From NCBI RefSeq assembly GCF_012927485.1, contig NZ_JABBPC010000003.1, forward strand, positions 33,749 through 97,748: a stretch of DNA of 64,000 nt, read 5' to 3'. This DNA is from Polaromonas sp. (GTDB taxonomy: Bacteria; Pseudomonadota; Gammaproteobacteria; Burkholderiales; Burkholderiaceae_C). This document shows, one piece after another, positions 1-64,000 of this stretch; positions within the stretch are counted from its first letter, which is position 1, and every line of letters starts with the position of its first letter. The position numbers were made by a program, and so were the translations under genes. The notes under the pieces were generated by a model. That model ran no database searches, was not told the DNA's origin, and worked only from the letters and a program-made list of their open reading frames with translations.

Positions 1-2451
1 GCGCCAGCGGTTCACCCGGCAAGCCGCTTGAAACAAGAGTACGTCGTCCATGCCCCGGTCAATGAACAAGGTATGTAACGTCGGCTCGTCAAACCCCGTA
101 AGTAGCTTGTCGACCACCACTATGAGCGCGTTGTTGACCTTCAAGCCTTGTTTGGCTCCTTCGCCCTTTCGGCGAAACTCGTCAATAACAGCGTCTTGGT
201 TCCGCCCACCATTGAGCGTGGCGCAATTGGGTTCGCCCTGCTTGTCGGTATAGAGCACCAGCACCGGGCAGGCCTTGATCGCCTCGGCATGCTCCGAAAA
301 GCGGGCGTCGACTGCCAGCTTGTTCAATTCGTCGCGCAATAGCTTTTGATAGGAAATAGCCGCCTTGATCGAGTAGGCAGCAAACATGGCCTTACCCTCG
401 CCCAATGTTCGCCCAGGGGGGCGCACTGCCATCATCGTTTTGGCTACAAACACCAAAGCGGCTTGTTGTGCGACGAGTTCCTGCCGTGTTGTTTTGTGGT
501 AAATCTCATCAGAGCTCGGCCCACGCAGCTCCTCGCCGTCCTTGAGCTTCTGCACGGTCTCGACCACTCTATATTGCAAGTGATCTTCAAAACGAATGAC
601 ATTTTGAATCGGGTTCAAAATTACTTTGTCACGAATGGCTTGCGTCATCGTGTACGCGAAATACGGTGCCCACCGAATGTCATCACCTGCCGCCGCTGGC
701 GAACGCCACTCTCCAAAGCGAGCAAGAATCTCGTCCCTCGGTGTCGCTGTCAGACCAATGATGAGATTGCGCTTAGCGCCTTCTGGGCGAATCGTCCCCC
801 ACTCGTCAAAAATCTCAATGGTTGCGTCATGTAAAAGCCCGTTCTGGGTCCTATGCACTTCGTCAATGACAAAGGCCACGCGCTTGTTGGTCAAAAGCTT
901 TGATAGTGCTGGTTCGGTCTCAGCCAGCTTCCTGATAGACGGGAACTTTTGAATGTTCACCACGACCACGCGCGCGCCGTTTTTCAGGCCGTCGCGCAGG
1001 TCCTTGAAGGTCTCCGCCTCAATGACAATGTTCTGAGTTGCCCGCAAGCGCGCAGCCTCCTCAGCCACGTTCTGGCGCAGCTCTGTGCGATCAGTCAACA
1101 AAATACATAAATCAAACAAGGGCGCTGCCGAGAGACTACGAACGTCTGCCATATCTGCCAATGCCTGCGCCAGCCAGACAATGACATTGGTCTTACCCAA
1201 GCCCGCTGCGCCTTGCAACAGGATGGAATGTGATTCCTGACCATTGCGATGCAACAGGGTTTTGCGAACAATTTCATCCGCTTTCCTTGCATCTAACGCG
1301 GGCAGCGACAAAGCCAACGCAGCGCGAATATCCGTCTCATTAATCTTGGACTGGCTTTCGTTTGCATACAGCTCACGCACCCGACTCATAGCTTGGTACA
1401 GCATGGCGCGCTGCGCAGGGCGCGGTCGCAAGATGTCTGTGCCTGTCGTCGTGCGGCTAGGTCGGTTTTGATTAAAGAAATGAATTTCTCGATCCACGCC
1501 GTCCGCTGGATCAAAAAATGACGCCAAGTGCTCCGACAAAGCAACCGAAGGCGACTTTTCACGCATCTCCGCCGTCCGCATAAAGGCGTCCGCAACTTTG
1601 GCAGGTAGCGTCTCCACTAACGCCCTGGTGTCATCCTTCTGAATGGCATCGTCAATGTCTTGCAATAGCCATTTGATATCAGGCAATACCATCATGGCAC
1701 CCATGTCGATACCAGTGATATGGGTCGCCTTTTCAAAGAGACAAATCGACTGGCGAATTTCCCAACGCACTCTTTCGCTCAAGTCGCGATGTTGAAAACC
1801 CGGCCACCTTCCACCCTCGGCTGCATAGCGTTCGCGCGCCTCATGCAGCGCCGCGATACCAGCCTCAACGCAATCGTGGGCAATTTTTTTGCGACCGTGC
1901 CCAGAAGCCGTTTGCCCGGTCTGTGCAGTCTTCAACTCCGAATATGCAAGATACAGTCCGTTGACAAAAAACACCAGATCGGGGCGACGGCGAATACGCT
2001 TCTTGCTATAGGTGAAGTACCGGTCAAACGTGGCTTCTGGTATTACTCGCAAATAGTTCTTTTTGAATAGCTCCGTCGCCTTGGAATCAGCGCCTGCTCG
2101 TGGTGCTTCATTCCACAATACAAAAGACTGCCCCGCAAAAGTCAGGCTTTCACGCAAAACGAAAGCAGCGTTTGCCTTTGCCTCAATCTTGGGCAGCAAT
2201 GTCTCTGTCAAAAAGGCCTGCAGAAAAGCCGCGTCGGATTCATAGCCTTTTGAAACCCTGGCGTATGCCGCAACGTTGAGCGGGCAACCCTGGCGCAAGA
2301 ACTGAAGCAAATCCCCAGGGACTATCCAACGCGAAGCGTCGATATCGGTAGGCTTGCCAAGTATCCAATCCAGCCCACCTGGCGGCGCCTCAGTCAGGTA
2401 TGGAATGAAGACGCCATTTTGAAAGTCACTTTCCTTGAATCCGTGGGCCAT
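1..2451 (-). CDS. hsdR: Type I restriction enzyme R subunit HsdR (3' end outside window)
   Basis: This is the ATP-dependent translocase and nuclease subunit of a type I restriction-modification complex. The frame is open from an ATG 14 nt downstream of the hsdMS stop to the window edge (817 codons), so the ORF track misses it because no stop is present. I read a PD-(D/E)xK nuclease core near residues 156-174 (RPDLVF...ELKTA), Walker A near 413-421 (QGAAGLGKTN), a DEVHR helicase box near 530 and TATPRDE near 570. The C-terminal part that contacts the methylase is cut off. It is the last gene of the RHH-hsdMS-hsdR operon. There is no frameshift in the readable part, so it looks functional. Confidence 0.93.
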   Translation of the reverse strand, partial: MAHGFKESDFQNGVFIPYLTEAPPGGLDWILGKPTDIDASRWIVPGDLLQFLRQGCPLNVAAYARVSKGYESDAAFLQAFLTETLLPKIEAKANAAFVLRESLTFAGQSFVLWNEAPRAGADSKATELFKKNYLRVIPEATFDRYFTYSKKRIRRRPDLVFFVNGLYLAYSELKTAQTGQTASGHGRKKIAHDCVEAGIAALHEARERYAAEGGRWPGFQHRDLSERVRWEIRQSICLFEKATHITGIDMGAMMVLPDIKWLLQDIDDAIQKDDTRALVETLPAKVADAFMRTAEMREKSPSVALSEHLASFFDPADGVDREIHFFNQNRPSRTTTGTDILRPRPAQRAMLYQAMSRVRELYANESQSKINETDIRAALALSLPALDARKADEIVRKTLLHRNGQESHSILLQGAAGLGKTNVIVWLAQALADMADVRSLSAAPLFDLCILLTDRTELRQNVAEEAARLRATQNIVIEAETFKDLRDGLKNGARVVVVNIQKFPSIRKLAETEPALSKLLTNKRVAFVIDEVHRTQNGLLHDATIEIFDEWGTIRPEGAKRNLIIGLTATPRDEILARFGEWRSPAAAGDDIRWAPYFAYTMTQAIRDKVILNPIQNVIRFEDHLQYRVVETVQKLKDGEELRGPSSDEIYHKTTRQELVAQQAALVFVAKTMMAVRPPGRTLGEGKAMFAAYSIKAAISYQKLLRDELNKLAVDARFSEHAEAIKACPVLVLYTDKQGEPNCATLNGGRNQDAVIDEFRRKGEGAKQGLKVNNALIVVVDKLLTGFDEPTLHTLFIDRGMDDVLLFQAACRVNRWR

Positions 2452-2465
2452 GGGAATCTTTCTAG

Positions 2466-5228
2466 TTAAGCCATTGGGGCATTTGCTGGTGGCTCGACGC
2501 TTGAAAGATCAATCTTGCCGGTCACTGCTTCGTAAATTATTGACTTACGCTGCTCTTTGAGAAGCGCCGAGAACCGATTGATTAATTCGAGTTGTGCATC
2601 AATTTTCGATAACTCGCGATCAAGGAAAGCAGTAATCGCAATTTGCTCTTCCTTTGGTGGAACGGAAATAGGGTGGGCCAAAAATCGCTCCCGCTGAAGC
2701 TCAGTTTGTTTTGTTGAGCCTTTGGCGTAACGCGAGTTGATCAGCTCATAATTTACGCTCAGAAGATAATTCAAAAACGAAGCAGTCTGCTGGTGCTTAA
2801 GGCGAAGAATGGAAACGTGGCTATCCGCATACCCTTCGTGATCCACCAATACACACTTTCCAAGAACGCCTTCACCAGTGGAAGCAATGAGAATATCTCG
2901 TCTAAGGTAACGTCCCTTTTTCCCCGTCAACGGCTCGCATTCTTTCCGTTTTTCAGGTCTGAATGAATAGGTAGACAAGCATGCCTGATTGGCGATGAAG
3001 TGGCCTGTTTCATCGGCGTATTGCGGCTGCGCCCCACGCTGCATATCCAACGCATGATCCTTGATTCGCTCAATGGACCAATGGGACGGGCTAGCGCCAA
3101 TCCACTCAAACTCACTAATCGCAATAGGCCTTGCTGCAGCACCATGGACATCACTAAGATTTGCAGCGATTTCGGCTTCCAGCTGCACCATTTCTTCTTC
3201 AACTGCCGCTATTTCCTTGAGGATGTCCTTGATCATCCTTATCTCACTAACCTTTGGAAACAGCGGGTTAAAACCAATTTCACAACCGGTCTTGGTCCCC
3301 AACATGCACCATGGCTCGGGCACCCAACGAGCCAAAAAACTTGCAATCAATTGATTGTTGATAGTTTCGTCTTCTGAATACGCCACGATCTCGCTGTCTT
3401 TTTCCACAAGACGGTCTAGCACAATATCAACTTTGACTAGTTCCAGTCCCTTTGACTTGGCGATTTTTGCCTTGGCTGTCAACACGCCCAGTCCTTTTTC
3501 TAAAGAGTCAATGACAATAGCGCCGGTTTCGTTGTTTCGTCGATAGACCGGACCACCCTTCACATCGACAGCGGTTTGCTCGGCACTGCGCGCAGCTTCA
3601 TTGAACTGAGCGACTATTTCTTTGATTGTTATTTCGCCGAATGGAGCGAGGTCAAGTAGCCCATCACCCACCGAAAAGACATCACCGTCAAAGTGCACAG
3701 CGATCTTTTCACCTTCAATTTTTTTGGACTTGCCAATTGCCCGGCCCAATTCATCGTGCCGCCAAAGCTCCAGTTCAACCTTGTTGTAGAGCAGTGCATC
3801 AATCCGGAGTTTGCGGGTGATGGGCCCGTCGGCAAAGTTGCAGAAAGCTTCAACGATTCGCGCCCGATTAGTCTCGTCAATTGCACATGTCTTTTGATTC
3901 AATGATGGTTTAATCTTGGTAAAGCAGTTTTCGGCATTGATTAACAGTACGAAGCCCTTGCGGTTCGTCGGCTTCGCACGATTGAGAACCCATAAGTATG
4001 TATGAATGCCGGTATTGAAAAACTCGTTCCGCGGCAACTGGATAATCGCCTCGACGATATCCTGCTCTTGAATCAGAAAGCGCCGGGTTTCGGATTCACC
4101 CCCTCCAGCGTCACCAGAAAACAAAGTGGACCCAGAATGCACGATGGTAGCTACACCAGTTTCAGACAGGTGAAACGCTGCATGTTGCAGAAACAAAAGT
4201 TGTCCATCGGGCGTTGGCGGCATCCGGTTCTTATCAAAACGCCCAGAGGCATCCAATTCCAATGTCTTTTTGATGTCTTTCCAATCCACCCCGTATGGCG
4301 GATTGGCGACTATGGCATCGAACTTGTCGTGCAGAAACAGATCGTTGGTTAGGGTGTTCCCCCACTCGATTCGTGCATCTTCACGAAAGCGCGCCTCGAT
4401 CGCGGCAAGGGCATAGAGCGCGTCGTTTAACTCCTGCCCGCGTGTGCGCACGGACAATTCAGGGAAGGCTTCTCGCAAGGCATCTTCGGTCGCGAATAGA
4501 AAGTTTCCGCCACCGCTGGCCATGTCATACACATCTGCAATACCAGTGCCGCCACTCCCCTCTCGCCTAAGTTCGACAATGATCGCTGTTGCCAGATCAA
4601 TGACATCAGATGGTGTGTACTGCTCGCCAGCCGTTTCCGCAGAAATGTCCGCCCACTTCCGCTTGATGTGTTCCTCGATGGTTGTGATTTCTGAGTTATC
4701 AAAAGGCGTAAGGTCAATGGATGCCCATTTCTGCGCAAACGGGAAAAGCGGGCAATTGTCACGACTAAAAAGGTCGGATGCCTTACCCTGCATATCCAAG
4801 AACTTCGCGTGGCCCTGTGCATAGCCAATTCCCAACAGACGCTTGGTGTCAGGATCATATTGTTCGAGGTGCGTCAGCAGGCGAGTAAGGAAGTTACCCC
4901 CAGGCACTAGGCAGGTTTCGCGAAGGCCTTTGCCATGCAATAGCAAATCCCGGTTGTTTCCTTTGTTCGCAGCCTTTGCTGCGTACTCTAACCACTCCAT
5001 ATGCGACGGATCTTCTATCCTGAAATTCGATGCGACCTCAGTCCTGAATTCTTCGATGCGTGCTTGACGAAAACGCCGCAAGCGCGATTCAAGCATCATC
5101 AGCGCAAAGAACGGCATCATATAAGCGGGCCATTCACTGGCCTTTATGCCTGCACCGCGCAGAGTGTCAGCGGTCTCCCAGATTTTGTCCGCGCAAGAGA
5201 GCAATCCAGCTCCAATTTTCTTGGTCAT
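2466..5228 (-). CDS. hsdM: Fused type I modification-specificity protein HsdM-HsdS
   Basis: A 920-aa protein joining an adenine-N6 methylase to a specificity region. The N-terminal two thirds is an HsdM-like methylase with the SAM-binding DMASGGGNFL motif and catalytic NPPY (IVANPPYGVDW). From about residue 700 it becomes one HsdS-type target recognition domain (SEFEWIGASPSHW...) followed by a conserved helix (PPKEEQIAITAFLDRELSKID). Ordinary HsdM is about 500 aa and HsdS about 400 aa with two recognition domains. Here they are one polypeptide with a single domain, so a dimer would be expected to read a symmetric site; that is inference. The ATG overlaps the TGA of the upstream RHH gene (ATGA). 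Confidence 0.92.
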   Translation of the reverse strand: MTKKIGAGLLSCADKIWETADTLRGAGIKASEWPAYMMPFFALMMLESRLRRFRQARIEEFRTEVASNFRIEDPSHMEWLEYAAKAANKGNNRDLLLHGKGLRETCLVPGGNFLTRLLTHLEQYDPDTKRLLGIGYAQGHAKFLDMQGKASDLFSRDNCPLFPFAQKWASIDLTPFDNSEITTIEEHIKRKWADISAETAGEQYTPSDVIDLATAIIVELRREGSGGTGIADVYDMASGGGNFLFATEDALREAFPELSVRTRGQELNDALYALAAIEARFREDARIEWGNTLTNDLFLHDKFDAIVANPPYGVDWKDIKKTLELDASGRFDKNRMPPTPDGQLLFLQHAAFHLSETGVATIVHSGSTLFSGDAGGGESETRRFLIQEQDIVEAIIQLPRNEFFNTGIHTYLWVLNRAKPTNRKGFVLLINAENCFTKIKPSLNQKTCAIDETNRARIVEAFCNFADGPITRKLRIDALLYNKVELELWRHDELGRAIGKSKKIEGEKIAVHFDGDVFSVGDGLLDLAPFGEITIKEIVAQFNEAARSAEQTAVDVKGGPVYRRNNETGAIVIDSLEKGLGVLTAKAKIAKSKGLELVKVDIVLDRLVEKDSEIVAYSEDETINNQLIASFLARWVPEPWCMLGTKTGCEIGFNPLFPKVSEIRMIKDILKEIAAVEEEMVQLEAEIAANLSDVHGAAARPIAISEFEWIGASPSHWSIERIKDHALDMQRGAQPQYADETGHFIANQACLSTYSFRPEKRKECEPLTGKKGRYLRRDILIASTGEGVLGKCVLVDHEGYADSHVSILRLKHQQTASFLNYLLSVNYELINSRYAKGSTKQTELQRERFLAHPISVPPKEEQIAITAFLDRELSKIDAQLELINRFSALLKEQRKSIIYEAVTGKIDLSSVEPPANAPMA

Positions 5229-5425
5229 TTAGCTTTTCTTTTTAAGTTGTTTGCGGGAAATCCCGGTTCCTGAATCGACACTCCGACCCGCCCGCAATAG
5301 TCCCGAATCATGATTTCAATCATGTTGGCAATGCTCCGGTGTTCCAGCTCAGCGGCCGCGCGCACGGCATCTTTCAGCCCCGGCTCAATACGAAAAGTCA
5401 ATGTGGTGGTTTTGGTGGTGGCCAT
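5225..5425 (-). CDS. Ribbon-helix-helix (Arc/CopG-like) regulator of the RM operon
   Basis: A 66-aa protein starting MATTKTTTLTFRIEPGLKD, a beta strand typical of ribbon-helix-helix DNA-binding proteins, followed by two helices (DAVRAAAELEHRSIANMIEIMIRDYC). The ORF track begins further upstream, but this ATG starts directly at the conserved strand. Its stop overlaps the hsdMS start (ATGA), so it is translationally coupled to the methylase. The likely role is autoregulation of the RM operon through the inverted repeat in the divergent promoter region. An antitoxin role is an alternative, but no toxin gene is adjacent. Confidence 0.8.
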   Translation of the reverse strand: MATTKTTTLTFRIEPGLKDAVRAAAELEHRSIANMIEIMIRDYCGRVGVSIQEPGFPANNLKRKAK

Positions 5426-5445
5426 GGTGTTACCCCATACAGCGT

Positions 5446-5474
5446 TTGTACTGTGGATATACTGCACTGTACAA
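5446..5474. promoter_or_regulatory. Inverted repeat between divergent RM operon and plus-strand genes
   Basis: TTGTAC, 17 bases, GTACAA lies in the 115-bp divergent intergenic region, with TATACT inside. It is a candidate operator for the ribbon-helix-helix protein and could govern both directions. Seen as a repeat; function inferred. Confidence 0.45.
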
Positions 5475-5540
5475 CAAAGCTCAGAGGCGTCCGATGGCGT
5501 GGGGTCCCACGCTGATTTCACCGTCCAGCAGGGAGACAAC

Positions 5541-6797
5541 ATGGCCCGTAATTACTCGACCAAAGACTTTTTTCGGCACATGCCCAACGTGCTGCTGGCC
5601 CGCTACTTTGCGGGGCGCGCGGTGTTTGGCGAGTTCGACTTTGCCGCCATGTCCGAGACCCGGCACGACGGGTTGTTTGCTGCCTGGCTGGCCTTGCCCG
5701 AAGCCCAACGCAACACGATGGATGCCGAGTTTCACGACATCTTTGAGATGAGTTGCGAGAAGGGCTGCCACGCTATTCTGGACGAAGCCAAATGGCACCT
5801 AGGCCAAGACGCAGACCCCAACGCTGCCAATGGCTTCGCTGAAATGCTGGCCGCGCTGACCAGCCACTACGCGCGCGCCATGGTCACGTATCTGGACCAC
5901 AACACGTTTTGGCGTGGTGCCCGGCACTTTTATCATGCAGACACCGTGTCGCACTGGCGCAAGCGCAAGAACCTGCCACACAACGCGGCATCAGTGGTCA
6001 CCTCCAGCATCCTGGCGCTGGCCAACCGCATCCGCACCCACTTTCACCAAACCGAGGGCCGGGGCAACAACTGCGTGGTGGAGCCTTTTCGCCGGGGCGA
6101 CCTCGATTACTTCTTTGCCTACCCGGAAGACTATTCACAACAAAGCCACGAGTGGGTCAACGGACAGTTTGACATTCGCCCGCACAACCCGGCGTTTGAG
6201 GTGATCTTTGTCTACTCGCAGTCTGAAGGCTCGCTGGACCTGAACTATCGGGGCTCCTACAAAGCCATAGAGCCGCTGCAAGCCATGTTTGCCGAAACCA
6301 TTCTGCAATTGCCCGAACTGCCGCCCGACCCCAAAGACTCGCGGGTGTATGACCTGGGGCCACTGCGGCAGCGTAATTTTGAATTCACCTACGACCTGGG
6401 CAGCGGCATTGAGAGCGTTGTCGTCAAAAAGCTGCGCCTGTCGTCACGCGCAACCCGAGGCGAACGTATCTCGCTGGAAGCCGACACCAGCCAAGACCCG
6501 CAGGCTGTGTACGCCTTGCTGGATCGCATCCAAACCGCCATGCCCATGGCCCAGTACAGCGTCACCCAAGTGGACCTGGCCGTGTCCATGATCGTCGAGG
6601 CCGACCGGCCACCCAAGACGGTCAACATCCACATCACCTACCCCAACTCCTGCTCGCTCAAGTACGACGAGCTGGGCTTGAAACTGCGCGACATGCTCAG
6701 TGCCTCGGGCATTGAACCGCGCGAACCGACCGAATTGGCTACACCTGCCGCCGCTACGGCCCATACCCCCACACCTGCACTTGCACTGGTGGAATGA
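5541..6797 (+). CDS. Hypothetical 418-aa protein of accessory element
   Basis: The ORF track starts at 5310, inside the opposite RHH gene; the better start is ATG 5541 (MARNYSTKDFF) preceded by AGGGAGA. I recognise no domain. The protein has no signal peptide or membrane segment. It is rich in aromatic and charged residues (NTFWRGARHFYHADT, FFAYPEDYSQQSHEW) and ends in an Ala/Pro/Thr tail. It overlaps the next gene by 4 nt (ATGA), so the two are translated together. It is transcribed divergently from the RM operon and may be part of the same defence or maintenance cargo, but its function is unknown. Confidence 0.8.
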   Translation: MARNYSTKDFFRHMPNVLLARYFAGRAVFGEFDFAAMSETRHDGLFAAWLALPEAQRNTMDAEFHDIFEMSCEKGCHAILDEAKWHLGQDADPNAANGFAEMLAALTSHYARAMVTYLDHNTFWRGARHFYHADTVSHWRKRKNLPHNAASVVTSSILALANRIRTHFHQTEGRGNNCVVEPFRRGDLDYFFAYPEDYSQQSHEWVNGQFDIRPHNPAFEVIFVYSQSEGSLDLNYRGSYKAIEPLQAMFAETILQLPELPPDPKDSRVYDLGPLRQRNFEFTYDLGSGIESVVVKKLRLSSRATRGERISLEADTSQDPQAVYALLDRIQTAMPMAQYSVTQVDLAVSMIVEADRPPKTVNIHITYPNSCSLKYDELGLKLRDMLSASGIEPREPTELATPAAATAHTPTPALALVE

Positions 6798-7582
6798 CAC
6801 CCCAAGCCGCCTTGATCGAGTTGCTGGCCCGCGTCGGCGTGCGCAACGGTGCGGCAGTCACGGTCAACACGGAGGAGTTGAACCAGTGGCCCACAGCGGC
6901 AGTATCCGCGTTGAAGTCACAAGGTCTGCTCCTGAAAGCGCGCCCTGTCAAAAGCGTTGTGTGCCCTGGCTGCGAACAGGAATGCAGCATGCCCGTACAC
7001 ACCCCGCCAAGCGCCAACGCACCCGCCGCATCCTTCGTGGTGTGTGACAAGCGCAGCGACACCAATCGCGTGCCGATCCCCGCTGCACGGTTGGCCCTAT
7101 GGCGCTGTGATGCCCAAGCGGTGTGCGAATTTGTTGCCGCCAATCTCGGCCTGCAACGAACCACTGTGCAGCCGTCCGAAGACCGTTTGCTGCCCATTGG
7201 CATGGCGCGAGGGAACAAGCGCACCCAGATGCTCTGCCTGCGCGTACAGGACGACTTGGCGCTGGTAGTTGGCACGGATGGCATGCCGCTGGCGGATGTC
7301 GTCGGCTTCGAGGATGCCAGCTTCACGCTGGATCAGGCAGTGATTCGCCAAATGGTGGACGCAGCCACCACCACCGACCCGCGCCACACACCCAGCACCG
7401 CCAAGCGCGAGGCGCGCAAGATAGACACGCAAGCCATGTACGCGAGTTGGCAAAAGGCATACCGCGCTCTGCTCAAGAAGAGTCCGGGTAAATCGGACGT
7501 TTGGTATTCGCAGCAGATCGCCAAGACTGCCGTTGCGCAAGGTCGCGACGCCAGCACCATCAAAAAGAACATGATTTCTTGA
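6794..7582 (+). CDS. Hypothetical 262-aa protein, Cys-rich motif and HTH-like C-terminus
   Basis: The second gene of a coupled pair, overlapping the first by ATGA. The N-terminus (MTPQAALIELLARVGVRNG) could be a small helical DNA-binding fold. A Cys cluster follows near residues 56-62 (VVCPGCEQEC), with a later FVVCDK, suggesting a zinc site. The C-terminus (SDVWYSQQIAKTAVAQGRDASTIKKN) looks like a helix-turn-helix. A strong hairpin terminator lies just after the stop, so the pair forms one transcription unit. Function is not recognised; a regulatory or DNA-binding role is plausible. Confidence 0.8.
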   Translation: MTPQAALIELLARVGVRNGAAVTVNTEELNQWPTAAVSALKSQGLLLKARPVKSVVCPGCEQECSMPVHTPPSANAPAASFVVCDKRSDTNRVPIPAARLALWRCDAQAVCEFVAANLGLQRTTVQPSEDRLLPIGMARGNKRTQMLCLRVQDDLALVVGTDGMPLADVVGFEDASFTLDQAVIRQMVDAATTTDPRHTPSTAKREARKIDTQAMYASWQKAYRALLKKSPGKSDVWYSQQIAKTAVAQGRDASTIKKNMIS

Positions 7583-7585
7583 AAT

Positions 7586-7616
7586 AGTTGGGCGGAAAGT
7601 TTTCGCCCAACTTTTA
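7586..7616 (+). terminator. Rho-independent terminator after the two-gene unit
   Basis: AGTTGGGCG and CGCCCAACT form a 9-bp stem followed by TTTTA, 4 nt after the stop codon of the preceding gene. It separates the unknown pair from the replication-type module. Confidence 0.7.
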
Positions 7617-7781
7617 CGCCTGATAACGCGCCCTTTCGCGCTGTTCTGTTCCAGGCCGCGCATCCCTCTTTCCCTCTGAAACGCCACTCACAGCACGCCG
7701 CCGCGTGGGCCTTTTATCGCCCAAAACGCCCAAACAAACTTGCGTCTGAGTTCATTCCATACCCGTCAAAGAGGACCCAAC

Positions 7782-8039
7782 ATGACGACCACCATCCTGC
7801 GTATCCCAGCCGCCAAAACCCAATCCGGCTACTCCCGCTCCACCATTTACCTGCGCATTGCGCAAGGTTTGTGGACCAAACCCGTCAGCCTGGGGCCGCG
7901 CGCCGTCGGCTGGCCCTCCAACGAAATTGAAGCGCTGAATGCTGCGCGCATTTCCGGCAAGACCGATACCCAAATCCGCGAATTGGTCGAGACGCTGCAC
8001 ACCAAGCGCAAAGACCTGATGGCAGCTTGGGGGCTGTAG
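7782..8039 (+). CDS. AlpA-family phage/element regulator
   Basis: An 85-aa protein starting at ATG 7782 after an AGAGGA ribosome site; the upstream extension in the ORF track lacks such support. The sequence (TQSGYSRSTIYLRIAQGLWTKPVSLGPRAVGWPSNEIEAL) is the classic AlpA/excisionase-like winged HTH seen at the head of prophage and integrative element modules. AlpA proteins control excision or integrase expression. It heads the gene train that runs to 12690. Confidence 0.88.
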   Translation: MTTTILRIPAAKTQSGYSRSTIYLRIAQGLWTKPVSLGPRAVGWPSNEIEALNAARISGKTDTQIRELVETLHTKRKDLMAAWGL

Positions 8040-8041
8040 CC

Positions 8042-8140
8042 ATGAAAACCACTCTTCACGCCATCACCTATTGGTTGATCCAGTCCGCGCCTTATGCCGT
8101 TGCCATCCTTTTGGGTGTTGGGTTGAAAGGCTGCGTATGA
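8042..8140 (+). CDS. 32-aa hydrophobic peptide between alpA and primase
   Basis: Too short for the ORF track. It starts 2 nt after the AlpA stop (MKTTLHAITYWLIQSAPYAV) and ends in ATGA overlap with the primase start. The hydrophobic middle (YAVAILLGVGLKG) could span a membrane. It may be a translational coupler or a small membrane protein; only the position and coding continuity support it. Confidence 0.5.
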   Translation: MKTTLHAITYWLIQSAPYAVAILLGVGLKGCV

Positions 8141-8958
8141 ACGACCTGACCGACCAATTCAGGCTGGCCATTGCGGCGGCGGGACTGACACCGCCGACTG
8201 AAATCAATGACGACGGCGTCATCCACCGTTTCAGCACCAGCGGCAAACCCACCCACAAAAACGGCTGGTACATGCTGCACACCGACGGCATCGCCGCAGG
8301 GGCGTTTGGCGACTGGCGCGAGGGCTTTACGCAAAACTGGTGCAGCAAGGCGGACACGTCCATGACCGAAGTGGAACGGGTTGCCCACCGTGAGCGCGTC
8401 AAGGCCATGCAGCGCCAGCGTGAAGACGACCTGGCACAGCGCCAGCAATTGGCAGCGACGGACGCACTCAAGCGCTGGACGGCAGCAACACCTTGCGCCC
8501 AGCACGACTACCTGACCCGCAAAGGCATTCAGCCCCATGGCGCAAAGATCGAGGGTGACAAGCTGTTGATCCCGATGCGTGACACGGCGGGCACGGTCCA
8601 CAGCTTGCAAACAATAGCGCCAGACGGCACCAAGATGTTTATGTCGGGCGGCAGGGTCAAAGGCTGTTACTTCGGTATCGGCAAACCCAAGGGCGCCCTG
8701 ATCGTGTGCGAAGGCTTCGCCACCGGCGCAAGTATTCACGAATGCGCGGGCCATGCCGTCGCGGTCGCCTTCAATGCGGGCAATCTTGAGGCGGTCGCTG
8801 TGGCACTGCGCGGCAAGTACCCGGCTCTCAAAATCATCATTGCCGCTGACGACGATCACCAGACCCCCGGCAACCCCGGCATGGCCAAAGCCACTGCAGC
8901 GGCGCAAGCAACGGGTGCCACGCTGGCCGTGCCGGTGTTTAAGGCGACAACATCATGA
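8137..8958 (+). CDS. Toprim-domain primase of the mobile element
   Basis: A 273-aa protein starting at MNDLTDQFRLAI (ATGA overlap with the upstream small ORF). The N-terminal part resembles the zinc-binding/primase region of element-encoded primases (NGWYMLHTDGIAAGAFGDW). From about residue 185 a Toprim fold is clear: ALIVCEGFATGASIHE, then IIIAADDD, giving the acidic metal-binding residues. It would prime replication of the element. It overlaps the DUF3987 gene by 4 nt, the usual partner in these modules. Confidence 0.88.
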   Translation: MNDLTDQFRLAIAAAGLTPPTEINDDGVIHRFSTSGKPTHKNGWYMLHTDGIAAGAFGDWREGFTQNWCSKADTSMTEVERVAHRERVKAMQRQREDDLAQRQQLAATDALKRWTAATPCAQHDYLTRKGIQPHGAKIEGDKLLIPMRDTAGTVHSLQTIAPDGTKMFMSGGRVKGCYFGIGKPKGALIVCEGFATGASIHECAGHAVAVAFNAGNLEAVAVALRGKYPALKIIIAADDDHQTPGNPGMAKATAAAQATGATLAVPVFKATTS

Positions 8959-10583
8959 ACGACATGACCGACTTCAATGACCTGCACCTATTGGCGGGGC
9001 CAGACGCGGTAAAGGAATGCATTGATATCGCTATTAATTCAGTAGCTGCTTGCGCAAGTGATACGGGGGCTACAGGCCAATTAGGCATATGGCCGGAGCC
9101 GAAGGAGATTAAAACCGATCTTCCTCTTGCGCCAGCCTTTGACGCCAAAACATTGCTGCCCCCAACGCTGGCCGACTTTGTGTTGGACGAAGCCGACCGC
9201 ATGCCGTGTTCGCCGGACTACATCGCGGCGGCGCTGATCGTCTGCCTGGGCTCGGTCATTGGTGCGCGCTGCGGCATCAAGCCCAAACGCCGGGACGACT
9301 GGATCGTCACCCCGAATTTGTTTGGCGGCATCGTGGGCGACCCATCTTCCAAGAAGTCACCCGCCCTGGGCACGGTGACGCGCTTTCTGGACCGCCTAGA
9401 GGCCAAAGAAGCTGAAAAGCTGGAGGATGCCAAGAAGATATTCGCCGCCGAAACCGCAGCCTTTGAGGCGCACCAGTCCGCCGTGAAGGCCAGCATGAAG
9501 AAGGCCGCAGTCGGCAAAGGCGATCACCTCAAAATGAACGCCGCCATTGCGGACTTGCAAGACCTGCAAGCCCCGGAAGAACCCAAAGAGCGGCGTTTCA
9601 AATCCAACGACTCGACGGTGGAAAAGCTGGGCGACCTGCTGGTGCACAACCCACAGGGCATGCTGGTCTATCGGGACGAGTTGATCGGCCTGCTGGCCTC
9701 TTGGGAGAAAGAGGGCAAAGAAGGCGACAAGGCTTTTTATCTGGAGGGCTGGAACGGCACCGCCAGCTTCAACATTGACCGCATTGGGCGCGGCAGCTTG
9801 CACATCAAAAACCTGTGCATCTCGGTGTTCGGCGGCATCCAGCCTGAACTGCTGGAACGCTACCTCGCCGGTATCACCACCTCACTGGACAACGATGGCC
9901 GCATCCAGCGGTTTCAGGTGATGGTGTACCCCAACGCAGTGCCCTGGGAATGGCGCGACCGCTATCCGGTCAAGGGCGCACGCGAGGCGGTGCGTGATCT
10001 GTTCGACCGGCTGGCCGTGTTTGACCCCGTGCAGGACGGCGCAGCACCGAATGACGACTTTGTGAAGCTGCCCCACTTCTGCTTTGACGATGCGGCACAG
10101 GACATCTTTGTGGAGTGGTGCACCGAGCTGCATACGGTGCATATCGCCAATGAGCAAAACCCACTAATGCAGCAGCACTTTGGAAAGTTTGAAAAACTGT
10201 TCTGCTCCATCGCGCTGATCCTGCACTTGGCAGAGGGCTCTATTAGCCCGGTAACGGCCAACAGCGCATTGCGCGCAGCCGCCTGGTGCGACTACCTGAG
10301 CGGCCATGCACGGCGCATCTATGGCCTGGTGGAGGCCGCCAAAGTGACCACCGCCCGCATGGTCAGTCGCCGACTGGCCGAGGGCAAGTTAGACGACGGC
10401 TTCACCGTGCGTGACATGATGCGCAAGCAGTGGTCTGGTGTCACCACCACCATGCAGGCAGAAACCGCCTTGGCCATCCTGGAAGGAAACGGCCATGTGC
10501 AGAGTCAGGACGGTATCAACCCCCTGGGTCGCCCGACTGTCCGCTATTACATCAACCCGCAAATCAAGAAGGTGGCGAAATGA
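8955..10583 (+). CDS. DUF3987/YfjI-like protein of the mobile element
   Basis: A 542-aa protein of the YfjI-type DUF3987 family, P-loop proteins found beside Toprim primases in prophages and integrative elements. The P-loop is atypical (GGIVGDPSSKKSPAL, about residues 123-137). A conserved acidic stretch follows (GMLVYRDELIGLLASWEKEG). A replication or helicase-like role is likely but unproven. Residues about 26-43 (IAINSVAACASDTGATGQ) are encoded by a copy of a genome-wide short repeat, an apparent in-frame insertion in the N-terminal linker. It overlaps both neighbours by ATGA. Confidence 0.88.
   Translation: MNDMTDFNDLHLLAGPDAVKECIDIAINSVAACASDTGATGQLGIWPEPKEIKTDLPLAPAFDAKTLLPPTLADFVLDEADRMPCSPDYIAAALIVCLGSVIGARCGIKPKRRDDWIVTPNLFGGIVGDPSSKKSPALGTVTRFLDRLEAKEAEKLEDAKKIFAAETAAFEAHQSAVKASMKKAAVGKGDHLKMNAAIADLQDLQAPEEPKERRFKSNDSTVEKLGDLLVHNPQGMLVYRDELIGLLASWEKEGKEGDKAFYLEGWNGTASFNIDRIGRGSLHIKNLCISVFGGIQPELLERYLAGITTSLDNDGRIQRFQVMVYPNAVPWEWRDRYPVKGAREAVRDLFDRLAVFDPVQDGAAPNDDFVKLPHFCFDDAAQDIFVEWCTELHTVHIANEQNPLMQQHFGKFEKLFCSIALILHLAEGSISPVTANSALRAAAWCDYLSGHARRIYGLVEAAKVTTARMVSRRLAEGKLDDGFTVRDMMRKQWSGVTTTMQAETALAILEGNGHVQSQDGINPLGRPTVRYYINPQIKKVAK
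9030..9084 (+). repeat. Comamonadaceae-type dispersed repeat inside a coding region
   Basis: The stretch GCTATTAATTCAGTAGCTGC...TACAGGCCAATT matches in pattern the reverse complement of the sequence at 12766-12812 (TAGCxGCTTGCGCAxG...GCTAxxGGCCxATT). Shared positions were found by eye. It lies in frame in the DUF3987 gene. Confidence 0.6.
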
Positions 10584-11167
10584 TCACCTGGGCGGAACGG
10601 GCAAAAGCCGCAATTGCACAAACGGGCCTGAGCGGTACTGCCAAAACTGACGAAACCGTGGCTATGAGACTTTTGGCAGTTTCGGCAGTACCTACCGAGG
10701 CCGTTTCTGCAACGCATGAGCGGCTTTCGTCAGTTTTGGCAGTGCCCTCCCCCGCCGTATTGGAAAAACACGATTCATCCATTGCGGTGACCAAAGACCC
10801 CGACCGCTGGTGCTGGCCGCAATCGTCGGCCATGAATGGGGCGGAGATTGACACCTTCACGGCGCGCCTGCACCAGTTCACCGACAAGGGCTTGGCCCGT
10901 AACGACGGTGAATCACTGGCCGACAAGCTGGTGCTGCGGGATCGTGAATCAGACGACCGGCGCGTTTGCCTGGAGTGCCAGCACTTTGCCGGGCATGGGC
11001 CTGGGTCATGGCGCTGTTGCAACTGGCAGACCGCTGGTGTTGCTCTTCGCTCGCGTGATGCGCAACTGCCTGCCGTTCTGGTGGTGCAACTCCAGCGCTG
11101 TGACGGATTCACTGCGCACCCAACATCCACACTGCAAGGAACCGAAGATGAACACGACCGCCACTGA
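10580..11167 (+). CDS. Element-type hypothetical protein with Cys motif
   Basis: The start at 10580 (MITWAERAKAAIAQTG) overlaps the DUF3987 stop by ATGA. The 195-aa protein has degenerate SVLAVP/LAVSAVP repeats in its first third and a conserved C-terminal block (NGAEIDTFTARLHQFTDKGL...ADKLVLRDRESDDRRVCLECQH...WRCCNW) that I have seen in many proteobacterial prophage and element proteins, with Cys pairs that may bind zinc. Function unknown. Confidence 0.75.
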   Translation: MITWAERAKAAIAQTGLSGTAKTDETVAMRLLAVSAVPTEAVSATHERLSSVLAVPSPAVLEKHDSSIAVTKDPDRWCWPQSSAMNGAEIDTFTARLHQFTDKGLARNDGESLADKLVLRDRESDDRRVCLECQHFAGHGPGSWRCCNWQTAGVALRSRDAQLPAVLVVQLQRCDGFTAHPTSTLQGTEDEHDRH

Positions 11168-11945
11168 CAAAACTGACGAAATAGCCGCCCAGAACACCCA
11201 GCCCTACGAAGTGGTGCGCTTCAACGCCCTCAAGCACGGCATCCTCAGCCGTTACACCGTGCTCAGCCACGAAAGCCATGCCGACTATGAAAGCCTGGTT
11301 AATTCGCTAATGGACGAGCACTTGCCAGCGGGTGCGACCGAGCAGCATTTGATTGAAGAGCTGGCCAGCGTGATCTGGCGCAAGCGCCGTGTGCTGCAAG
11401 CCGAGGGTGCCACCATCAATAAGGGATTGAAGGAATCCGCGCGCAGTGCCAAGACCGTCATCCCGGCAGCAGCACCGTTTGAAATGGGGTTGTCGGGCGA
11501 AGGCACCGACATCCGCGACCTGATGGATTTGAAACCCGAAGACGTGACCGAAAGCCAGCGCGCTGCCCGCCATGACCTCGACGCCACCAACAAGGCCAGC
11601 GCCATACTGCGCAAAGGCGGCGACCGCGCTTATGACAAGGCCCTGCGTGCCCTGTTACCCGATTCACGGGACTGGTGGGAGAGCTACGTCGAGGAAGAGG
11701 AATACACCGCCGATGTTGAGGGCTTGACCAGCTTCATCACAGAGCACCTGTCTCCCGTGTGCCACCAACAGGAAAAAGAATCCCGCCACCACGATGCCAT
11801 CGTAAATCAAACCATTGGCGAAGGGCTGCAAGCCTACAAGCTGGAGAAGCTTTCCCGCTACGAAACCCACCTGGACCGCAAGTTTGAGCGCACTTTGGCC
11901 ATGCTGATCAAGCTCAAAGACCTCAGAAGCAGCCGCACAGGGTAA
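11148..11945 (+). CDS. Element-type hypothetical protein, charged, 265 aa
   Basis: ATG 11148 (MNTTATDKTDEIAAQ) lies inside the end of the previous gene (20-nt overlap), so the ORF-track start at 10836 is too early. The protein begins with a conserved FNALKHGILSRYTVLSHE block typical of small element proteins, followed by long charged helices (EHLIEELASVIWRKRRVLQAEGA; YKLEKLSRYETHLDRKFERT) likely to form coiled coil. No catalytic motif is visible. Confidence 0.7.
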   Translation: MNTTATDKTDEIAAQNTQPYEVVRFNALKHGILSRYTVLSHESHADYESLVNSLMDEHLPAGATEQHLIEELASVIWRKRRVLQAEGATINKGLKESARSAKTVIPAAAPFEMGLSGEGTDIRDLMDLKPEDVTESQRAARHDLDATNKASAILRKGGDRAYDKALRALLPDSRDWWESYVEEEEYTADVEGLTSFITEHLSPVCHQQEKESRHHDAIVNQTIGEGLQAYKLEKLSRYETHLDRKFERTLAMLIKLKDLRSSRTG

Positions 11946-12084
11946 AAACATGCGTACCTTTCGGCAACACGCAAAACACCCAGAACCCAGCAGACATGCG
12001 GGTTGCCGCCCGATTTATGGGTTTTCAGGCCACAACGCTCGCTCAACTTGCCAATTGATTTCGGCAAAAAACCGGAGAATAGAA

Positions 12085-12690
12085 ATGGGCGGACGGGGAA
12101 GTGGACGGCAATGCAGCTACGGCGGCAAACCAGAGACCAGCGACTCCATGCCGCTGGACATCCGCAAGATCACCCGCAAGGGCTTGCTGGTGACGGGCAA
12201 TCGCTTTAGCTGGCAATGGCTGGTGAATGACCGTCAGGTGGCAGGCATCAGCGTCCGGGTGGATTTGCAAAGCATGGTGCTGTCCTACTGTATGAAGAGT
12301 ACCGGCGAAGTCGTCGAGCAACAGGTGCAGACGCAAACCTCCCCCTGCCACTTGGGCGGGCAGCGCTACTGGTTTACCTGCCCACGGTGCAGAAAGCGGG
12401 TGGCGGTGCTCTACGCGCCGGGCCGGTACTTCGCCTGCCGCCAGTGTGGCGGGCTGGGCTACGCCACACAGAAAGAAGGCGCAGGCGACCGGGCATCGAC
12501 TAAAGCCGACAAGCTGCGCAAACGCTTGGGCTGGCAGGCAGGCATTTTGAATGGCGGCGGCGGTAAACCCAAAGGCATGCATTTGAAGACCTACCAGCGA
12601 CTCAAAAGCAATCACGATGCGCTGGTGCAAGTCAGCTTGCATGACATTGGCCGCAAGCTGGGTTTCCTGCACAAGTTGCTGGAGGAGTAA
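12085..12690 (+). CDS. Zinc-ribbon element protein
   Basis: A 201-aa protein starting MGGRGSGRQCSYGGKPET, a start seen in many short phage and element proteins. The middle has a clear four-Cys zinc ribbon (FTCPRCRKR...YFACRQCGG). The C-terminus (HLKTYQRLKSNHDALV) is basic. Probably nucleic-acid binding. The ORF track starts at 11950, but ATG 12085 fits the conserved N-terminus. It is the last recognisable gene before the tRNA-Pro junction. Confidence 0.75.
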   Translation: MGGRGSGRQCSYGGKPETSDSMPLDIRKITRKGLLVTGNRFSWQWLVNDRQVAGISVRVDLQSMVLSYCMKSTGEVVEQQVQTQTSPCHLGGQRYWFTCPRCRKRVAVLYAPGRYFACRQCGGLGYATQKEGAGDRASTKADKLRKRLGWQAGILNGGGGKPKGMHLKTYQRLKSNHDALVQVSLHDIGRKLGFLHKLLEE

Positions 12691-12765
12691 ATCTGTTTCG
12701 CAAAATGGTCGCTGTCTGCGGCCATCCCGATGACTGACCAAGCCCCTGCGCAGCACAGCCATATG

Positions 12766-12812
12766 CCAAATAGGCCGTTAGCTCTCGTAGAGCGTGCGCA
12801 AGCGGCTATGAA
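12766..12812 (-). repeat. Comamonadaceae-type dispersed repeat, second copy
   Basis: On the minus strand it reads TAGCCGCTTGCGCACGCTC...GAGCTAACGGCCTATTTGG, matching the copy in the DUF3987 gene at most core positions. Intergenic here. Confidence 0.55.
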
Positions 12813-12917
12813 GCAAATGGATACGGTGTGCGTTTAATACGACTGCGCCATCCCCAGCTTTGCCCGCAGTTGGGACAACGGTTGGGACAATGGATGATTC
12901 TGGAGCCACAAAGAAGA

Positions 12918-12949
12918 AAGGACTTAGCCCCTTTCGAAGCTAAGTCCTT
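12918..12949 (-). terminator. Rho-independent terminator of tRNA-Pro
   Basis: On the minus strand AAGGACTTAGC and GCTAAGTCCTT form a perfect 11-bp stem followed by TTCTTCTTT, 8 nt downstream of the tRNA CCA end. Confidence 0.75.
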
Positions 12950-12957
12950 GATTCATA

Positions 12958-13034
12958 TGGTCGGTGTGAAAGGATTCGAACCTTCGACCCCTTGCACCCC
13001 ATGCAAGTGCGCTACCAGGCTGCGCCACACACCG
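12958..13034 (-). tRNA. tRNA-Pro (anticodon GGG)
   Basis: A 77-nt cloverleaf with encoded CCA. The acceptor arms CGGTGTG and CACACCG pair fully, the anticodon stem is CTTGC/GCAAG with loop ATGGGGT, and the T arm contains GGTTCGAATCC. The anticodon is GGG. The 3' end faces the accessory region, the geometry expected where an integrative element uses the tRNA 3' end as attachment site. Confidence 0.95.
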
Positions 13035-13070
13035 AAAACACCGGAATTATAACTCGGAGGAAAGCGCGTC

Positions 13071-13550
13071 TTAGTATGCGGGGCTAAGCAAGTCGCGAAT
13101 TTCGAATAATTCGCGACGCACTAGTTGAAGCCGCTGGTGCGCGACACTTCCCATAGACAAATCAGGTCTGTCGGACTCACTGTCTTCAGAGTCCACGGAA
13201 TCCTCAAAATCATCGGGCACCAAATCACCAGCCTCAAACACATCCACACCATCAAGTATGACGGCACTGTTGCGCCGCTTATCACGGTCGGTCTGAACAA
13301 TCTCCTGCAATCTGTTGCGGGCACCGCTGATTGTGAAGCCCTGGTCGTACAGCAGATCACGGATGCTGCGAATCATCAACACTTCATGGTGTTGATAATA
13401 GCGGCGATTGCCGCGTCTCTTCATCGGGCGAAGCTGGGTAAACTCTTGCTCCCAATAACGGAGCACGTGAGGCTTAACGCCGCACAAATCGCTGACCTCA
13501 CCAATGGTGAAGTAGCGTTTTGCGGGGATGAGAGGAAGAGGATTCTCCAA
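13071..13550 (-). CDS. MerR-family transcriptional regulator
   Basis: A 159-aa protein with an N-terminal MerR helix-turn-helix and wing (FTIGEVSDLCGVKPHVLRYW...RRGNRRYYQHHEVLMI), then a dimer helix and an acidic tail (DDFEDSVDSEDSESD). No Cys-based metal site is visible. In betaproteobacteria this gene follows ihfA, as here. Its effector is unknown. It ends 36 nt before the tRNA-Pro gene on the same strand. Confidence 0.9.
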   Translation of the reverse strand: MENPLPLIPAKRYFTIGEVSDLCGVKPHVLRYWEQEFTQLRPMKRRGNRRYYQHHEVLMIRSIRDLLYDQGFTISGARNRLQEIVQTDRDKRRNSAVILDGVDVFEAGDLVPDDFEDSVDSEDSESDRPDLSMGSVAHQRLQLVRRELFEIRDLLSPAY

Positions 13551-13715
13551 TTAAATCAATACGCTGATAAGAAAAATCTTAAATTTACCCCAAGTCGAAC
13601 CTTCGTGCAAAGGGTTGCAATGGTTTTTTGGAAAACGTTGCTTCGTCACACAACAGACGTCTGCAGCAGACGGCGTCTCTCATAACCCGATTGCCTATAA
13701 CCAACCCAAAGACGC

Positions 13716-14051
13716 CTACTCAGTGTACACAGCAGAGTTTTCACCTTGTATGTGGTCTTTTAGTTTATGACTGGCATGAAAAGTTACCACCCTGCGCGCC
13801 TCGATCGGGATGGATTCCCCCGTTCGCGGGTTGCGGCCGGGTCGCGGCGCCTTGGTACGAATCTGGAAGTTGCCAAAACCGGAAATTTTTACATCCTTAC
13901 CATCTACCAAACGGTCTGAGATAAGGTCAAAAAACGCGTCAATCATATCTTTCGATTCGCGTTTATTAAGTCCTATCTGCTCAAATAGCAGCTCTGCCAA
14001 ATGTGCTTTGGTAAGCGCCGGGGTTTCCAGGCTTTCAACAGAAAATTCCAC
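13716..14051 (-). CDS. ihfA: Integration host factor subunit alpha
   Basis: A 111-aa IHF/HU-fold DNA-bending protein. I choose the GTG start ([15 protein letters not shown]), which has GGAGGA 8 nt upstream; the ORF-track start runs into pheT. The beta-arm signature [20 protein letters not shown] contains the conserved Pro that intercalates DNA. It pairs with IhfB to bend DNA in recombination and transcription. It lies 40 nt after pheT in the conserved pheST-ihfA order. Confidence 0.95.
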
Positions 14052-14091
14052 TGGGACGTTCCTCCTGCCGACTATTGTTTTTGTTGAGACC

Positions 14092-16521
14092 TCAGGCACG
14101 TAGCCGCGCTCGCAGTTGACTTTGCAGATTTGCAAGCACCGCCCGGACGGTCGTCTCAATATCTTCGTCGGTCAGTGTAGCGGTGTCGCTCGAAAGAACC
14201 AAACGAACGGCAAGACTTTTTTCTCCCGGTTGCAGGCCCCCTGCGTCTTGCTGCGGACGGTAGACGTCGAACAGTGTTGCGCCCTTTAATAGGCCTTTGG
14301 TTTTGGCGCCGTAAATTGCTGCCTTGAGCGCTGCATGCGTGACGTCCTCGGGCACAATCACAGCAATATCCCGCTCCACGGGCTGTAGCTTGCTAACTAT
14401 ATTGAATACCGGCACATGCCGCTGCAACACGGCATCGAGCTCCAGCTCAAACAGCAGAGGCGCTTGCGCCAAGTCGTAGCTTTGCCGCCATTGCGGATGC
14501 AGTTCACCGACGAATCCAATCTGATTGCCCCCAACCGATACGCTGGCGCAACGGCCAGGATGCATGGCCGGGTGCTCTGCGGGCGCAAAAACAGCCTGCA
14601 ACGGGGCCAGCAAAGCTTCGACGTCGCCTTTGATGTCAAAAAAGTCCACTCCCTTGTCCGGTCGGCTCCATTGCAACGCCTCACGCGGACCGTAGGCGAG
14701 ACCCGCCACGCGCATCGGCTGATTGAACCCCGCCACTGATGTGTCGGTGTTCTGGCTTTGTGCATCGCGCAGGTATACGCGACCCAGTTCAAACACATCC
14801 ACGCGCGGTGCCTTGCGGTCCAGGTTGAACTTGAGCACCTGAAGCAGGGAACCAAGCAGAGAGGAACGCATCACGCTCATTTGGCTCGAAATGGGGTTCA
14901 GAAGCTTGATCGGATTCAGGTTGCCCGCCAACTCGGCTTCCCATCGTTCCTCGACAAAGCTGAAGTTGATGGTTTCCTGATAACCCAACGAGGCCAGCGC
15001 GCGACGCACTGCAAAAGGGCTTCTCTCTGATTCGGAGGGTATTCTCGCTGTGATTGGCGCAAGGGGTGGCGTTTCGGGTAGGCAGTTGTAGCCCACCATA
15101 CGCACCACCTCTTCGATGAGGTCCTCTTCGATTTGCAGATCGAAGCGATAGCTGGGCGGTGTCACCGTTAACGTACCCTCTCCTTCTGCCACCTGTAATC
15201 CCAGACGATTGAGCGCGTCAAGGCACTGCGCCTTCGTGAGCGACATGCCAATCACCTTGGACGCACGCGCTACCCGCAAAGTCACCGGCGTCGCCTTAGG
15301 CAGGTTGACCTTCACATCATCGATAGGGCCACACACCGTCTCTGTCGTTCCACAGATATCGATGATCAGTTGGGTAATGTGTTCGATGTGCTCGACAGTT
15401 TGACCCGGGTCCACACCGCGCTCAAAGCGGTGCCCTGCTTCGGTTGAAAAATTGTAGCGCCGTGAACGGCCGGCAATGGCCTTGGGCCACCAGAATGCCG
15501 CTTCAACATAGACGTTTTTCGTGTCATCCGATACCGCCGTAGCATCGCCACCCATAATGCCCGCTAGCGATTCGACTTCGACCTCATCAGCAATCACGCC
15601 GACCTTCTCATCAACCGTCACGGTGCTGCCATTGAGAAGCTTCAGCGTCTCACCCGGCTTTCCCCATCGAACGTCTAGCCCGCCGTGGATTTTGTCAAGA
15701 TCAAAGATATGCGAAGGACGACCCAGCTCGAACATGACGTAGTTGGAAATATCCACCAGCGCCGTCACGCTGCGCTGTCCGCAACGCGCAAGGCGGTCTA
15801 CCATCCAGGGCGGCGTGGCGGCTTTGGTGTTGACGTTGCGCACAATGCGACCAGAGAAACGGCCGCACAGATCGGGCGCGCTGATCTTGACCGGCAACTT
15901 GTTAGGGTCGCTCACCGTGACAGCAGGAAAAATGGGCGTTTTTAAAGGTGCTCCAGTCAGGGCAGCGACTTCACGGGCGACGCCATAAACGCTGAGGCAA
16001 TGCGCCAGATTAGGGGTGAGCTTAAGGGTAAACAGCGTGTCGTCCAGTTGAAGGTGCTCGCGAATATTCTGGCCCAGCGGCGCATTTGCCGTCAGTTCCA
16101 GCAAACCGCCATGATCCTGCGACAGCTTAAGCTCGCGCGCCGAGCAGAGCATGCCCTGGCTTTCCACGCCACGCAACTTGCCCATCTTGATCAGGAAAGG
16201 TTTTCCATCTTCCCCGGCAGGCAACTCCGCACCCACCAAGGCGCAGGGCACCTTGATCCCCACACGGGCATTGGGCGCACCGCATACGATAGTGAGCAAG
16301 CCACCCGCTTGACCGACATCCACCTGGCACACGCGCAGCCGATCGGCGTTGGGATGTTGCACCGCCTCTTTTATTTCCCCCACAACAACGTTTGTGAAAG
16401 GCGGTGCCACGGATTTGAGTTCATCCACTTCAAGGCCGGCCATGGTGAGGGTCTCGGCGAGCTGCTTGGTAGAGGCCGGAGGATTGCAAAATTCTCGCAA
16501 CCAAGATTCTGGAAATTGCAT
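14092..16521 (-). CDS. pheT: Phenylalanyl-tRNA synthetase beta subunit
   Basis: An 809-aa beta chain, the usual bacterial length. It starts [15 protein letters not shown], carries an N-terminal EMAP/tRNA-binding fold ([21 protein letters not shown]), the B3/B4 editing region, B5 domain ([18 protein letters not shown]), and a C-terminal anticodon-binding fold ([16 protein letters not shown]). With PheS it forms the alpha2-beta2 enzyme charging tRNA-Phe. It follows pheS by 24 nt. Confidence 0.97.
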
Positions 16522-16545
16522 AGCGTGGCCTTGTTCTTTTTCTTG

Positions 16546-17610
16546 TTATGACTGGAATTGGGACAGAAATCGAATATCACCGTCAAAGAACAGGCGCAGG
16601 TCGTTCACGCCGTAGCGCAGCATGGTCATCCGGTCTGGCCCCATGCCAAAGGCGAACCCGATGTATTTTTCGGGATCAAGTCCCATGTTGCGCACCACGT
16701 TGGGATGCACTTGGCCCGAGCCAGCCACTTCGAGCCAGCGTCCCGCCAGCGGCCCGGTAGGGAACTGAATATCAATCTCAGCACTTGGCTCAGTGAACGG
16801 GAAGAAGCTGGGACGAAAGCGCAGCACCAGATCCTCACTTTCAAAAAAGGTACGGCAAAAATCGGTGAACACGAACTTCAAATCCTTGAAGCTCACGTTC
16901 TCGCCAATCCACAAGCCTTCACACTGGTGGAACATCGGAGAATGGGTTGCATCGCTGTCCACGCGGTAGGTGCGACCCGGGGCGATGACGCGAATCTCAG
17001 GCATCCTGCCGCCTGAATCAATGACCGCACGATGCTTCTTGACATGCTGAACCGCATATCGGATCTGCATCGGGCTGGTGTGGGTGCGCAGCAAATTAGG
17101 CGCGGCCGCGCTACCCCCTTCAACATAAAACGTGTCGTGCATGGAACGAGCCGGATGGTCTTCAGGCGTGTTGAGCGCTGTAAAGTTGAACCAGTCGGTT
17201 TCTATCTCGGGTCCCTGCGCCACGTCAAAACCCATGGAACCGAAAATGGCTTCAATTCGCTCCAGCGTGAGTGACACTGGATGCAGCCCCCCCTGCGTGC
17301 GCTGACGCCCCGGAAGAGTGACGTCAAGTGCTTCGGCTTTGAGTTGTTTTTCAAGGTCCGCATGGGCCAACGCTTGGCGGCGCTCATTCAGCGCAGCTTC
17401 GATGGCCTGCTTAGCAAGGTTGATAGCCGCGCCACGGGATTTTTTCTCCGCCACTGAAAGTATTGACATCCCTTTCATCAACTCGGTAACGCGCCCTGAT
17501 TTTCCCAGAAACTGCGCTTTGGCATTTTCCAGATCAGCGGGCGTCGTGGCCTGCGCAAAACTGGCTTTAGCCGAACTCACCAGTTCGTCTAGGGCATCGA
17601 GTTCGTTCAT
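16546..17610 (-). CDS. pheS: Phenylalanyl-tRNA synthetase alpha subunit
   Basis: A 354-aa catalytic chain. An N-terminal coiled coil (residues 1-90) is followed by the class II synthetase core with motif 2 ([21 protein letters not shown]), [19 protein letters not shown] and motif 3 ([20 protein letters not shown]). It activates phenylalanine and is co-transcribed with pheT. A terminator-like hairpin lies in the upstream gap, so expression may start from its own promoter or by read-through. Confidence 0.97.
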
Positions 17611-17692
17611 AAATTCTCTCGTACAGGATCCGGAAACAGCGAAGATGTTTTCAACCGCGCGGCCATCATGCCTGTGCCACGGAAAAAAGTCG

Positions 17693-17722
17693 AAAAAAAA
17701 GCCAGAGCTTCTTCAAGCTCCA
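17693..17722 (-). terminator. Terminator or attenuator between rplT and pheS
   Basis: On the minus strand GCTGGAGCTT GAAG AAGCTCTGGC makes a 10-bp stem with two G-U pairs, followed by eight T. It sits between rplT and pheS in the position of the attenuator known for enterobacterial pheST, but I see no Phe-rich leader peptide. Confidence 0.7.
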
Positions 17723-17778
17723 GCCCTTTATTTTCAAGCACAAGATACTATTATTTAAATAGCAACTTGTTCTGAAAA

Positions 17779-18138
17779 TCAGGTTGCCAGCTTGGCTTTC
17801 ACCTGATCAACGATGGCGCCGAAAGCAGCGCTGTCATGAATAGCCATATCGGACAAAACCTTGCGGTCAATCTCGATGCCTGATTTCTTTAAGCCATTGG
17901 CGAATTGGCTATAGGTCAGGCCAAATGAACGGCTTGCAGCATTGATACGGGCAATCCACAAGCGGCGGAAGACACGTTTCTTGGTCCGACGGTCACGGTA
18001 GGCATATTGCCCAGCCTTCATCACCGCTTCTTTGGCAATACGGAAGACGTTACCGCGGCGACCGCGGAAGCCTTTTGCAAGGGCTAAAACTTTTTTGTGG
18101 CGGGCGCGAGCCGTTACACCACGTTTGACGCGAGGCAT
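17779..18138 (-). CDS. rplT: 50S ribosomal protein L20
   Basis: A 119-aa basic protein starting [24 protein letters not shown], the L20 signature, with [13 protein letters not shown] further on. It binds 23S rRNA early in assembly and in several bacteria represses its own operon. It lies 25 nt after rpmI in the infC-rpmI-rplT operon. Confidence 0.98.
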
Positions 18139-18163
18139 GTATGTACTCCTTGTTCGTCGTTAA

Positions 18164-18367
18164 TTAAATGCCACGGCCTGGCAACATCTGTGCCATGTGA
18201 CCCATATTGGTCTCATGAACGGATACCGAGCCACGCAAGTGGCGTTTATTTTTGGTGGTCTTCTTAGTCAGAATGTGACGTTTGAAGGCTTGACCGCGCT
18301 TAACGGTGCCACCCGGACGAACGCGAAAACGCTTTTTAGCGCCGCTCTTGGTCTTCATTTTGGGCAT
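18164..18367 (-). CDS. rpmI: 50S ribosomal protein L35
   Basis: A 67-aa protein starting [20 protein letters not shown], the L35 signature, of usual length. An AAGGAG site precedes it. It is co-transcribed with rplT; a 236-nt leader separates it from infC. Confidence 0.98.
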
Positions 18368-18501
18368 GTAATGCTCCTTTTCATTTGTGCTCGTGAGGCG
18401 CTGCGAAACTTCCGCAGACTTGATAGCCCCGAGCCACTTGTCAGCGGCGAGCTTTGCGGCTCACCACCTTGTCGCAACGAGTTTTATCCCGCTACTTTTG
18501 G

Positions 18502-18525
18502 GAAGTCGGCACATCGACCGACTTC
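18502..18525 (-). promoter_or_regulatory. Hairpin in the infC-rpmI leader
   Basis: GAAGTCGG and CCGACTTC flank an 8-nt loop in the 236-nt gap between infC and rpmI. Position suggests a part of a ribosomal-protein leader (L20-type control); no T-run follows, so it is not a simple terminator. Confidence 0.35.
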
Positions 18526-18603
18526 ACAGGAATGCTGCTAAGCACCCCTTTTTATTACTTGCTAGCGATTAAACCAGCAAGCCTATATTTTAAACTGCCG
18601 CCT

Positions 18604-19203
18604 TCACGCCGCAGCGGCTGGTGCCAATACGGTTTCCGCGGCTGACTTGGAGCCGACTTTCTTACGGCCCGGAGCAATCATCATGACCATCTGCCTCCCT
18701 TCAAGCTTGGGAAACTGTTCGACCAATATCAAATCCGCCAACTCATCACGAATACGTGCCAGCAAGGCCAAGCCCAGTTCTTGATGAGTGATTTCGCGAC
18801 CACGGAAGCGCAGGGTGATCTTGCACTTGTCGCCGTCTTCCAAAAATCGCTTGATATTGCGCAATTTGATGTTGTAGTCCCCGTCGTCGGTACCAGGTCG
18901 GAACTTGATTTCCTTGACCTCGATTACCTTCTGCTTGGACTTCGCTTCCGCCGCTTTCTTCTGCTCAGCGTACTTGAACTTGCCGTAGTCCATAAGTCGG
19001 CACACCGGCGGAACCGCCGTTGGCGAGATTTCTACAAGGTCCACATCCGCTTCGCCAGCCAGACGTAGCGCCTCCATGATGCTGACAACGCCCAAAGGCT
19101 CGTTGTCGGGCCCTGATAGTCGTACTTCAGGGGCCATGATTTCACGGTTCAAGCGGTGCTTGCGTTCTTCGCGGTGACGGCGGTCACGAAATTCAGTAGC
19201 GAT
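18604..19203 (-). CDS. infC: Translation initiation factor IF-3 (AUC start)
   Basis: A 199-aa IF-3. The ORF track starts at an internal TTG (shown as MNREIM), but homology-like sequence continues upstream ([21 protein letters not shown]) to an ATC codon with AAAGGA 9 nt before it. Non-canonical AUU/AUC/AUA starts are a known hallmark of infC: IF-3 rejects such starts and so represses its own synthesis. The domains are complete (N-terminal [20 protein letters not shown]-terminal [20 protein letters not shown]). An Ala-rich tail ends the protein. Confidence 0.95.
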
Positions 19204-19299
19204 GGTGCTAATCCTTTAATATTTGCTATACAAGCTATAGCGACTTGTGCCCGAATCGCATCGAAAAAAAGCAAAATTCATGAATGAATTTATCAAAAA

Positions 19300-21207
19300 T
19301 CAGGCTTTTTTTGCAATGTCAGACGCTATTTGCTGGGCAAATGCTTCTAGTGACATCACTCCAAGGTCTTTGTTACCCCGGGCACGCACCGAAACTGCGC
19401 CAGCAGCCTTCTCCTTGTCGCCAACGACAAGGATGTAAGGTGGCTTTTGCAGCGAGTGCTCACGTATTTTATACGTAATTTTCTCATTGCGCAGATCCAA
19501 CTTGACCCTAAGCCCTTGATTCTGCAGCGTTTTAGCAACTTCGCGAGCGTAATCTGCCTGGGAATCAGTGATATTGAGCACTGAAACTTGCTCAGGAGCG
19601 AGCCAAGTCGGCAATGCGCCCGCGTGTTCCTCGATCAAAATACCGATAAATCGCTCCAAGCTGCCCACAATCGCGCGGTGCAGCATCACGGGCCGATGGC
19701 GGGCGCCATCTTCGCCTACATATTCGGCGTCTAGGCGCTCGGGCATGTTGCTATCAATCTGTATGGTGCCGCACTGCCATTGGCGACCAAGTGCATCTTT
19801 AAGCGAGTATTCGATCTTGGGCGCGTAGAAAGCGCCTTCACCAGCGGCTATCTCGAACTCGCAGCCAGAACGACGCAAGCTTTCCATCAGCGCCTGCTCC
19901 GTCTTGTCCCAGTACTCATCGCTGCCGATGCGCTGCGCGGGCCGCGTGGCAACCTTGTAGATGATTTGAGTAAAACCGAAGTCTTTGTAAACTTTTTGCA
20001 GCAAAGTCGTGAAGGCGGCACATTCTTCGAGAATCTGATCTTCAGTACAAAAAATGTGCCCATCGTCCTGAGTGAAACCACGCACCCGCATGATGCCGTG
20101 CAAGCCACCTGACGGTTCGTTGCGATGACAGTTGCCGAATTCGCCGTATCGCAGTGGCAAGTCACGATAGCTCTTGATGCCTTGATTGAAGATCAGAATA
20201 TGGCCGGGGCAGTTCATCGGCTTGAGCGCGTACTCGCGTTTTTCACTTTCGGTCGTGAACATGTTCTCGCGGTATTTATCCCAATGTCCCGTTTTTTCCC
20301 AAAGCGTCTTGTCGAGGATCTGCGGTGCTTTCACCTCCTGGTAGCCGTTGTCCTGGTACACCTTGCGCATATATTGCTCAACGCCCTGCCAGAGCGTCCA
20401 GCCTTTGGGATGCCAGAATACGAGGCCAGGCGCATGGTCGTCAATGTGGAACAGGTCCAGTTCCTTACCGAGCTTGCGGTGGTCGCGCTTTTCCGCCTCC
20501 TCCAGCATCGTCAGGTAGTGCTGCAACTCATCTTTTGTGGCCCACGCAGTCCCGTAGATGCGCTGAAGCATCTCGTTGCGATGGTCGCCGCGCCAGTAAG
20601 CGCCGGCCACCTTCATAAGCTTGAAGAATTTCAATTTGCCGGTGCTAGGCACGTGGGGGCCGCGGCACAAATCTTCAAAGGCACCCTCACGATACAGGGA
20701 GACCTCTTCATTAGCGGGAATACTGGCAATGATCTCAGCCTTGTAATGCTCGCCAATCCCTTTGAAATAGGCCACCGCCTCGTCGCGCGGCAACACCCGG
20801 CGCGTTACCGGCTCGTCCTTGGCGGCAAGTTCGGTCATCCGTTTTTCAATCGCGGCCACGTCTTCCGGGGTGAACGGTCGCGTGTAAGCAAAATCGTAAA
20901 AAAAGCCATTTTCAATCACTGGGCCGATAGTGACCTGCGCTTCGGGAAACAACTCCTTGACGGCATATGCCAGCAAGTGGGCCGTTGAATGGCGAATCAC
21001 GTCCAGACCATCGGCATCTTTGGCCGTGATGATCGACAAAGGGCTGTCCGCCTCGATCAAATAGCTTGTGTCGACCACCTTGCCGTCAATCTTGCCCGCC
21101 AGGGCCGCCTTGGCCAGCCCCGCACCAATCGACGCGGCTACCTCGGCCACCGTCACAGGGTCGGCGAAATCGCGTTTGGAGCCGTCGGGAAGCGTAACTT
21201 GAATCAT
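19300..21207 (-). CDS. thrS: Threonyl-tRNA synthetase
   Basis: A 635-aa protein, the usual length, starting at [14 protein letters not shown]; the ORF-track start 9 codons upstream is unnecessary. It has the TGS domain (1-65), the editing domain with [16 protein letters not shown], the class II core ([33 protein letters not shown] with zinc ligands) and the C-terminal anticodon-binding domain. It charges tRNA-Thr. A hairpin terminator lies 26 nt upstream of the start. Confidence 0.97.
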
Positions 21208-21232
21208 GATGAAAACCAGAATGATGGGGAGC

Positions 21233-21263
21233 AAAACAAAAAGCGCGGAACCATCCGCGCTTT
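21233..21263 (-). terminator. Terminator hairpin in the thrS leader
   Basis: On the minus strand AAAGCGCGGA TGGT TCCGCGCTTT followed by TTGTTTTGC forms a perfect 10-bp stem. It lies just upstream of thrS and downstream of a short possible leader ORF, so it is either the terminator of upstream transcription or an attenuator of thrS. Confidence 0.65.
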
Positions 21264-21280
21264 ACTATTAATTTGGTAGC

Positions 21281-21319
21281 TTACTGCGCACAAGACACAC
21301 GGACTACGACCTCCTTCAC
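21281..21319 (-). CDS. Possible leader peptide upstream of thrS
   Basis: GTG AAG GAG GTC ... GCG CAG TAA would encode MKEVVVRVSCAQ. An alternative GTG 21 nt later, with AAGGAGG 9 nt before it, would give MCLVRSKLPN. Neither has Thr codons, so classical Thr attenuation is not supported. Only the ribosome-site spacing and the following terminator hairpin suggest translation. Confidence 0.3.
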   Translation of the reverse strand: MKEVVVRVSCAQ

Positions 21320-21502
21320 CTCAAAAAAGCGCCAGTCCAATTCGCGGTGTTATAGCCAGATTGCCTTTCTCGCTCTGGTGTGCAGCCGATGCAGGAATTT
21401 TAACCGCAGTCCGGCCGGGGGTAGAAACCTCGTCTACCAGTAGGCTGCTGAAATGCCTCCGAGAACCTCCGACAAAGACTACTTGACTGTCTTCATTGCG
21501 GC

Positions 21503-21559
21503 CGACCGTTTGAGTTCAGCGGCTGCCGTGGGCAGTCCGCCGGAACGAAAGGTTAGCCC
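21503..21559 (-). repeat. attC-like site downstream of beta-lactamase-like cassette (degenerate)
   Basis: On the minus strand GGGCTAACC...CGGCGGACTGCC CAC GGCAGCCGCTG...AAACGGTC. The R'' box GGCTAAC is good; the R' box is decayed. It marks the distal end of the cassette array. Confidence 0.5.
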
Positions 21560-21568
21560 GCATCGCCA

Positions 21569-22641
21569 TCATCGCGGGGACTCCAAGAATGTGCGGTCAA
21601 CGCGATTCAGGAACCCGCTGGAACTGAACTCGGTGCTGTTCGCCAGCACTACTGTTGCAACGCCTCTTGTTGGATAGATACGCATCTCGCAATGAAAGCC
21701 GCCACCGCCTCCTTCCTTGAAGAAATAGGCTACGCCATGTGTTTCGCCAACGTGCCACCCTGGCGTCATGGGAATGGGTCGGCCCGCGCCATCCGTCTGC
21801 CGAGTCTCCAACAGGCGTTTGGTCTCCGGCCCGAACAGCACCGACTCGGTTCGCAACTGGTCTTGCAGGAATCGGCTGAAGCCACGTGCCGTACCAATCA
21901 GCCCGCCAAAAGCTGGGCCATTGAGGTAATGGCTGTTCAGCCGCAGCCAGTGACCTTCGTAGCCGCCCAGGAATTTGCGGTCGATAACGAGCCCTTTCAC
22001 CAAATTCATCAACGAATATTTCTTAAGATAGCCGTTGGCATGACGGGACTCGTCGGGGATGACAAAGTCCATCTCTTGCGCCGAGAGCCGCAACGGCTGG
22101 AGGATATTTTCTCGGATATAGACTGGATACGATTGGCCCGTTACTTGCTCGACTACCTTGCCAAGAAGCCAGTAACCGATATTGGAATAGGCAAACTTGC
22201 GGCCCGGTTCAAACGCAAGTTCAGGATTCTCGCGAAGCACCGTAGCAAGGGCTTCAGCCTCATTAAAACCCGAATCCTCTGCTGCCAAATGCACCCACCG
22301 AAGAGGCATCGGATTTGGAACGCCTGACGTGTGATTGAGCAGCTGACGTAGCGTGATGCCGTGACCGTGGTAAGCGGCATTCGGGAGATAGCGATCAATC
22401 ACGTCGCTAGGCTCAGCTTCCTCTGCTCTGCCAATTGTAGAATCGCGACAGCGGTAAAGGTCTTGGTCATCGAGTACGCCATCAGCGTAGTGTCGAATGT
22501 CATCGCTTTCGTACCTTGGATGTCAGCCCAGCCACCGGCATACTCGAAGAGTACCCGGTCAGCAGTTACGGCGATGTATTGCAGACCGGGAACCTCCGAC
22601 CGAACGTACTGATTCAGGTCGCTAGGCACGTTGTTGGTCAT
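21569..22641 (-). pseudogene. Serine beta-lactamase-like hydrolase, frameshifted cassette gene
   Basis: Two adjoining ORFs together make one beta-lactamase/penicillin-binding-protein-like hydrolase of about 355 aa. The first (22399-22641) has the SxxK nucleophile motif (AYSMTKTFTAVAILQL) and stops after KLSLAT. The second (21569-22402) continues with IDRYLPN, then FAYSNIGYWLLG (YxN motif) and a Gly-rich GGGGGFHC near the third motif. One missing base near 22410 separates the two frames; restoring it would give the usual SLxDVIDRYLP. No signal peptide is obvious. It may be a real pseudogene or a sequencing error. Family substrates vary (beta-lactams, esters, D-amino peptides). Confidence 0.8.
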
Positions 22642-22650
22642 CGGCAGGCC

Positions 22651-22707
22651 CTCTAACGTAAAATTGAGTGTCGGCGTAGCCGGTCTCTCTTTAATAGAAG
22701 GTTAGAC
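22651..22707 (-). repeat. attC site after M48 peptidase cassette
   Basis: 57 bp. On the minus strand it begins GTCTAAC and ends GTTAGAG, with an imperfect palindrome between (ACCGGCTACGCCGACAC). Typical integron attC ends. Confidence 0.7.
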
Positions 22708-22739
22708 CCAACTGCGGATAAGTCGAAGTGACTCCCGTT

Positions 22740-23933
22740 TTAATTTCCGGTACTGTGACATGACGGCGGAAGCTGCGTTGGTTTTATTCCTTCACCGTTC
22801 GCACAGCCCCATACGATGCGGCCTTCAGCGTCTGCTGAGGGTGTGAAGATGAGTTCGCCTAGCTTGGTTTTGACGATAAGTACCATCTTATTGGGTTCGA
22901 GCGACAATTCGCTACCGTCAACCAGTTGCGAACGGATGCCAAGACTTTCTAGCGATTCAGGAATCTTCTGGTTAGTCCGGTAGTAATTGCCTAGTGCCTC
23001 GCGTACGTTCTGCGAGCCAATAATGGCGGCGTCGATCTTTGCCTTAACCGTGTAGGCTTGGTATGCTGGAATGCCTACGGCTGCCAAGATGGCGATTATA
23101 TAAACCAGCATCAGAAAGCCGAAGCCCGCTCCCAAACGCCCAGCGTATGGAATGAACACCGCCAACAGATAGGCGAAGCCATTGCGCTTGGGCATTGGTG
23201 CTTCGATGCTCATTACGCGAGCTGCGCGCTTGGTTAGCCAAGGATAGCCAGCAGTCAGTTCGTGGAATGACATCCAGAAGCCAGAGGCGTAAATGGTCTG
23301 GCTGACGTAGGCTGCTACGTTAAGTTGTTTCCAGCGTTGGGCACCCGCAGACAATGCGGCCAGCGCTTGCGCGGCACCTTCGGGCGACCCACTACAAGCG
23401 AGCCCGTGTCGGTCGCAGGTACTTTCACGGGCACGGGAATAAGCTGCACCAAGTAGCGGTAACCACAGTACCGGCCAACGCAGCAGGTGTCCGCTCAGAT
23501 GCTTCATGCGCAAGTGTCCAAGCTCGTGGCCGATGTAGAAACGAACGCCGTCGACATGCTCGTCCATTGCATCGACCACGTTCGACATCAATACGACATA
23601 TTGCGTACCGAGAAACTTGGTGGCGAATGCATTGAGGCCGCCATTACCATTCAGGATATAGGCCTGCGGACGCTTCTTCATCTGCAACTGATCGCAGCAA
23701 GCGGTGAACTGCGCATACAGGTCGGGGAACTGTGCTTCTGACAACTCGACACCATTGCCTTTGATGTGCGCGATCAGTGTGGATTGAGCGAACAAATAAA
23801 GCAGAAAGCCAAGAGCCAGCCCGATTATTGCGCCACCGAAGGTGCCGACGATTAAGCCGAACCAGACCAGAAGGCCGAGCACTAAGGTGACAGTGCCGAG
23901 TGTGCGCTCACGGGGACAAATGAGTTTTTTCAT
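22740..23933 (-). CDS. M48-family membrane metallopeptidase with pilin-like C-terminus (cassette)
   Basis: A 397-aa protein starting at ATG 23933. Two N-terminal membrane helices (residues about 13-50) precede an M48 catalytic region with HELGH (FYIGHELGHLRMKH) and the third zinc ligand in SRARESTCDRHG. After a further membrane helix (FLMLVYIIAILAAVGIPAYQAYTVKAKI) comes a sequence resembling the helix and globular end of type IV pilins, ending GCANGEGIKPTQLPPSC. There is no prepilin peptidase leader. The combination of M48 peptidase and pilin-like domain is unusual. It lies between two attC sites, so it is a cassette gene. Confidence 0.85.
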   Translation of the reverse strand: MKKLICPRERTLGTVTLVLGLLVWFGLIVGTFGGAIIGLALGFLLYLFAQSTLIAHIKGNGVELSEAQFPDLYAQFTACCDQLQMKKRPQAYILNGNGGLNAFATKFLGTQYVVLMSNVVDAMDEHVDGVRFYIGHELGHLRMKHLSGHLLRWPVLWLPLLGAAYSRARESTCDRHGLACSGSPEGAAQALAALSAGAQRWKQLNVAAYVSQTIYASGFWMSFHELTAGYPWLTKRAARVMSIEAPMPKRNGFAYLLAVFIPYAGRLGAGFGFLMLVYIIAILAAVGIPAYQAYTVKAKIDAAIIGSQNVREALGNYYRTNQKIPESLESLGIRSQLVDGSELSLEPNKMVLIVKTKLGELIFTPSADAEGRIVWGCANGEGIKPTQLPPSCHSTGN

Positions 23934-23960
23934 AGTCAAATTTCTTCTGTCAGTAATAAG

Positions 23961-24025
23961 GCAAATGTAGGAGTGACTGGACTGTGCGGCATTTTACGCG
24001 GGTCCGGTTGAATGCAGGATTAGCG
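23961..24025 (-). repeat. Degenerate attC site after hypothetical membrane cassette
   Basis: Contains GACTGGACTGTGCGG...ACGCGGGTCCGGTTG, the same stem family as the attC sites at 24929 and 25592, but the R boxes are altered (CGCTAAT). Confidence 0.5.
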
Positions 24026-24397
24026 GTGAAACCACGTTGCAACTTTGATGTTGCATGTTGGTGTAAATCGCCAAAATACTTCCGCCATTGCTTCAAGGTT
24101 TTCATAGCCATTGATCGCTAATTTCAATTCTGATTTTGTATCAAGCAGGATTGAAATTAACTGTCCAGATTTGTATTGAAGACGTAACTTGTCTATGTCC
24201 GACAGGGGAAAACTGACTGCCGCGTTCTTGTGATTTACATAAACCGTTGCAGATTCATTATCTATTTCAAAAGTCGGGTACGCAGTACGGCCCTTTTTAA
24301 ATTTCTTATATAAGCCAAACAGGCCCTGTACAAAATAATAGAGACCGATTGCAGGAAGGATCATGCCAGAAATTTTTTCGGCGTCCACTATAAACAT
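24020..24397 (-). CDS. Hypothetical membrane protein (cassette)
   Basis: 125 aa from ATG 24397. The reading frame is open further upstream (AVYAALFFATLSSAAIMFIV, a likely membrane helix) but has no ATG there, so the true start may be lost or unusual. A second helix (ISGMILPAIGLYYFVQGLFG) and a soluble PH-like C-terminal half (ATVYVNHKNAAVSFPLSDID) follow. Low G+C compared with the host. No family recognised. Confidence 0.6.
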   Translation of the reverse strand: MFIVDAEKISGMILPAIGLYYFVQGLFGLYKKFKKGRTAYPTFEIDNESATVYVNHKNAAVSFPLSDIDKLRLQYKSGQLISILLDTKSELKLAINGYENLEAMAEVFWRFTPTCNIKVATWFHR

Positions 24398-24501
24398 AAT
24401 CGCAGCACTACTGAGCGTCGCAAAAAATAAGGCCGCGTAAACAGCCTTTTTATTTTGGCTTTTTATGTACGTGTCAGTAACTTAAAATTTCATATTCACC
24501 G

Positions 24502-24518
24502 CTAACGTTTTAGATAAC
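24502..24518 (-). repeat. Remnant of an attC site cut by IS3-type sequence
   Basis: On the minus strand GTTATCTAAAACGTTAGCG: a GTTAGC R' box and a few bases of stem remain next to the IS end. The rest of the attC is missing. Confidence 0.45.
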
Positions 24519-24929
24519 TGAACCTGCCCCAATTCCCGTACTGATCTCAATTTCAGAAGTCCGAGGTTTGCAAGATTAACTGATTCCTGCGACAAGTTCG
24601 CTGCGTAGCATTGAACCGCCAGTTAATTGGCGATTCAATGCGGCGAACGTTGCATGCGGTATGCGCCCGCAAATGCTGTGCGGTCTGATCTCGTTGTAGT
24701 CGAGTCACCATGTGGCAATGGCTTGACGGGCTTGCCCTAAAGGTTCAAACCAATTCTTATCCACGCACTCGTCCCTGAAGATGCCGTGCTTTAGTGCCCA
24801 TGTCATGAACGCCCTGCAGGTGAACTCCGACCGTTGTCAGTTTTGACAGCCCCCGGGGTAATCACGAAACGCGGCTGCTCTATCCAGCAGCCGGGTGACG
24901 CAATCCCCGCCAATGCCAAAGTCAGCTGT
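24519..24929 (-). mobile_element. Decayed IS3-family transposase remnant
   Basis: The plus-strand end TGAACCTGCCCCAATTCC resembles an IS3-family terminal repeat. Reading the minus strand I find pieces of the OrfB DDE transposase: DFGIGGDCVTRLLDRAAAFRDYP, VKTDNG (with the second catalytic Asp), EFTCRAFMTWALKHGI after a frameshift, then a deletion, FRDECVDKNWFEPLGQARQAI, an in-frame stop, LDYNEIRPHSICGRIP and a proper end LNRQLTGGSMLRSELVAGIS. The other end is missing. GATAAC borders it on both sides. Confidence 0.8.
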
Positions 24930-24994
24930 GATAACGTGGAGGTAACCGGACTGCGCAGCTTTTTGCGCAGGTCCGGTTGAGCTTAGAGTTATGC
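24929..24994 (-). repeat. attC site after methyltransferase cassette
   Basis: 66 bp. Minus strand GCATAAC ... ACCGGACCTGCGCA AAAAGC TGCGCAGTCCGGT ... GTTATCA. Strong inner stem; same family as the next attC. Confidence 0.7.
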
Positions 24995-25564
24995 GCTGCC
25001 ATGTTCTTTGGACGCGCACTCGAACAGGTTTTTCTCTTCTTTAACAATTACCCAACAATCACTGTTCAATATCTTCTTCCTAGCGCCATCCAGCGGTTGA
25101 TGGCCGCTTTCGATGAAGAGGGCGCCATTGGGTTTCAGCACACGATGCAATTCCGTCAGAAACCCGTCAGTATCTTTCACATGATGGAACATATCCAAGG
25201 CATAGATGACGTCCGCCGATTGGCTCGCTATATTGACTGGGTAGCCTGCTGAGAGAACCGGTACTACATTGCTAAAGTTCTTTTGTTCTGCTCTACGCTT
25301 GACTGACATAATTGCCAGAGGGTGAACATCAACCGCGTAGACCTTGCCTGCATCACCAACAAGTTGCGAGGCTCGTTCAATATAGCTTCCTGGCCCGCAC
25401 CCAAAATCGACTACAACACAACCCTTACGGATGCCGAAACGGTCTAATCGTTTCCCGACAGGAGCAAGGGCATCACGCATTGACAGAACCACAGACATTA
25501 AACGAAATGCGATATTCGGTAGGTACTCGACTTCGTAACCGCTTAGTGTTCTCAATAACTGCAT
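24989..25564 (-). CDS. Class I SAM-dependent methyltransferase (cassette)
   Basis: A 191-aa protein with the SAM-binding motif I (VVDFGCGPGSYIERAS), acidic end of strand 2 (VYAVDVHPLAI), and a later ALDMFHHVKDTDGF and ELHRVLKPNGALFIESGH, a typical Methyltransf_11/25 order. The substrate cannot be told. The gene ends inside the R'' box of its attC, the normal cassette layout. It starts close to the preceding attC. Confidence 0.85.
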   Translation of the reverse strand: MQLLRTLSGYEVEYLPNIAFRLMSVVLSMRDALAPVGKRLDRFGIRKGCVVVDFGCGPGSYIERASQLVGDAGKVYAVDVHPLAIMSVKRRAEQKNFSNVVPVLSAGYPVNIASQSADVIYALDMFHHVKDTDGFLTELHRVLKPNGALFIESGHQPLDGARKKILNSDCWVIVKEEKNLFECASKEHGSA

Positions 25565-26073
25565 TCTGTTTCTCCTCTGGGCGTCTTCTGTGCATAACGT
25601 TTGAATTCACCGGCCTGCGCGGATTTTCGCGCAGGTCCGGTGAAATGATGGGTTGGGCCACTTATGCTAAGTGGAAAGGTTTCTACCTTGCCAATTTGCA
25701 ACGTCTTGCTTCGTAGGAGATCAACCCTCGCTCCATGAATGACTCCAGAAGCGGCACGAACTGTCAGTCTCGGCTTGCCGGACAAACACTGCGGTGTTTC
25801 AAAGGACGCCTGATCTTTGTTGTCTGCCGTTGTGAAGCCGAGTCGTTCGACACGTAGAGTTTCCGTCATGCTTCGCTGTCCCTTTGAACTGACCTCGACA
25901 AGCAGTGCAACGTCTGAAATTTCCGACTCAAGATCATCCCAGTACAACAAAAACATTTCGGCGCAACCGCCTCCACCGGCATAAACGTGCTGTAAATGGC
26001 TCATATGTAATGCGGAGGCGGCATGTGCGGGAAACACGAATATGACCCAGGCAACGGCAAGAAGTAGGCGCAT
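25552..26073 (-). CDS. Exported hypothetical protein (cassette)
   Basis: A 173-aa ORF beginning with a signal peptide (MRLLLAVAWVIFVFPAHAASA). The mature part (CAEMFLLYWDDLESEISDVALLVEVSS) has no family I know. The last 30 residues or so are read through the attC site (25592-25658), and the ORF overlaps the next gene start by a few bases, so the natural C-terminus is encoded by the recombination site. Confidence 0.65.
   Translation of the reverse strand: MRLLLAVAWVIFVFPAHAASALHMSHLQHVYAGGGGCAEMFLLYWDDLESEISDVALLVEVSSKGQRSMTETLRVERLGFTTADNKDQASFETPQCLSGKPRLTVRAASGVIHGARVDLLRSKTLQIGKVETFPLSISGPTHHFTGPARKSAQAGEFKRYAQKTPRGETECSY
25592..25658 (-). repeat. attC site after exported-protein cassette
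   Basis: 67 bp. Minus strand GCCCAAC ... ACCGGACCTGCGCG AAAATC CGCGCAGGCCGGT ... GTTATGC. Both end boxes match the RYYYAAC and GTTRRRY patterns closely. Confidence 0.8.
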
Positions 26074-26076
26074 GAT

Positions 26077-26541
26077 TTAAGCGGCCCAACGTAGGGCTAA
26101 CCGGCGCGGCGCGGCTTTATCGCGCCGCGTCCAGCGACTGAAAGGAGCGAGGTTGAGCGCCGGGTTAGCCCTTGGGTTGAACGGGAGCGCTGTTTTCTTT
26201 GTGTGAATGATAAGCGCCAACGGGGATGCGAGAAAGGATGCCAAACGCAAAACTTGCGACGCGGCCAAACCACGCAGCGCCAGCGGTGGCAAAGAGCGAC
26301 GTTGAGCCCGCGCCGCCGCGTGATAACACCGTGCCCCCACCCAAGTTAGAAGACGCGATGCCACCGCAGAACGTTGGGAACGAAAAAGAAAATGAACGCC
26401 AGCCACACACGAGAACCGGCCTGCAAGGCGCATGAAACGGCGACCTACAGAAGAAGCCGGCGGAGAGCCAATAAGCACGGGCGTTGCAGCCCGATGCCTG
26501 TTGAGGAAGCCGAAATGAGAAGCAAGAAATTCCATGAACAC
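26077..26541 (-). CDS. Uncertain small cassette ORF
   Basis: Between two attC sites lies about 380 bp with two overlapping minus-strand ORFs. This one starts MFMEFLASHFGFLNRH, near the cassette start, and is basic; it runs through the attC. The other (26165-26596) starts inside the upstream attC and reads FSFSFPTFCGGIASSNLGGG. Neither has a recognisable domain or a clear ribosome site, and both could be chance frames in G+C-rich DNA. I list one to mark the cassette. Confidence 0.3.
   Translation of the reverse strand: MFMEFLASHFGFLNRHRAATPVLIGSPPASSVGRRFMRLAGRFSCVAGVHFLFRSQRSAVASRLLTWVGARCYHAAARAQRRSLPPLALRGLAASQVLRLASFLASPLALIIHTKKTALPFNPRANPALNLAPFSRWTRRDKAAPRRLALRWAA
26084..26171 (-). repeat. 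attC site (compound ends)
   Basis: Minus strand GGGCTAACCCGGCGCTCAACC...GCGGCGCG ATAAAG CCGCGCCGCGCCGGTTAGCCCTAC GTTGGGC. Two nested pairs of end boxes are present (GCTCAAC/GTTGGGC and GGCTAAC/GTTAGCC). Confidence 0.75.
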
Positions 26542-26547
26542 CGTGAG

Positions 26548-26634
26548 GGCTAACGTTGGCGCTGTCCGGCACGCAGCACGCGCCGCGAAGCGGCATCCTG
26601 CAGCTGGGTGTCCGCGACGAGCAATCGGTTATGA
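26548..26634 (-). repeat. attC site after exported repeat-protein cassette
   Basis: About 87 bp. Minus strand begins TCATAAC and ends GTTAGCC, with a GCCGCTTCGCGGCG stem inside. Confidence 0.65.
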
Positions 26635-26644
26635 ATCGCGGTGG

Positions 26645-27319
26645 TCATGGTCGCCGCATCTTGCTTTGTAGATCCGCGACAAAGCTCGGATCAATCTCGG
26701 CGTGACGCGGCGTGCTTTCAGCAAGTTGAATCTTCTTCCAGGCATCACGGTAATTGCCAATATAGAACAGCGTGATTGCCCAGTTTTGCAGATTCAACGT
26801 GTGCTGTGGTGACTTTTCATAGAGCCGCGCGAAGCGGGCGAAGGCATTCTTGAGTAGCGCATCATCCTTTGTTTGAGCACCAGCGCTGCCGAGCGCTTTT
26901 GCGTAGTCAACGGCGAAATCTATGTCACCGCCGACAGAGCTTTCTGCCTCCGCAAACAGCTTCAGGGAAGCAGAAATGTTTCCAGCTTCCGCCTGGATTG
27001 CGGCCATCCCCCAAAGTGCACTGCCGCTTGCATTGTCGATCAACCATGCTTGATTAAAGCGCCGCATGGCGTCCGGCTTGTTGCCCTGACGTAGGAGCCG
27101 CCAGCCACGAGCCGAGGCATCGTCCGCAGCCTTCCTCCGGTTTCCCTTGTAGTAGTCATCGATGCCGGCGAGGAATTCTTCATCCGCAGCCTTCTGCATG
27201 GCGCTTTTCGGCGCTACACCGTACTTTGGCTGGAGGTTGGTGTCCTGCGCAAATACGACTGATGTAGCGAACCCCGCCGAAAATAGCAAGGCCAAAATAA
27301 GTGCGCGAAAAGGGGACAT
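26645..27319 (-). CDS. Exported TPR-like protein (cassette)
   Basis: The ORF-track version (319 aa) starts in the upstream attC and cassette; the natural start is ATG 27319 (MSPFRALILALLFSAGFATS), giving 224 aa with a signal peptide cut after SVVFA. The mature part has helix pairs typical of tetratricopeptide repeats (GWRLLRQGNKPDAMRRFNQAWLIDNASGSALWGMAAIQAEAG; NLQNWAITLFYIGNYRDAWKKI). Probably a periplasmic protein-interaction scaffold. Its partner is unknown. Confidence 0.75.
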   Translation of the reverse strand: MSPFRALILALLFSAGFATSVVFAQDTNLQPKYGVAPKSAMQKAADEEFLAGIDDYYKGNRRKAADDASARGWRLLRQGNKPDAMRRFNQAWLIDNASGSALWGMAAIQAEAGNISASLKLFAEAESSVGGDIDFAVDYAKALGSAGAQTKDDALLKNAFARFARLYEKSPQHTLNLQNWAITLFYIGNYRDAWKKIQLAESTPRHAEIDPSFVADLQSKMRRP

Positions 27320-27326
27320 GAGAGGT

Positions 27327-27395
27327 TCATAACGTTGAAGCTCAGCGGCGCTGCGCGGCTTTATCGCGCAGCGTCCCCTGGAGCGAGGGTAAGCC
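27327..27395 (-). repeat. attC site after reductase cassette
   Basis: Minus strand GGCTTAC...ACGCTGCGCG ATAAAG CCGCGCAGCG...GTTATGA. The stem resembles that at 26084-26171. Confidence 0.65.
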
Positions 27396-27407
27396 GGTGC
27401 AAATGAG

Positions 27408-27998
27408 CTACTTCGCGCGAACATATCGGCAAACCTGTGCGCCCGTGCTGGCTTTGGTTGTTGACTCCAGCGTGAAAGGGATTGCCTTTCCGTTCTCAGC
27501 GAAGATCGTTTTTCCCCCACCGAGGACAATCGGTTCGATTGTGAGCAGCAACTCATCGACAAGGTCGGCGGCGAACAACGATCGAACCATTGTCGCACTG
27601 CCATACACGTAGATGTAGCCTCCGGGTCGCGCGCGTAACTCAGACACCGTCCTCAAGAAGTCGGCGCCACGAATGATCGTGGTGGGGTTCCATGTTGCAT
27701 CTTTCTCGGTGAGAGTATCGGAAACCACGTACTTTTGGACGCGATTGATCCAATCGGTGAATGGATCTCCTGAGCGACTGGGCCATGCAGCGGCCGAGAC
27801 CTGATAAGTACGGCGTCCTTGCAAGAGCGCGTCACTCTTTGCAGCGAGTTCCGCGTACATGCTGCCCATCGTCACTGGGTCAAAGTATTTCATTGACCAT
27901 CCGCCATGACTGAAGCCGCCGTCGGTGTCCTCGCTAGCTCCCCCTGGAGCTTGCACGACACCGTCGAGGCTGATGAACTCTGTGATGAGCGTTTTCAT
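27408..27998 (-). CDS. RibD/DHFR-like reductase (cassette)
   Basis: A 196-aa protein starting MKTLITEFISLDGVVQAPGG, the signature of the RibD C-terminal domain/dihydrofolate-reductase-like family. ALLQGRRTYQVSAAAWP, YVVSDTLTEKDATWNPTTII and YGSATMVRSLFAADLVDELLLTIEPIVLGGGKTIF follow. These enzymes bind NADPH; many are of unknown substrate. An AGGAGA ribosome site precedes the ATG at 27998. Integron arrays often carry DHFR-fold genes, but this is not a known trimethoprim-resistance dfr. Confidence 0.85.
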   Translation of the reverse strand: MKTLITEFISLDGVVQAPGGASEDTDGGFSHGGWSMKYFDPVTMGSMYAELAAKSDALLQGRRTYQVSAAAWPSRSGDPFTDWINRVQKYVVSDTLTEKDATWNPTTIIRGADFLRTVSELRARPGGYIYVYGSATMVRSLFAADLVDELLLTIEPIVLGGGKTIFAENGKAIPFTLESTTKASTGAQVCRYVRAK

Positions 27999-28050
27999 GA
28001 AGTCTCCTGATTTTGTGAGTGTCTTGAAGTGAGTCAGCGGCACTTGTGCC

Positions 28051-28108
28051 GGCTAATGCTGGAGTTAAGCCGCCGCCGAAGGCGGTCGGCTGCAATGACC
28101 TGTTAGGC
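28051..28108 (-). repeat. attC site after DUF1579-like cassette
   Basis: 58 bp. Minus strand GCCTAAC AGGTCATTGCAGCCGACCGCC TTCG GCGGCGGCTTAA...ATTAGCC. Confidence 0.7.
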
Positions 28109-28163
28109 AATGCGCTACCACTGGCGGCAACATTCTGAACAACGGGCCCGGCGGATACGGGGC

Positions 28164-28688
28164 CTAGTCGATCTTCCTCATGGTCACCGTCATCGATGGC
28201 ACCCCATGCTTGCCGTCGTCAGAGCGCTCGTGACGCGCCGTCAGCGTCTTGCCCTCGTCCGTGAACACTCCCGTGCAGCGCGTGCGCGCACCTTGCCACG
28301 CCCAGATGCCGTCCCGGAACGACAGCGTTTGCGCCGCGGTGTTCCCTTGGCTGTCGAAGAAGTGAGTTCTAAACTGGCCGCTTGCGGAATCGTAGCCGAT
28401 GACCTCGAGCCCTCCCACGTCGCTAGGCCCGATGCGGCCGAATGCGGGGTGCATGACGAAGTGGCCACCCGGCACCCAGTTGTACACGTCGCTGGCGAGG
28501 ATTCGCGCGGGGAGAACCTCTGCACTCCCTGCCGTCTCGCCCTCGGTGATCGAACGGCCGATGAGCACATTGAGGCGGTCTAGCTCCGGCGCGCGCTGCA
28601 CTGCGCCCGTGACCCGGGCGGTCGCGGCACCAGTGGGGAGCTCAAAGAGGCGCTCGGAACTCCGGACAGGGGTGGCTTTCTTCGTCAT
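28164..28688 (-). CDS. DUF1579-like hypothetical protein (cassette)
   Basis: A 174-aa soluble protein. ELDRLNVLIGRSITEGE, ASDVYNWVPGGHFVMH, GLEVIGYDSASGQFRTHFFDSQG and a closing SMTVTMRKID are the beta-barrel pattern of DUF1579-type proteins (lipocalin-like). The role is unknown; such proteins are common passengers in integron arrays. Start at ATG 28688 follows a GGGCAATCG stretch with weak ribosome site. Confidence 0.75.
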   Translation of the reverse strand: MTKKATPVRSSERLFELPTGAATARVTGAVQRAPELDRLNVLIGRSITEGETAGSAEVLPARILASDVYNWVPGGHFVMHPAFGRIGPSDVGGLEVIGYDSASGQFRTHFFDSQGNTAAQTLSFRDGIWAWQGARTRCTGVFTDEGKTLTARHERSDDGKHGVPSMTVTMRKID

Positions 28689-28734
28689 CGCGATTGCCCT
28701 TCGGTTGATGAGGTGCGTTGTCAGTTGTCGCGCT

Positions 28735-28794
28735 GCCTAACGTTTGAGTTAAGGGGCGCGCTTTGGCGCGTCCCGCTTGATGGATGGGTTAGGG
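28735..28794 (-). repeat. attC site after membrane-protein cassette
   Basis: 60 bp. Minus strand CCCTAAC CCATCCATCAAGCGGGACGCGCC AAAGC GCGCCCCTTAACTCAAAC GTTAGGC; the R' box is a perfect GTTRRRY. Confidence 0.8.
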
Positions 28795-28801
28795 TGCCTA
28801 T

Positions 28802-29205
28802 TCACTGAACCTCAAATAGTGCTTTAACATGAGGTTTGGATAAATAGACCATGATTAGCACGGCAATTCCAATGCCCACCAACTGAAGAACTGTATTGGC
28901 AATAGTGAACTCCTGCTTAGGCAGGATTGGAAAAATGGCAATAATGCTTAATACCACTGCTATTGCCGATAGCCACTTGGTAAGTTTACATCCCCACTCT
29001 TGCAAAGACCATAAACCGTAAACTGACGCTAACATAAACACCCCAAGAACCATAAGTAGGGCACCGCCTAATGCAAAGAGGCTGCTGCCTTTAGGAAGAG
29101 CGCTAAACAAAAGTAAATACAGCCAAGTGGAAAGTAAATAATGCCGCAAAAGGCATAATAAACAGCTGTGGCGGTTATGCCGAATGGTTTTTTTGTTGTT
29201 GCCAT
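28802..29205 (-). pseudogene. Small membrane protein, frameshifted cassette gene
   Basis: The ORF track gives 28802-29149 from a TTG. A better start is ATG 29205 (MATTKKPFGITATAVYYAFCGIIY) with AGGAGT 7 nt upstream, but it is in another frame; the two frames meet near 29130. Joined, they give about 134 aa with three to four membrane helices (ALGGALLMVLGVFMLASVYGLW; WLSAIAVVLSIIAIFPIL; VLQLVGIGIAVLIMVYLS). The 404-nt span is not divisible by three. Either a recent pseudogene or a base error. Confidence 0.7.
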
Positions 29206-29226
29206 TTGAAACTCCTGTGGTTGAAA

Positions 29227-29286
29227 CCCTAACGCCTGAATTATGCCGAACCGCGAAGCGGTTTCGGCTTGAATGAATTGTTAGAC
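29227..29286 (-). repeat. attC site of the first cassette
   Basis: 60 bp. Minus strand GTCTAAC AATTCATTCAAGCCGAAACCGC TTC GCGGTTCGGCATAATTCAGGC GTTAGGG. The stop codon of the first cassette gene lies in its R'' box. Confidence 0.8.
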
Positions 29287-29595
29287 GGCATTTGCATGGG
29301 CCACCACAACGAAATGCTGCACTAGCGGCTCAAACTCTAAGAGATAGTCATGATCTTCTGGGTAGTACTTAGCCAGCAGTAGGTCATCCCCAGCAAAAGC
29401 ACGAATGCTCTCTTCCGATTCCCAATGGGTGACGGTCATAAAATGCGTTACCTCACCCTCGTCTCGCCGCAGTACGGCGACAGTAAGGTTCCCCGGAACT
29501 GAGCGGTAGTCTGGAACAGCCCGTTGCTCAAGAAAGGTCGTATAAGCGTCGGCCTTTGAGCGCGGTGTGACCCCATGCCACATGCGACAAATCAT
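29281..29595 (-). CDS. Antibiotic biosynthesis monooxygenase-like (ABM) protein, first cassette
   Basis: A 104-aa protein starting MICRMWHGVTPRSKADAY at ATG 29595, preceded by GGAGAG; the longer ORF-track start is less likely. VPGNLTVAVLRRDEGEVTHFMTVTHWESEESIRAFAG is the dimeric alpha-beta ABM fold, found in small monooxygenases and stress proteins. It is the cassette next to attI, the position best placed for expression from a cassette promoter. Confidence 0.85.
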   Translation of the reverse strand: MICRMWHGVTPRSKADAYTTFLEQRAVPDYRSVPGNLTVAVLRRDEGEVTHFMTVTHWESEESIRAFAGDDLLLAKYYPEDHDYLLEFEPLVQHFVVVAHANAV

Positions 29596-29611
29596 TGAAC
29601 TCTCCAATGCC

Positions 29612-29618
29612 GTTTAAC
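29612..29618 (-). other. attI-like recombination core
   Basis: GTTAAAC on the minus strand fits the GTTRRRY crossover box. It lies where the cassette array ends, 17 nt before the first cassette gene and facing the intI pseudogene, with no palindromic attC on its other side. Confidence 0.65.
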
Positions 29619-29894
29619 GTGATGTAGATCGTCGGATATTCTGGGAACACAGTTTATCCGACCAAATAAACTGGAGCGACGGGTTGCGATTGGTTTCGCA
29701 TAGGCCTGCCAGCCCGCTTGACACCGAGCTTTCAAAGATGGATACCGTGTTTTTATATATAGTTTCGACTCTATAAACTCTGTCGCCTATCTTCCCCAAT
29801 CCAAGCGCCTGCCGGAGCAGGTGAGCGAGGCGCTACGCTAGAAACACTATAGTCTGAAAACTGAGCAGGCTTAACTTTACTGGGTTCGCTTTTT
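29619..29894 (-). promoter_or_regulatory. attI and cassette-promoter region
   Basis: A 276-bp stretch without genes between the attI core and the intI remnant. By position it should hold the rest of attI and the Pc promoter. An AT-rich stretch on the minus strand (AACTATATATAAAAAC) could serve as a -10 region, but I cannot pick a convincing -35 box. Confidence 0.4.
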
Positions 29895-30237
29895 GTGAGC
29901 TGGCATGGGCGTGATGGGCAAATGCAACATTCCCGTAGCATGGGGGACGCTGAGGCGACGCAGTTCCTGACCACGCTCGCCAATGAGCGGCGGGTGTCGG
30001 TGTCACCGCACAATCAGGCGCTCAGTGCCTTGCTGTTTTTATACCGCGAGGTGCTGGCAATTGATTTGCCCTGGCTTACCGAGGTCCAGCGCCCGACCCG
30101 TCCCAAGCAGATTCTTTCTGCTTTGACCAAGGCCAAGTTTGCGGCCCTTTCGGGCGCAATGGGAACGATAAGGCTTTGTTGGCCAAGCTGCTGTATGACA
30201 CGGCTAACCCGCGGGATGCGCTCGGCAGCGTGGTGTG
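29895..30237 (+). pseudogene. intI: Integron integrase (IntI) pseudogene
   Basis: The ORF at 29895 reads SMGDAEATQFLTTLANERR, VSVSPHNQALSALLFLYREV and DLPWLTEVQRPTRPKQI, closely similar to the N-terminal SAM-like domain of IntI (compare the IntI1 pattern [35 protein letters not shown]). Near 30165 the frame shifts and continues as KALLAKLLYDTANPRDALGSVV, matching the start of the catalytic domain (LFAQLLYGTGMRISE), with the catalytic Arg region degraded. The rest, including the HxxR and Tyr, is gone. It is divergent from the cassettes, the classical integron arrangement. The enzyme cannot work. Confidence 0.88.
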
Positions 30238-30519
30238 ATAAGTGCCGACTCCCGCTGTATAGCAATCGCCGCAAATACCCCTGCTCTTGCCGCGCAGCTC
30301 CGCAAGGCACAAGACCCGCCTACCAGCGCGTCCCGCTGACTCGGAATTTGTGCCCAAATCGGCGCTCCCGTTTCCGAAACCTCGAATGCCCTAGCCCGAA
30401 TTGGGATCTAAGCCCAATTCAGCCAGGTCACCGGCAGGGTTGGAGGGTTGGTACCCGCCGATTTCTGGGCTTTAACGTCAGGAGGCGTGGGCCAACGGCC
30501 CAAACCCTGCCGATAAAGA
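30238..30519. other. Gene-free stretch between intI remnant and aceA
   Basis: No convincing coding sequence; small ORFs here have no domains. GGGCCGTTGGCCC near 30490, downstream of aceA on the minus strand, may be a weak terminator stem. Probably further intI decay plus aceA 3' region. Confidence 0.4.
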
Positions 30520-31839
30520 TCAGTGGAACTGCTCTTCTTCAGTCGAACCGGTCAACGCGGTGACGCTGGACTTGCCGCCCTGGATGACTGTCGTGACTTC
30601 GTCGAAGTACCCGGTGCCGACTTCTTGCTGGTGCGACACGAATGTGTAGCCGCGGTCGCGTGCTGCAAATTCAGGCTCTTGCACTTTTTCGATATAGGCG
30701 GTCATGCCGCGCTTCACGTAGTCCTGCGCCAAGTCGAACATGTTGTACCACATGGAGTGGATGCCCGCCAGCGTGATGAACTGGTATTTGTAGCCCATGG
30801 CACCAAGCTCTTTCTGGAACTTGGCAATGGTTGCATCGTCGAGGTTTTTCTTCCAGTTAAACGATGGGGAACAGTTGTAAGCCAGCATTTTCCCGGGGTG
30901 AACCTTGTGCACGGCATCCGCAAATTTCTTTGCAAATCCAAGGTCAGGCGTACCGGTTTCGCACCAAACGAGATCAGCGTAGTGGGCGTAAGCAATGGCG
31001 CGTGAAATGGCTTGGTCCATCCCTTTGTTGGTTTTGTAAAAACCTTCCGCCGTGCGCTCGCCAGTGATAAATGGTTTGTCGTTCTCGTCGTAGTCGCTGG
31101 TCAGCAAATCAGCAGCTTCTGCGTCGGTACGGGCGATCACCAGGGTCGGCACGCCGCAAACGTCGGCGGCCATGCGGGCCGCGATCAATTTCTGGCACGC
31201 TTCGGCTGTAGGCACCAGCACCTTGCCGCCCATGTGGCCGCATTTTTTGACCGATGCAAGCTGGTCTTCCCAATGCACGCCGGCCGCGCCAGCCTTGATC
31301 ATGGCTTTCATTAATTCAAAGGCGTTGAGCACGCCGCCGAAGCCAGCTTCCGCATCCGCCACGATGGGCGCGAAATTGTCGATGTAGCCTTTGTCACCAG
31401 CGTCGATGCCCTTGGCGTGCTGGATTTCGTCAGCGCGGCGAAAAGTGTTGTTGATGCGCTCAACCACCGTCGGAACGGAGTCAACCGGATACAGTGACTG
31501 GTCGGGATACATGGAAGCGTAGCTGTTGTTGTCAGCGGCCACTTGCCAGCCGGACAGGTAAATCGCCTTGACGCCGGCCTTGACCTGCTGCATGGCTTGC
31601 CCACCGGTTAGCGCACCGAGGCAATTGACGTAGGGCTCGTCGTTGACCAGATTCCAGAGCTTTTCGGCGCCACGGCGAGCCAACGTGTGTTCAATCGGGA
31701 AAGAGCCGCGGAGGCGGACCACGTCGGCGGCACTGTAACCGCGCTTGATCCCTTTCCAGCGCGGATTGGTGGCCCAGTCTTTTTCAAGGGCAGAGATTTG
31801 TTGCGCGCGGCTCAATTGTTCAGTCAAGGTTTGTGGCAT
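30520..31839 (-). CDS. aceA: Isocitrate lyase
   Basis: A 439-aa isocitrate lyase with the catalytic Cys signature KKCGHMGGK and the substrate-binding NCSPSFNW. It splits isocitrate to glyoxylate and succinate, the first step of the glyoxylate bypass, needed for growth on acetate or fatty acids. It stands alone on the minus strand with a long AT-rich upstream region carrying two palindromes. Acetyl-CoA synthetase is encoded at 45.7 kb, consistent with acetate use. Confidence 0.97.
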
Positions 31840-32301
31840 GGTTTACTCCGAAGGTTAAAAAAAGTAGCTTAATTCTAAGTCTTCTAAAAGACTTTTTAAG
31901 CTCTTATGTCTTATATAAGATAAGAAAAAAACACCAATGAAATCAATTAACAACGACAAACTTATCGCAATATAAAATTCAATTTCTTATATTGAGAAAT
32001 TTTCTTGCACTGCACCAATTATTAATTTCATATGAAGAAATCCAGCAATCGGATTATGAAATTTAGTGCGCTCACGGCAAGGCAGCGTTAAAACTCCCGG
32101 TTTGTAATTCCTCGACGCTTGGGCTTTCGTGGTCACCCAGGCGGGTAGCGTTAACTGGCGCCGGACAAGAAACGGCAGGGGTTCGGTCCGCGGGGTCAAT
32201 GGAAGGCTCAGAATAGGCGTGATTTCTACTGGCCTCCAAACGGCATCCCTCAATTAACTTCAACCGACTGACCACAGTCCAACGCGACAGAAAGAAGATC
32301 A
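31840..32301. promoter_or_regulatory. Divergent aceA / transporter promoter region
   Basis: 462 bp without a supported gene. The aceA-proximal half is AT-rich and contains TCTTATATAAGA (31909-31920, perfect palindrome) and AATTTCT-N7-AGAAATT (31981-32001). These may bind a regulator of the glyoxylate bypass. The half near the transporter shows nothing clear. Confidence 0.5.
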
Positions 32302-33249
32302 ATGGGCCGTGTTGTAGCCTACGCCTGCCTAGCGCTGAGCATGTCTTTAGTAGGTAGCTATGTAGCTTTGTCCAAACCGCTGGTTGCCGTCCTACCGGTC
32401 TTTTTGCTGGCTTGGCTTCGCTTTGGTCTGGGTAGCCTAGCCATGCTGAACTGGCTCAAAAAGCCCGCGACAGAGATGCCCCTGAGCGGCCAGACACGGC
32501 GCTTGCTGTTCCTGGAGTCTTTTCTGGGAAATTTTTTGTTTTCGATCTGCATGCTGTTCGGCGTCAGCATGACCAGCGCGGTGACTGCCGGCGTCATCAT
32601 GGCGGCCATACCGGCCGCAGTGGCCTTGATGAGCTGGTTTTTCTTACGGGAACGCATTAGCGCGCGGATTTGGGGGGCTGTGGTTTGTGCCGTTGTCGGC
32701 ATTGGACTGGTTTCGCTATCAAAGGATGTGCTCCTGACACCCGGCGCGACCGGGCCAACGGCTGATCTGGCACTAAAAAGCGCGTGGATGGGAAATTTAT
32801 TGCTGATTGGCGCGGTGCTGTGCGAAGCAGCCTATGCCGTGATCGGGAAAAAACTCACGGGCGTGCTCAGCCCAAAGCGCATCACAGCACTCATCAACCT
32901 CTGGGGACTTGCGTTGGTGACACCGTTCGGACTCTGGACCGCGTGGGGGTTTGATTTTTCACGCGTGGCGCTGCCAAGTTGGTTGCTGCTGCTGTTTTAT
33001 TCGCTGGCTGCCAGCGTGTGGACGGTATGGCTCTGGATGACCGGCCTCAAAACCATCCCGGCCAACCAGGCGGGTGTGTTCACCGTGTTGCTGCCTGTCA
33101 GCGCGGCGGCGGTGGGCGTTATCGTATTGGGTGAAAGACTCAACAGCGCGCAGATCGGCGCATTCGCTATTGCCCTGATGGGGGTGGTGCTGGCGACCTT
33201 TCCCCAACGCGGCCTGATCCCATCGGATCGTGGTGCGGCACGGCATTGA
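32302..33249 (+). CDS. EamA/DMT-superfamily transporter
   Basis: A 315-aa inner-membrane protein with ten predicted helices in two EamA repeats (first from LALSMSLVGSYVALSKPL, second from AWMGNLLLIGAVLCEAAYAVIGK). The repeat ends carry the usual LxxRE (SWFFLRERISA) and VLGERL motifs. Members export amino acids, metabolites or drugs; the substrate is unknown. Gene is alone and convergent with the malonate operon. Confidence 0.88.
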   Translation: MGRVVAYACLALSMSLVGSYVALSKPLVAVLPVFLLAWLRFGLGSLAMLNWLKKPATEMPLSGQTRRLLFLESFLGNFLFSICMLFGVSMTSAVTAGVIMAAIPAAVALMSWFFLRERISARIWGAVVCAVVGIGLVSLSKDVLLTPGATGPTADLALKSAWMGNLLLIGAVLCEAAYAVIGKKLTGVLSPKRITALINLWGLALVTPFGLWTAWGFDFSRVALPSWLLLLFYSLAASVWTVWLWMTGLKTIPANQAGVFTVLLPVSAAAVGVIVLGERLNSAQIGAFAIALMGVVLATFPQRGLIPSDRGAARH

Positions 33250-33292
33250 TCTCACCCGGATCACACCGAGCCCAAGCATCAAGCATCAGGCC

Positions 33293-34813
33293 TCAGGCAA
33301 ACAATGCTTTGTACTGCGCGCGCAACAGGTTTTTCTGCACTTTTCCCATCGTGTTGCGAGGCAGCTCGCTGACTACAAAACAGTGCTTCGGAATCTTGAA
33401 ATTGGCCAGCTTGGACCTGAGCGTGGCCACAATTTCCTCCGCATCCAGCGCGGCGCCTGGTTTGGGGATGACGATGGCCACGCCTACCTCGCCAAAGTCC
33501 GGGTGGGGAACGCCCACCAGCGCGCTTTCAGCTACACCGGGCAATTCATTGATATAGCTTTCAATCTCGGCCGGGTAAACGTTGTAGCCACCGCTGATGA
33601 TCAGATCCTTGCTACGCCCGACGATAGTGATATAGCCGTCTTTGTCAATCTTTCCCACATCGCCGGTTTTGAAATAACCGTCCGCCGTAAATTCTTCTTT
33701 GGTTTTCTCGGGCATGCGCCAATAGCCCTGAAAGACATTCGGCCCCTTGACCTGAATGTCGCCAATCTCGTCAGTGGTTAAAAGCTGGCCGTCATTACCC
33801 CGCACGCGCAGGCTGGTGCCGGGCAGCGCAAAACCCACGGTACCGCCTCGCCGCTCGCCGCCCTCGTAAGGATTGGAGGTCAGCATGGCGGTCTCGGACA
33901 TGCCATAGCGCTCCAGAATGGTGTGGCCGGTGCGCTGTTGCCAATCGCCAAAGGTTTCTATCAACAGGGGAGCGGAGCCCGCGATAAATAAGCGCATGTT
34001 GCGGCACGCTTCAATGTCTAGCCCCGGCTCGGCCAGCAGACGCACATAGAGCGTTGGAACGCCCATGAACACGGTGGCTTCGGGCAATTTTTTGAGCACC
34101 AACTTAGGGTCGAACCTGGACAGCCAAATCATTTTGCTGCCATTGATCAGGGCGCCATGAATAGCCACAAACAAACCATGCACGTGAAAGATGGGCAAGG
34201 CGTGAATCAGGACGTCGCCTTTCTTCCAACCCCAGTAGTCTTGGAGAACCTGCGCATTGCTGAGCATATTGCCGTGCGACAGCATCGCACCCTTGCTGCG
34301 GCCGGTGGTACCGCTGGTGTACAAAATCGCAGCCAGGTCATCCTCTTGCATAACGGCTACCTGATGCTGATCACTGCAGTGCGCAGCCCGATCAAGCATG
34401 GATCCGCTTCGGTCATCGTCGAGCGTGAACACATTCTGCGTACCGGCCTTGAAGGCGATCTTGCTGACCCAGCCGAAGTTGCGGCTGGTGCACACCACCA
34501 CTGCCGGCTCCGCATTGCCAATGAAGTATTCAACCTCGGCGCTTTGGTAGGCAGTATTCAACGGCAAAAATACATAGCCGGCACGCAAGGTTGCCAAGTA
34601 AAGCATCATGGCTTCTACCGATTTTTCAACCTGCACCGCCACCCTGGACCCGGCAGGTAGCCCTAACGATTGGAGCAGGTTGGCCATCATGGCTGTAGCA
34701 CGCTCCAGATCCTCCCACGAATAGCGCAGTCCGCTGTCGGTCTCAACGGCTACCGCATCCAGCGCGGCGGGGAAAGCAGCACGAAGGGCCGCAAACAGGT
34801 TATGGTTTTTCAT
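33293..34813 (-). CDS. matB: Malonyl-CoA synthetase (MatB-like)
   Basis: A 506-aa acyl-CoA synthetase of the ANL superfamily. It has the AMP-binding loop (ILYTSGTTGRSKGAMLSH), ERYGMSETAM, and the C-terminal lysine region (LPRNTMGKVQKNLLR). It is close in length and motif style to MatB, and its place in an operon with malonyl-CoA decarboxylase and a dicarboxylate-type TRAP transporter points to malonate as substrate. It makes malonyl-CoA from malonate, ATP and CoA. Last gene of the operon. Confidence 0.9.
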   Translation of the reverse strand: MKNHNLFAALRAAFPAALDAVAVETDSGLRYSWEDLERATAMMANLLQSLGLPAGSRVAVQVEKSVEAMMLYLATLRAGYVFLPLNTAYQSAEVEYFIGNAEPAVVVCTSRNFGWVSKIAFKAGTQNVFTLDDDRSGSMLDRAAHCSDQHQVAVMQEDDLAAILYTSGTTGRSKGAMLSHGNMLSNAQVLQDYWGWKKGDVLIHALPIFHVHGLFVAIHGALINGSKMIWLSRFDPKLVLKKLPEATVFMGVPTLYVRLLAEPGLDIEACRNMRLFIAGSAPLLIETFGDWQQRTGHTILERYGMSETAMLTSNPYEGGERRGGTVGFALPGTSLRVRGNDGQLLTTDEIGDIQVKGPNVFQGYWRMPEKTKEEFTADGYFKTGDVGKIDKDGYITIVGRSKDLIISGGYNVYPAEIESYINELPGVAESALVGVPHPDFGEVGVAIVIPKPGAALDAEEIVATLRSKLANFKIPKHCFVVSELPRNTMGKVQKNLLRAQYKALFA

Positions 34814-34855
34814 ACAAATCAGGGCTGCCGGATGATTAAAAATAAAGCGTTTGGT

Positions 34856-35638
34856 TTAGCGAATAAATCGGGGTGAGCGCTTTTCAATGAACGCCATCAC
34901 GCCTTCACGATGCTCAAAAGAAGCCGCATATTGATACGCCTTTGCGATTAGATCTGTAGCCTCTTGTACAAGAGGGAAAGGCGCTAGTGCCCTTAACGAC
35001 TGCTTGTTCATGCGCGCGGCCTGCGGCGCCAACCGGCTGATGCGGCCAGTGCACTCCAGCGCTGCAGCGCCCACCTCACCCGCAGGCACCACTTTGCTCA
35101 GAAAACCGCGCTGCTTCATCTCGGCGGCGTCGAGTACAGCTGCTGACAGCAGCATTTCCCGTGCGGTCAATTCCCCTACCGCATGCAGAACCAGCGCAGC
35201 CTCGCGGGGTGCCATGGGAAAACCAAGCTTGGCGATCGGCGCGCCAAACCGGGCGGTCGCGCTGGCAATCCGGATATCACAACAACTGGCAATTTCTAAA
35301 CCGGCACCCATGCAGTTGCCTTCAATCTGAACCACGATCGGCACGTCGCAGTCGAGTACGGACTGCAAGCCGCCCCATACGTCACCTTCATGAAAGTCGC
35401 GCAGATCGGCTTCATTGAAGCGGAAACCGGAATATTCGGAGATGTCACCCCCCGCACAAAACTGTTCATCGTGACCTCGAATGAGTACGCAATGCAGTTC
35501 CGTGCGGTGCTGGATAGACGCAAAAACAGCGCGCAATTCCCGCCACATGACGCGCGACATGGCGTTGAACCTAGCTGGATGCGAAAGTGTTACCCGGGCC
35601 ACCGAGTCAACAATACTCAGCAAGACCTCGCCGCTCAT
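34856..35638 (-). CDS. Enoyl-CoA hydratase/isomerase-family protein
   Basis: 260 aa from ATG 35638 (MSGEVLLSIVDSVARVTLSHP); the ORF track's longer start reads through the TRAP gene. Crotonase fold with the oxyanion-hole segments RGHDEQFCAGGDISEY and IEGNCMGAGLEIASCCDIRIAS. The catalytic Glu pair of true hydratases is not clear, so hydrolase, isomerase or decarboxylase activity is possible. It overlaps dctM by ATGA and lies between transporter and malonyl-CoA synthetase, an odd member for a malonate operon. Confidence 0.88.
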   Translation of the reverse strand: MSGEVLLSIVDSVARVTLSHPARFNAMSRVMWRELRAVFASIQHRTELHCVLIRGHDEQFCAGGDISEYSGFRFNEADLRDFHEGDVWGGLQSVLDCDVPIVVQIEGNCMGAGLEIASCCDIRIASATARFGAPIAKLGFPMAPREAALVLHAVGELTAREMLLSAAVLDAAEMKQRGFLSKVVPAGEVGAAALECTGRISRLAPQAARMNKQSLRALAPFPLVQEATDLIAKAYQYAASFEHREGVMAFIEKRSPRFIR

Positions 35639-36996
35639 GGTTTCGCCACAACAGCGCCCATGACGGCGTCGGGTAGCGCAGTCGCGATGCCTGGAAACAC
35701 GCAAATCAAAACAACCGCCAGCAGCATCAACACCACAAAAGGGAGCACGCCCCAAATGATGTCCTTGAGCGGAATATCCGGTGCGATGTTCTTGATAACG
35801 AAGAGGTTCAGGCCCACAGGGGGATGAATCAGTCCGGTTTCCATCACGATGGTCATCAGCACGCCAAACCAGATCAAATCGAAGCCTGCAGCCTTGAGCG
35901 GCGGCAAGATGATAGGCGCAGTCATCAGGATGATACTGACCGGTGGCAAGAAGAAGCCCAGCAGGATCACCATTACCAGCACCGCCGCAAGCAATATCCA
36001 CCTCGACAGCTGCATGCCAACCACCCACTCCGCTGTCGACTGACTGATATGCAGAAAGCTCATGACATAAGAGAACAACAGCGACATACCGATGATCAGC
36101 ATCAGCATCGTCGATTCCTTCAGCGTCGCGGTGAGGATCGGCGCCACATCGCGCGGCCGCCAGACGCCATAAATGACTGCAATCAGAACCAACGCAAGCA
36201 ACGCGCCCAGACCAGCCGTTTCGCTTGGCGTGGCAAAGCCGCCGTACAAGGCCACCATCACGCCCACCAGCAAAAGCACGAAAGGGACGACACGCGGCAG
36301 CATCTCGAACTTTTCGCGGGTCGTGAAGCTTTCATGCGCCAGCAGTGCCGAGGCTGTACCTGAACGCTTGTATTCGGCTTCTGCAAGCTTGTATTCTTTG
36401 CGATAGCGCAGCACCGCATAGCCGGCGAACAACGTCACCAGCAACACACCGGGAAAAATGCCAGCGAGAAATAGCCGCCCCAGTGACTGCTCGGCCGCGA
36501 CCGCGTAAAGAATCATGGTGATCGACGGTGGCAGCAAAATACCGAGCGTGCCACCCGCCGCGATGATGCCCGCCGCAAAACCTGGTGAATAGCCGCGCTT
36601 TCGCATCTCCGGAATTCCGGCGCTGCCGATCGCCGAGCAAGTGGCGGGGCTCGATCCTGCCATCGCCGCGAACAGCGCGCAGGCAAACACATTGGCAATA
36701 CCCAAACCGCCGGGGATACGCCCCATCCACACGTGCATCGCCGCATACAGGTCTTGACCCGCTCGCGACCTGCCTATCGCAGCACCCTTGAGAATAAATA
36801 ACGGAATCGACAACAGCGTGATGCTCGCCATTTCCTCGTAGACGTTTTGCGTGACGGTGTTGAGCGCCGACGCGGGCATGAACAGGTACATAAACAGTAC
36901 CGCAACGCTACCCAATGCAAATGAAATCGGCGCGCCTGAAAACATAAAAATCAGAGTGACCGCACCAAACAGCAGGCCGAGCGCAAGCATGCTCAT
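35635..36996 (-). CDS. dctM: TRAP transporter large permease (DctM type)
   Basis: A 453-aa membrane protein with about twelve helices. GSSPATCSAIGSAGIPEMRKRGYSP and AAGGTLGILLPPSITMILYAV are the DctM signature. With DctP and DctQ it imports a dicarboxylate-like substrate using an ion gradient; in this operon probably malonate. It overlaps the neighbours on both sides by 4 nt. Confidence 0.93.
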   Translation of the reverse strand: MSMLALGLLFGAVTLIFMFSGAPISFALGSVAVLFMYLFMPASALNTVTQNVYEEMASITLLSIPLFILKGAAIGRSRAGQDLYAAMHVWMGRIPGGLGIANVFACALFAAMAGSSPATCSAIGSAGIPEMRKRGYSPGFAAGIIAAGGTLGILLPPSITMILYAVAAEQSLGRLFLAGIFPGVLLVTLFAGYAVLRYRKEYKLAEAEYKRSGTASALLAHESFTTREKFEMLPRVVPFVLLLVGVMVALYGGFATPSETAGLGALLALVLIAVIYGVWRPRDVAPILTATLKESTMLMLIIGMSLLFSYVMSFLHISQSTAEWVVGMQLSRWILLAAVLVMVILLGFFLPPVSIILMTAPIILPPLKAAGFDLIWFGVLMTIVMETGLIHPPVGLNLFVIKNIAPDIPLKDIIWGVLPFVVLMLLAVVLICVFPGIATALPDAVMGAVVAKP

Positions 36997-37565
36997 GCAG
37001 TGTCTCCCAAGTACTTCTTCATAAGCCCATTGACCCCTGCACTAAGTTGCACCAGCAGCTGAAGACTGAGCAGCGTCATGCCGGCAGCCATCAGCCCATA
37101 CGGAATCCATAGCGGGGGTGCCCACGAAGATGACGTGGTTTGGTGTTCTGCCCATGCCTCGTAAAACAGCGTCCATGATTTCCACGCGAAGAAAGTACAG
37201 AACGCTGATCCCAAAAGGTCCACAAACATGAGACGGATCTGGTTCAGCGACTTGGGTAACAACCCGGCAATGGCTTCAATGCCCACGTGACCACGCATCG
37301 ACTGCACGAAAGCACCGCACAAAAAGGTGGCACCAACCAGGCAAAACACGGCGGCTTCGTCCTGCCAGTCGGTAGACGCTTGCATCACGTAGCGAGAGAT
37401 CACACTGTAGGTAAGTACCAGCGAGGCGACCAACAGCGCGACCATGCCAAGGATCACCAGGAGCTGATTAATCCACAACAGCATGCGCGCCAACGGTTGC
37501 AAAAACCGGGGCGTGTCGGGATCGACGCCGATGAACACCGACCCGATGTTGATTCCTCCGCTCAT
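36993..37565 (-). CDS. dctQ: TRAP transporter small permease (DctQ type)
   Basis: A 190-aa protein with four membrane helices (ILGMVALLVASLVLTYSVISRYV; AAVFCLVGATFLCGAFVQSMRGHVGIEAI). The WQDEAAVFCL segment and the GHVGIE motif are typical of DctQ. It joins the binding protein to the large permease. It overlaps dctM and dctP by 4 nt each. Confidence 0.92.
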   Translation of the reverse strand: MSGGINIGSVFIGVDPDTPRFLQPLARMLLWINQLLVILGMVALLVASLVLTYSVISRYVMQASTDWQDEAAVFCLVGATFLCGAFVQSMRGHVGIEAIAGLLPKSLNQIRLMFVDLLGSAFCTFFAWKSWTLFYEAWAEHQTTSSSWAPPLWIPYGLMAAGMTLLSLQLLVQLSAGVNGLMKKYLGDTA

Positions 37566-38584
37566 AACAATTTTTGCGCGGCCTTCAAAAGCGCAGCGCA
37601 GGACTCACTCTTCTCGTTGAAGTCTTTCCACGCGGTCTCGCGCGCAATAGCCTGCCATTTTTTCAAGGTGGCTTCGTCCATGTCATAGACCTTGGCGCCG
37701 GCCTTTGCGTAAATCTCTGCGGCGATCTTGTCGTCTGCGCGGGCGGCATCACGGGCGAAGGTTTCAAGCTCAGCACCCACCGCCATCACCACGTCCTGTT
37801 GCGCCTTCGGCAGCTTGCTAAACACCGCCTTTGAAATCATCAGTGGCTCAAACATGAACCAGTAGGTCTTATCGCGTCCAGAAGTCAGATGCTTGGCAAT
37901 TTCTTCGAGCTTGAACGAGATAAAACTTGTACTGGAAGTCATTGCCGCGTCCATCGCGCCGGTTTGCATTGCGGCGTAAATTTCGTTCGAAGGCAAGGTG
38001 ATGACCGAGGCGCCGGCCTGCTTGAGCATCATGTCCATCTCGCGGCTGCCGCCTCGCACTTTCAGGCCCTTGGCGTCACTGGGGACCAGCAGCGGCCGAC
38101 TCCGACTGGCGACACCGCCGGCTTGCCACACCCAACTGACAATAACCACGCCTTTCTCGTCGAGTACTTTGGAAAGCAGTCTGCCCACATCTGCAGTCTT
38201 CCAGGCCGCGCCTTGTTCATAGCTTGGCACCAATGCCGGCATCAATCCAATATTGGTCTCGGGAACTTCACCGCCGGCATACGACAACGGCACCAAGCTC
38301 ATGTCAAGTGCACCCTTGCGCATTGACGAGAACTGGGCATTTGTCTTCATCAGCGATGAACCGGGATAGACGGATGCCTTGAGCGCACCGTCCGTTCTTT
38401 TTTCGACCTCGGCGGCAAACCGTCGACACAGGCGATCACGAAAGTCGCCTTCTGTCAGCGTCCCGCCGGGAAACTGGTGGGAGATTTTCAAGCCCCCAGC
38501 CGATTGAGCCCACGCGCCGTCAGCTAGCGCGCCGAAAGCGGAGCTGCCCACCGCGTTAATAAAATTGCGTCTTGTTAAAGTCAT
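37562..38584 (-). CDS. dctP: TRAP transporter substrate-binding protein (DctP type)
   Basis: A 340-aa periplasmic protein with a twin-arginine signal (TLTRRNFINAVGSSAFGALA) before SHQFPGGTLTEGD. The conserved KVRGGSREMDMMLKQAGASVITLPSNEIYAAMQTGAMDAA holds the Arg that binds the substrate carboxylate. By context the ligand is malonate or a related dicarboxylate. First of the three transporter genes; the malonyl-CoA decarboxylase gene is 38 nt upstream. Confidence 0.92.
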   Translation of the reverse strand: MTLTRRNFINAVGSSAFGALADGAWAQSAGGLKISHQFPGGTLTEGDFRDRLCRRFAAEVEKRTDGALKASVYPGSSLMKTNAQFSSMRKGALDMSLVPLSYAGGEVPETNIGLMPALVPSYEQGAAWKTADVGRLLSKVLDEKGVVIVSWVWQAGGVASRSRPLLVPSDAKGLKVRGGSREMDMMLKQAGASVITLPSNEIYAAMQTGAMDAAMTSSTSFISFKLEEIAKHLTSGRDKTYWFMFEPLMISKAVFSKLPKAQQDVVMAVGAELETFARDAARADDKIAAEIYAKAGAKVYDMDEATLKKWQAIARETAWKDFNEKSESCAALLKAAQKLL

Positions 38585-38622
38585 TGTTGTCTCCTGAACC
38601 GAGTGAAGGGATGTAAGCGCTT

Positions 38623-40122
38623 TTACTTAAAGCCATCTAGCAAGAAATTTTGTACGGTCCCTGATACGGGAATGTTCCCTTTCGCGAGCAGCGCTCGATG
38701 CTTGTCCAGGCGTTTCAAGTCGTAGAGATAATTCACCATCAGACCGTAAGATTGCTTTAGCCCTTTGGGCGAAGGATCGCCGGCCCAGTTGAGCCGCTCG
38801 ATACGCGCGCCGTTACCCAGATGAAAGCGCGCCACCGGATCCATGGGTTTGCCCTCGTCTAACAGCCGCCCAAGGTAGTGTGCGGCGCATTGCAGCAGCA
38901 TCTGACGGATGAGCGACTTCTCAGGCAAAGCCAGTGCACCTTCGGCGGCGGTCAAAAACTGCGCGGCAGTCAGCGCTTCAACCCCTACAGAACGGCCCAG
39001 CGCAGCACGCTCTTTACTGCCCATTTTTTCCAGCACGATCGCAGCATTCTTGCTTAACCAACTCCGAAAGCCCGGGATGGGCGAGAGCGTGGCAAACGTC
39101 TTTAATTTTGGAAACTCTTCCTTAAGCGTTTCGACCACACGTTTGATCAGTGAGTCTCCAAAGCTCACGCCGCGCAAGCCGGTCTGGGTGTTGCTGATCG
39201 AATAAAAAATGGCCGTGGTGGCTTTTTTCAGGTCGGCCGCGGCAGCGAGCTCATCAAGTAAAGGCATGATGTCGCTGGACATCTCGTCCGCCAGCGCGAC
39301 TTCGACAAAGATCAGCGGTACATCGGGGAGGCGGGGGTGAAAAAACCCATAACAACGCCGATCGCTGCCCAACCGGTTCTTGACATCGGCCCAACCCTTG
39401 ATGGCATGCACCGCTTCGTACTTGATGAGCTTTTCGATCATTGAGGCAGGAGAATCCCAGCTGATGCGGCGCAATTCGAGAAAAGCGACATCGAACCAGG
39501 TTGAAAAGAGGTTTTCCAATTCCGCATCAAGAGCAAGTAAGCGCTTATCGGATTTCAGGTAGGGCAGCAACTCGGCTCGCATGTCCACCAGAAACTGTAT
39601 GCCTTCTGCAAACACCGAAAACCGCTGCAACAAACGTGTCCGCGGCGAGACAAAAGCGCGGCGCAGCCGAATCTCGGCCTGCCCTTCCTCGGGGCTTCCC
39701 AACGCAGCTTCATAGAGCTCCCGCGCCGCAGCCACCTTTTCAACTTTCGGTCCGAACTGCTCGCTCATCAGCAGCCACGCGTCGTAGCGCTGCTCCGCAG
39801 TAGCGCCTGCATACCAGGCGGCGATGCCTTTGGCGCGCCGTCCGCCCTCCACTTCGCTCACGTGCGGGTCTACGACCGCTTGCAACTCGGTCAGGGTGCG
39901 GCGCAAAACGCGCGGAGACAAGGCTTCTTGCTTGCGCCGCAGCGTCGCTTGCAGGCGTTCACGCGTACTGCGATCCGCCGGTGTGGTCGCGGACGCTGTG
40001 CTTTTTGGCGCTACTGCCGATTTTTCTGCGGCTGCTGTTGCGCCTGGCACCGTTTTCGATGACGATTTTTCGGTCGCTGTAAATCGCGAAACGCCGCGGC
40101 TGATCCAGTCTGCGGCGCTCAT
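38623..40122 (-). CDS. matA: Malonyl-CoA decarboxylase
   Basis: A 499-aa decarboxylase making acetyl-CoA and CO2 from malonyl-CoA. A low-complexity Ala/Ser/Thr N-terminus (residues 20-55) precedes the helical domain. The GNAT-like catalytic part has FFHPRLPDVPLIFVEVAL, FYSISNTQTGLRGVSFGDSLI, FATLSPIPGF and DPVARFHLGNGARIERLNW with the catalytic Ser and His. It overlaps the GntR regulator gene by 4 nt. Confidence 0.94.
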   Translation of the reverse strand: MSAADWISRGVSRFTATEKSSSKTVPGATAAAEKSAVAPKSTASATTPADRSTRERLQATLRRKQEALSPRVLRRTLTELQAVVDPHVSEVEGGRRAKGIAAWYAGATAEQRYDAWLLMSEQFGPKVEKVAAARELYEAALGSPEEGQAEIRLRRAFVSPRTRLLQRFSVFAEGIQFLVDMRAELLPYLKSDKRLLALDAELENLFSTWFDVAFLELRRISWDSPASMIEKLIKYEAVHAIKGWADVKNRLGSDRRCYGFFHPRLPDVPLIFVEVALADEMSSDIMPLLDELAAAADLKKATTAIFYSISNTQTGLRGVSFGDSLIKRVVETLKEEFPKLKTFATLSPIPGFRSWLSKNAAIVLEKMGSKERAALGRSVGVEALTAAQFLTAAEGALALPEKSLIRQMLLQCAAHYLGRLLDEGKPMDPVARFHLGNGARIERLNWAGDPSPKGLKQSYGLMVNYLYDLKRLDKHRALLAKGNIPVSGTVQNFLLDGFK

Positions 40123-40787
40123 GAAGCCACCCGTGAACGCTGGCTGCAGGTCAGCTCGCGCAGAGCTTCGCGCTGGCGTGTCAGGTGCGTGCGCATGGAG
40201 GCTTCTGCGCCCTCACTGTCCCGGTTTTTTAACGCCGCAAACACGGCCAGGTGTTCCGACAGGCTTTGCGCCAAACGCCCAGGCGCATGCAGTTGCTGCA
40301 ACCGCGCAAGCTTCAGAATTTTCCGCAAATCAGCAATGGTCTGCGCCAGCCAGCGGTTGTTGGCAAGCAAAATGATGGCTTCATGAATAGCGAAATTGGT
40401 GGCGTAGTAATCGTTGATGCGACCAGCCAGTGCATGGCCGTTCAGCCGCTCGTGCAACGTCGTGAGGGCCGCCAGGTCGGCATCGGTCGCATTGCGTGCT
40501 GCCTCATACGCGCAGCGACCTTCAAGCAGCGCAATAACCGGAAAAATCTCGTCCAGATCCTGCTCGGTCACTTCATTGACGAAGCAGCCCCGCCTCGGCT
40601 CGTGACGCAGCAGTCCTTCTGCCGTCAACACCTTAAGCGCCTCACGCAAAGGGGTGCGGGAAATTTGCAGGCCCTCGCACAGGGCGGCCTCGTCCAGAAA
40701 GCTACCGGGCGCCAACTGCCCCGCGAAAATCTGCTCACGCAAGGTGCCGGCAACTTCCTGATGCAGTGAATTCGGGACAAGGCGCAT
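40119..40787 (-). CDS. matR: GntR-family regulator (FadR/MatR type)
   Basis: A 222-aa protein with an N-terminal winged HTH (LHQEVAGTLREQIFAGQLAPGSFLDEAALCEGLQISRTPLREALKVL) and an all-helical FCD domain with the metal/ligand residues (ARNATDADLAALTTLHERL; ATNFAIHEAIILLANN). It heads the malonate operon and is probably its malonate- or malonyl-CoA-responsive regulator, as MatR is in rhizobia. Symbol given on context. Confidence 0.88.
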   Translation of the reverse strand: MRLVPNSLHQEVAGTLREQIFAGQLAPGSFLDEAALCEGLQISRTPLREALKVLTAEGLLRHEPRRGCFVNEVTEQDLDEIFPVIALLEGRCAYEAARNATDADLAALTTLHERLNGHALAGRINDYYATNFAIHEAIILLANNRWLAQTIADLRKILKLARLQQLHAPGRLAQSLSEHLAVFAALKNRDSEGAEASMRTHLTRQREALRELTCSQRSRVAS

Positions 40788-41088
40788 AACGTGAACTCCC
40801 TAAACTGGCTTGATGTAAGAACCACTACGGGTCGCTATGAGGTAGTCGCTCAGGTAGCGGCCCTCCTCAAACAGGGGGGCGATTCGCACGCGCCGTTAGC
40901 GACCCGGCTTACACCACATAGTTAATCCGTAATTTCAAATAATTACAGGTAATTATCAAGAACCAGGAATTCAAAATCAAGCCGCTTGCGCCACAAAATC
41001 ACAGGTAGAAACCCGCCCCTTCAGTCTTTCGTCGGCCTGAAGGTTGGGGCCTGAAAGCAAGCGTGATTGCCATCAAATAAATAGCTTG
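40788..41088. promoter_or_regulatory. Malonate operon upstream region
   Basis: 301 bp without a gene, between matR and lgt. It contains ATAATTAC-AG-GTAATTAT (40939-40956), a perfect 8-bp-arm palindrome that could be the GntR operator. The part near lgt contains ATCAAATAAATAGCTTG, resembling the host's dispersed repeats. Confidence 0.45.
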
Positions 41089-41916
41089 TCAAAAGGCATT
41101 TAGTTTGACCTCACCTCGCCTGGAAGCCCAAATCCAGAGCCAAATACCCGCAGCGATCATGGGCAGGCAGAGCCATTGGCCCATGCTCATGCCCAGGGCG
41201 AGGATTCCGAGAAAGTCATCGGGCTCGCGGAAAAACTCGGCGATAAAACGGAACACGCCGTAGCCCACCAGGAAGGCTCCCGAGACCTGTCCCACCTTGC
41301 GCGGCTTGCGGGCGTAAAGCCACAGCAGGACAAACAGCAGCAGGCCTTCCATCAAAAACTGGTAGATCTGAGATGGATGGCGGGGAAGCATCGAGCCGCT
41401 GTTGGGAAATACCATGCCCCAAGGAAGATCAGGGTCGCTGAAACGTCCCCACAACTCACCATTGATGAAGTTTCCCACCCTTCCTGCAGCCAGCCCCGTT
41501 GGCACGCAGGGAGCAATGAAGTCCATCACCTGCAGCCAAGGCCGGTGCCGCGAGCGCGCAAACCACACTTGAGAAACCAACACGCCCAGCATGCCGCCAT
41601 GAAAACTCATGCCGCCTTGCCAAACCGCCAGAATTTCTAGCGGATGGGCCAGGTAGTAGCCCGGCTTGTAAAAAAGACAATACCCCAATCGCCCGCCAAT
41701 GACCACGCCCATCACACCCAGGAACAGGATGTCTTCGATGTCCTTGCGCGTCCAGGCTCCTTGGCCCGTGATGGACACATAAGGCTCGTGTCGGAGACGT
41801 AAAGTGGCCAAAAAAAAGAACAAACCAAAGGCCGCCAAGTAGGTCAGACCGTACCAATGAATGCCGAACGGTCCGATCTGAAGGGCAATGGGGTTGATTT
41901 GTGGATAAATAAGCAT
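41089..41916 (-). CDS. lgt: Prolipoprotein diacylglyceryl transferase
   Basis: 275 aa from ATG 41916 ([24 protein letters not shown]); the earlier ORF-track start lacks support. Seven membrane helices; signatures [14 protein letters not shown] and [14 protein letters not shown]. It adds diacylglycerol to the lipobox Cys of lipoproteins in the inner membrane, serving for example the MFP and OMF lipoproteins encoded at 55-61 kb. Confidence 0.97.
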
Positions 41917-41962
41917 GGGGGTATTTTGCACGCAAGTGGTTACCGCAAACGATGCAAAACCT

Positions 41963-42967
41963 TCACTCGGCCGATTGGCCGATAAATGCAACGAAGCGCG
42001 CTAGCACCGGGTTTGCGCTCGTATTGGACCAAATCAAACTGGTTTCGCATCCAGGAACTTCAGTCGGATGGGCCTTGCCAGGCCGGGTACTGCCCGCCCG
42101 GCCTTTCGTTCTACCGATAACGTTAGCCGGTGGCTTGGTTGAAAACAAAGTCCGGTAAACCACCCCTGGCCGCTGGAACTGCCGCACGCTGTCAGGCACC
42201 CAGGCGATCCCGAGGCCCGCAGACACCAGATTCACGATGGTCTGCATCTGGATGGCTTCCTGCGCCACGCGTGGCAGCTGGCCGGAGGCGTGGTACATCG
42301 CAAAAATCGCATCGTAGAGCGAAGGCAGGATGCGCCGTGGAAAAATTACCAGCGGCTGCTCGATCAGGTCGTCAAGCGTGATCCTGTCCTTGGCTGCAAG
42401 GTCGCTTTGCTCGGGCACAGCCACCACCAGCGGGTCTTGAGCAATGCGCCGGCACACCAGGCCAGGCGGCGCAAATCCCGGCGAATGCAGCATGAAGCCT
42501 GCATCAATTTCACCGCGCTCAAAGGCCTGGAGCTGGACATCGCCGGTGGCTTCAATCAGTTCAAGCTGCACCTTGGGATGTTGTTCGCGAAAAGCACGCA
42601 CCCAGCCCGGCAGCAAATCAAACCCGACCGTGGAAACAAAGGCAAGCCGCAATCGTCCCGCTTCGCCGTCGGCACTTGCGCGCGCATAAGCTGGCAGGGC
42701 GTAGGCGCGCGTGAGCAAATCGCGCGCCTCGGGTATCAACGCCATACCTGCAACCGTAAGCTCGACACTTCGTTTGGTACGGTCAAACAGTTTGAGTCCC
42801 AACAACACCTCAAGCTGTGCGATGGCCTGGGTCAGGGGCGGCTGCGTCATGTTCAGGCGCCGGGCCGCACGGCTGAAATGGAGTTCTTCAGCCACAGCCA
42901 GAAACTGGCGCCAAAGACGGAGCTCAATCAAAGGCGATTTGAGGAAATCAGTCACAAGGTCTGTCAT
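41963..42967 (-). CDS. LysR-family regulator with C-terminal insertion
   Basis: 334 aa from ATG 42967. The N-terminal HTH is clear ([38 protein letters not shown]), followed by the co-inducer domain ([20 protein letters not shown]). Near the end, a Gly/Arg/Lys-rich stretch ([20 protein letters not shown]) sits between KPP and PGCETSLIW where relatives normally have a few residues; the DNA there has a GGCCGGG/CCCGGCC hairpin. Divergent from ilvD; it may regulate ilvD or an unlinked pathway. Confidence 0.9.
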
Positions 42968-42980
42968 ATGCAATGCATAT
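42966..42980. promoter_or_regulatory. Palindrome in LysR-ilvD divergent region
   Basis: ATATGCA-A-TGCATAT, a perfect palindrome touching the LysR start codon. Candidate LysR-type autoregulatory site; by sequence only. Confidence 0.35.
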
Positions 42981-43065
42981 TAATACACTACAAATAATGG
43001 ATTGGTAAGAATCAATCAAAGCACGCATACTTGGCTTTCCTAACAAACTCCTCACAAAACGCCCC

Positions 43066-44760
43066 ATGGAAAATAAAACCATCCAGCTCAATCCCCGCAG
43101 CAAAAATATCACCGAAGGCAAAGCGCGCGCACCCAATCGTTCCATGTTCTACGCCATGGGCTATGAGGCAGCGGACTTCAAAAAGCCGATGATCGGTGTT
43201 GCCAACGGGCACAGCACCATTACGCCCTGCAACAGCGGCCTGCAAAAACTGGCAGATGCGGCCATTGCCGCCATTGAAGAAGCTGGTGGTAATGCGCAGG
43301 TTTTTGGCACACCCACCATTTCCGACGGCATGGCCATGGGCACCGAGGGCATGAAGTACTCGCTGGTGAGTCGCGAAGTTATTTCCGATTGCATCGAGAC
43401 CTGCGTACAGGGTCAATGGATGGACGGCGTGCTGGTAGTTGGCGGCTGCGACAAGAACATGCCGGGCGGCCTGATGGGGATGTTGCGCGCTAACGTGCCC
43501 GCCATTTTTGTCTATGGCGGCACGATACTGCCAGGCCACTACAAAGGCAAAGACCTCAACATCGTGAGCGTGTTTGAAGCCGTGGGCGAAAATGCTGCGG
43601 GCCGCATGAGCGATGAAGACCTGCTGGAAATCGAACGCCGCGCCATTCCCGGCACCGGAAGCTGCGGCGGCATGTACACGGCCAACACCATGTCCAGCGC
43701 GTTCGAGGCTCTGGGCATCTCCCTGCCTTACTCCAGCACCATGGCCAATCCGCACGACGAAAAAGTGAACTCTGCCAGGGAGTCCGCCAAGGTCTTGGTC
43801 GAAGCGATCAAGAAAGACATCAAGCCGCGCGACATCGTCACCAAAAAATCTATTGAAAATGCGGTCGCCGTGATTATGGCCATTGGCGGCTCGACCAATG
43901 CCGTGCTGCACTTTCTGGCCATCGCGCATGCCGCGGGGGTGGAATGGACGATTGACGACTTCGAGCGGGTGCGCCAGAAAACGCCGGTATTGTGCGACCT
44001 GAAGCCTTCCGGACAATACCTCGCGGTTGACTTGCATCGCGCCGGAGGCATTCCCCAAATTATGAAAATGTTGCTGGCCGCCGGTCTATTACATGGGGAC
44101 TGCCTGACAATTTCCGGGCAGACTATTGAACAAGTGCTCAAGGATGTGCCCGCTGTGCCGCGTGCAGATCAGGACGTCATTCGTCCTATAGGTAACCCCA
44201 TGTACGCGCAAGGTCACCTGGCGATTCTTAAAGGCAATCTCTCGCCCGAGGGTTGTGTGGCCAAAATCACCGGTTTGAAAAATCCCGTCATGACAGGCCC
44301 GGCCCGCGTGTTTGAGGACGAACAATCCGGACTCGCGGCTATTCTGGCCGGAAAAATTAAGGCAGGTGACGTGATGGTCTTGCGCTACCTGGGCCCCAAA
44401 GGCGGCCCCGGCATGCCCGAAATGCTGGCGCCCACCGGCGCGCTGATTGGCGCGGGGCTGGGAGAAACTGTCGGTTTGATTACCGATGGCCGTTTTTCCG
44501 GCGGCACTTGGGGCATGGTGGTCGGCCACGTCGCGCCGGAAGCCGCTGCCGGTGGCAACATCGCGTTTATCAGGGAAGGCGACTCCATCACGATTGACGC
44601 CCACCGGCTTGTGCTGCAATTGAATATCAGCGACGCTGAGCTGGAAAGCCGCAAAATCGGTTGGAAAGCGCCAGCACCGCGATACACCCGCGGCGTGCAG
44701 GCCAAGTTCGCGTTTAACGCCTCCAGTGCCAGCAGAGGTGCGGTACTTGACGACTATTAA
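43066..44760 (+). CDS. ilvD: Dihydroxy-acid dehydratase
   Basis: A 564-aa Fe-S enzyme of the IlvD/Edd family. Cluster-binding Cys lie in [12 protein letters not shown] and [35 protein letters not shown] near the C-terminus is typical. It makes 2-keto acid precursors of valine, isoleucine and CoA. Start [16 protein letters not shown]. It stands alone, divergent from a LysR regulator. Confidence 0.96.
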
Positions 44761-44875
44761 CGGCTGATAACTTATAAGTCAAGCGGGCCCGAGAACCCGG
44801 TGAATCACCGGCTTGGGCGGGCTCGCGATTTGGGTAGTAAGACGGTTCTAGTAAGCCGATTAAAAACAGCTGGCT

Positions 44876-45118
44876 TTATTTCTTTTTTTTGGGCCCCAAG
44901 CCCAGGACGGCACGCTGCTTTTCGAGTCGATCCTGCTTTCGCTTATCCATCTTGTTGATTGCCTGCTGCTTGGTGTACCCCGAGGCGTCAGCCCACGTCC
45001 ACCAAGCCGCCGCAAGTGCAAAAGGTAACAACACAATCCACCAGCTTAAGGTGGCGGCCGGACCAAACTCCAGGAATTTCAGGGCTAGCACCACAAGACC
45101 GATCAATAAAAAATACAC
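44876..45118 (-). CDS. Small Trp-rich membrane protein (TIGR04438 type)
   Basis: An 80-aa protein with two membrane helices (FLLIGLVVLALKFLEFG; WWIVLLPFALAAAWWTWADASG) and a basic Lys-rich tail ending GPKKKK. The WWTWADASGYTKQQAINKMDKRK part marks the small Trp-rich family seen in betaproteobacteria. Function unknown. Confidence 0.88.
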   Translation of the reverse strand: MYFLLIGLVVLALKFLEFGPAATLSWWIVLLPFALAAAWWTWADASGYTKQQAINKMDKRKQDRLEKQRAVLGLGPKKKK

Positions 45119-45268
45119 GTGTAACTTCCCGAAATTTTTGCCAGATCAAGTTATTACTACTTGTTGCAGCTCCCAACGTTGCCCCCTGAAACCGGGGTCA
45201 ACCAGCACCAATACAATGACGTTAAAACACTGTAACCGTATCCGTAACTTTTTTTCTCAGGACGCACC

Positions 45269-45583
45269 ATGAAACGTATTCTTTTAGCAATCGGTTCCGT
45301 GGCAACATGTTTTGCAGTGTCAACTCCCGCCTTGGCCGACCTGCAGTTGGCCACCGCCAAAAACTGCATGGCTTGTCACGCCATCGACAAAAAACTGGTT
45401 GGGCCTTCATACAAAGATGTAGCCGCCAAGTATGCCGGCCAGAAAGACGCTGCCGACAAGCTCGCAGCGAAAGTCATGAAGGGAGGTTCTGGCGTCTGGG
45501 GCCCGGTGCCAATGCCCGCCAATACCCAAGTCAGCCCCGACGAAGCCAAGAAACTTGTGGCCTGGATCCTGACGCAAAAGTAA
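45269..45583 (+). CDS. Class I c-type cytochrome (c551/c552-like)
   Basis: A 104-aa periplasmic cytochrome: signal peptide ending ALADLQLA, haem motif CMACH, and distal Met in VWGPVPMPAN. The length and the GPSYKDVAAKYAGQ block fit the c551 family of electron carriers to terminal oxidases or nitrite reductase. A strong bidirectional terminator follows. Confidence 0.93.
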   Translation: MKRILLAIGSVATCFAVSTPALADLQLATAKNCMACHAIDKKLVGPSYKDVAAKYAGQKDAADKLAAKVMKGGSGVWGPVPMPANTQVSPDEAKKLVAWILTQK

Positions 45584-45601
45584 TCAGCCCAATCCTGCTA
45601 C

Positions 45602-45634
45602 AAAAAAACCCCGCTTATCTGGCGAGGTTTTTTT
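45602..45634. terminator. Bidirectional terminator between cytochrome c and acs
   Basis: AAAAAAACCCCGC TTATCTG GCGAGGTTTTTTT: stem with A-tract and T-tract on either side, serving the convergent genes. Confidence 0.85.
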
Positions 45635-45716
45635 GTAATATTTATACTGCGCCAGTTTTTATTCTAAGGGCTGGAGCAGTTCCTACATCGATCGCACCAC
45701 AAGTGCGCTGTGCACT

Positions 45717-47714
45717 TCAGTAAGCCTGACCCAACTGATCCAGAATCGCAGGGTTTTCAAGTGTGGAGGTGTCTTGTGTCACGGCTTCACCCTTGGCAAT
45801 CGAACGCAGCAGCCGGCGCATGATCTTGCCAGAACGGGTTTTGGGCAGATTCTCGGCAAAGCGAATGTCCTTGGGCTTGGCGATCGGACCGATCTCCTTG
45901 GCCACCCAGTCCCGCAGTTCCTTGGCAATCCGCTTGCCCTCATCGCCAGATGGCAACGGGCGCTTCAGCACCACGAAAGCACAAATGGCCTCGCCCGTCA
46001 GATCGTCCGGGCGACCCACCACCGCAGCTTCGGCCACCAGGTCGGCTTTGGACACCAATGCCGACTCGATTTCCATCGTGCCCATGCGGTGCCCCGAGAC
46101 GTTGAGCACATCGTCAATTCGCCCGGTAATGCGGAAATAGCCGTTGTCAATATTGCGTACTGCGCCATCCCCTGCAAGATAAAGCTTGCCGCCCATTTCT
46201 TCCGGGAAGTAACTCTTCTTGAAGCGCTCTGGATCGTTCCAGATGGTACGGATCATGGACGGCCAGGGGCGTTTTACAACCAGTAAGCCACCCGCGCCGT
46301 CGGGAAGATCCTTGCCAGTCTCGTCCACTATCGCCGCCATGATGCCCGGGAGTGGCAATGTGCAACTACCGGGAACCAATGGTGTGGCGCCTGGCAACGG
46401 CGTGATCATGTGTCCACCCGTTTCCGTCTGCCAGAAGGTGTCCACGATGGGGCACCGTTCACCCCCGATGTTTTTGTAGAACCACATCCAGGCCGCAGGG
46501 TTGATGGGCTCACCCACCGACCCGAGGACACGCAGACTGGACAGATCTGAGCGCGCCGGATGCACTTTTTCGTCAGCTTCAGCCGCCTTGATCAGCGAAC
46601 GAATGGCCGTCGGTGCGGTGTAGAAGATGGTGCATTTGTGGCGCTCGATCATCTGCCAGAAACGTCCGGCATTCGGATACGTCGGCACGCCCTCAAAGAT
46701 GATCTGCGTGGCGCCTGCCGCCAGCGGGCCGTAGGTGACATAAGTGTGGCCCGTGATCCAGCCAATGTCGGCCGTGCACCAGAACACGTCGGTCGGCTTC
46801 AGGTCGAAGGTCCAGTCCATTGTGAGCTTGGCCCACAACAGATAGCCGCCCGTGGAATGCTGCACGCCCTTCGGCGTGCCGGTCGAACCGGAGGTGTAAA
46901 GAATGAACAGCGGATGTTCAGCGCCCACGGATACCGGTGCGCATTCGGTGCTATGACCTGCGAGCGCTTCCGTAAAGGTTTTGTCGCGCCCTGCAACCAT
47001 GTTGCAGGCCGTGGCTGTGCGCTGGTACACGAACACGGCCCGGATGGACTCGCATCCGCCCATCGCCAAGCCTTCATCCACAATGGCCTTGAGCGGTAAT
47101 TCCTTGCCGCCGCGCATTTGATAATTGGTCGTAATGACCGCCACGGCGCCTGCATCGATGATGCGTTCCTGCAGCGCTTTGGCCGAGAAGCCGCCGAACA
47201 CGACGCTGTGGGTGGCGCCAATGCGCGCACAAGCCTGCATGGCGATCACACCTTCTAGCGTCATAGGCATGTACACCAAAACCCGATCGCCCTTCTGGAT
47301 ACCTTCGGCCTTTAGCGCATTGGCAAATTGGGAGACGCGTGCCAGCAATTCCTTGTACGTGGTTTTGGTGACCGTCCCATCGTCGGCCTCAAAAATCACC
47401 GCGGTTTTATTTTCTACCGGGGTGCCCATGTGCTTATCCAGGCAATTGGCAGAGGCATTGAGTTCGCCATCCGCAAACCACTTGTAAAAAGGCGCGTTAG
47501 ATTCATCAAGGGTCTGGGTAAACGGCTTATTCCAAACCAGATTTTCTCGCGCGAGGCGAGCCCAAAAGCCTTCGAAGTCCTTCTCGGCTTCCGAACACAG
47601 CGCGTAGTAAGCGTCCATGCCCGATATACGGGCAGCTTTAACCATGGCATCGCTGGGCGGGAACACGCGATTTTCAACCAACATAGACTCCATGGAAGAG
47701 CGGGCGGTAGTCAT
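45717..47714 (-). CDS. acs: Acetyl-CoA synthetase
   Basis: 665 aa from ATG 47714 ([20 protein letters not shown]) with AGGAGA upstream; the ORF-track start is earlier without need. Motifs: ATP loop [40 protein letters not shown], and the acetylatable lysine in [13 protein letters not shown]. It activates acetate through acetyl-AMP. With aceA it supports acetate growth. Confidence 0.97.
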
Positions 47715-48092
47715 TGATTTTGTCTCCTTTTGGTCATTGAATGCGTGATACTTTCGTGCTTCGCACTTACATGCCACTGACTGGCTTGAACCTTACAATT
47801 TTCAAAAAGCGCGGCAGCGTTCCGCGCCGCTCAATTTGATCACTGCCGCTCTTGAGAAGGCAGAACTCGCCTCGCGAGCGCCTTCCCCTTGTCTCGTGAG
47901 CTAACTTTATTGCTGCGATTCGTTCACGGTCGTTGCCACTTTACCCGGATTTGCTTCAAGCGCAAAGCGTCTATAAGGCGCAGTCTCCAATGGCACTGTT
48001 GAAGCTCCTATCAGCAAAAAGCGACCTCTGGCATGCTCGATCAACGGCGCAGAAAGGAAAGTTGCCAACGACCATTGCGAACAGGGCAGCGC
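47715..48092. other. Gap between fumC and acs
   Basis: 378 bp without a supported gene. It holds the acs ribosome site, a terminator (47804-47828) after fumC, and a GAAGGC...GCCTTC-type stem near 47855-47885. An acs promoter must lie here but I cannot place it. Confidence 0.4.
47804..47828 (-). terminator. Terminator downstream of fumC
   Basis: On the minus strand GCGCGG AACGCTG CCGCGC followed by TTTTTG. It lies upstream of acs, separating it from fumC. Confidence 0.6.
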
Positions 48093-49505
48093 CTATACCT
48101 TGTCCGCTCTAGTCCCCACCATATCGCCCGGTACTACCCACCGGTCAAATTGTTCGCCCGTCACATAGCCGGAGGCCAGAGCAGCTTCTCGCAAGCTGCT
48201 GCCTTCCTTGTGCGCTTTTTTGGCGATGGCTGCGGCCTTGTCGTAACCAATGTGGGGATTCAGCGCGGTCACCAGCATCAGCGACCGGCTTACGAGTTCC
48301 GTGATGCGCTCCTGGTTGGGCTCGATACCGACCGCGCAGTGGTCGTTAAAACTCACCATGCCGTCGGCCAATAGGCGCACGCTTTGCAGGAAGTTGTATG
48401 CAATCATGGGTCTGAATACATTCAGCTCGAAGTTACCCGATGCACCGCCGAAGTTGATGGCAACATCGTTGCCAAACACTTGGCAGCACAACATGGTGAG
48501 CGCTTCGCTTTGAGTCGGATTGACCTTACCCGGCATGATGGACGAACCCGGCTCATTCTCCGGGATGCTTAACTCACCAATGCCGCTCCGCGGACCGCTC
48601 GCCAACCAGCGCACGTCGTTGGCGATTTTCATCAGGCTGCCAGCGAGCGTTTTCAGTGCCCCATGCGCATGAACCAACGCATCGCAGGAGGCCAGCGCTT
48701 CGAACTTGTTCGGCGCCGTGATGAAAGGTAGACCCGTCATTCGCGCCAACTCTGCCGCCGCTTGCTCAGCGTAGCCAGCAGGCGCGTTCAACCCAGTGCC
48801 TACGGCTGTGCCGCCCAGTGCCAGTTCGCAGAGGTGTGGAAGCGCTGCCTGCACGTGCTTTTCGCCCTGCTCCAGTTGCGTTGCGTAGCCAGAAAACTCC
48901 TGCCCCAACGTCAGCGGCGTCGCGTCCTGCAGATGCGTACGGCCGATTTTCACGATGTTGTCGAACTCCCTGGCTTTGTGCGCCAGCGTGGTGCGCAGCT
49001 TCACGATGGCCGGGATCAATTGGTTCGTGATCGCTACCACGGCCGAGACATGCATGGCGGTTGGAAATACATCGTTTGACGACTGGCTGCGGTTGACATC
49101 GTCGTTCGGGTGAACCAATCGCGCCTCGCCTCGCGCGCCGCCGAGCAGCTCGCTGGCACGGTTGGCCAGTACCTCGTTGACGTTCATGTTGGTTTGCGTG
49201 CCGGAGCCCGTTTGCCAGACCACCAACGGGAACTCGCCGGGATAGTTGCCCGCAATCACTTCGTCGGCGGCGCCGATGATTGCGCGGGTTTTTTGATCAT
49301 CCTGCAAACCCAATGCGTGGTTGACGACCGCTGATGAGCGTTTGATCTGAGCCAAAGCGCGGATGATCTCACGCGGCAGCTGTTCCCCAGAAATATCGAA
49401 ATTCTGCAAGGATCGCTGCGTCTGCGCGCCCCACAGGTGGTTGGCTGGCACTTCGATAGGCCCGAATGTATCGCGCTCAGTTCGCGTGTTTGTAGGTGAA
49501 CTCAT
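48093..49505 (-). CDS. fumC: Fumarate hydratase class II
   Basis: 470 aa from ATG 49505 ([20 protein letters not shown]). It has the family signature [13 protein letters not shown] and [21 protein letters not shown]. It is the iron-free, oxygen-stable fumarase of the TCA cycle. It is divergent from a class I fumarase gene 104 bp away, so the two isozymes share one promoter region. Confidence 0.96.
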
Positions 49506-49609
49506 GGTGTTGGCGTGACCTGTCAAAATAGAGGATTACGGCTTTTTAGCATAGCCTTTAATAAAAGCAACTCTCACTGGGTGGAGGTTGCACCACTTTC
49601 CGAAACGCC

Positions 49610-51163
49610 ATGACCACGATCATCACGCAAGCCGATCTCATTGAATCCGTTGCCGCTGCCCTTCAGTACATCAGCTATTACCACCCCGCCGATTACATTG
49701 CCCACCTGGCGCGCGCCTACGAGCGCGAGCAAAGTCCAGCCGCCAAGGACGCGATTGCCCAAATTCTGACCAACAGCAAAATGAGCGCCACCGGCCACCG
49801 CCCGATCTGCCAGGACACCGGCATCGTCAACGTCTTTTTGAAAGTTGGCATGGACGTGCGCTGGGACGGCTTTACGGGCAGCCTCGACGATGCCATCAAT
49901 CAAGGCGTGCGCCAGGCCTACAACCACCCCGACAACACCTTGCGGGCATCGGTGGTCGCTGATCCGCAGTTCAACCGCAAAAACACCAAAGACAATACCC
50001 CTGCCGTGATCTTCACCGAGCTGGTGCCTGGCAACACCATTCACGTCACAGTGGCGGCCAAAGGCGGCGGCAGCGAGAACAAAAGCAAGCTGGCGATGCT
50101 CAATCCCGGCGATTCAGTGGTTGACTGGGTGCTCAAGACCGTGCCCACCATGGGCGCTGGCTGGTGCCCTCCCGGCATGCTGGGAATAGGCATTGGCGGC
50201 ACCGCTGAAAAAGCCGTCCTAATGGCCAAGGAAAGCCTGATGGACGACTTGGATATGTACGAGTTGCAAGCCAAATCCGCCTCCGGCTCAGCGCTCACCA
50301 ATACCGAAACCCTCCGCCTGGAGTTGTTTGAAAAAGTCAACGCGCTGGGGATAGGGGCGCAAGGCCTGGGCGGTCTGACCACCGTGCTTGACGTCAAGAT
50401 CAAGCTCTATCCAACCCACGCAGCCAGCAAGCCGGTGGCCATGATCCCGAACTGCGCGGCGACGCGCCACGCACATTTCGTACTCGACGGCAGCGGTCCG
50501 GTGTACCTCACCCCGCCGTCGCTGGATCTCTGGCCCGCCGTCAACTGGACGCCTGATTACGTGAAGAGTAAAAAGGTCAACCTCAATACCCTGACCAAGG
50601 AAGAAGTGGCCAGCTGGAAACCGGGCGATACCTTGCTGCTCAACGGCAAAATGCTGACCGGTCGCGACGCCGCGCACAAACGAATCGCCGACATGCTGCT
50701 CAAAGGCGAGAAGCTGCCGGTCGACTTCACCAACCGTGTGATTTATTACGTCGGGCCGGTCGACCCCATCAAAGGCGAGGCGGTTGGTCCTGCCGGTCCC
50801 ACGACAGCGACCCGCATGGACGGGTTCACCGAGATGATGTTGGCCCAGACCGGCTTGATTTCCATGGTCGGAAAAGCCGAGCGGGGTCCGGTCGCCATCG
50901 AGGCCATCAAGAAGCATCAGAGCGCTTACCTGATGGCGGTCGGCGGTGCGGCTTACCTGGTTTCCAAGGCTATCAAGCGCGCGGAAGTCGTGGGCTTTGC
51001 CGACTTGGGCATGGAAGCGATTTACGAATTCGACGTCGTGGACATGCCGGTTACCGTGGCGGTTGATTCAGGCGGCACCAGCGCGCACATCACCGGCCCG
51101 GCTGAATGGCAGAAAAAAATCGCCACGGGCGAGTTCAAATCGATTCCTGTGACCAGTGTCTGA
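49610..51163 (+). CDS. Fumarate hydratase class I (iron-sulfur)
   Basis: A 517-aa single-chain class I fumarase. The N-terminal part has the Fe-S Cys in RPICQDTGIVNVFLKVG and GWCPPGMLGIGIGGTAEKA; the C-terminal part has PVDPIKGEAVGPAGPTTATRMD and AVDSGGTSAHITGPAEW. It carries an oxygen-sensitive 4Fe-4S cluster, in contrast to FumC on the other strand. It is followed at 21 nt by murI. Confidence 0.94.
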   Translation: MTTIITQADLIESVAAALQYISYYHPADYIAHLARAYEREQSPAAKDAIAQILTNSKMSATGHRPICQDTGIVNVFLKVGMDVRWDGFTGSLDDAINQGVRQAYNHPDNTLRASVVADPQFNRKNTKDNTPAVIFTELVPGNTIHVTVAAKGGGSENKSKLAMLNPGDSVVDWVLKTVPTMGAGWCPPGMLGIGIGGTAEKAVLMAKESLMDDLDMYELQAKSASGSALTNTETLRLELFEKVNALGIGAQGLGGLTTVLDVKIKLYPTHAASKPVAMIPNCAATRHAHFVLDGSGPVYLTPPSLDLWPAVNWTPDYVKSKKVNLNTLTKEEVASWKPGDTLLLNGKMLTGRDAAHKRIADMLLKGEKLPVDFTNRVIYYVGPVDPIKGEAVGPAGPTTATRMDGFTEMMLAQTGLISMVGKAERGPVAIEAIKKHQSAYLMAVGGAAYLVSKAIKRAEVVGFADLGMEAIYEFDVVDMPVTVAVDSGGTSAHITGPAEWQKKIATGEFKSIPVTSV

Positions 51164-51184
51164 AAAAGGCAAGGTGAAAAGCGC

Positions 51185-52009
51185 TTGACGAACCGGGCCA
51201 TCGGAGTTTTTGACAGCGGCATCGGAGGCCTGAGCGTCTTACAGGCGCTGAGAGTCAAGTTGCCACATGAAAACTTCATCTACATCGCCGACAGCGGCCA
51301 CTCCCCCTACGGTGAGCGAGACGAAACGCATGTGCTGGCCCGCTCCCGCGCTATCGTCAACCATCTCGTCGGCCAAAACGTCAAGGCGCTGGTAATCGCC
51401 TGCAATACCGCCACGGCGGTGGCTATTCACCTGCTGCGCGAAGAATACCCGGAGCTGCCGCTGATTGGCGTGGAACCCGCCCTCAAGCCCGCCGTCGCGC
51501 TCAGCAAAACCGGTCACATCGGTGTCATGGCCACTCGCAGCACACTCGGCAGCGCTAAATTCCAGGCACTGCTGAATTCAATGACGGCACGCGCCACCTT
51601 TGTCGTCCAGGCTTGCGATGGCTTGGCGGACGCCATTGAACGCAGTGTCGAAACTGAAGACACTTCAAAAATAATAGCACTGTGTACCCAATATGTGGGC
51701 GCCATGGGCCTACTCGGAAACAACAGCGGTCAAATAGACAGCCTGGTTTTGGGGTGCACGCACTATCCGTTTGCCAGCGAACATCTGCGCACCCTGCTGG
51801 GCCAAGATGTCCAAATTGTTGACAACGGCGAGGCGGTCGCACGCCAGACGCAGCGTCTGGTACAGACCATGCAGGTCGAACCACACCCTGCTTCATTGGC
51901 CGCCCCGGGCTCGGTCAGCCTGTTTTCTACAGGCCCGCCACAAACCTTGCAGGCGGCGGCCCGGCGCTGGTTGAGCCTGACCGTTCCTGTCGGCCAGCTC
52001 TCCTTTTGA
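51185..52009 (+). CDS. murI: Glutamate racemase
   Basis: 274 aa starting at TTG 51185 (read as MTNRAIGVFDSGIGGLSV). The two catalytic Cys are in VIACNTATAVA and VLGCTHYPFA, with FDSGIGG at the start. It makes D-glutamate for peptidoglycan. Read in the same direction as the fumarase 21 nt upstream. The stretch TCAAAAATAATAGCAC in the gene recalls the host repeat but is in a weakly conserved part. Confidence 0.95.
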   Translation: MTNRAIGVFDSGIGGLSVLQALRVKLPHENFIYIADSGHSPYGERDETHVLARSRAIVNHLVGQNVKALVIACNTATAVAIHLLREEYPELPLIGVEPALKPAVALSKTGHIGVMATRSTLGSAKFQALLNSMTARATFVVQACDGLADAIERSVETEDTSKIIALCTQYVGAMGLLGNNSGQIDSLVLGCTHYPFASEHLRTLLGQDVQIVDNGEAVARQTQRLVQTMQVEPHPASLAAPGSVSLFSTGPPQTLQAAARRWLSLTVPVGQLSF

Positions 52010-52054
52010 GCGCCTGAAACGCTGGTCTTGGCGCGGCGAGCTGGCCCCTCGAAC

Positions 52055-54169
52055 TTAATCAGGAATCGTCAATACGCCGCCGGCGAAGGTAATGGCATCG
52101 CTGCTGCCCGGAGTCGCCGCGATGTTGGGTACATTCGCTGCCGTAATGGGGGGTGCCGATCCTGATGTGCCGCCACGGGGCACGGTGCGTACCACTTGCG
52201 ATGGTGGCAAAGGCGTTCCACTGCGCAGGTTGGCCAGCATCAGGTCCAGGGCTCGCACAAGATAAATATGTAAAGGCACAAGACGCGTGTCGTAGCCGGG
52301 TAGTGCTATGTTGTCGATGAAGCCGTCAAAGTGCTGGGCATTGGTCACTTCGTAGTAGTGCAGCTTGCTGGCCGAGCCTTCAGCCAGCTGGTTATTGCCA
52401 TAGTAGGGGCGCGAAGTGTGATTCACCGGCTCCAGCGTATCCGAGCGACCATGCACGATGATGGCCGGTTTGCCGCGCAGGTTACTGGTCCGGCGCACTT
52501 GCGAAATGCTGGTTTGAACCATGGTGCTTTTGGCATCGGTGCCGGTCAGCAGGTTGCGCAGGCAGAGTGCTGCGTCAATATTCAAGTCCTGAGCCCCGGT
52601 GGATGGAGAGGTTGACTGTCCATCCAACAAAGGACCGCCCACCGAATTGTTATTGATGATGTTGACGCTTCCCGTGGGAGGAATGCCATTGCCGCTGGCA
52701 AACAGCTGAACTGCCGATGTGGTCGCCAATGCGGCGGGCACTCCGGTGACGGCCGTGGTCGCTCCAAAGCTCAAGCCGCACAAATTGTCAGCCACACTGG
52801 CTTTAGCATAAGAGTTCGAGTAAGTGACTGCGACTGCCGGAACGGCAAGGGCATAGTGCGACGCATGAAATAGATCACTCTCAGGCTCCCAGCCACTCGC
52901 ACGCAGCTTGGCCAGTGATTCATCGGCCTGCGCGGCCGGCGTGGTGCTGGTCAGCAAGCCTTTCGCAGCCAAACCGGCACAGCGGTTTTGCGCACGCGTT
53001 GCGTTAACAAATCCTAGGCCAGGCGATGCCGCGACCGAGGCTGCCAAAGCGGCACAGGGCTGATACAGGTTAGCAATGGTCACCATGTCCAGCAACCCCT
53101 TGCCACTGGAAGCCACGACGGTAGAACCGCGTCGGATGGTGAGCGCCGCATTGGGGGTCACTTGCACCTGAGGTTCGGCAATTGCAATGCCACTTATCAG
53201 TCCGCCGGTGTCTTGTTCAGCGGCGGCCAGTGCCGCCCCCGCCCCATTGGAAACACTGGACGCAATCACAATCGTGTTGCCGGGCAACAGGCTTTGCTGT
53301 TTGCTGCCATCGCCCTTGCTCGGACCGAACTTTTCGTTGAGCACGTAGAACGCGAACTGCACCGCCTGTAGCGTATTAAGGCCCCAGTCTTTCTCGGGAT
53401 TTTGCTGGGAATGGGCTTGCTTGAAAGCAAACCGGTTCGGGGTTGCGGTGTTAAAAGCCGCCAGCTGGGTGGCACTCAAACCACTGGTAAATTGCGACGC
53501 CGTACCCGCCGTCGCGGCAGACACTACGCGGCCGTCAATCAGGTTGACCTGGTTATTTTGCAAATCATGTGCGCCATTGCCGGTTCCTTTGTCCGCGAAA
53601 GCCACTGCACAACCATTTTTGAGACCCCATTCGCCAGAAGTCCCTATTGCACCGTAGATCCCGCGCGAGCCGCTGGAGACCGCTGTCACGATGCAGGGGG
53701 CCGCCGTGTTAAAGGTGGCGGGGATCTGCACCATCAGGGTGACATTAAGTTTGCCGGTGCCGTCATCGGCATAAGTAACATGCTCTTCCCCGGCAATGCG
53801 GCCCTCACCGGTGCCTGCCACGCCAGCGGCGTTGACATTGGGGCCATACAGCACGCCGTAGCCGCCATTGGGATTCATATCGAGCAGTGCCCGGTAGTTG
53901 TTGTAGATGGCGCGGGTGCGCAACTCAGCTGCCGTGGGGTTCGCGGGATCGGCAAAGGCGGGCGCAGCGGCTTGCAGACCGGATTTTCCGAGACCGCCAC
54001 TCAATAGGTCATTGCTCGTGCCGTCATAGACGGTTTTGTTGATGCTGGTTTTGATAAAGCTCGGCTTGATATTGTCAGCGAGCCCGGGATTGCCGGATCC
54101 CGAGTCGCCACAGCCCGAAACTCCCGCTACCAGGAACAAAGCCAACATTTGAGACAAATACAAATTCAT
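52055..54169 (-). CDS. D-(-)-3-hydroxybutyrate oligomer hydrolase
   Basis: 704 aa from ATG 54169. A lipoprotein signal (LALFLVAGVSGC) is followed by a large hydrolase: TAVSSGSRGIYGAIGTSGEWGLKNGCAVAF near residue 170 and the probable nucleophile in IVIASSVSNGAGAALAAAEQ. GKPAIIVHGRSDTLEPVNHTSRPYY and AQHFDGFID near the end would hold the acid and base. It breaks short 3-hydroxybutyrate oligomers, the products of PHB depolymerases. Convergent with murI. Confidence 0.9.
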   Translation of the reverse strand: MNLYLSQMLALFLVAGVSGCGDSGSGNPGLADNIKPSFIKTSINKTVYDGTSNDLLSGGLGKSGLQAAAPAFADPANPTAAELRTRAIYNNYRALLDMNPNGGYGVLYGPNVNAAGVAGTGEGRIAGEEHVTYADDGTGKLNVTLMVQIPATFNTAAPCIVTAVSSGSRGIYGAIGTSGEWGLKNGCAVAFADKGTGNGAHDLQNNQVNLIDGRVVSAATAGTASQFTSGLSATQLAAFNTATPNRFAFKQAHSQQNPEKDWGLNTLQAVQFAFYVLNEKFGPSKGDGSKQQSLLPGNTIVIASSVSNGAGAALAAAEQDTGGLISGIAIAEPQVQVTPNAALTIRRGSTVVASSGKGLLDMVTIANLYQPCAALAASVAASPGLGFVNATRAQNRCAGLAAKGLLTSTTPAAQADESLAKLRASGWEPESDLFHASHYALAVPAVAVTYSNSYAKASVADNLCGLSFGATTAVTGVPAALATTSAVQLFASGNGIPPTGSVNIINNNSVGGPLLDGQSTSPSTGAQDLNIDAALCLRNLLTGTDAKSTMVQTSISQVRRTSNLRGKPAIIVHGRSDTLEPVNHTSRPYYGNNQLAEGSASKLHYYEVTNAQHFDGFIDNIALPGYDTRLVPLHIYLVRALDLMLANLRSGTPLPPSQVVRTVPRGGTSGSAPPITAANVPNIAATPGSSDAITFAGGVLTIPD

Positions 54170-54534
54170 TATTACTCCCTGCTTTTTTAATTTACACAAA
54201 GTTGCCGAGAGAAAGTAACACGTGAAAAAACGATCAACAAGCGGGTTATTTTGTGAACTTGCATCAAATTGTTTGCAGGAAGTGCGGATCTTTCAGGCAG
54301 ACGCAACGTCTCCTTTTTTCTACGACGAGGAAAAGTGACGCGGCTATGCGGCGCGATAGCTCAGGCTTTCCAGTCGCAGGCGTGCGATGCGCAAACTATC
54401 TTGCGCGGCTAAGGTCTAGAAGCGTCGGAAACAAACCGGCTTGCGCAGGAATGCTTTCAAATTCGCGGCCTGCTGGGCCGGTATCAACGACCGGTCTGGC
54501 CGGACTGTCGTCGTCCAGTCATCGGATTTTTTCG
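54170..54534. other. Gap upstream of the 3HB-oligomer hydrolase
   Basis: 365 bp. AT-rich just before the hydrolase start, where its promoter should lie. The remainder shows no gene, repeat or clear terminator; small ORFs here are shadows. Confidence 0.4.
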
Positions 54535-55071
54535 TTACACGATGCGACGAGTGGAGCGGAAGGCAACATCCCACAACCCCGTGGTAACGCCAAAGTTGCA
54601 AGGTCGGCCGGGCTGGTGATGCATGGCATGCCTCAGTTTGGCGCGGTACAGCCAGCTACCGCTGCGTGCCTTGATGTGATGTACCGCGTGGTGCACCGAG
54701 ACGTACCAAAGATAACCCAGCATCAACCCTGCCGTTAAACCACCGGCCAGACCGGCATCTGTGCTCCCCCAAAGCAGTAGCGCGAGGCCCGCAAAAAGAG
54801 ACACGCTTAGCCAAGTGGGGGTGCCAACCAGGTCGGTCGGACGAGCATGGTGCAAGTCATGCAGCCCTTTGAAGGGTTTCAGGCGGTGAAGAATATGCCG
54901 GTGCAACAGGTACTCCAGCAGTGTCCAGAGAAACACACCTGCCACAAAGACAAGCAGCCCTTCCCAGCGCTGATTCGAGGCGGTGGTTCTGAAGGCGACC
55001 CAACCCAACACGACCAGCAGCAACGGATAGACCACGAAATCAGCGTAGTAGCCGGTTTTACTTAACCTCAT
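54535..55071 (-). CDS. Sterol desaturase/fatty acid hydroxylase-like membrane protein
   Basis: A 178-aa protein with four membrane helices and the di-iron His clusters of the fatty-acid hydroxylase family: HRHILH, HDLHH, HHAVHH and HAMHH. It probably hydroxylates a lipid; short bacterial members include carotenoid hydroxylase-like proteins. Substrate unknown. It lies 144 bp downstream of the efflux operon in the same direction but may be separately expressed. Confidence 0.88.
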   Translation of the reverse strand: MRLSKTGYYADFVVYPLLLVVLGWVAFRTTASNQRWEGLLVFVAGVFLWTLLEYLLHRHILHRLKPFKGLHDLHHARPTDLVGTPTWLSVSLFAGLALLLWGSTDAGLAGGLTAGLMLGYLWYVSVHHAVHHIKARSGSWLYRAKLRHAMHHQPGRPCNFGVTTGLWDVAFRSTRRIV

Positions 55072-55215
55072 GCCGCACTCCTTTCCTTACAGTACTCTTA
55101 TTCGCCGATTGATGACCGATCAACGCTATCGTGCCAGAGTTTGAGGACCACGCTGAGACGGCACTGTGGCAAGGAGCCCACCGCTTTTCTCGCTCGGTCG
55201 GTAGCCGCTGTCCAC

Positions 55216-56670
55216 TCAAGGCCGGGGCAGACTTTCTGCGCTCGCAGCATCCTGCGTGGACTCTTTCCAGCCGCCGCCCAAGGTTTTATACAGCGTGACC
55301 TGGCTTTGCAGTTGGGCCAGACGAGTTTGCACCACCGCTTGCCGCGCAGTAAACAGCGAGCGCTGCGCATCCAGCAAATCGAGGGCGCTCGCAATGCCAT
55401 TCTGATAGCGCAGATCGGACAGTTTGAAACGGACCGCCTCTGCATTCGCCTGCGCCTGCTGAGACTGCAATTGATCGGCCAGCGTCGCCCGCGTGGCAAG
55501 CGCATCAGCGACTTCGCGAAAGGCCGTCTGTATCGCTTTTTCATACTGGGCAATCGCGATGTCGCGAGCGACTTTGGCAGAGTCAAGCCCGGCTTGATTG
55601 CGTCCAGCGTCAAAAATCGGTAGCACCAACTGGGGTGCCAAGGTCCAGCCCCAAGAACCACTTTTCAAGAGGCCTGACAACTCGTTGCTTGCACTGCCGG
55701 CGCCCACCGTCAGCGAAATCCTGGGAAAAAATGCAGCGCGGGCCGCACCAATATTGGCATTTGAGGACAATAAAAGCTGCTCGGCCTGACGGATATCGGG
55801 CCGGTGGGTGAGCAGATCAGAAGGCAAACCTGCGGGCACATCAGCCATGGGCTGGGTTTGTGCCAGGCGTGCGGCTTGTTCGCCAGACGTTGGCAATTCA
55901 TCCCCTAGCGGCTGGCCCACCAGCAAAGTCAGCGCGTTTTCGTCCAGCGCCCTTTGACGTTGCTGCTGGGCGTAGGCCACATGCGCCGCTTCAGTCAGCG
56001 ACTCGGCCTGACGATAGTCCAACTCAGACGTCACACCGTTATTAAAACGCAGTTTGCTCAGCTTCATGGACTCTTCGCGGGTCGCCAGTGTCTGGCGCGT
56101 GATGTCCAGGAGCTCTTCGTCCGCAAGAATGCTCAGGTAGCTATTGGCCACCGCCGCGATCAGACTTATTTGCGCTGTCTTGCGCCCCTCTTCCGTCGCG
56201 AGGTACTGGCCCAGCGCCGCTTCTTTCAGGCTCCTAACGCGTCCGAAAAAGTCCAGTTCATACGCCGTGACCGCCAGACCCACGGTATAAAGACTTGTGA
56301 TGCTACCGCCTGCGGCAGGCGTGCGTGAGCCGCTAAATACGCCGTTGATGCTGGGGAACTGGTCCGCCCGACGAATTTGGTACTGCGCACGCGTCTGCTC
56401 GATGTTGAGAACCGCCACGCGCAGGTCACGGTTGTTGGCCAGTGAACGCTCAATCAGGCCTTTGAGATGGCTATCTGGAAAAAAATCTTGCCAGGCCAGG
56501 TCAGCAGCCGAATCAGCGTTGGCGGTTACAGGCGCAGCGGCATTTCCATAAGCCGGATAACTTGTTGTAATGGGCGCTGCGGGACGCTGGTAGGACGGTA
56601 TCAGTGAACAACCGGCCAGTAGCGCGGCAGCGCTTGCCGCGAACAGTTGCAGGCGCTTGGGTTTACGCAT
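55216..56670 (-). CDS. RND efflux outer-membrane lipoprotein (NodT/OprM family)
   Basis: 484 aa from ATG 56670 (MRKPKRLQLFAASAAALLAG). Lipobox LLAGC, then two OEP repeats (QYQIRRADQFPSINGVFSGS; AARAAFFPRISLTVGAGSAS; LVLPIFDAGRNQAGLDSAKV). It forms the TolC-like channel of the pump. It overlaps the RND gene by 8 nt. Confidence 0.94.
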   Translation of the reverse strand: MRKPKRLQLFAASAAALLAGCSLIPSYQRPAAPITTSYPAYGNAAAPVTANADSAADLAWQDFFPDSHLKGLIERSLANNRDLRVAVLNIEQTRAQYQIRRADQFPSINGVFSGSRTPAAGGSITSLYTVGLAVTAYELDFFGRVRSLKEAALGQYLATEEGRKTAQISLIAAVANSYLSILADEELLDITRQTLATREESMKLSKLRFNNGVTSELDYRQAESLTEAAHVAYAQQQRQRALDENALTLLVGQPLGDELPTSGEQAARLAQTQPMADVPAGLPSDLLTHRPDIRQAEQLLLSSNANIGAARAAFFPRISLTVGAGSASNELSGLLKSGSWGWTLAPQLVLPIFDAGRNQAGLDSAKVARDIAIAQYEKAIQTAFREVADALATRATLADQLQSQQAQANAEAVRFKLSDLRYQNGIASALDLLDAQRSLFTARQAVVQTRLAQLQSQVTLYKTLGGGWKESTQDAASAESLPRP

Positions 56671-59600
56671 GTTCCTCACCTTTGTTCCCTTCATTGTTCT
56701 CATGGCCGCCGTCCTGATCGATACCGGCCGCTTTGGCATGATCGGAATACATTTTTCGCTGCCGCTCGCTGCCCTTAAAAAGGCCACGCACCAAAACAAA
56801 GAAAATCGGAACAAAAAATACGGACAAGGCTGTGCCGGTCATCATGCCGCCGATCACGCCGGTCCCGATGGCCCGCTGGCTGGCGGAGCTGGCACCAGAA
56901 GCAATGACCAGTGGCAGGACGCCCAGCATGAACGCCATCGAGGTCATGACAATGGGCCGAAAGCGCAGATGCGCGGCGGCCAATGCCGACTCGACGACAC
57001 CTTTGCCCTGCGCCTGCAGATCTTTGGCGAACTCGATGATCAAAATAGCGTTTTTGGCGGACAAGCCGATGATGGTGATCAGGCCCACCTGGAAGTACAC
57101 GTCGTTGGCATAGCCGCGCAGCAAGGTGGCCAGCAAAACCCCCATGACGCCCAAAGGAACCACCAGAATCACAGCCAATGGGATGGACCAGCTTTCATAA
57201 AGCGCGGCAAGACATAAAAACACCGACAAGATAGCGAAGCTATAAAGAATGATGGCTTGCGAGCCCGCTAATTTTTCTTCCCGTGACTGCCCGGTCCATT
57301 CGTAGCCGAAGCCTTGCGGCAACTGGGCAGCGAGTTTTTCAATTTCAGCAATCGCGGCACCGGTGCTGTAACCAGGTGCGGCGTTACCACTGATTCGAAT
57401 TGCAGGGTAACCGTTGTAGCGAATGGTTTGCATGGCCCCCTTGACCCAGCGCGTCGAGGCAAATGCCGACAGCGGTACCTGCTGCCCCCGGCTATTGCCA
57501 GCGTTCAATTTGAGCAGGTCATCAGGCTGCATGCGCGCGGGCGCATCGGCCTGGACCACCACCCGCTGCAGCCGTCCCTGGTTCGGAAAATCATTGACGT
57601 AACTAGAACCCAAGCCGGTGGATAGCGCGGCGTTAATGGCATCAAAGCTCACACCCAGGGCATTGGCCCTGTCGCGGTCGATATCGATCTCCAACTGTGG
57701 CGCGTCTTCCAGCCCGTCGGGTCGCACCTGCGCGAGGATGGGGCTTTTAGCCGCCATGCCCAGCAATTGACCGCGAGCGGCCAGCAAGGCTGCACCGCCC
57801 AGCCCAGCGCGGTCCTGCAACCGAAAACTAAAGCCGCTGGCAGTTCCCAGTTCGCGAATCGGCGGGGGACTCAAAGGAAAAATGAACGCATCACGAATCC
57901 CCGACAAGGCACCAAAGGCCCGCCCCGCCAAAGCATCCGCAGACTGCCCTTTTGCGGTCCGTTCGGACCAATCCTTCAGTGTCACAAAAGCAAGCGCTGC
58001 GTTCTGGCCTTGCCCCGAGAAACTGTACCCCAGCACGCCCACCATGCTTTGCACTTCCGGCTGCTTCAGCATGAAACCTTCCACCTGCTCCATCACCGTG
58101 CGTGTGCGCTCCAGCGTGGCGCCTGGCGGCAGCTGAATGTTGACGAGAATATTGCCTTGGTCTTCTGCCGGGAGAAAGGAAGTTGGCAGGCGGCTGTAGA
58201 CCAGCGCCACCACACCGATGACGGCGACATAAATAATCAGGTAGCGCGCGGCCCGCCGGAGCAGACGCGCCACCAGCCCCTCATACCCTTTGGCCGTGCG
58301 TGTAAATCCTCGGTTGAACCAACCGAAAAATCCTGTCTTAGCGTGATGGTGCCCGGCTTCGACCGGCTTGAGCAGCGTCGCGCACAACGCGGGTGTGAGC
58401 GAAAGCGCGAGGAAAGCTGAAAAGGCAATCGACGCCAGCATGACGGCGGCAAACTGGCGGTAAATATTGCCGACCGAACCGGCAAAAAATGCCAGCGGTA
58501 CAAACACGGAGATCAGCACCACCGTCACACCGATGATGGCGCCCGAGATTTGAGTCATGGCTTTGCGCGTCGCTTCAAGCGGCGGCAGGCCTTCTTCGCT
58601 CATGATGCGTTCGACGTTTTCCACCACCACGATCGCGTCGTCCACCACGATGCCAATGACCAGCACCATGCCGAACATGGTCAGCACATTGATGGAAAAA
58701 CCCAGCGCGAGCAGCGTGGCAAAGGTACCGAGCAAGGCAACCGGCACCACGATGGTTGGGATGATGGTGTAGCGGATGTTTTGAAGAAACAAAAACATCA
58801 CCAAAAACACCAGCACCACCGCTTCGATCAGCGTTTGCGCCACCTGACGGATGGAGATGCTGACAAAGCCCGAGCTGTCGAAAGGAATGGAGTAAGTCAC
58901 GCCTTGAGGGAAGTAGCGCTTGAGCTCTTCCATCTTGGCGCGAACTGCCTTGGCGGCAGCCAGTGCGTTGCCACTGGGCGTGAGCTGGACACCAATACCG
59001 GTCGAAGGTTTGCCATTGAGGCGCGCCGAAGTCGCGTAGTTCTGCGCCCCCAGTTCAATCCGCGCCACATCTTTCAACCGCACGGTCGAGCCATCGGTAT
59101 TGGCCCGCAGCACCACATTGCCGAACTGCTCGACGCTGGACAGTTGGCCGTTGACAACCACGGTGGCAGCGATGCCCTGCCCCGCGACGTTAGGCAAATC
59201 GCCAATCGTGCCAGACGCGATTTGAGCGTTTTGAGCGCGAATAGCAGTCGTCACATCGGTGGCTGACAGCGCGAGCCCGGCGAGCTTGGCCGGGTCTATC
59301 CAGATGCGCATGGCACGCTCGGTGCCAAACAACTGAGCCTGACCAATGCCGGGGAGGCGCTGCAGTTCGGGAACCACGTTGCGCGCGGCATAGTCCCCCA
59401 GTGCCACGGGATCAATGCCAGGGTTGTCGGACGACAGAATAGTAAACAACAAAAAGTTGGCGTTTGCTTTGTCCACGCGCACGCCTTGCTGCGTGACCGT
59501 CTGCGGCAAACGCGGCGCTGCCCGCGACAGCCGGTTCTGCACATCGACCTGCGCCAGATCGGGATTGGTGCCTGGCTCAAAACTCAGAGTGATGTTGCCG

Positions 59601-59860
59601 TTGCCGTTAGCCTGCGCAACCGCCTCCATATATATGAGGCCCGGCGTACCGTTCATTTCGCGCTCAATCACGCTAAGCACACTGTCTTCGAGCGTACTGG
59701 CAGAAGCACCGGGATAATTTGCAGAAACCACAATCGCGGGCGGCGCCACGGGCGGGTACTGGGCGATGGGCAGCTGAGTGATCGCCACCCCACCTACTAC
59801 CAGAATAAAAAGGGCAATAACCCAGGCAAAGATCGGCCGATCAATAAAAAACTTGGCCAT
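56663..59860 (-). CDS. RND multidrug efflux transporter (HAE1, AcrB/MexB-like)
   Basis: A 1065-aa inner-membrane proton antiporter, full length for HAE1. It starts MAKFFIDRPIFAWVIALFI. VVDDAIVVVENVERIM holds the proton-relay Asp pair of helix 4, and GLSAKNAILIIEFAKDLQAQG the matching Lys in helix 10. It expels hydrophobic drugs together with the neighbouring MFP and outer-membrane proteins. It follows the MFP gene by 12 nt. Confidence 0.97.
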   Translation of the reverse strand: MAKFFIDRPIFAWVIALFILVVGGVAITQLPIAQYPPVAPPAIVVSANYPGASASTLEDSVLSVIEREMNGTPGLIYMEAVAQANGNGNITLSFEPGTNPDLAQVDVQNRLSRAAPRLPQTVTQQGVRVDKANANFLLFTILSSDNPGIDPVALGDYAARNVVPELQRLPGIGQAQLFGTERAMRIWIDPAKLAGLALSATDVTTAIRAQNAQIASGTIGDLPNVAGQGIAATVVVNGQLSSVEQFGNVVLRANTDGSTVRLKDVARIELGAQNYATSARLNGKPSTGIGVQLTPSGNALAAAKAVRAKMEELKRYFPQGVTYSIPFDSSGFVSISIRQVAQTLIEAVVLVFLVMFLFLQNIRYTIIPTIVVPVALLGTFATLLALGFSINVLTMFGMVLVIGIVVDDAIVVVENVERIMSEEGLPPLEATRKAMTQISGAIIGVTVVLISVFVPLAFFAGSVGNIYRQFAAVMLASIAFSAFLALSLTPALCATLLKPVEAGHHHAKTGFFGWFNRGFTRTAKGYEGLVARLLRRAARYLIIYVAVIGVVALVYSRLPTSFLPAEDQGNILVNIQLPPGATLERTRTVMEQVEGFMLKQPEVQSMVGVLGYSFSGQGQNAALAFVTLKDWSERTAKGQSADALAGRAFGALSGIRDAFIFPLSPPPIRELGTASGFSFRLQDRAGLGGAALLAARGQLLGMAAKSPILAQVRPDGLEDAPQLEIDIDRDRANALGVSFDAINAALSTGLGSSYVNDFPNQGRLQRVVVQADAPARMQPDDLLKLNAGNSRGQQVPLSAFASTRWVKGAMQTIRYNGYPAIRISGNAAPGYSTGAAIAEIEKLAAQLPQGFGYEWTGQSREEKLAGSQAIILYSFAILSVFLCLAALYESWSIPLAVILVVPLGVMGVLLATLLRGYANDVYFQVGLITIIGLSAKNAILIIEFAKDLQAQGKGVVESALAAAHLRFRPIVMTSMAFMLGVLPLVIASGASSASQRAIGTGVIGGMMTGTALSVFFVPIFFVLVRGLFKGSERQRKMYSDHAKAAGIDQDGGHENNEGNKGEEHA

Positions 59861-59872
59861 GAAGAGTGTTCC

Positions 59873-61111
59873 TTATTTAGCGGCGGCGGAAGCAGCCGGT
59901 GCGGCAGAACCTGCGGCAGCCGGCGCAGACGCGGTTCCTGCCGGTTGCCAGGGAACCGCCCGCACAGGCGCATTGCCCTGCAGCTTCTGGAATCCATCGA
60001 CCATGACCTGCTCGCCAGTTTTGAGGCCTTCAAGGACCACCCACTGCGTACCTTTGGCTGAGCCGATCTTGACAAGGCGCGGCGTGACTTTTCCGTCGCT
60101 AGCCACCACCATGACCGTATCTCCCTGCGCGGTGCGGGTCACGGCTTGCTGCGGCAAGGTAATGGCGTTGCTGGCTTGGGCCTGCTCCAGCCGCACCCGT
60201 ACATACAGGCCCGGCAGTAACTGAGCGCTGGGGTTTGGAACTTCGGCGCGCAGGGTGACCTGACCCGTCGTGGCATCAACCGTCAGATCCGAAAACAGCA
60301 ATCGGCCAAGACGGGGATATTCCGTGCCGTCTTCTAACAAAATACGCACGCTGGCGGCATCAGCGCCGCTAGCTCGCTTGAACTGGCCGGCATCCATCGC
60401 GGCGCGCAGCTTCATCACTTCCGCGGCCGATTGTGTGAAGTTGACGTACATGGGATTGATCTGCTGGATCACCGCAAGCTGTGTCGCGTCGCCCTGTCCA
60501 ACCAGCGCGCCTTCAGTCACCAGCGCGCGGCCAATACGGCCGGATATGGGTGCGGTGACGGCGGCATAGCCCAGGTTGATGGCTGCCGTTTGCACGTTGG
60601 CCTTGCCAACAGCGACATCTGCTTCAGCCTGTTTTTGTGCAGCCACGGCGTTGGCGTATTCCTGCTTGCTGATGGCGTTGGCTTCGACCAGGGGTTTGTA
60701 ACGCTCAGCAAGCCCAGCCGCCTGCACGAGATTGGCCTCGGCGCGCGACTGCCCCGCTTTTGCACTGGAAGCTGCCGCGACGTAAGGTGCGGAGTCAATA
60801 GTGAACAGCGGCTGACCCGCTTTCACGTCACTGCCCTCTCGAAACAAACGCTTTTGCAAAATACCGGTTGCGCGAGCCCTCACCTGCGCTATGCGTGAGG
60901 CCTCGAGGCGACCCGGCAGTTCAGTCACCAAACCGACATCGCCCTGCGTCACAGTCACCACGCCCACCTGCGCCGGAGGCGGCGCTTTGGCACCCGGGGC
61001 ACTGACGTCTTTGCCACATCCGGCCAGAAACATTGAAAGCGCGGCGACTACGGCCAGGGACTGATGGCGCATAAATTTTTTCAGCCAATAAAAATTGACA
61101 ACGCGAGACAT
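59873..61111 (-). CDS. RND efflux periplasmic adaptor (MexA/AcrA-like)
   Basis: About 412 aa from ATG 61111 (MSRVVNFYWLKKFMRHQSLA), GAGGA upstream; ATG 61117 and ATG 61072 are alternatives. Lipobox FLAGC. The lipoyl halves (RARATGILQKRLFREGSDVKAG; NLGYAAVTAPISGRIGRALV) flank a helical hairpin; the C-terminus is Ala-rich. It links the pump to the outer-membrane channel. First gene of the pump operon. Confidence 0.95.
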   Translation of the reverse strand: MSRVVNFYWLKKFMRHQSLAVVAALSMFLAGCGKDVSAPGAKAPPPAQVGVVTVTQGDVGLVTELPGRLEASRIAQVRARATGILQKRLFREGSDVKAGQPLFTIDSAPYVAAASSAKAGQSRAEANLVQAAGLAERYKPLVEANAISKQEYANAVAAQKQAEADVAVGKANVQTAAINLGYAAVTAPISGRIGRALVTEGALVGQGDATQLAVIQQINPMYVNFTQSAAEVMKLRAAMDAGQFKRASGADAASVRILLEDGTEYPRLGRLLFSDLTVDATTGQVTLRAEVPNPSAQLLPGLYVRVRLEQAQASNAITLPQQAVTRTAQGDTVMVVASDGKVTPRLVKIGSAKGTQWVVLEGLKTGEQVMVDGFQKLQGNAPVRAVPWQPAGTASAPAAAGSAAPAASAAAK

Positions 61112-61232
61112 AGGCATGCTGTTCCTCGATTTTTTTTGGGTGAAGCGCAAAGAATAATGCGGCATCGGGGATTAAGGCAACGACGATTCGCCAAAAAGGG
61201 AAAGAGTAAGGGTTTTTGCGAATGATATAGTT

Positions 61233-61256
61233 TACATACACTTATGAATGTATAAA
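61233..61256. promoter_or_regulatory. AcrR-like operator between tetR and efflux operon
   Basis: TACATACACTTATGAATGTATAAA is an inverted repeat that, as I recall the E. coli acrAB operator TACATACATTTGTGAATGTATGTA, agrees at 20 of 24 positions. It lies midway between the divergent starts and is the likely site of the TetR-family repressor. Confidence 0.75.
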
Positions 61257-61290
61257 GACACTTTCTAGAATTGGGCTCAAGAAACTCCCC

Positions 61291-61989
61291 ATGGCCCGTC
61301 GAACTAAAGAAGACTCTTTCGCAACCCGACACAAGTTGCTGGATGCGGCCGAACATCTGTTTCAGTTGCAGGGCGTATCGCGAACCAGTTTGCAGGACAT
61401 CGCCCGTCGGGCAGGTGCCACCCGCGGTGCCGTCTATTGGCATTTTAAGGACAAGGCGGATCTGTTCAACGCCATGATGGAACGCGTCACGCTGCCCATG
61501 GAAGCGTCTTTCAACCTTAGCGATAACGATTCCGACAAAGCCGGCACTGACAACGTCGATGCGATTTACCTGATTCGGCGTGCCACCGTCAAAGCGCTGC
61601 TGCAGATTGTTAGCGACGCTCAAACACGCCGTGTCTTTGAGGTCGCGACACACAAAGTGGAATACGTAGAAGAACTTCAGGCCGTTCGCCTTCGCCACCT
61701 CACCATACGCAATGGTTTTCTAAGCCGCGTGGAGCAAGGACTGGACGCGGCGTCCCGTCAGTCACACATAAAGCTGGCGACACCGTCCGCTACGGCCGCG
61801 CGGGGTCTGCACGCTTTGGTAGACGGCCTGATACAAAACTGGTTACTCGACCCAGAAGCTTTTGACTTACTGGCGGTGGGCCAGTGTGTGATGAACGTCT
61901 ACCTTCGTGGCTTGGGTTTTGCCAATGAGCAAGAAAGCCCCATGCCTTCCTGGAACGCTGCTGAACCCGCTAGGACTCATAAGGCCTAA
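61291..61989 (+). CDS. TetR-family repressor of the efflux operon (AcrR-like)
   Basis: A 232-aa protein with the N-terminal TetR HTH typical of AcrR/TtgR (ARRTKEDSFATRHKLLDAAEHLFQ; TSLQDIARRAGATRGAVYWHFKDKADLFNAM) and a C-terminal ligand pocket. Divergent from the MFP-RND-OMF operon with an AcrR-like palindrome between. Drug binding would release the repressor; this is by analogy. A few bases overlap the convergent next gene. Confidence 0.92.
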   Translation: MARRTKEDSFATRHKLLDAAEHLFQLQGVSRTSLQDIARRAGATRGAVYWHFKDKADLFNAMMERVTLPMEASFNLSDNDSDKAGTDNVDAIYLIRRATVKALLQIVSDAQTRRVFEVATHKVEYVEELQAVRLRHLTIRNGFLSRVEQGLDAASRQSHIKLATPSATAARGLHALVDGLIQNWLLDPEAFDLLAVGQCVMNVYLRGLGFANEQESPMPSWNAAEPARTHKA

Positions 61990-62621
61990 TGCAGATGCCG
62001 GGGCTTTCGACCGCCGCCGTGGCCCGACCCACCCTGCGACCCACCCAAGCCGCGCGGCGGCCTGCCAAGCTGCATGGAATTAACCAGGGCATCAAAGCGG
62101 CCCTCAAACAACTTGTCGACTGCCGCGACGACATCACCGAGTTCTGAACCATCGAAATGCCGTTCCATGAGGCTGATCATGTCCTGGACCAGCAAGTCCC
62201 GCTGCACCTGCATGATGGCCGCCGGTGTGGGACCGACAAAATACATCGCGAAGTCATCGCGCGCCTCGTCGTCATCGGCACCCTCTTCCTCTTCGTCATA
62301 GTCGGAATCGTAAAAAGTCACCTCAATGGGGGCGCCGACCTCGGCCAAATCATTTAATCCCATGCACATCTCATCAAGTGCCTGGCGAAAATCTTCATCA
62401 CCTGGCACGGTCCAGCAGATTTGCAGCAAATGCTTGTGCGCATCAAATTTGATACCGGGCTCCTCTTCGTAAACGCTTGCAGCGCCCGCAGCCAAAGATT
62501 TGGAGCCCGCATACTTCCACAGCGGTTTAAGCGCCTCTTGCAATTGCTCAAAAGTAGCGTCTGCACGCAAAGGCACTTCGCCGTGAACGTGAATCTCAAA
62601 AGGAGTGTTGTAGCTGGACAT
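61986..62621 (-). CDS. Conserved hypothetical protein, acidic, Gly-rich tail
   Basis: A 211-aa soluble protein starting MSSYNTPFEIHVHGEVPLRAD. YDSDYDEEEEGADDDEARDDF is a very acidic stretch, and the end (GLGGSQGGSGHGGGRKPRHLH) is Gly/His-rich. I believe it belongs to a small betaproteobacterial DUF family. It ends convergent with the tetR gene (4-nt overlap). Function unknown. Confidence 0.8.
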   Translation of the reverse strand: MSSYNTPFEIHVHGEVPLRADATFEQLQEALKPLWKYAGSKSLAAGAASVYEEEPGIKFDAHKHLLQICWTVPGDEDFRQALDEMCMGLNDLAEVGAPIEVTFYDSDYDEEEEGADDDEARDDFAMYFVGPTPAAIMQVQRDLLVQDMISLMERHFDGSELGDVVAAVDKLFEGRFDALVNSMQLGRPPRGLGGSQGGSGHGGGRKPRHLH

Positions 62622-62860
62622 GGAATTATCTTACCCAATTTTCGAGGGGGCGCCCAGGGCATGGGATGTGCGACCGGAACCACAAAAGACGCTGTTGCCG
62701 AAAAGCTGGTGGGTATCGGTGTTTTTTTAAAAAGTAACCATCCCGACAGGGAATTTTTGAAATACAAGTGGAGGCATGCGGCGTTGTAGGCGTCGATCCC
62801 AAAAGACCGTAGGCCTCATGTTGCCGAACGGTCCAAACGGAATCACCGAAATTTTGGACC

Positions 62861-63262
62861 CTAGCGTGTTAATGTAAAAACTGCAGTCGCAAGGACGATC
62901 AGCCCGACCAACGCCACTGCGCCAGCGAGCCGCCAAAGGCGAATGCGCATGGTCTCGATGCGAATGATCAGTTGCGTGTTCTGCTCCGCAAGCGCCTTGA
63001 TCAATTCGGAGGACGCGAACATCTCGCCTTGCAAGTCGGCCGCCGCAGTCTCCAATGCCCGGATTCGCGATTCAAGGGCAGAAATAGTTTGTACTTCAGG
63101 TGAAAAAATCGCCCGAGCGTCAGTGACTGCGTTGGAGTTCGACCGAGGTTTTTTACCAACCGCATTCCACAATTTCTTAGCCCCCGCAGCGACCTTCGGC
63201 GCATTGCTGACGACGTCAGACCACGGAACGCTCTGTAAAACAGTCCACCAACCTATAGCCAT
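62861..63262 (-). CDS. Conserved hypothetical coiled-coil membrane protein
   Basis: A 133-aa protein: amphipathic N-terminus (MAIGWWTVLQSVPWSDVVSNAPKV), basic linker, a long coiled coil (ISALESRIRALETAAADLQGEM...IKALAEQNTQLIIRIETMRIRL) and one C-terminal membrane helix (LAGAVALVGLIVLATAVFTL). Likely tail-anchored. It is next to ppa in the same direction. Function unknown. Confidence 0.8.
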   Translation of the reverse strand: MAIGWWTVLQSVPWSDVVSNAPKVAAGAKKLWNAVGKKPRSNSNAVTDARAIFSPEVQTISALESRIRALETAAADLQGEMFASSELIKALAEQNTQLIIRIETMRIRLWRLAGAVALVGLIVLATAVFTLTR

Positions 63263-63385
63263 GAAGAAACCTTTCGCGGAAAGCGGGTCGCCTCAACCCT
63301 GTGAACAGCGACCCGAAGCTGACTCCCCAATATCCCGCTACGTTCACAATAGCGAAAAAGGTTTGCGCGAGCCTCACGGCCCGGT

Positions 63386-63925
63386 TTAGGCCTTGCTGGC
63401 GGCAGCGTAGTTGGCCATGCCGTCGACGATTTCCTTCTTGGCAGACTCCGGGCCTTCCCAGCCTTGGACCTTGACCCATTTGCCTTCTTCAAGATCTTTG
63501 TAGTGCTCAAAAAAGTGGGCAATCGTTTTCAGACGAACGGGACTTAGGTCCTCCGGCTTTTTCCAGCTACTGTAGAGCGACAAAATCTTGTCGGTCGGCA
63601 CGGCCAGTACCTTACCGTCTTCGCCCGCTTCGTCGGTCATTTTGAGGATGCCGATGGCGCGGCACGTCACGACCACCCCGGGAATCAGGGGCACCGGAGT
63701 AATCACCAGTACATCCACCGGGTCGCCATCACCGCTGATGGTTTTTGGCACATAGCCGTAGTTGGTCGGATAGTGCATGGCCGTGCTCATGAAGCGGTCC
63801 ACAAAAATCGCACCGGACTCTTTATCCACTTCGTATTTCACCGGGTCGGCATTCATCGGGATTTCAATGATCACGTTGAAGGACTCAGGGACGTTTTTAC
63901 CAGGGGAAACTTTATCTAAAGACAT
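63386..63925 (-). CDS. ppa: Inorganic pyrophosphatase
   Basis: A 179-aa family I pyrophosphatase with the active-site signature DGDPVDVLV and [11 protein letters not shown]. It hydrolyses pyrophosphate from biosynthesis, including that released by Acs and the tRNA synthetases here. Start [17 protein letters not shown]. Confidence 0.97.
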
Positions 63926-64000
63926 GATCGCTTTGCGTTGATAGAAAGACGTTGATGGAAGAAAACGGATTGGAATCGCCCGAGGCTACCCTTGAAAGGC

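Follow-up and report, generated by a model that had tools for sequence, protein, structure and literature searches.

What would a membrane protease do with a pilin fold that has no leader, and has its place in an integron cassette array anything to do with the answer? These questions are raised by a reading frame in the window (by which we mean the whole 64-kb stretch of DNA analysed) that joins an M48 metallopeptidase to a type IV pilin-like end. Such an M48-pilin fusion is apparently undescribed, judged by the titles and abstracts listed in searches of open-licence PMC papers. The coordinates, strand and frame that an earlier note on this DNA had given for the gene were found to be correct, and its parts are as follows.

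22740..23933, minus strand: M48-pilin coding sequence, 397 aa, ATG at 23933 and stop at 22740 (homologs)
23202..23933, minus strand: residues 1-244, N-terminal two-helix membrane hairpin and M48 core (Pfam PF01435, invariance, structural model, Ste24p match)
22743..23177, minus strand: residues 253-397, leaderless pilin module (phmmer, AlphaFold, Foldseek matches to 1ay2 and 4v1j, conservation)

The M48 half and the pilin-like tail

The M48 region and its HELGH motif had been recognised from the letters alone, and the profile search bore this out. PF01435 (Peptidase_M48) covers residues 67-147 with E 7.9e-15, its score of 55.6 bits lying above the gathering score of 20.3 bits, and all 40 family members searched against Pfam matched M48 at E <= 0.001. 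The zinc site is made up of HELGH at 136-140 and the third ligand E170, together with D174; H136, E137, H140, E170 and D174 are all invariant in 89 distinct full-length sequences. An AlphaFold2 model was built from a 40-sequence alignment (mean pLDDT 87). It can be seen from this model that two predicted helices (residues 7-30 and 34-60) stand ahead of the M48 core, and that behind the core come a helix of 42 residues (265-306), a second, short one and a four-stranded antiparallel sheet. By its sequence, the protein is predicted to act as a protease of the HtpX/Ste24 kind. The M48 half, which is presumably cytosolic, also has conserved cysteines (C79 in 89 of 89 sequences, C80 and C173 in 88 of 89, C180 in 81 of 89), and these possibly have a structural or redox-sensitive role.

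The C-terminal part had been described as resembling a pilin stalk with a cysteine-containing, pilin-like end. In a phmmer search against PDB, residues 248-397 alone matched gonococcal PilE/PilA with E 1e-9, residues 274-339 being aligned. When the whole model was compared with PDB by Foldseek, the top match was gonococcal pilin 1ay2 (E 5.6e-4, probability 1.00, 150 columns) and the second was Ste24p 4il3 (E 0.033, probability 1.00). With the tail alone, 1ay2 was found (E 4e-5, TM 0.61) together with the meningococcal pilin 4v1j; a comparison of the predicted structure with pilin structures was the check that the earlier note had proposed, and a pilin fold is what the prediction gave. The tail consists of a membrane helix (265-291) that has no Glu5, a beta sheet (342-379) and the residues W375-C377...C392. 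W375, C377 and C392 are invariant in the 89 sequences and have their counterpart in the W-C...C loop at the C terminus of PilE, so that the cysteine end can be identified as this conserved loop. Of the 40 family members, 15 matched the Pfam family Pilin (PF00114) at E <= 0.001, the query protein itself falling below. Because both halves are recognised by sequence matches and by predicted fold, the identity of the protein as an M48-pilin fusion holds as first claimed.

The claim that a prepilin leader is missing was confirmed, and the loss goes further than the leader. Class III signal peptide, leader and prepilin peptidase site are absent from the protein, its pilin helix (265-306) being internal, and no prepilin leader was found in any of the 89 full-length homologs. 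In addition, neither Glu5 nor any other D or E occurs between residues 264 and 288 of the tail helix (0 of 89 sequences). A class III signal peptide is a mark of assembly-competent pilins, and so, with few exceptions, is Glu5 (PMC4471445, PMC10191384). The pilin fold is thus present, yet the protein, as judged from its sequence, cannot be processed as a pilin.

Integron setting and the family

The attC-like sites around the gene were detected with a covariance model, R2, which was derived from six sites of the array, the two sites flanking the gene being left out. The features of this setting are given below.

22651..22707, minus strand: attC-like site at the end of the M48-pilin cassette, just downstream of the gene (R2, E 0.02)
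23960..24025, minus strand: degenerate attC-like site of the preceding cassette, just upstream of the gene (R2, E 0.13)
21501..29286, minus strand: degenerate integron cassette array with ten attC-like sites (R2)
29286-29227, 28794-28735, 28108-28051, 27395-27327, 26170-26084, minus strand: first five attC-like sites of the array (R2)
25658-25592, 24994-24929, 24025-23960, 22707-22651, 21558-21501, minus strand: last five attC-like sites of the array (R2)
29895..30563, plus strand: truncated integron-integrase remnant (TIGR02249 positions 31-110 only; Pfam Phage_int_SAM_4)

R2 recovered both flanking sites and two more that it had not seen, and all ten of its matches in the 64 kb fall within the array and on one strand. 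A home-made attC scorer was set aside because of its noise. No functional integron integrase was found in the 64-kb window but only the fragment, whose TIGR02249 match lies at window positions 29910-30149 (C11:63658-63897). Within the array, the neighbour cassette at 21569-22641 (minus strand) resembles by eye a beta-lactamase-type serine hydrolase; its coding sequence is broken near 22400 and lies in two frames, and it is therefore probably a pseudogene. A fragment that looks by eye like an IS3-type transposase and has a stop (GIFRDECVDKNWFEPL...) lies at 24630-24830 (minus strand), and the cassette protein at 25552-26073 (minus strand) gave a sub-threshold Pfam match to IrmA (E 1.4e-4).

The earlier note had presented the fusion as carried by a cassette, which is right for the copy in the window, with attC on both sides, but does not hold as a trait of the family. 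R1, an earlier sequence-only attC model made from the array of this window alone, found attC in two of 80 homologous loci, a count from a limited, single-array detector that may miss diverged attC sites elsewhere. In one of the two (L033, the closest relative, with 89% identity) attC follows the gene at a distance of about 40 bp; in the other (L054) it lies about 1.7 kb downstream. Gene neighbours, pilus genes or others, were not conserved across the homologous loci under crude gene calling, and the idea of an operon partner was given up on that account. With so few attC sites and no conserved neighbours, cassette capture looks occasional: the gene here is integron-captured, while the family is otherwise mostly outside integrons. 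For the same two reasons, a mobile cassette as the essence of the fusion was rejected, and the earlier view that mobility is the point of combining the two domains was not sustained.

When one genome per species was scanned, 231 coding stretches related to the query were obtained, the best 80 of which show 42-89% identity and are mostly full length. Both halves are present in each of 89 distinct homologs of full length; these show 42-89% identity and come mostly from Beta- and Gammaproteobacteria. In a separate search, a close match was found in about 26 of 401 home-family genomes and in none of the five further genomes that this sample contains from the same genus. In ten pairs dN was far below dS, the ratio being about 0.22-0.44 for the tail and about 0.02-0.19 for the M48 half. 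This indicates that both halves are under purifying selection, the tail evolving faster. One homolog (L028, G122:C1:244464-255135) carries an interruption of about 9.5 kb at residue 171. Viral contigs were searched for relatives and none was found, so that a phage origin was rejected.

The tail as a module, PilT and possible roles

When 369 genomes of the class were searched with a tail profile, further leaderless tails were matched besides ordinary pilins. Such tails end zinc-ribbon/DUF2628 membrane proteins (L118, L124 and P0002 of a Variovorax megaplasmid), a TM2-domain membrane protein (L126) and recurrent lipoprotein-like proteins of about 740 aa (about 700-800; L127, L144-L147, L149-L153), one of which was tested against Pfam with only the pilin part reported. 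L157 and L113:2386-3363 (Variovorax plasmid) also belong to the group of zinc-ribbon/DUF2628 and TM2 membrane proteins with such a tail. The ~740-aa proteins carry a lipoprotein-like signal, and it is puzzling how the pilin helix would be oriented if they have a periplasmic body. Tail-less relatives of the M48 core were found at L179 and in the family to which Komagataeibacter belongs (L168-L171), and a further related core, L178, has a non-pilin end. Since the tail occurs on other proteins and M48 cores occur without it, the tail is a module that can be separated from the protease.

The presence of PilT was scored by the TIGR01420 cut-off. PilT was over the cut-off in 26 of 27 genomes bearing the tailed fusion and was not over it in five of six genomes with tail-less cores (Fisher p 1e-4, phylogeny not corrected for). 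Among the 27, the sole genome without PilT over the cut-off is that of Komagataeibacter nataicola (L075). Its fusion has the most deviant tail in the family (identity of 26%, as opposed to 64% for the M48 half; z -4.05). In the home family PilT is near-universal (389 of 401 genomes, 97%), and co-occurrence there is therefore uninformative. The tail-less cores form a subfamily of their own, concentrated in one family and with 32-37% identity to the Komagataeibacter protein, and the correlation between tail and PilT may for that reason be phylogenetic. The link is suggestive only.

The reading that we put first, at a little short of an even chance, is that an HtpX/Ste24-like inner-membrane protease carries a non-assembling pilin module as a docking device for the pool of pilins or for the machinery of the type IV pilus (T4P). 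Both folds, the invariant active-site residues, the loss of assembly features and the purifying selection on both halves were computed. By analogy with what is generally known of HtpX/Ste24 and of pilins, the M48 active site would lie on the cytosolic side of the inner membrane, behind the two-helix N-terminal hairpin; the hydrophobic pilin helix would form the last membrane helix, and the pilin head, closed at its C terminus by a disulfide, would point into the periplasm. Without leader, Gly-Phe site and Glu5, and tethered to 250 residues of protease, the module would be neither cut by prepilin peptidase nor polymerised, so that it would stay in the inner membrane. There it may dock the protease on the membrane pilin pool or the pilus platform by pilin-pilin or pilin-machine contacts, and this docking may select the substrates, misfolded or surplus pilins and pilus-associated membrane proteins, which would then be cleaved. 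A role in pilus processing or quality control is plausible and is the leading candidate mechanism. If the docking is true, the protein is a candidate protease for inner-membrane pilin turnover. A wider proposal, which we consider rather unlikely, is that leaderless C-terminal pilin modules are a distinct, unnamed class of docking domains that recruit membrane proteins to the T4P machinery or the pilin pool, the M48 member being a dedicated pilin-turnover protease.

A serious possibility, and the main rival to docking, is that the tail is an anchor and periplasmic envelope sensor derived from a pilin gene, on a protease engaged in general HtpX-like quality control with no pilus link. This would account for the same tail on the DUF2628, TM2 and ~740-aa lipoprotein-like proteins, which have no obvious pilus role, for the fusion kept in Komagataeibacter without PilT, and for the absence of adjoining pilus genes. 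It would account less well for the retention of the entire pilin fold, W-C...C loop included, rather than the helix alone, and the most diverged tail is that of the one PilT-less genome. It seems improbable that the protein is a signalling protease that modulates pili or reads their state, with its tethered pilin at the pilus base or in a minor-pilin complex and its activity switched by assembly or retraction: no partner gene was found and the tether would block extraction from the membrane, even though Glu5 is lost here as in a tip-capping minor pilin (PMC10191384) and PilT accompanies the tailed fusion in all genomes but one.

A defence cassette, against phages or otherwise, is very improbable. 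Pili serve as phage receptors, and the gene does lie in an integron cassette array; however, PADLOC gave no match for the protein, attC was seen in only the two loci of the 80 scanned, and viral contigs held no relative, which leaves the phage-resistance function suggested earlier without support. Finally, an artefact, in which an M48 gene and a pilin gene would have been joined by a frameshift or in assembly, can be dismissed with near certainty, nothing having been found in its favour: the sequence error that the earlier note had allowed for is ruled out by 89 homologs with the identical join in many independent genomes and by dN/dS well below 1 on either side of it.

Comparison with known systems

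The protein shares with HtpX/Ste24 the HExxH...E zinc site and the N-terminal membrane hairpin, and Ste24p was its second structural match. In contrast to them, its C-terminal third is a pilin module, and its score stays far under the NCBIfam HtpX equivalog cut-off (34.7 against 369 bits). With the type IVa pilins (PilE/PilA) it has in common the helix and four-stranded sheet and the C-terminal W-C...LPxxC loop, 1ay2 being the top match; unlike these pilins it has no leader, no Gly-Phe cleavage site and no Glu5, and its helix is internal instead of N-terminal. The modular pilins (PMC8179133) likewise join a functional module to a pilin, and predicted S74 and M26 peptidase modules are among them, but the query has its domains in the opposite order and lacks the class III signal peptide. 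The survey of these proteins, which comprised 264 architectures, required an N-terminal IPR012902 signature plus an extra domain (PMC8179133), and the reversed M48-pilin order was therefore probably missed. The DUF2628-pilin and TM2-pilin proteins (WP_068674268.1 of Variovorax; L118, L124, L126) are, like the query, membrane proteins with a leaderless C-terminal tail, but they contain no protease. Membrane proteins thus reuse the pilin fold as a module at their C terminus, opposite to the arrangement in the published modular pilins.
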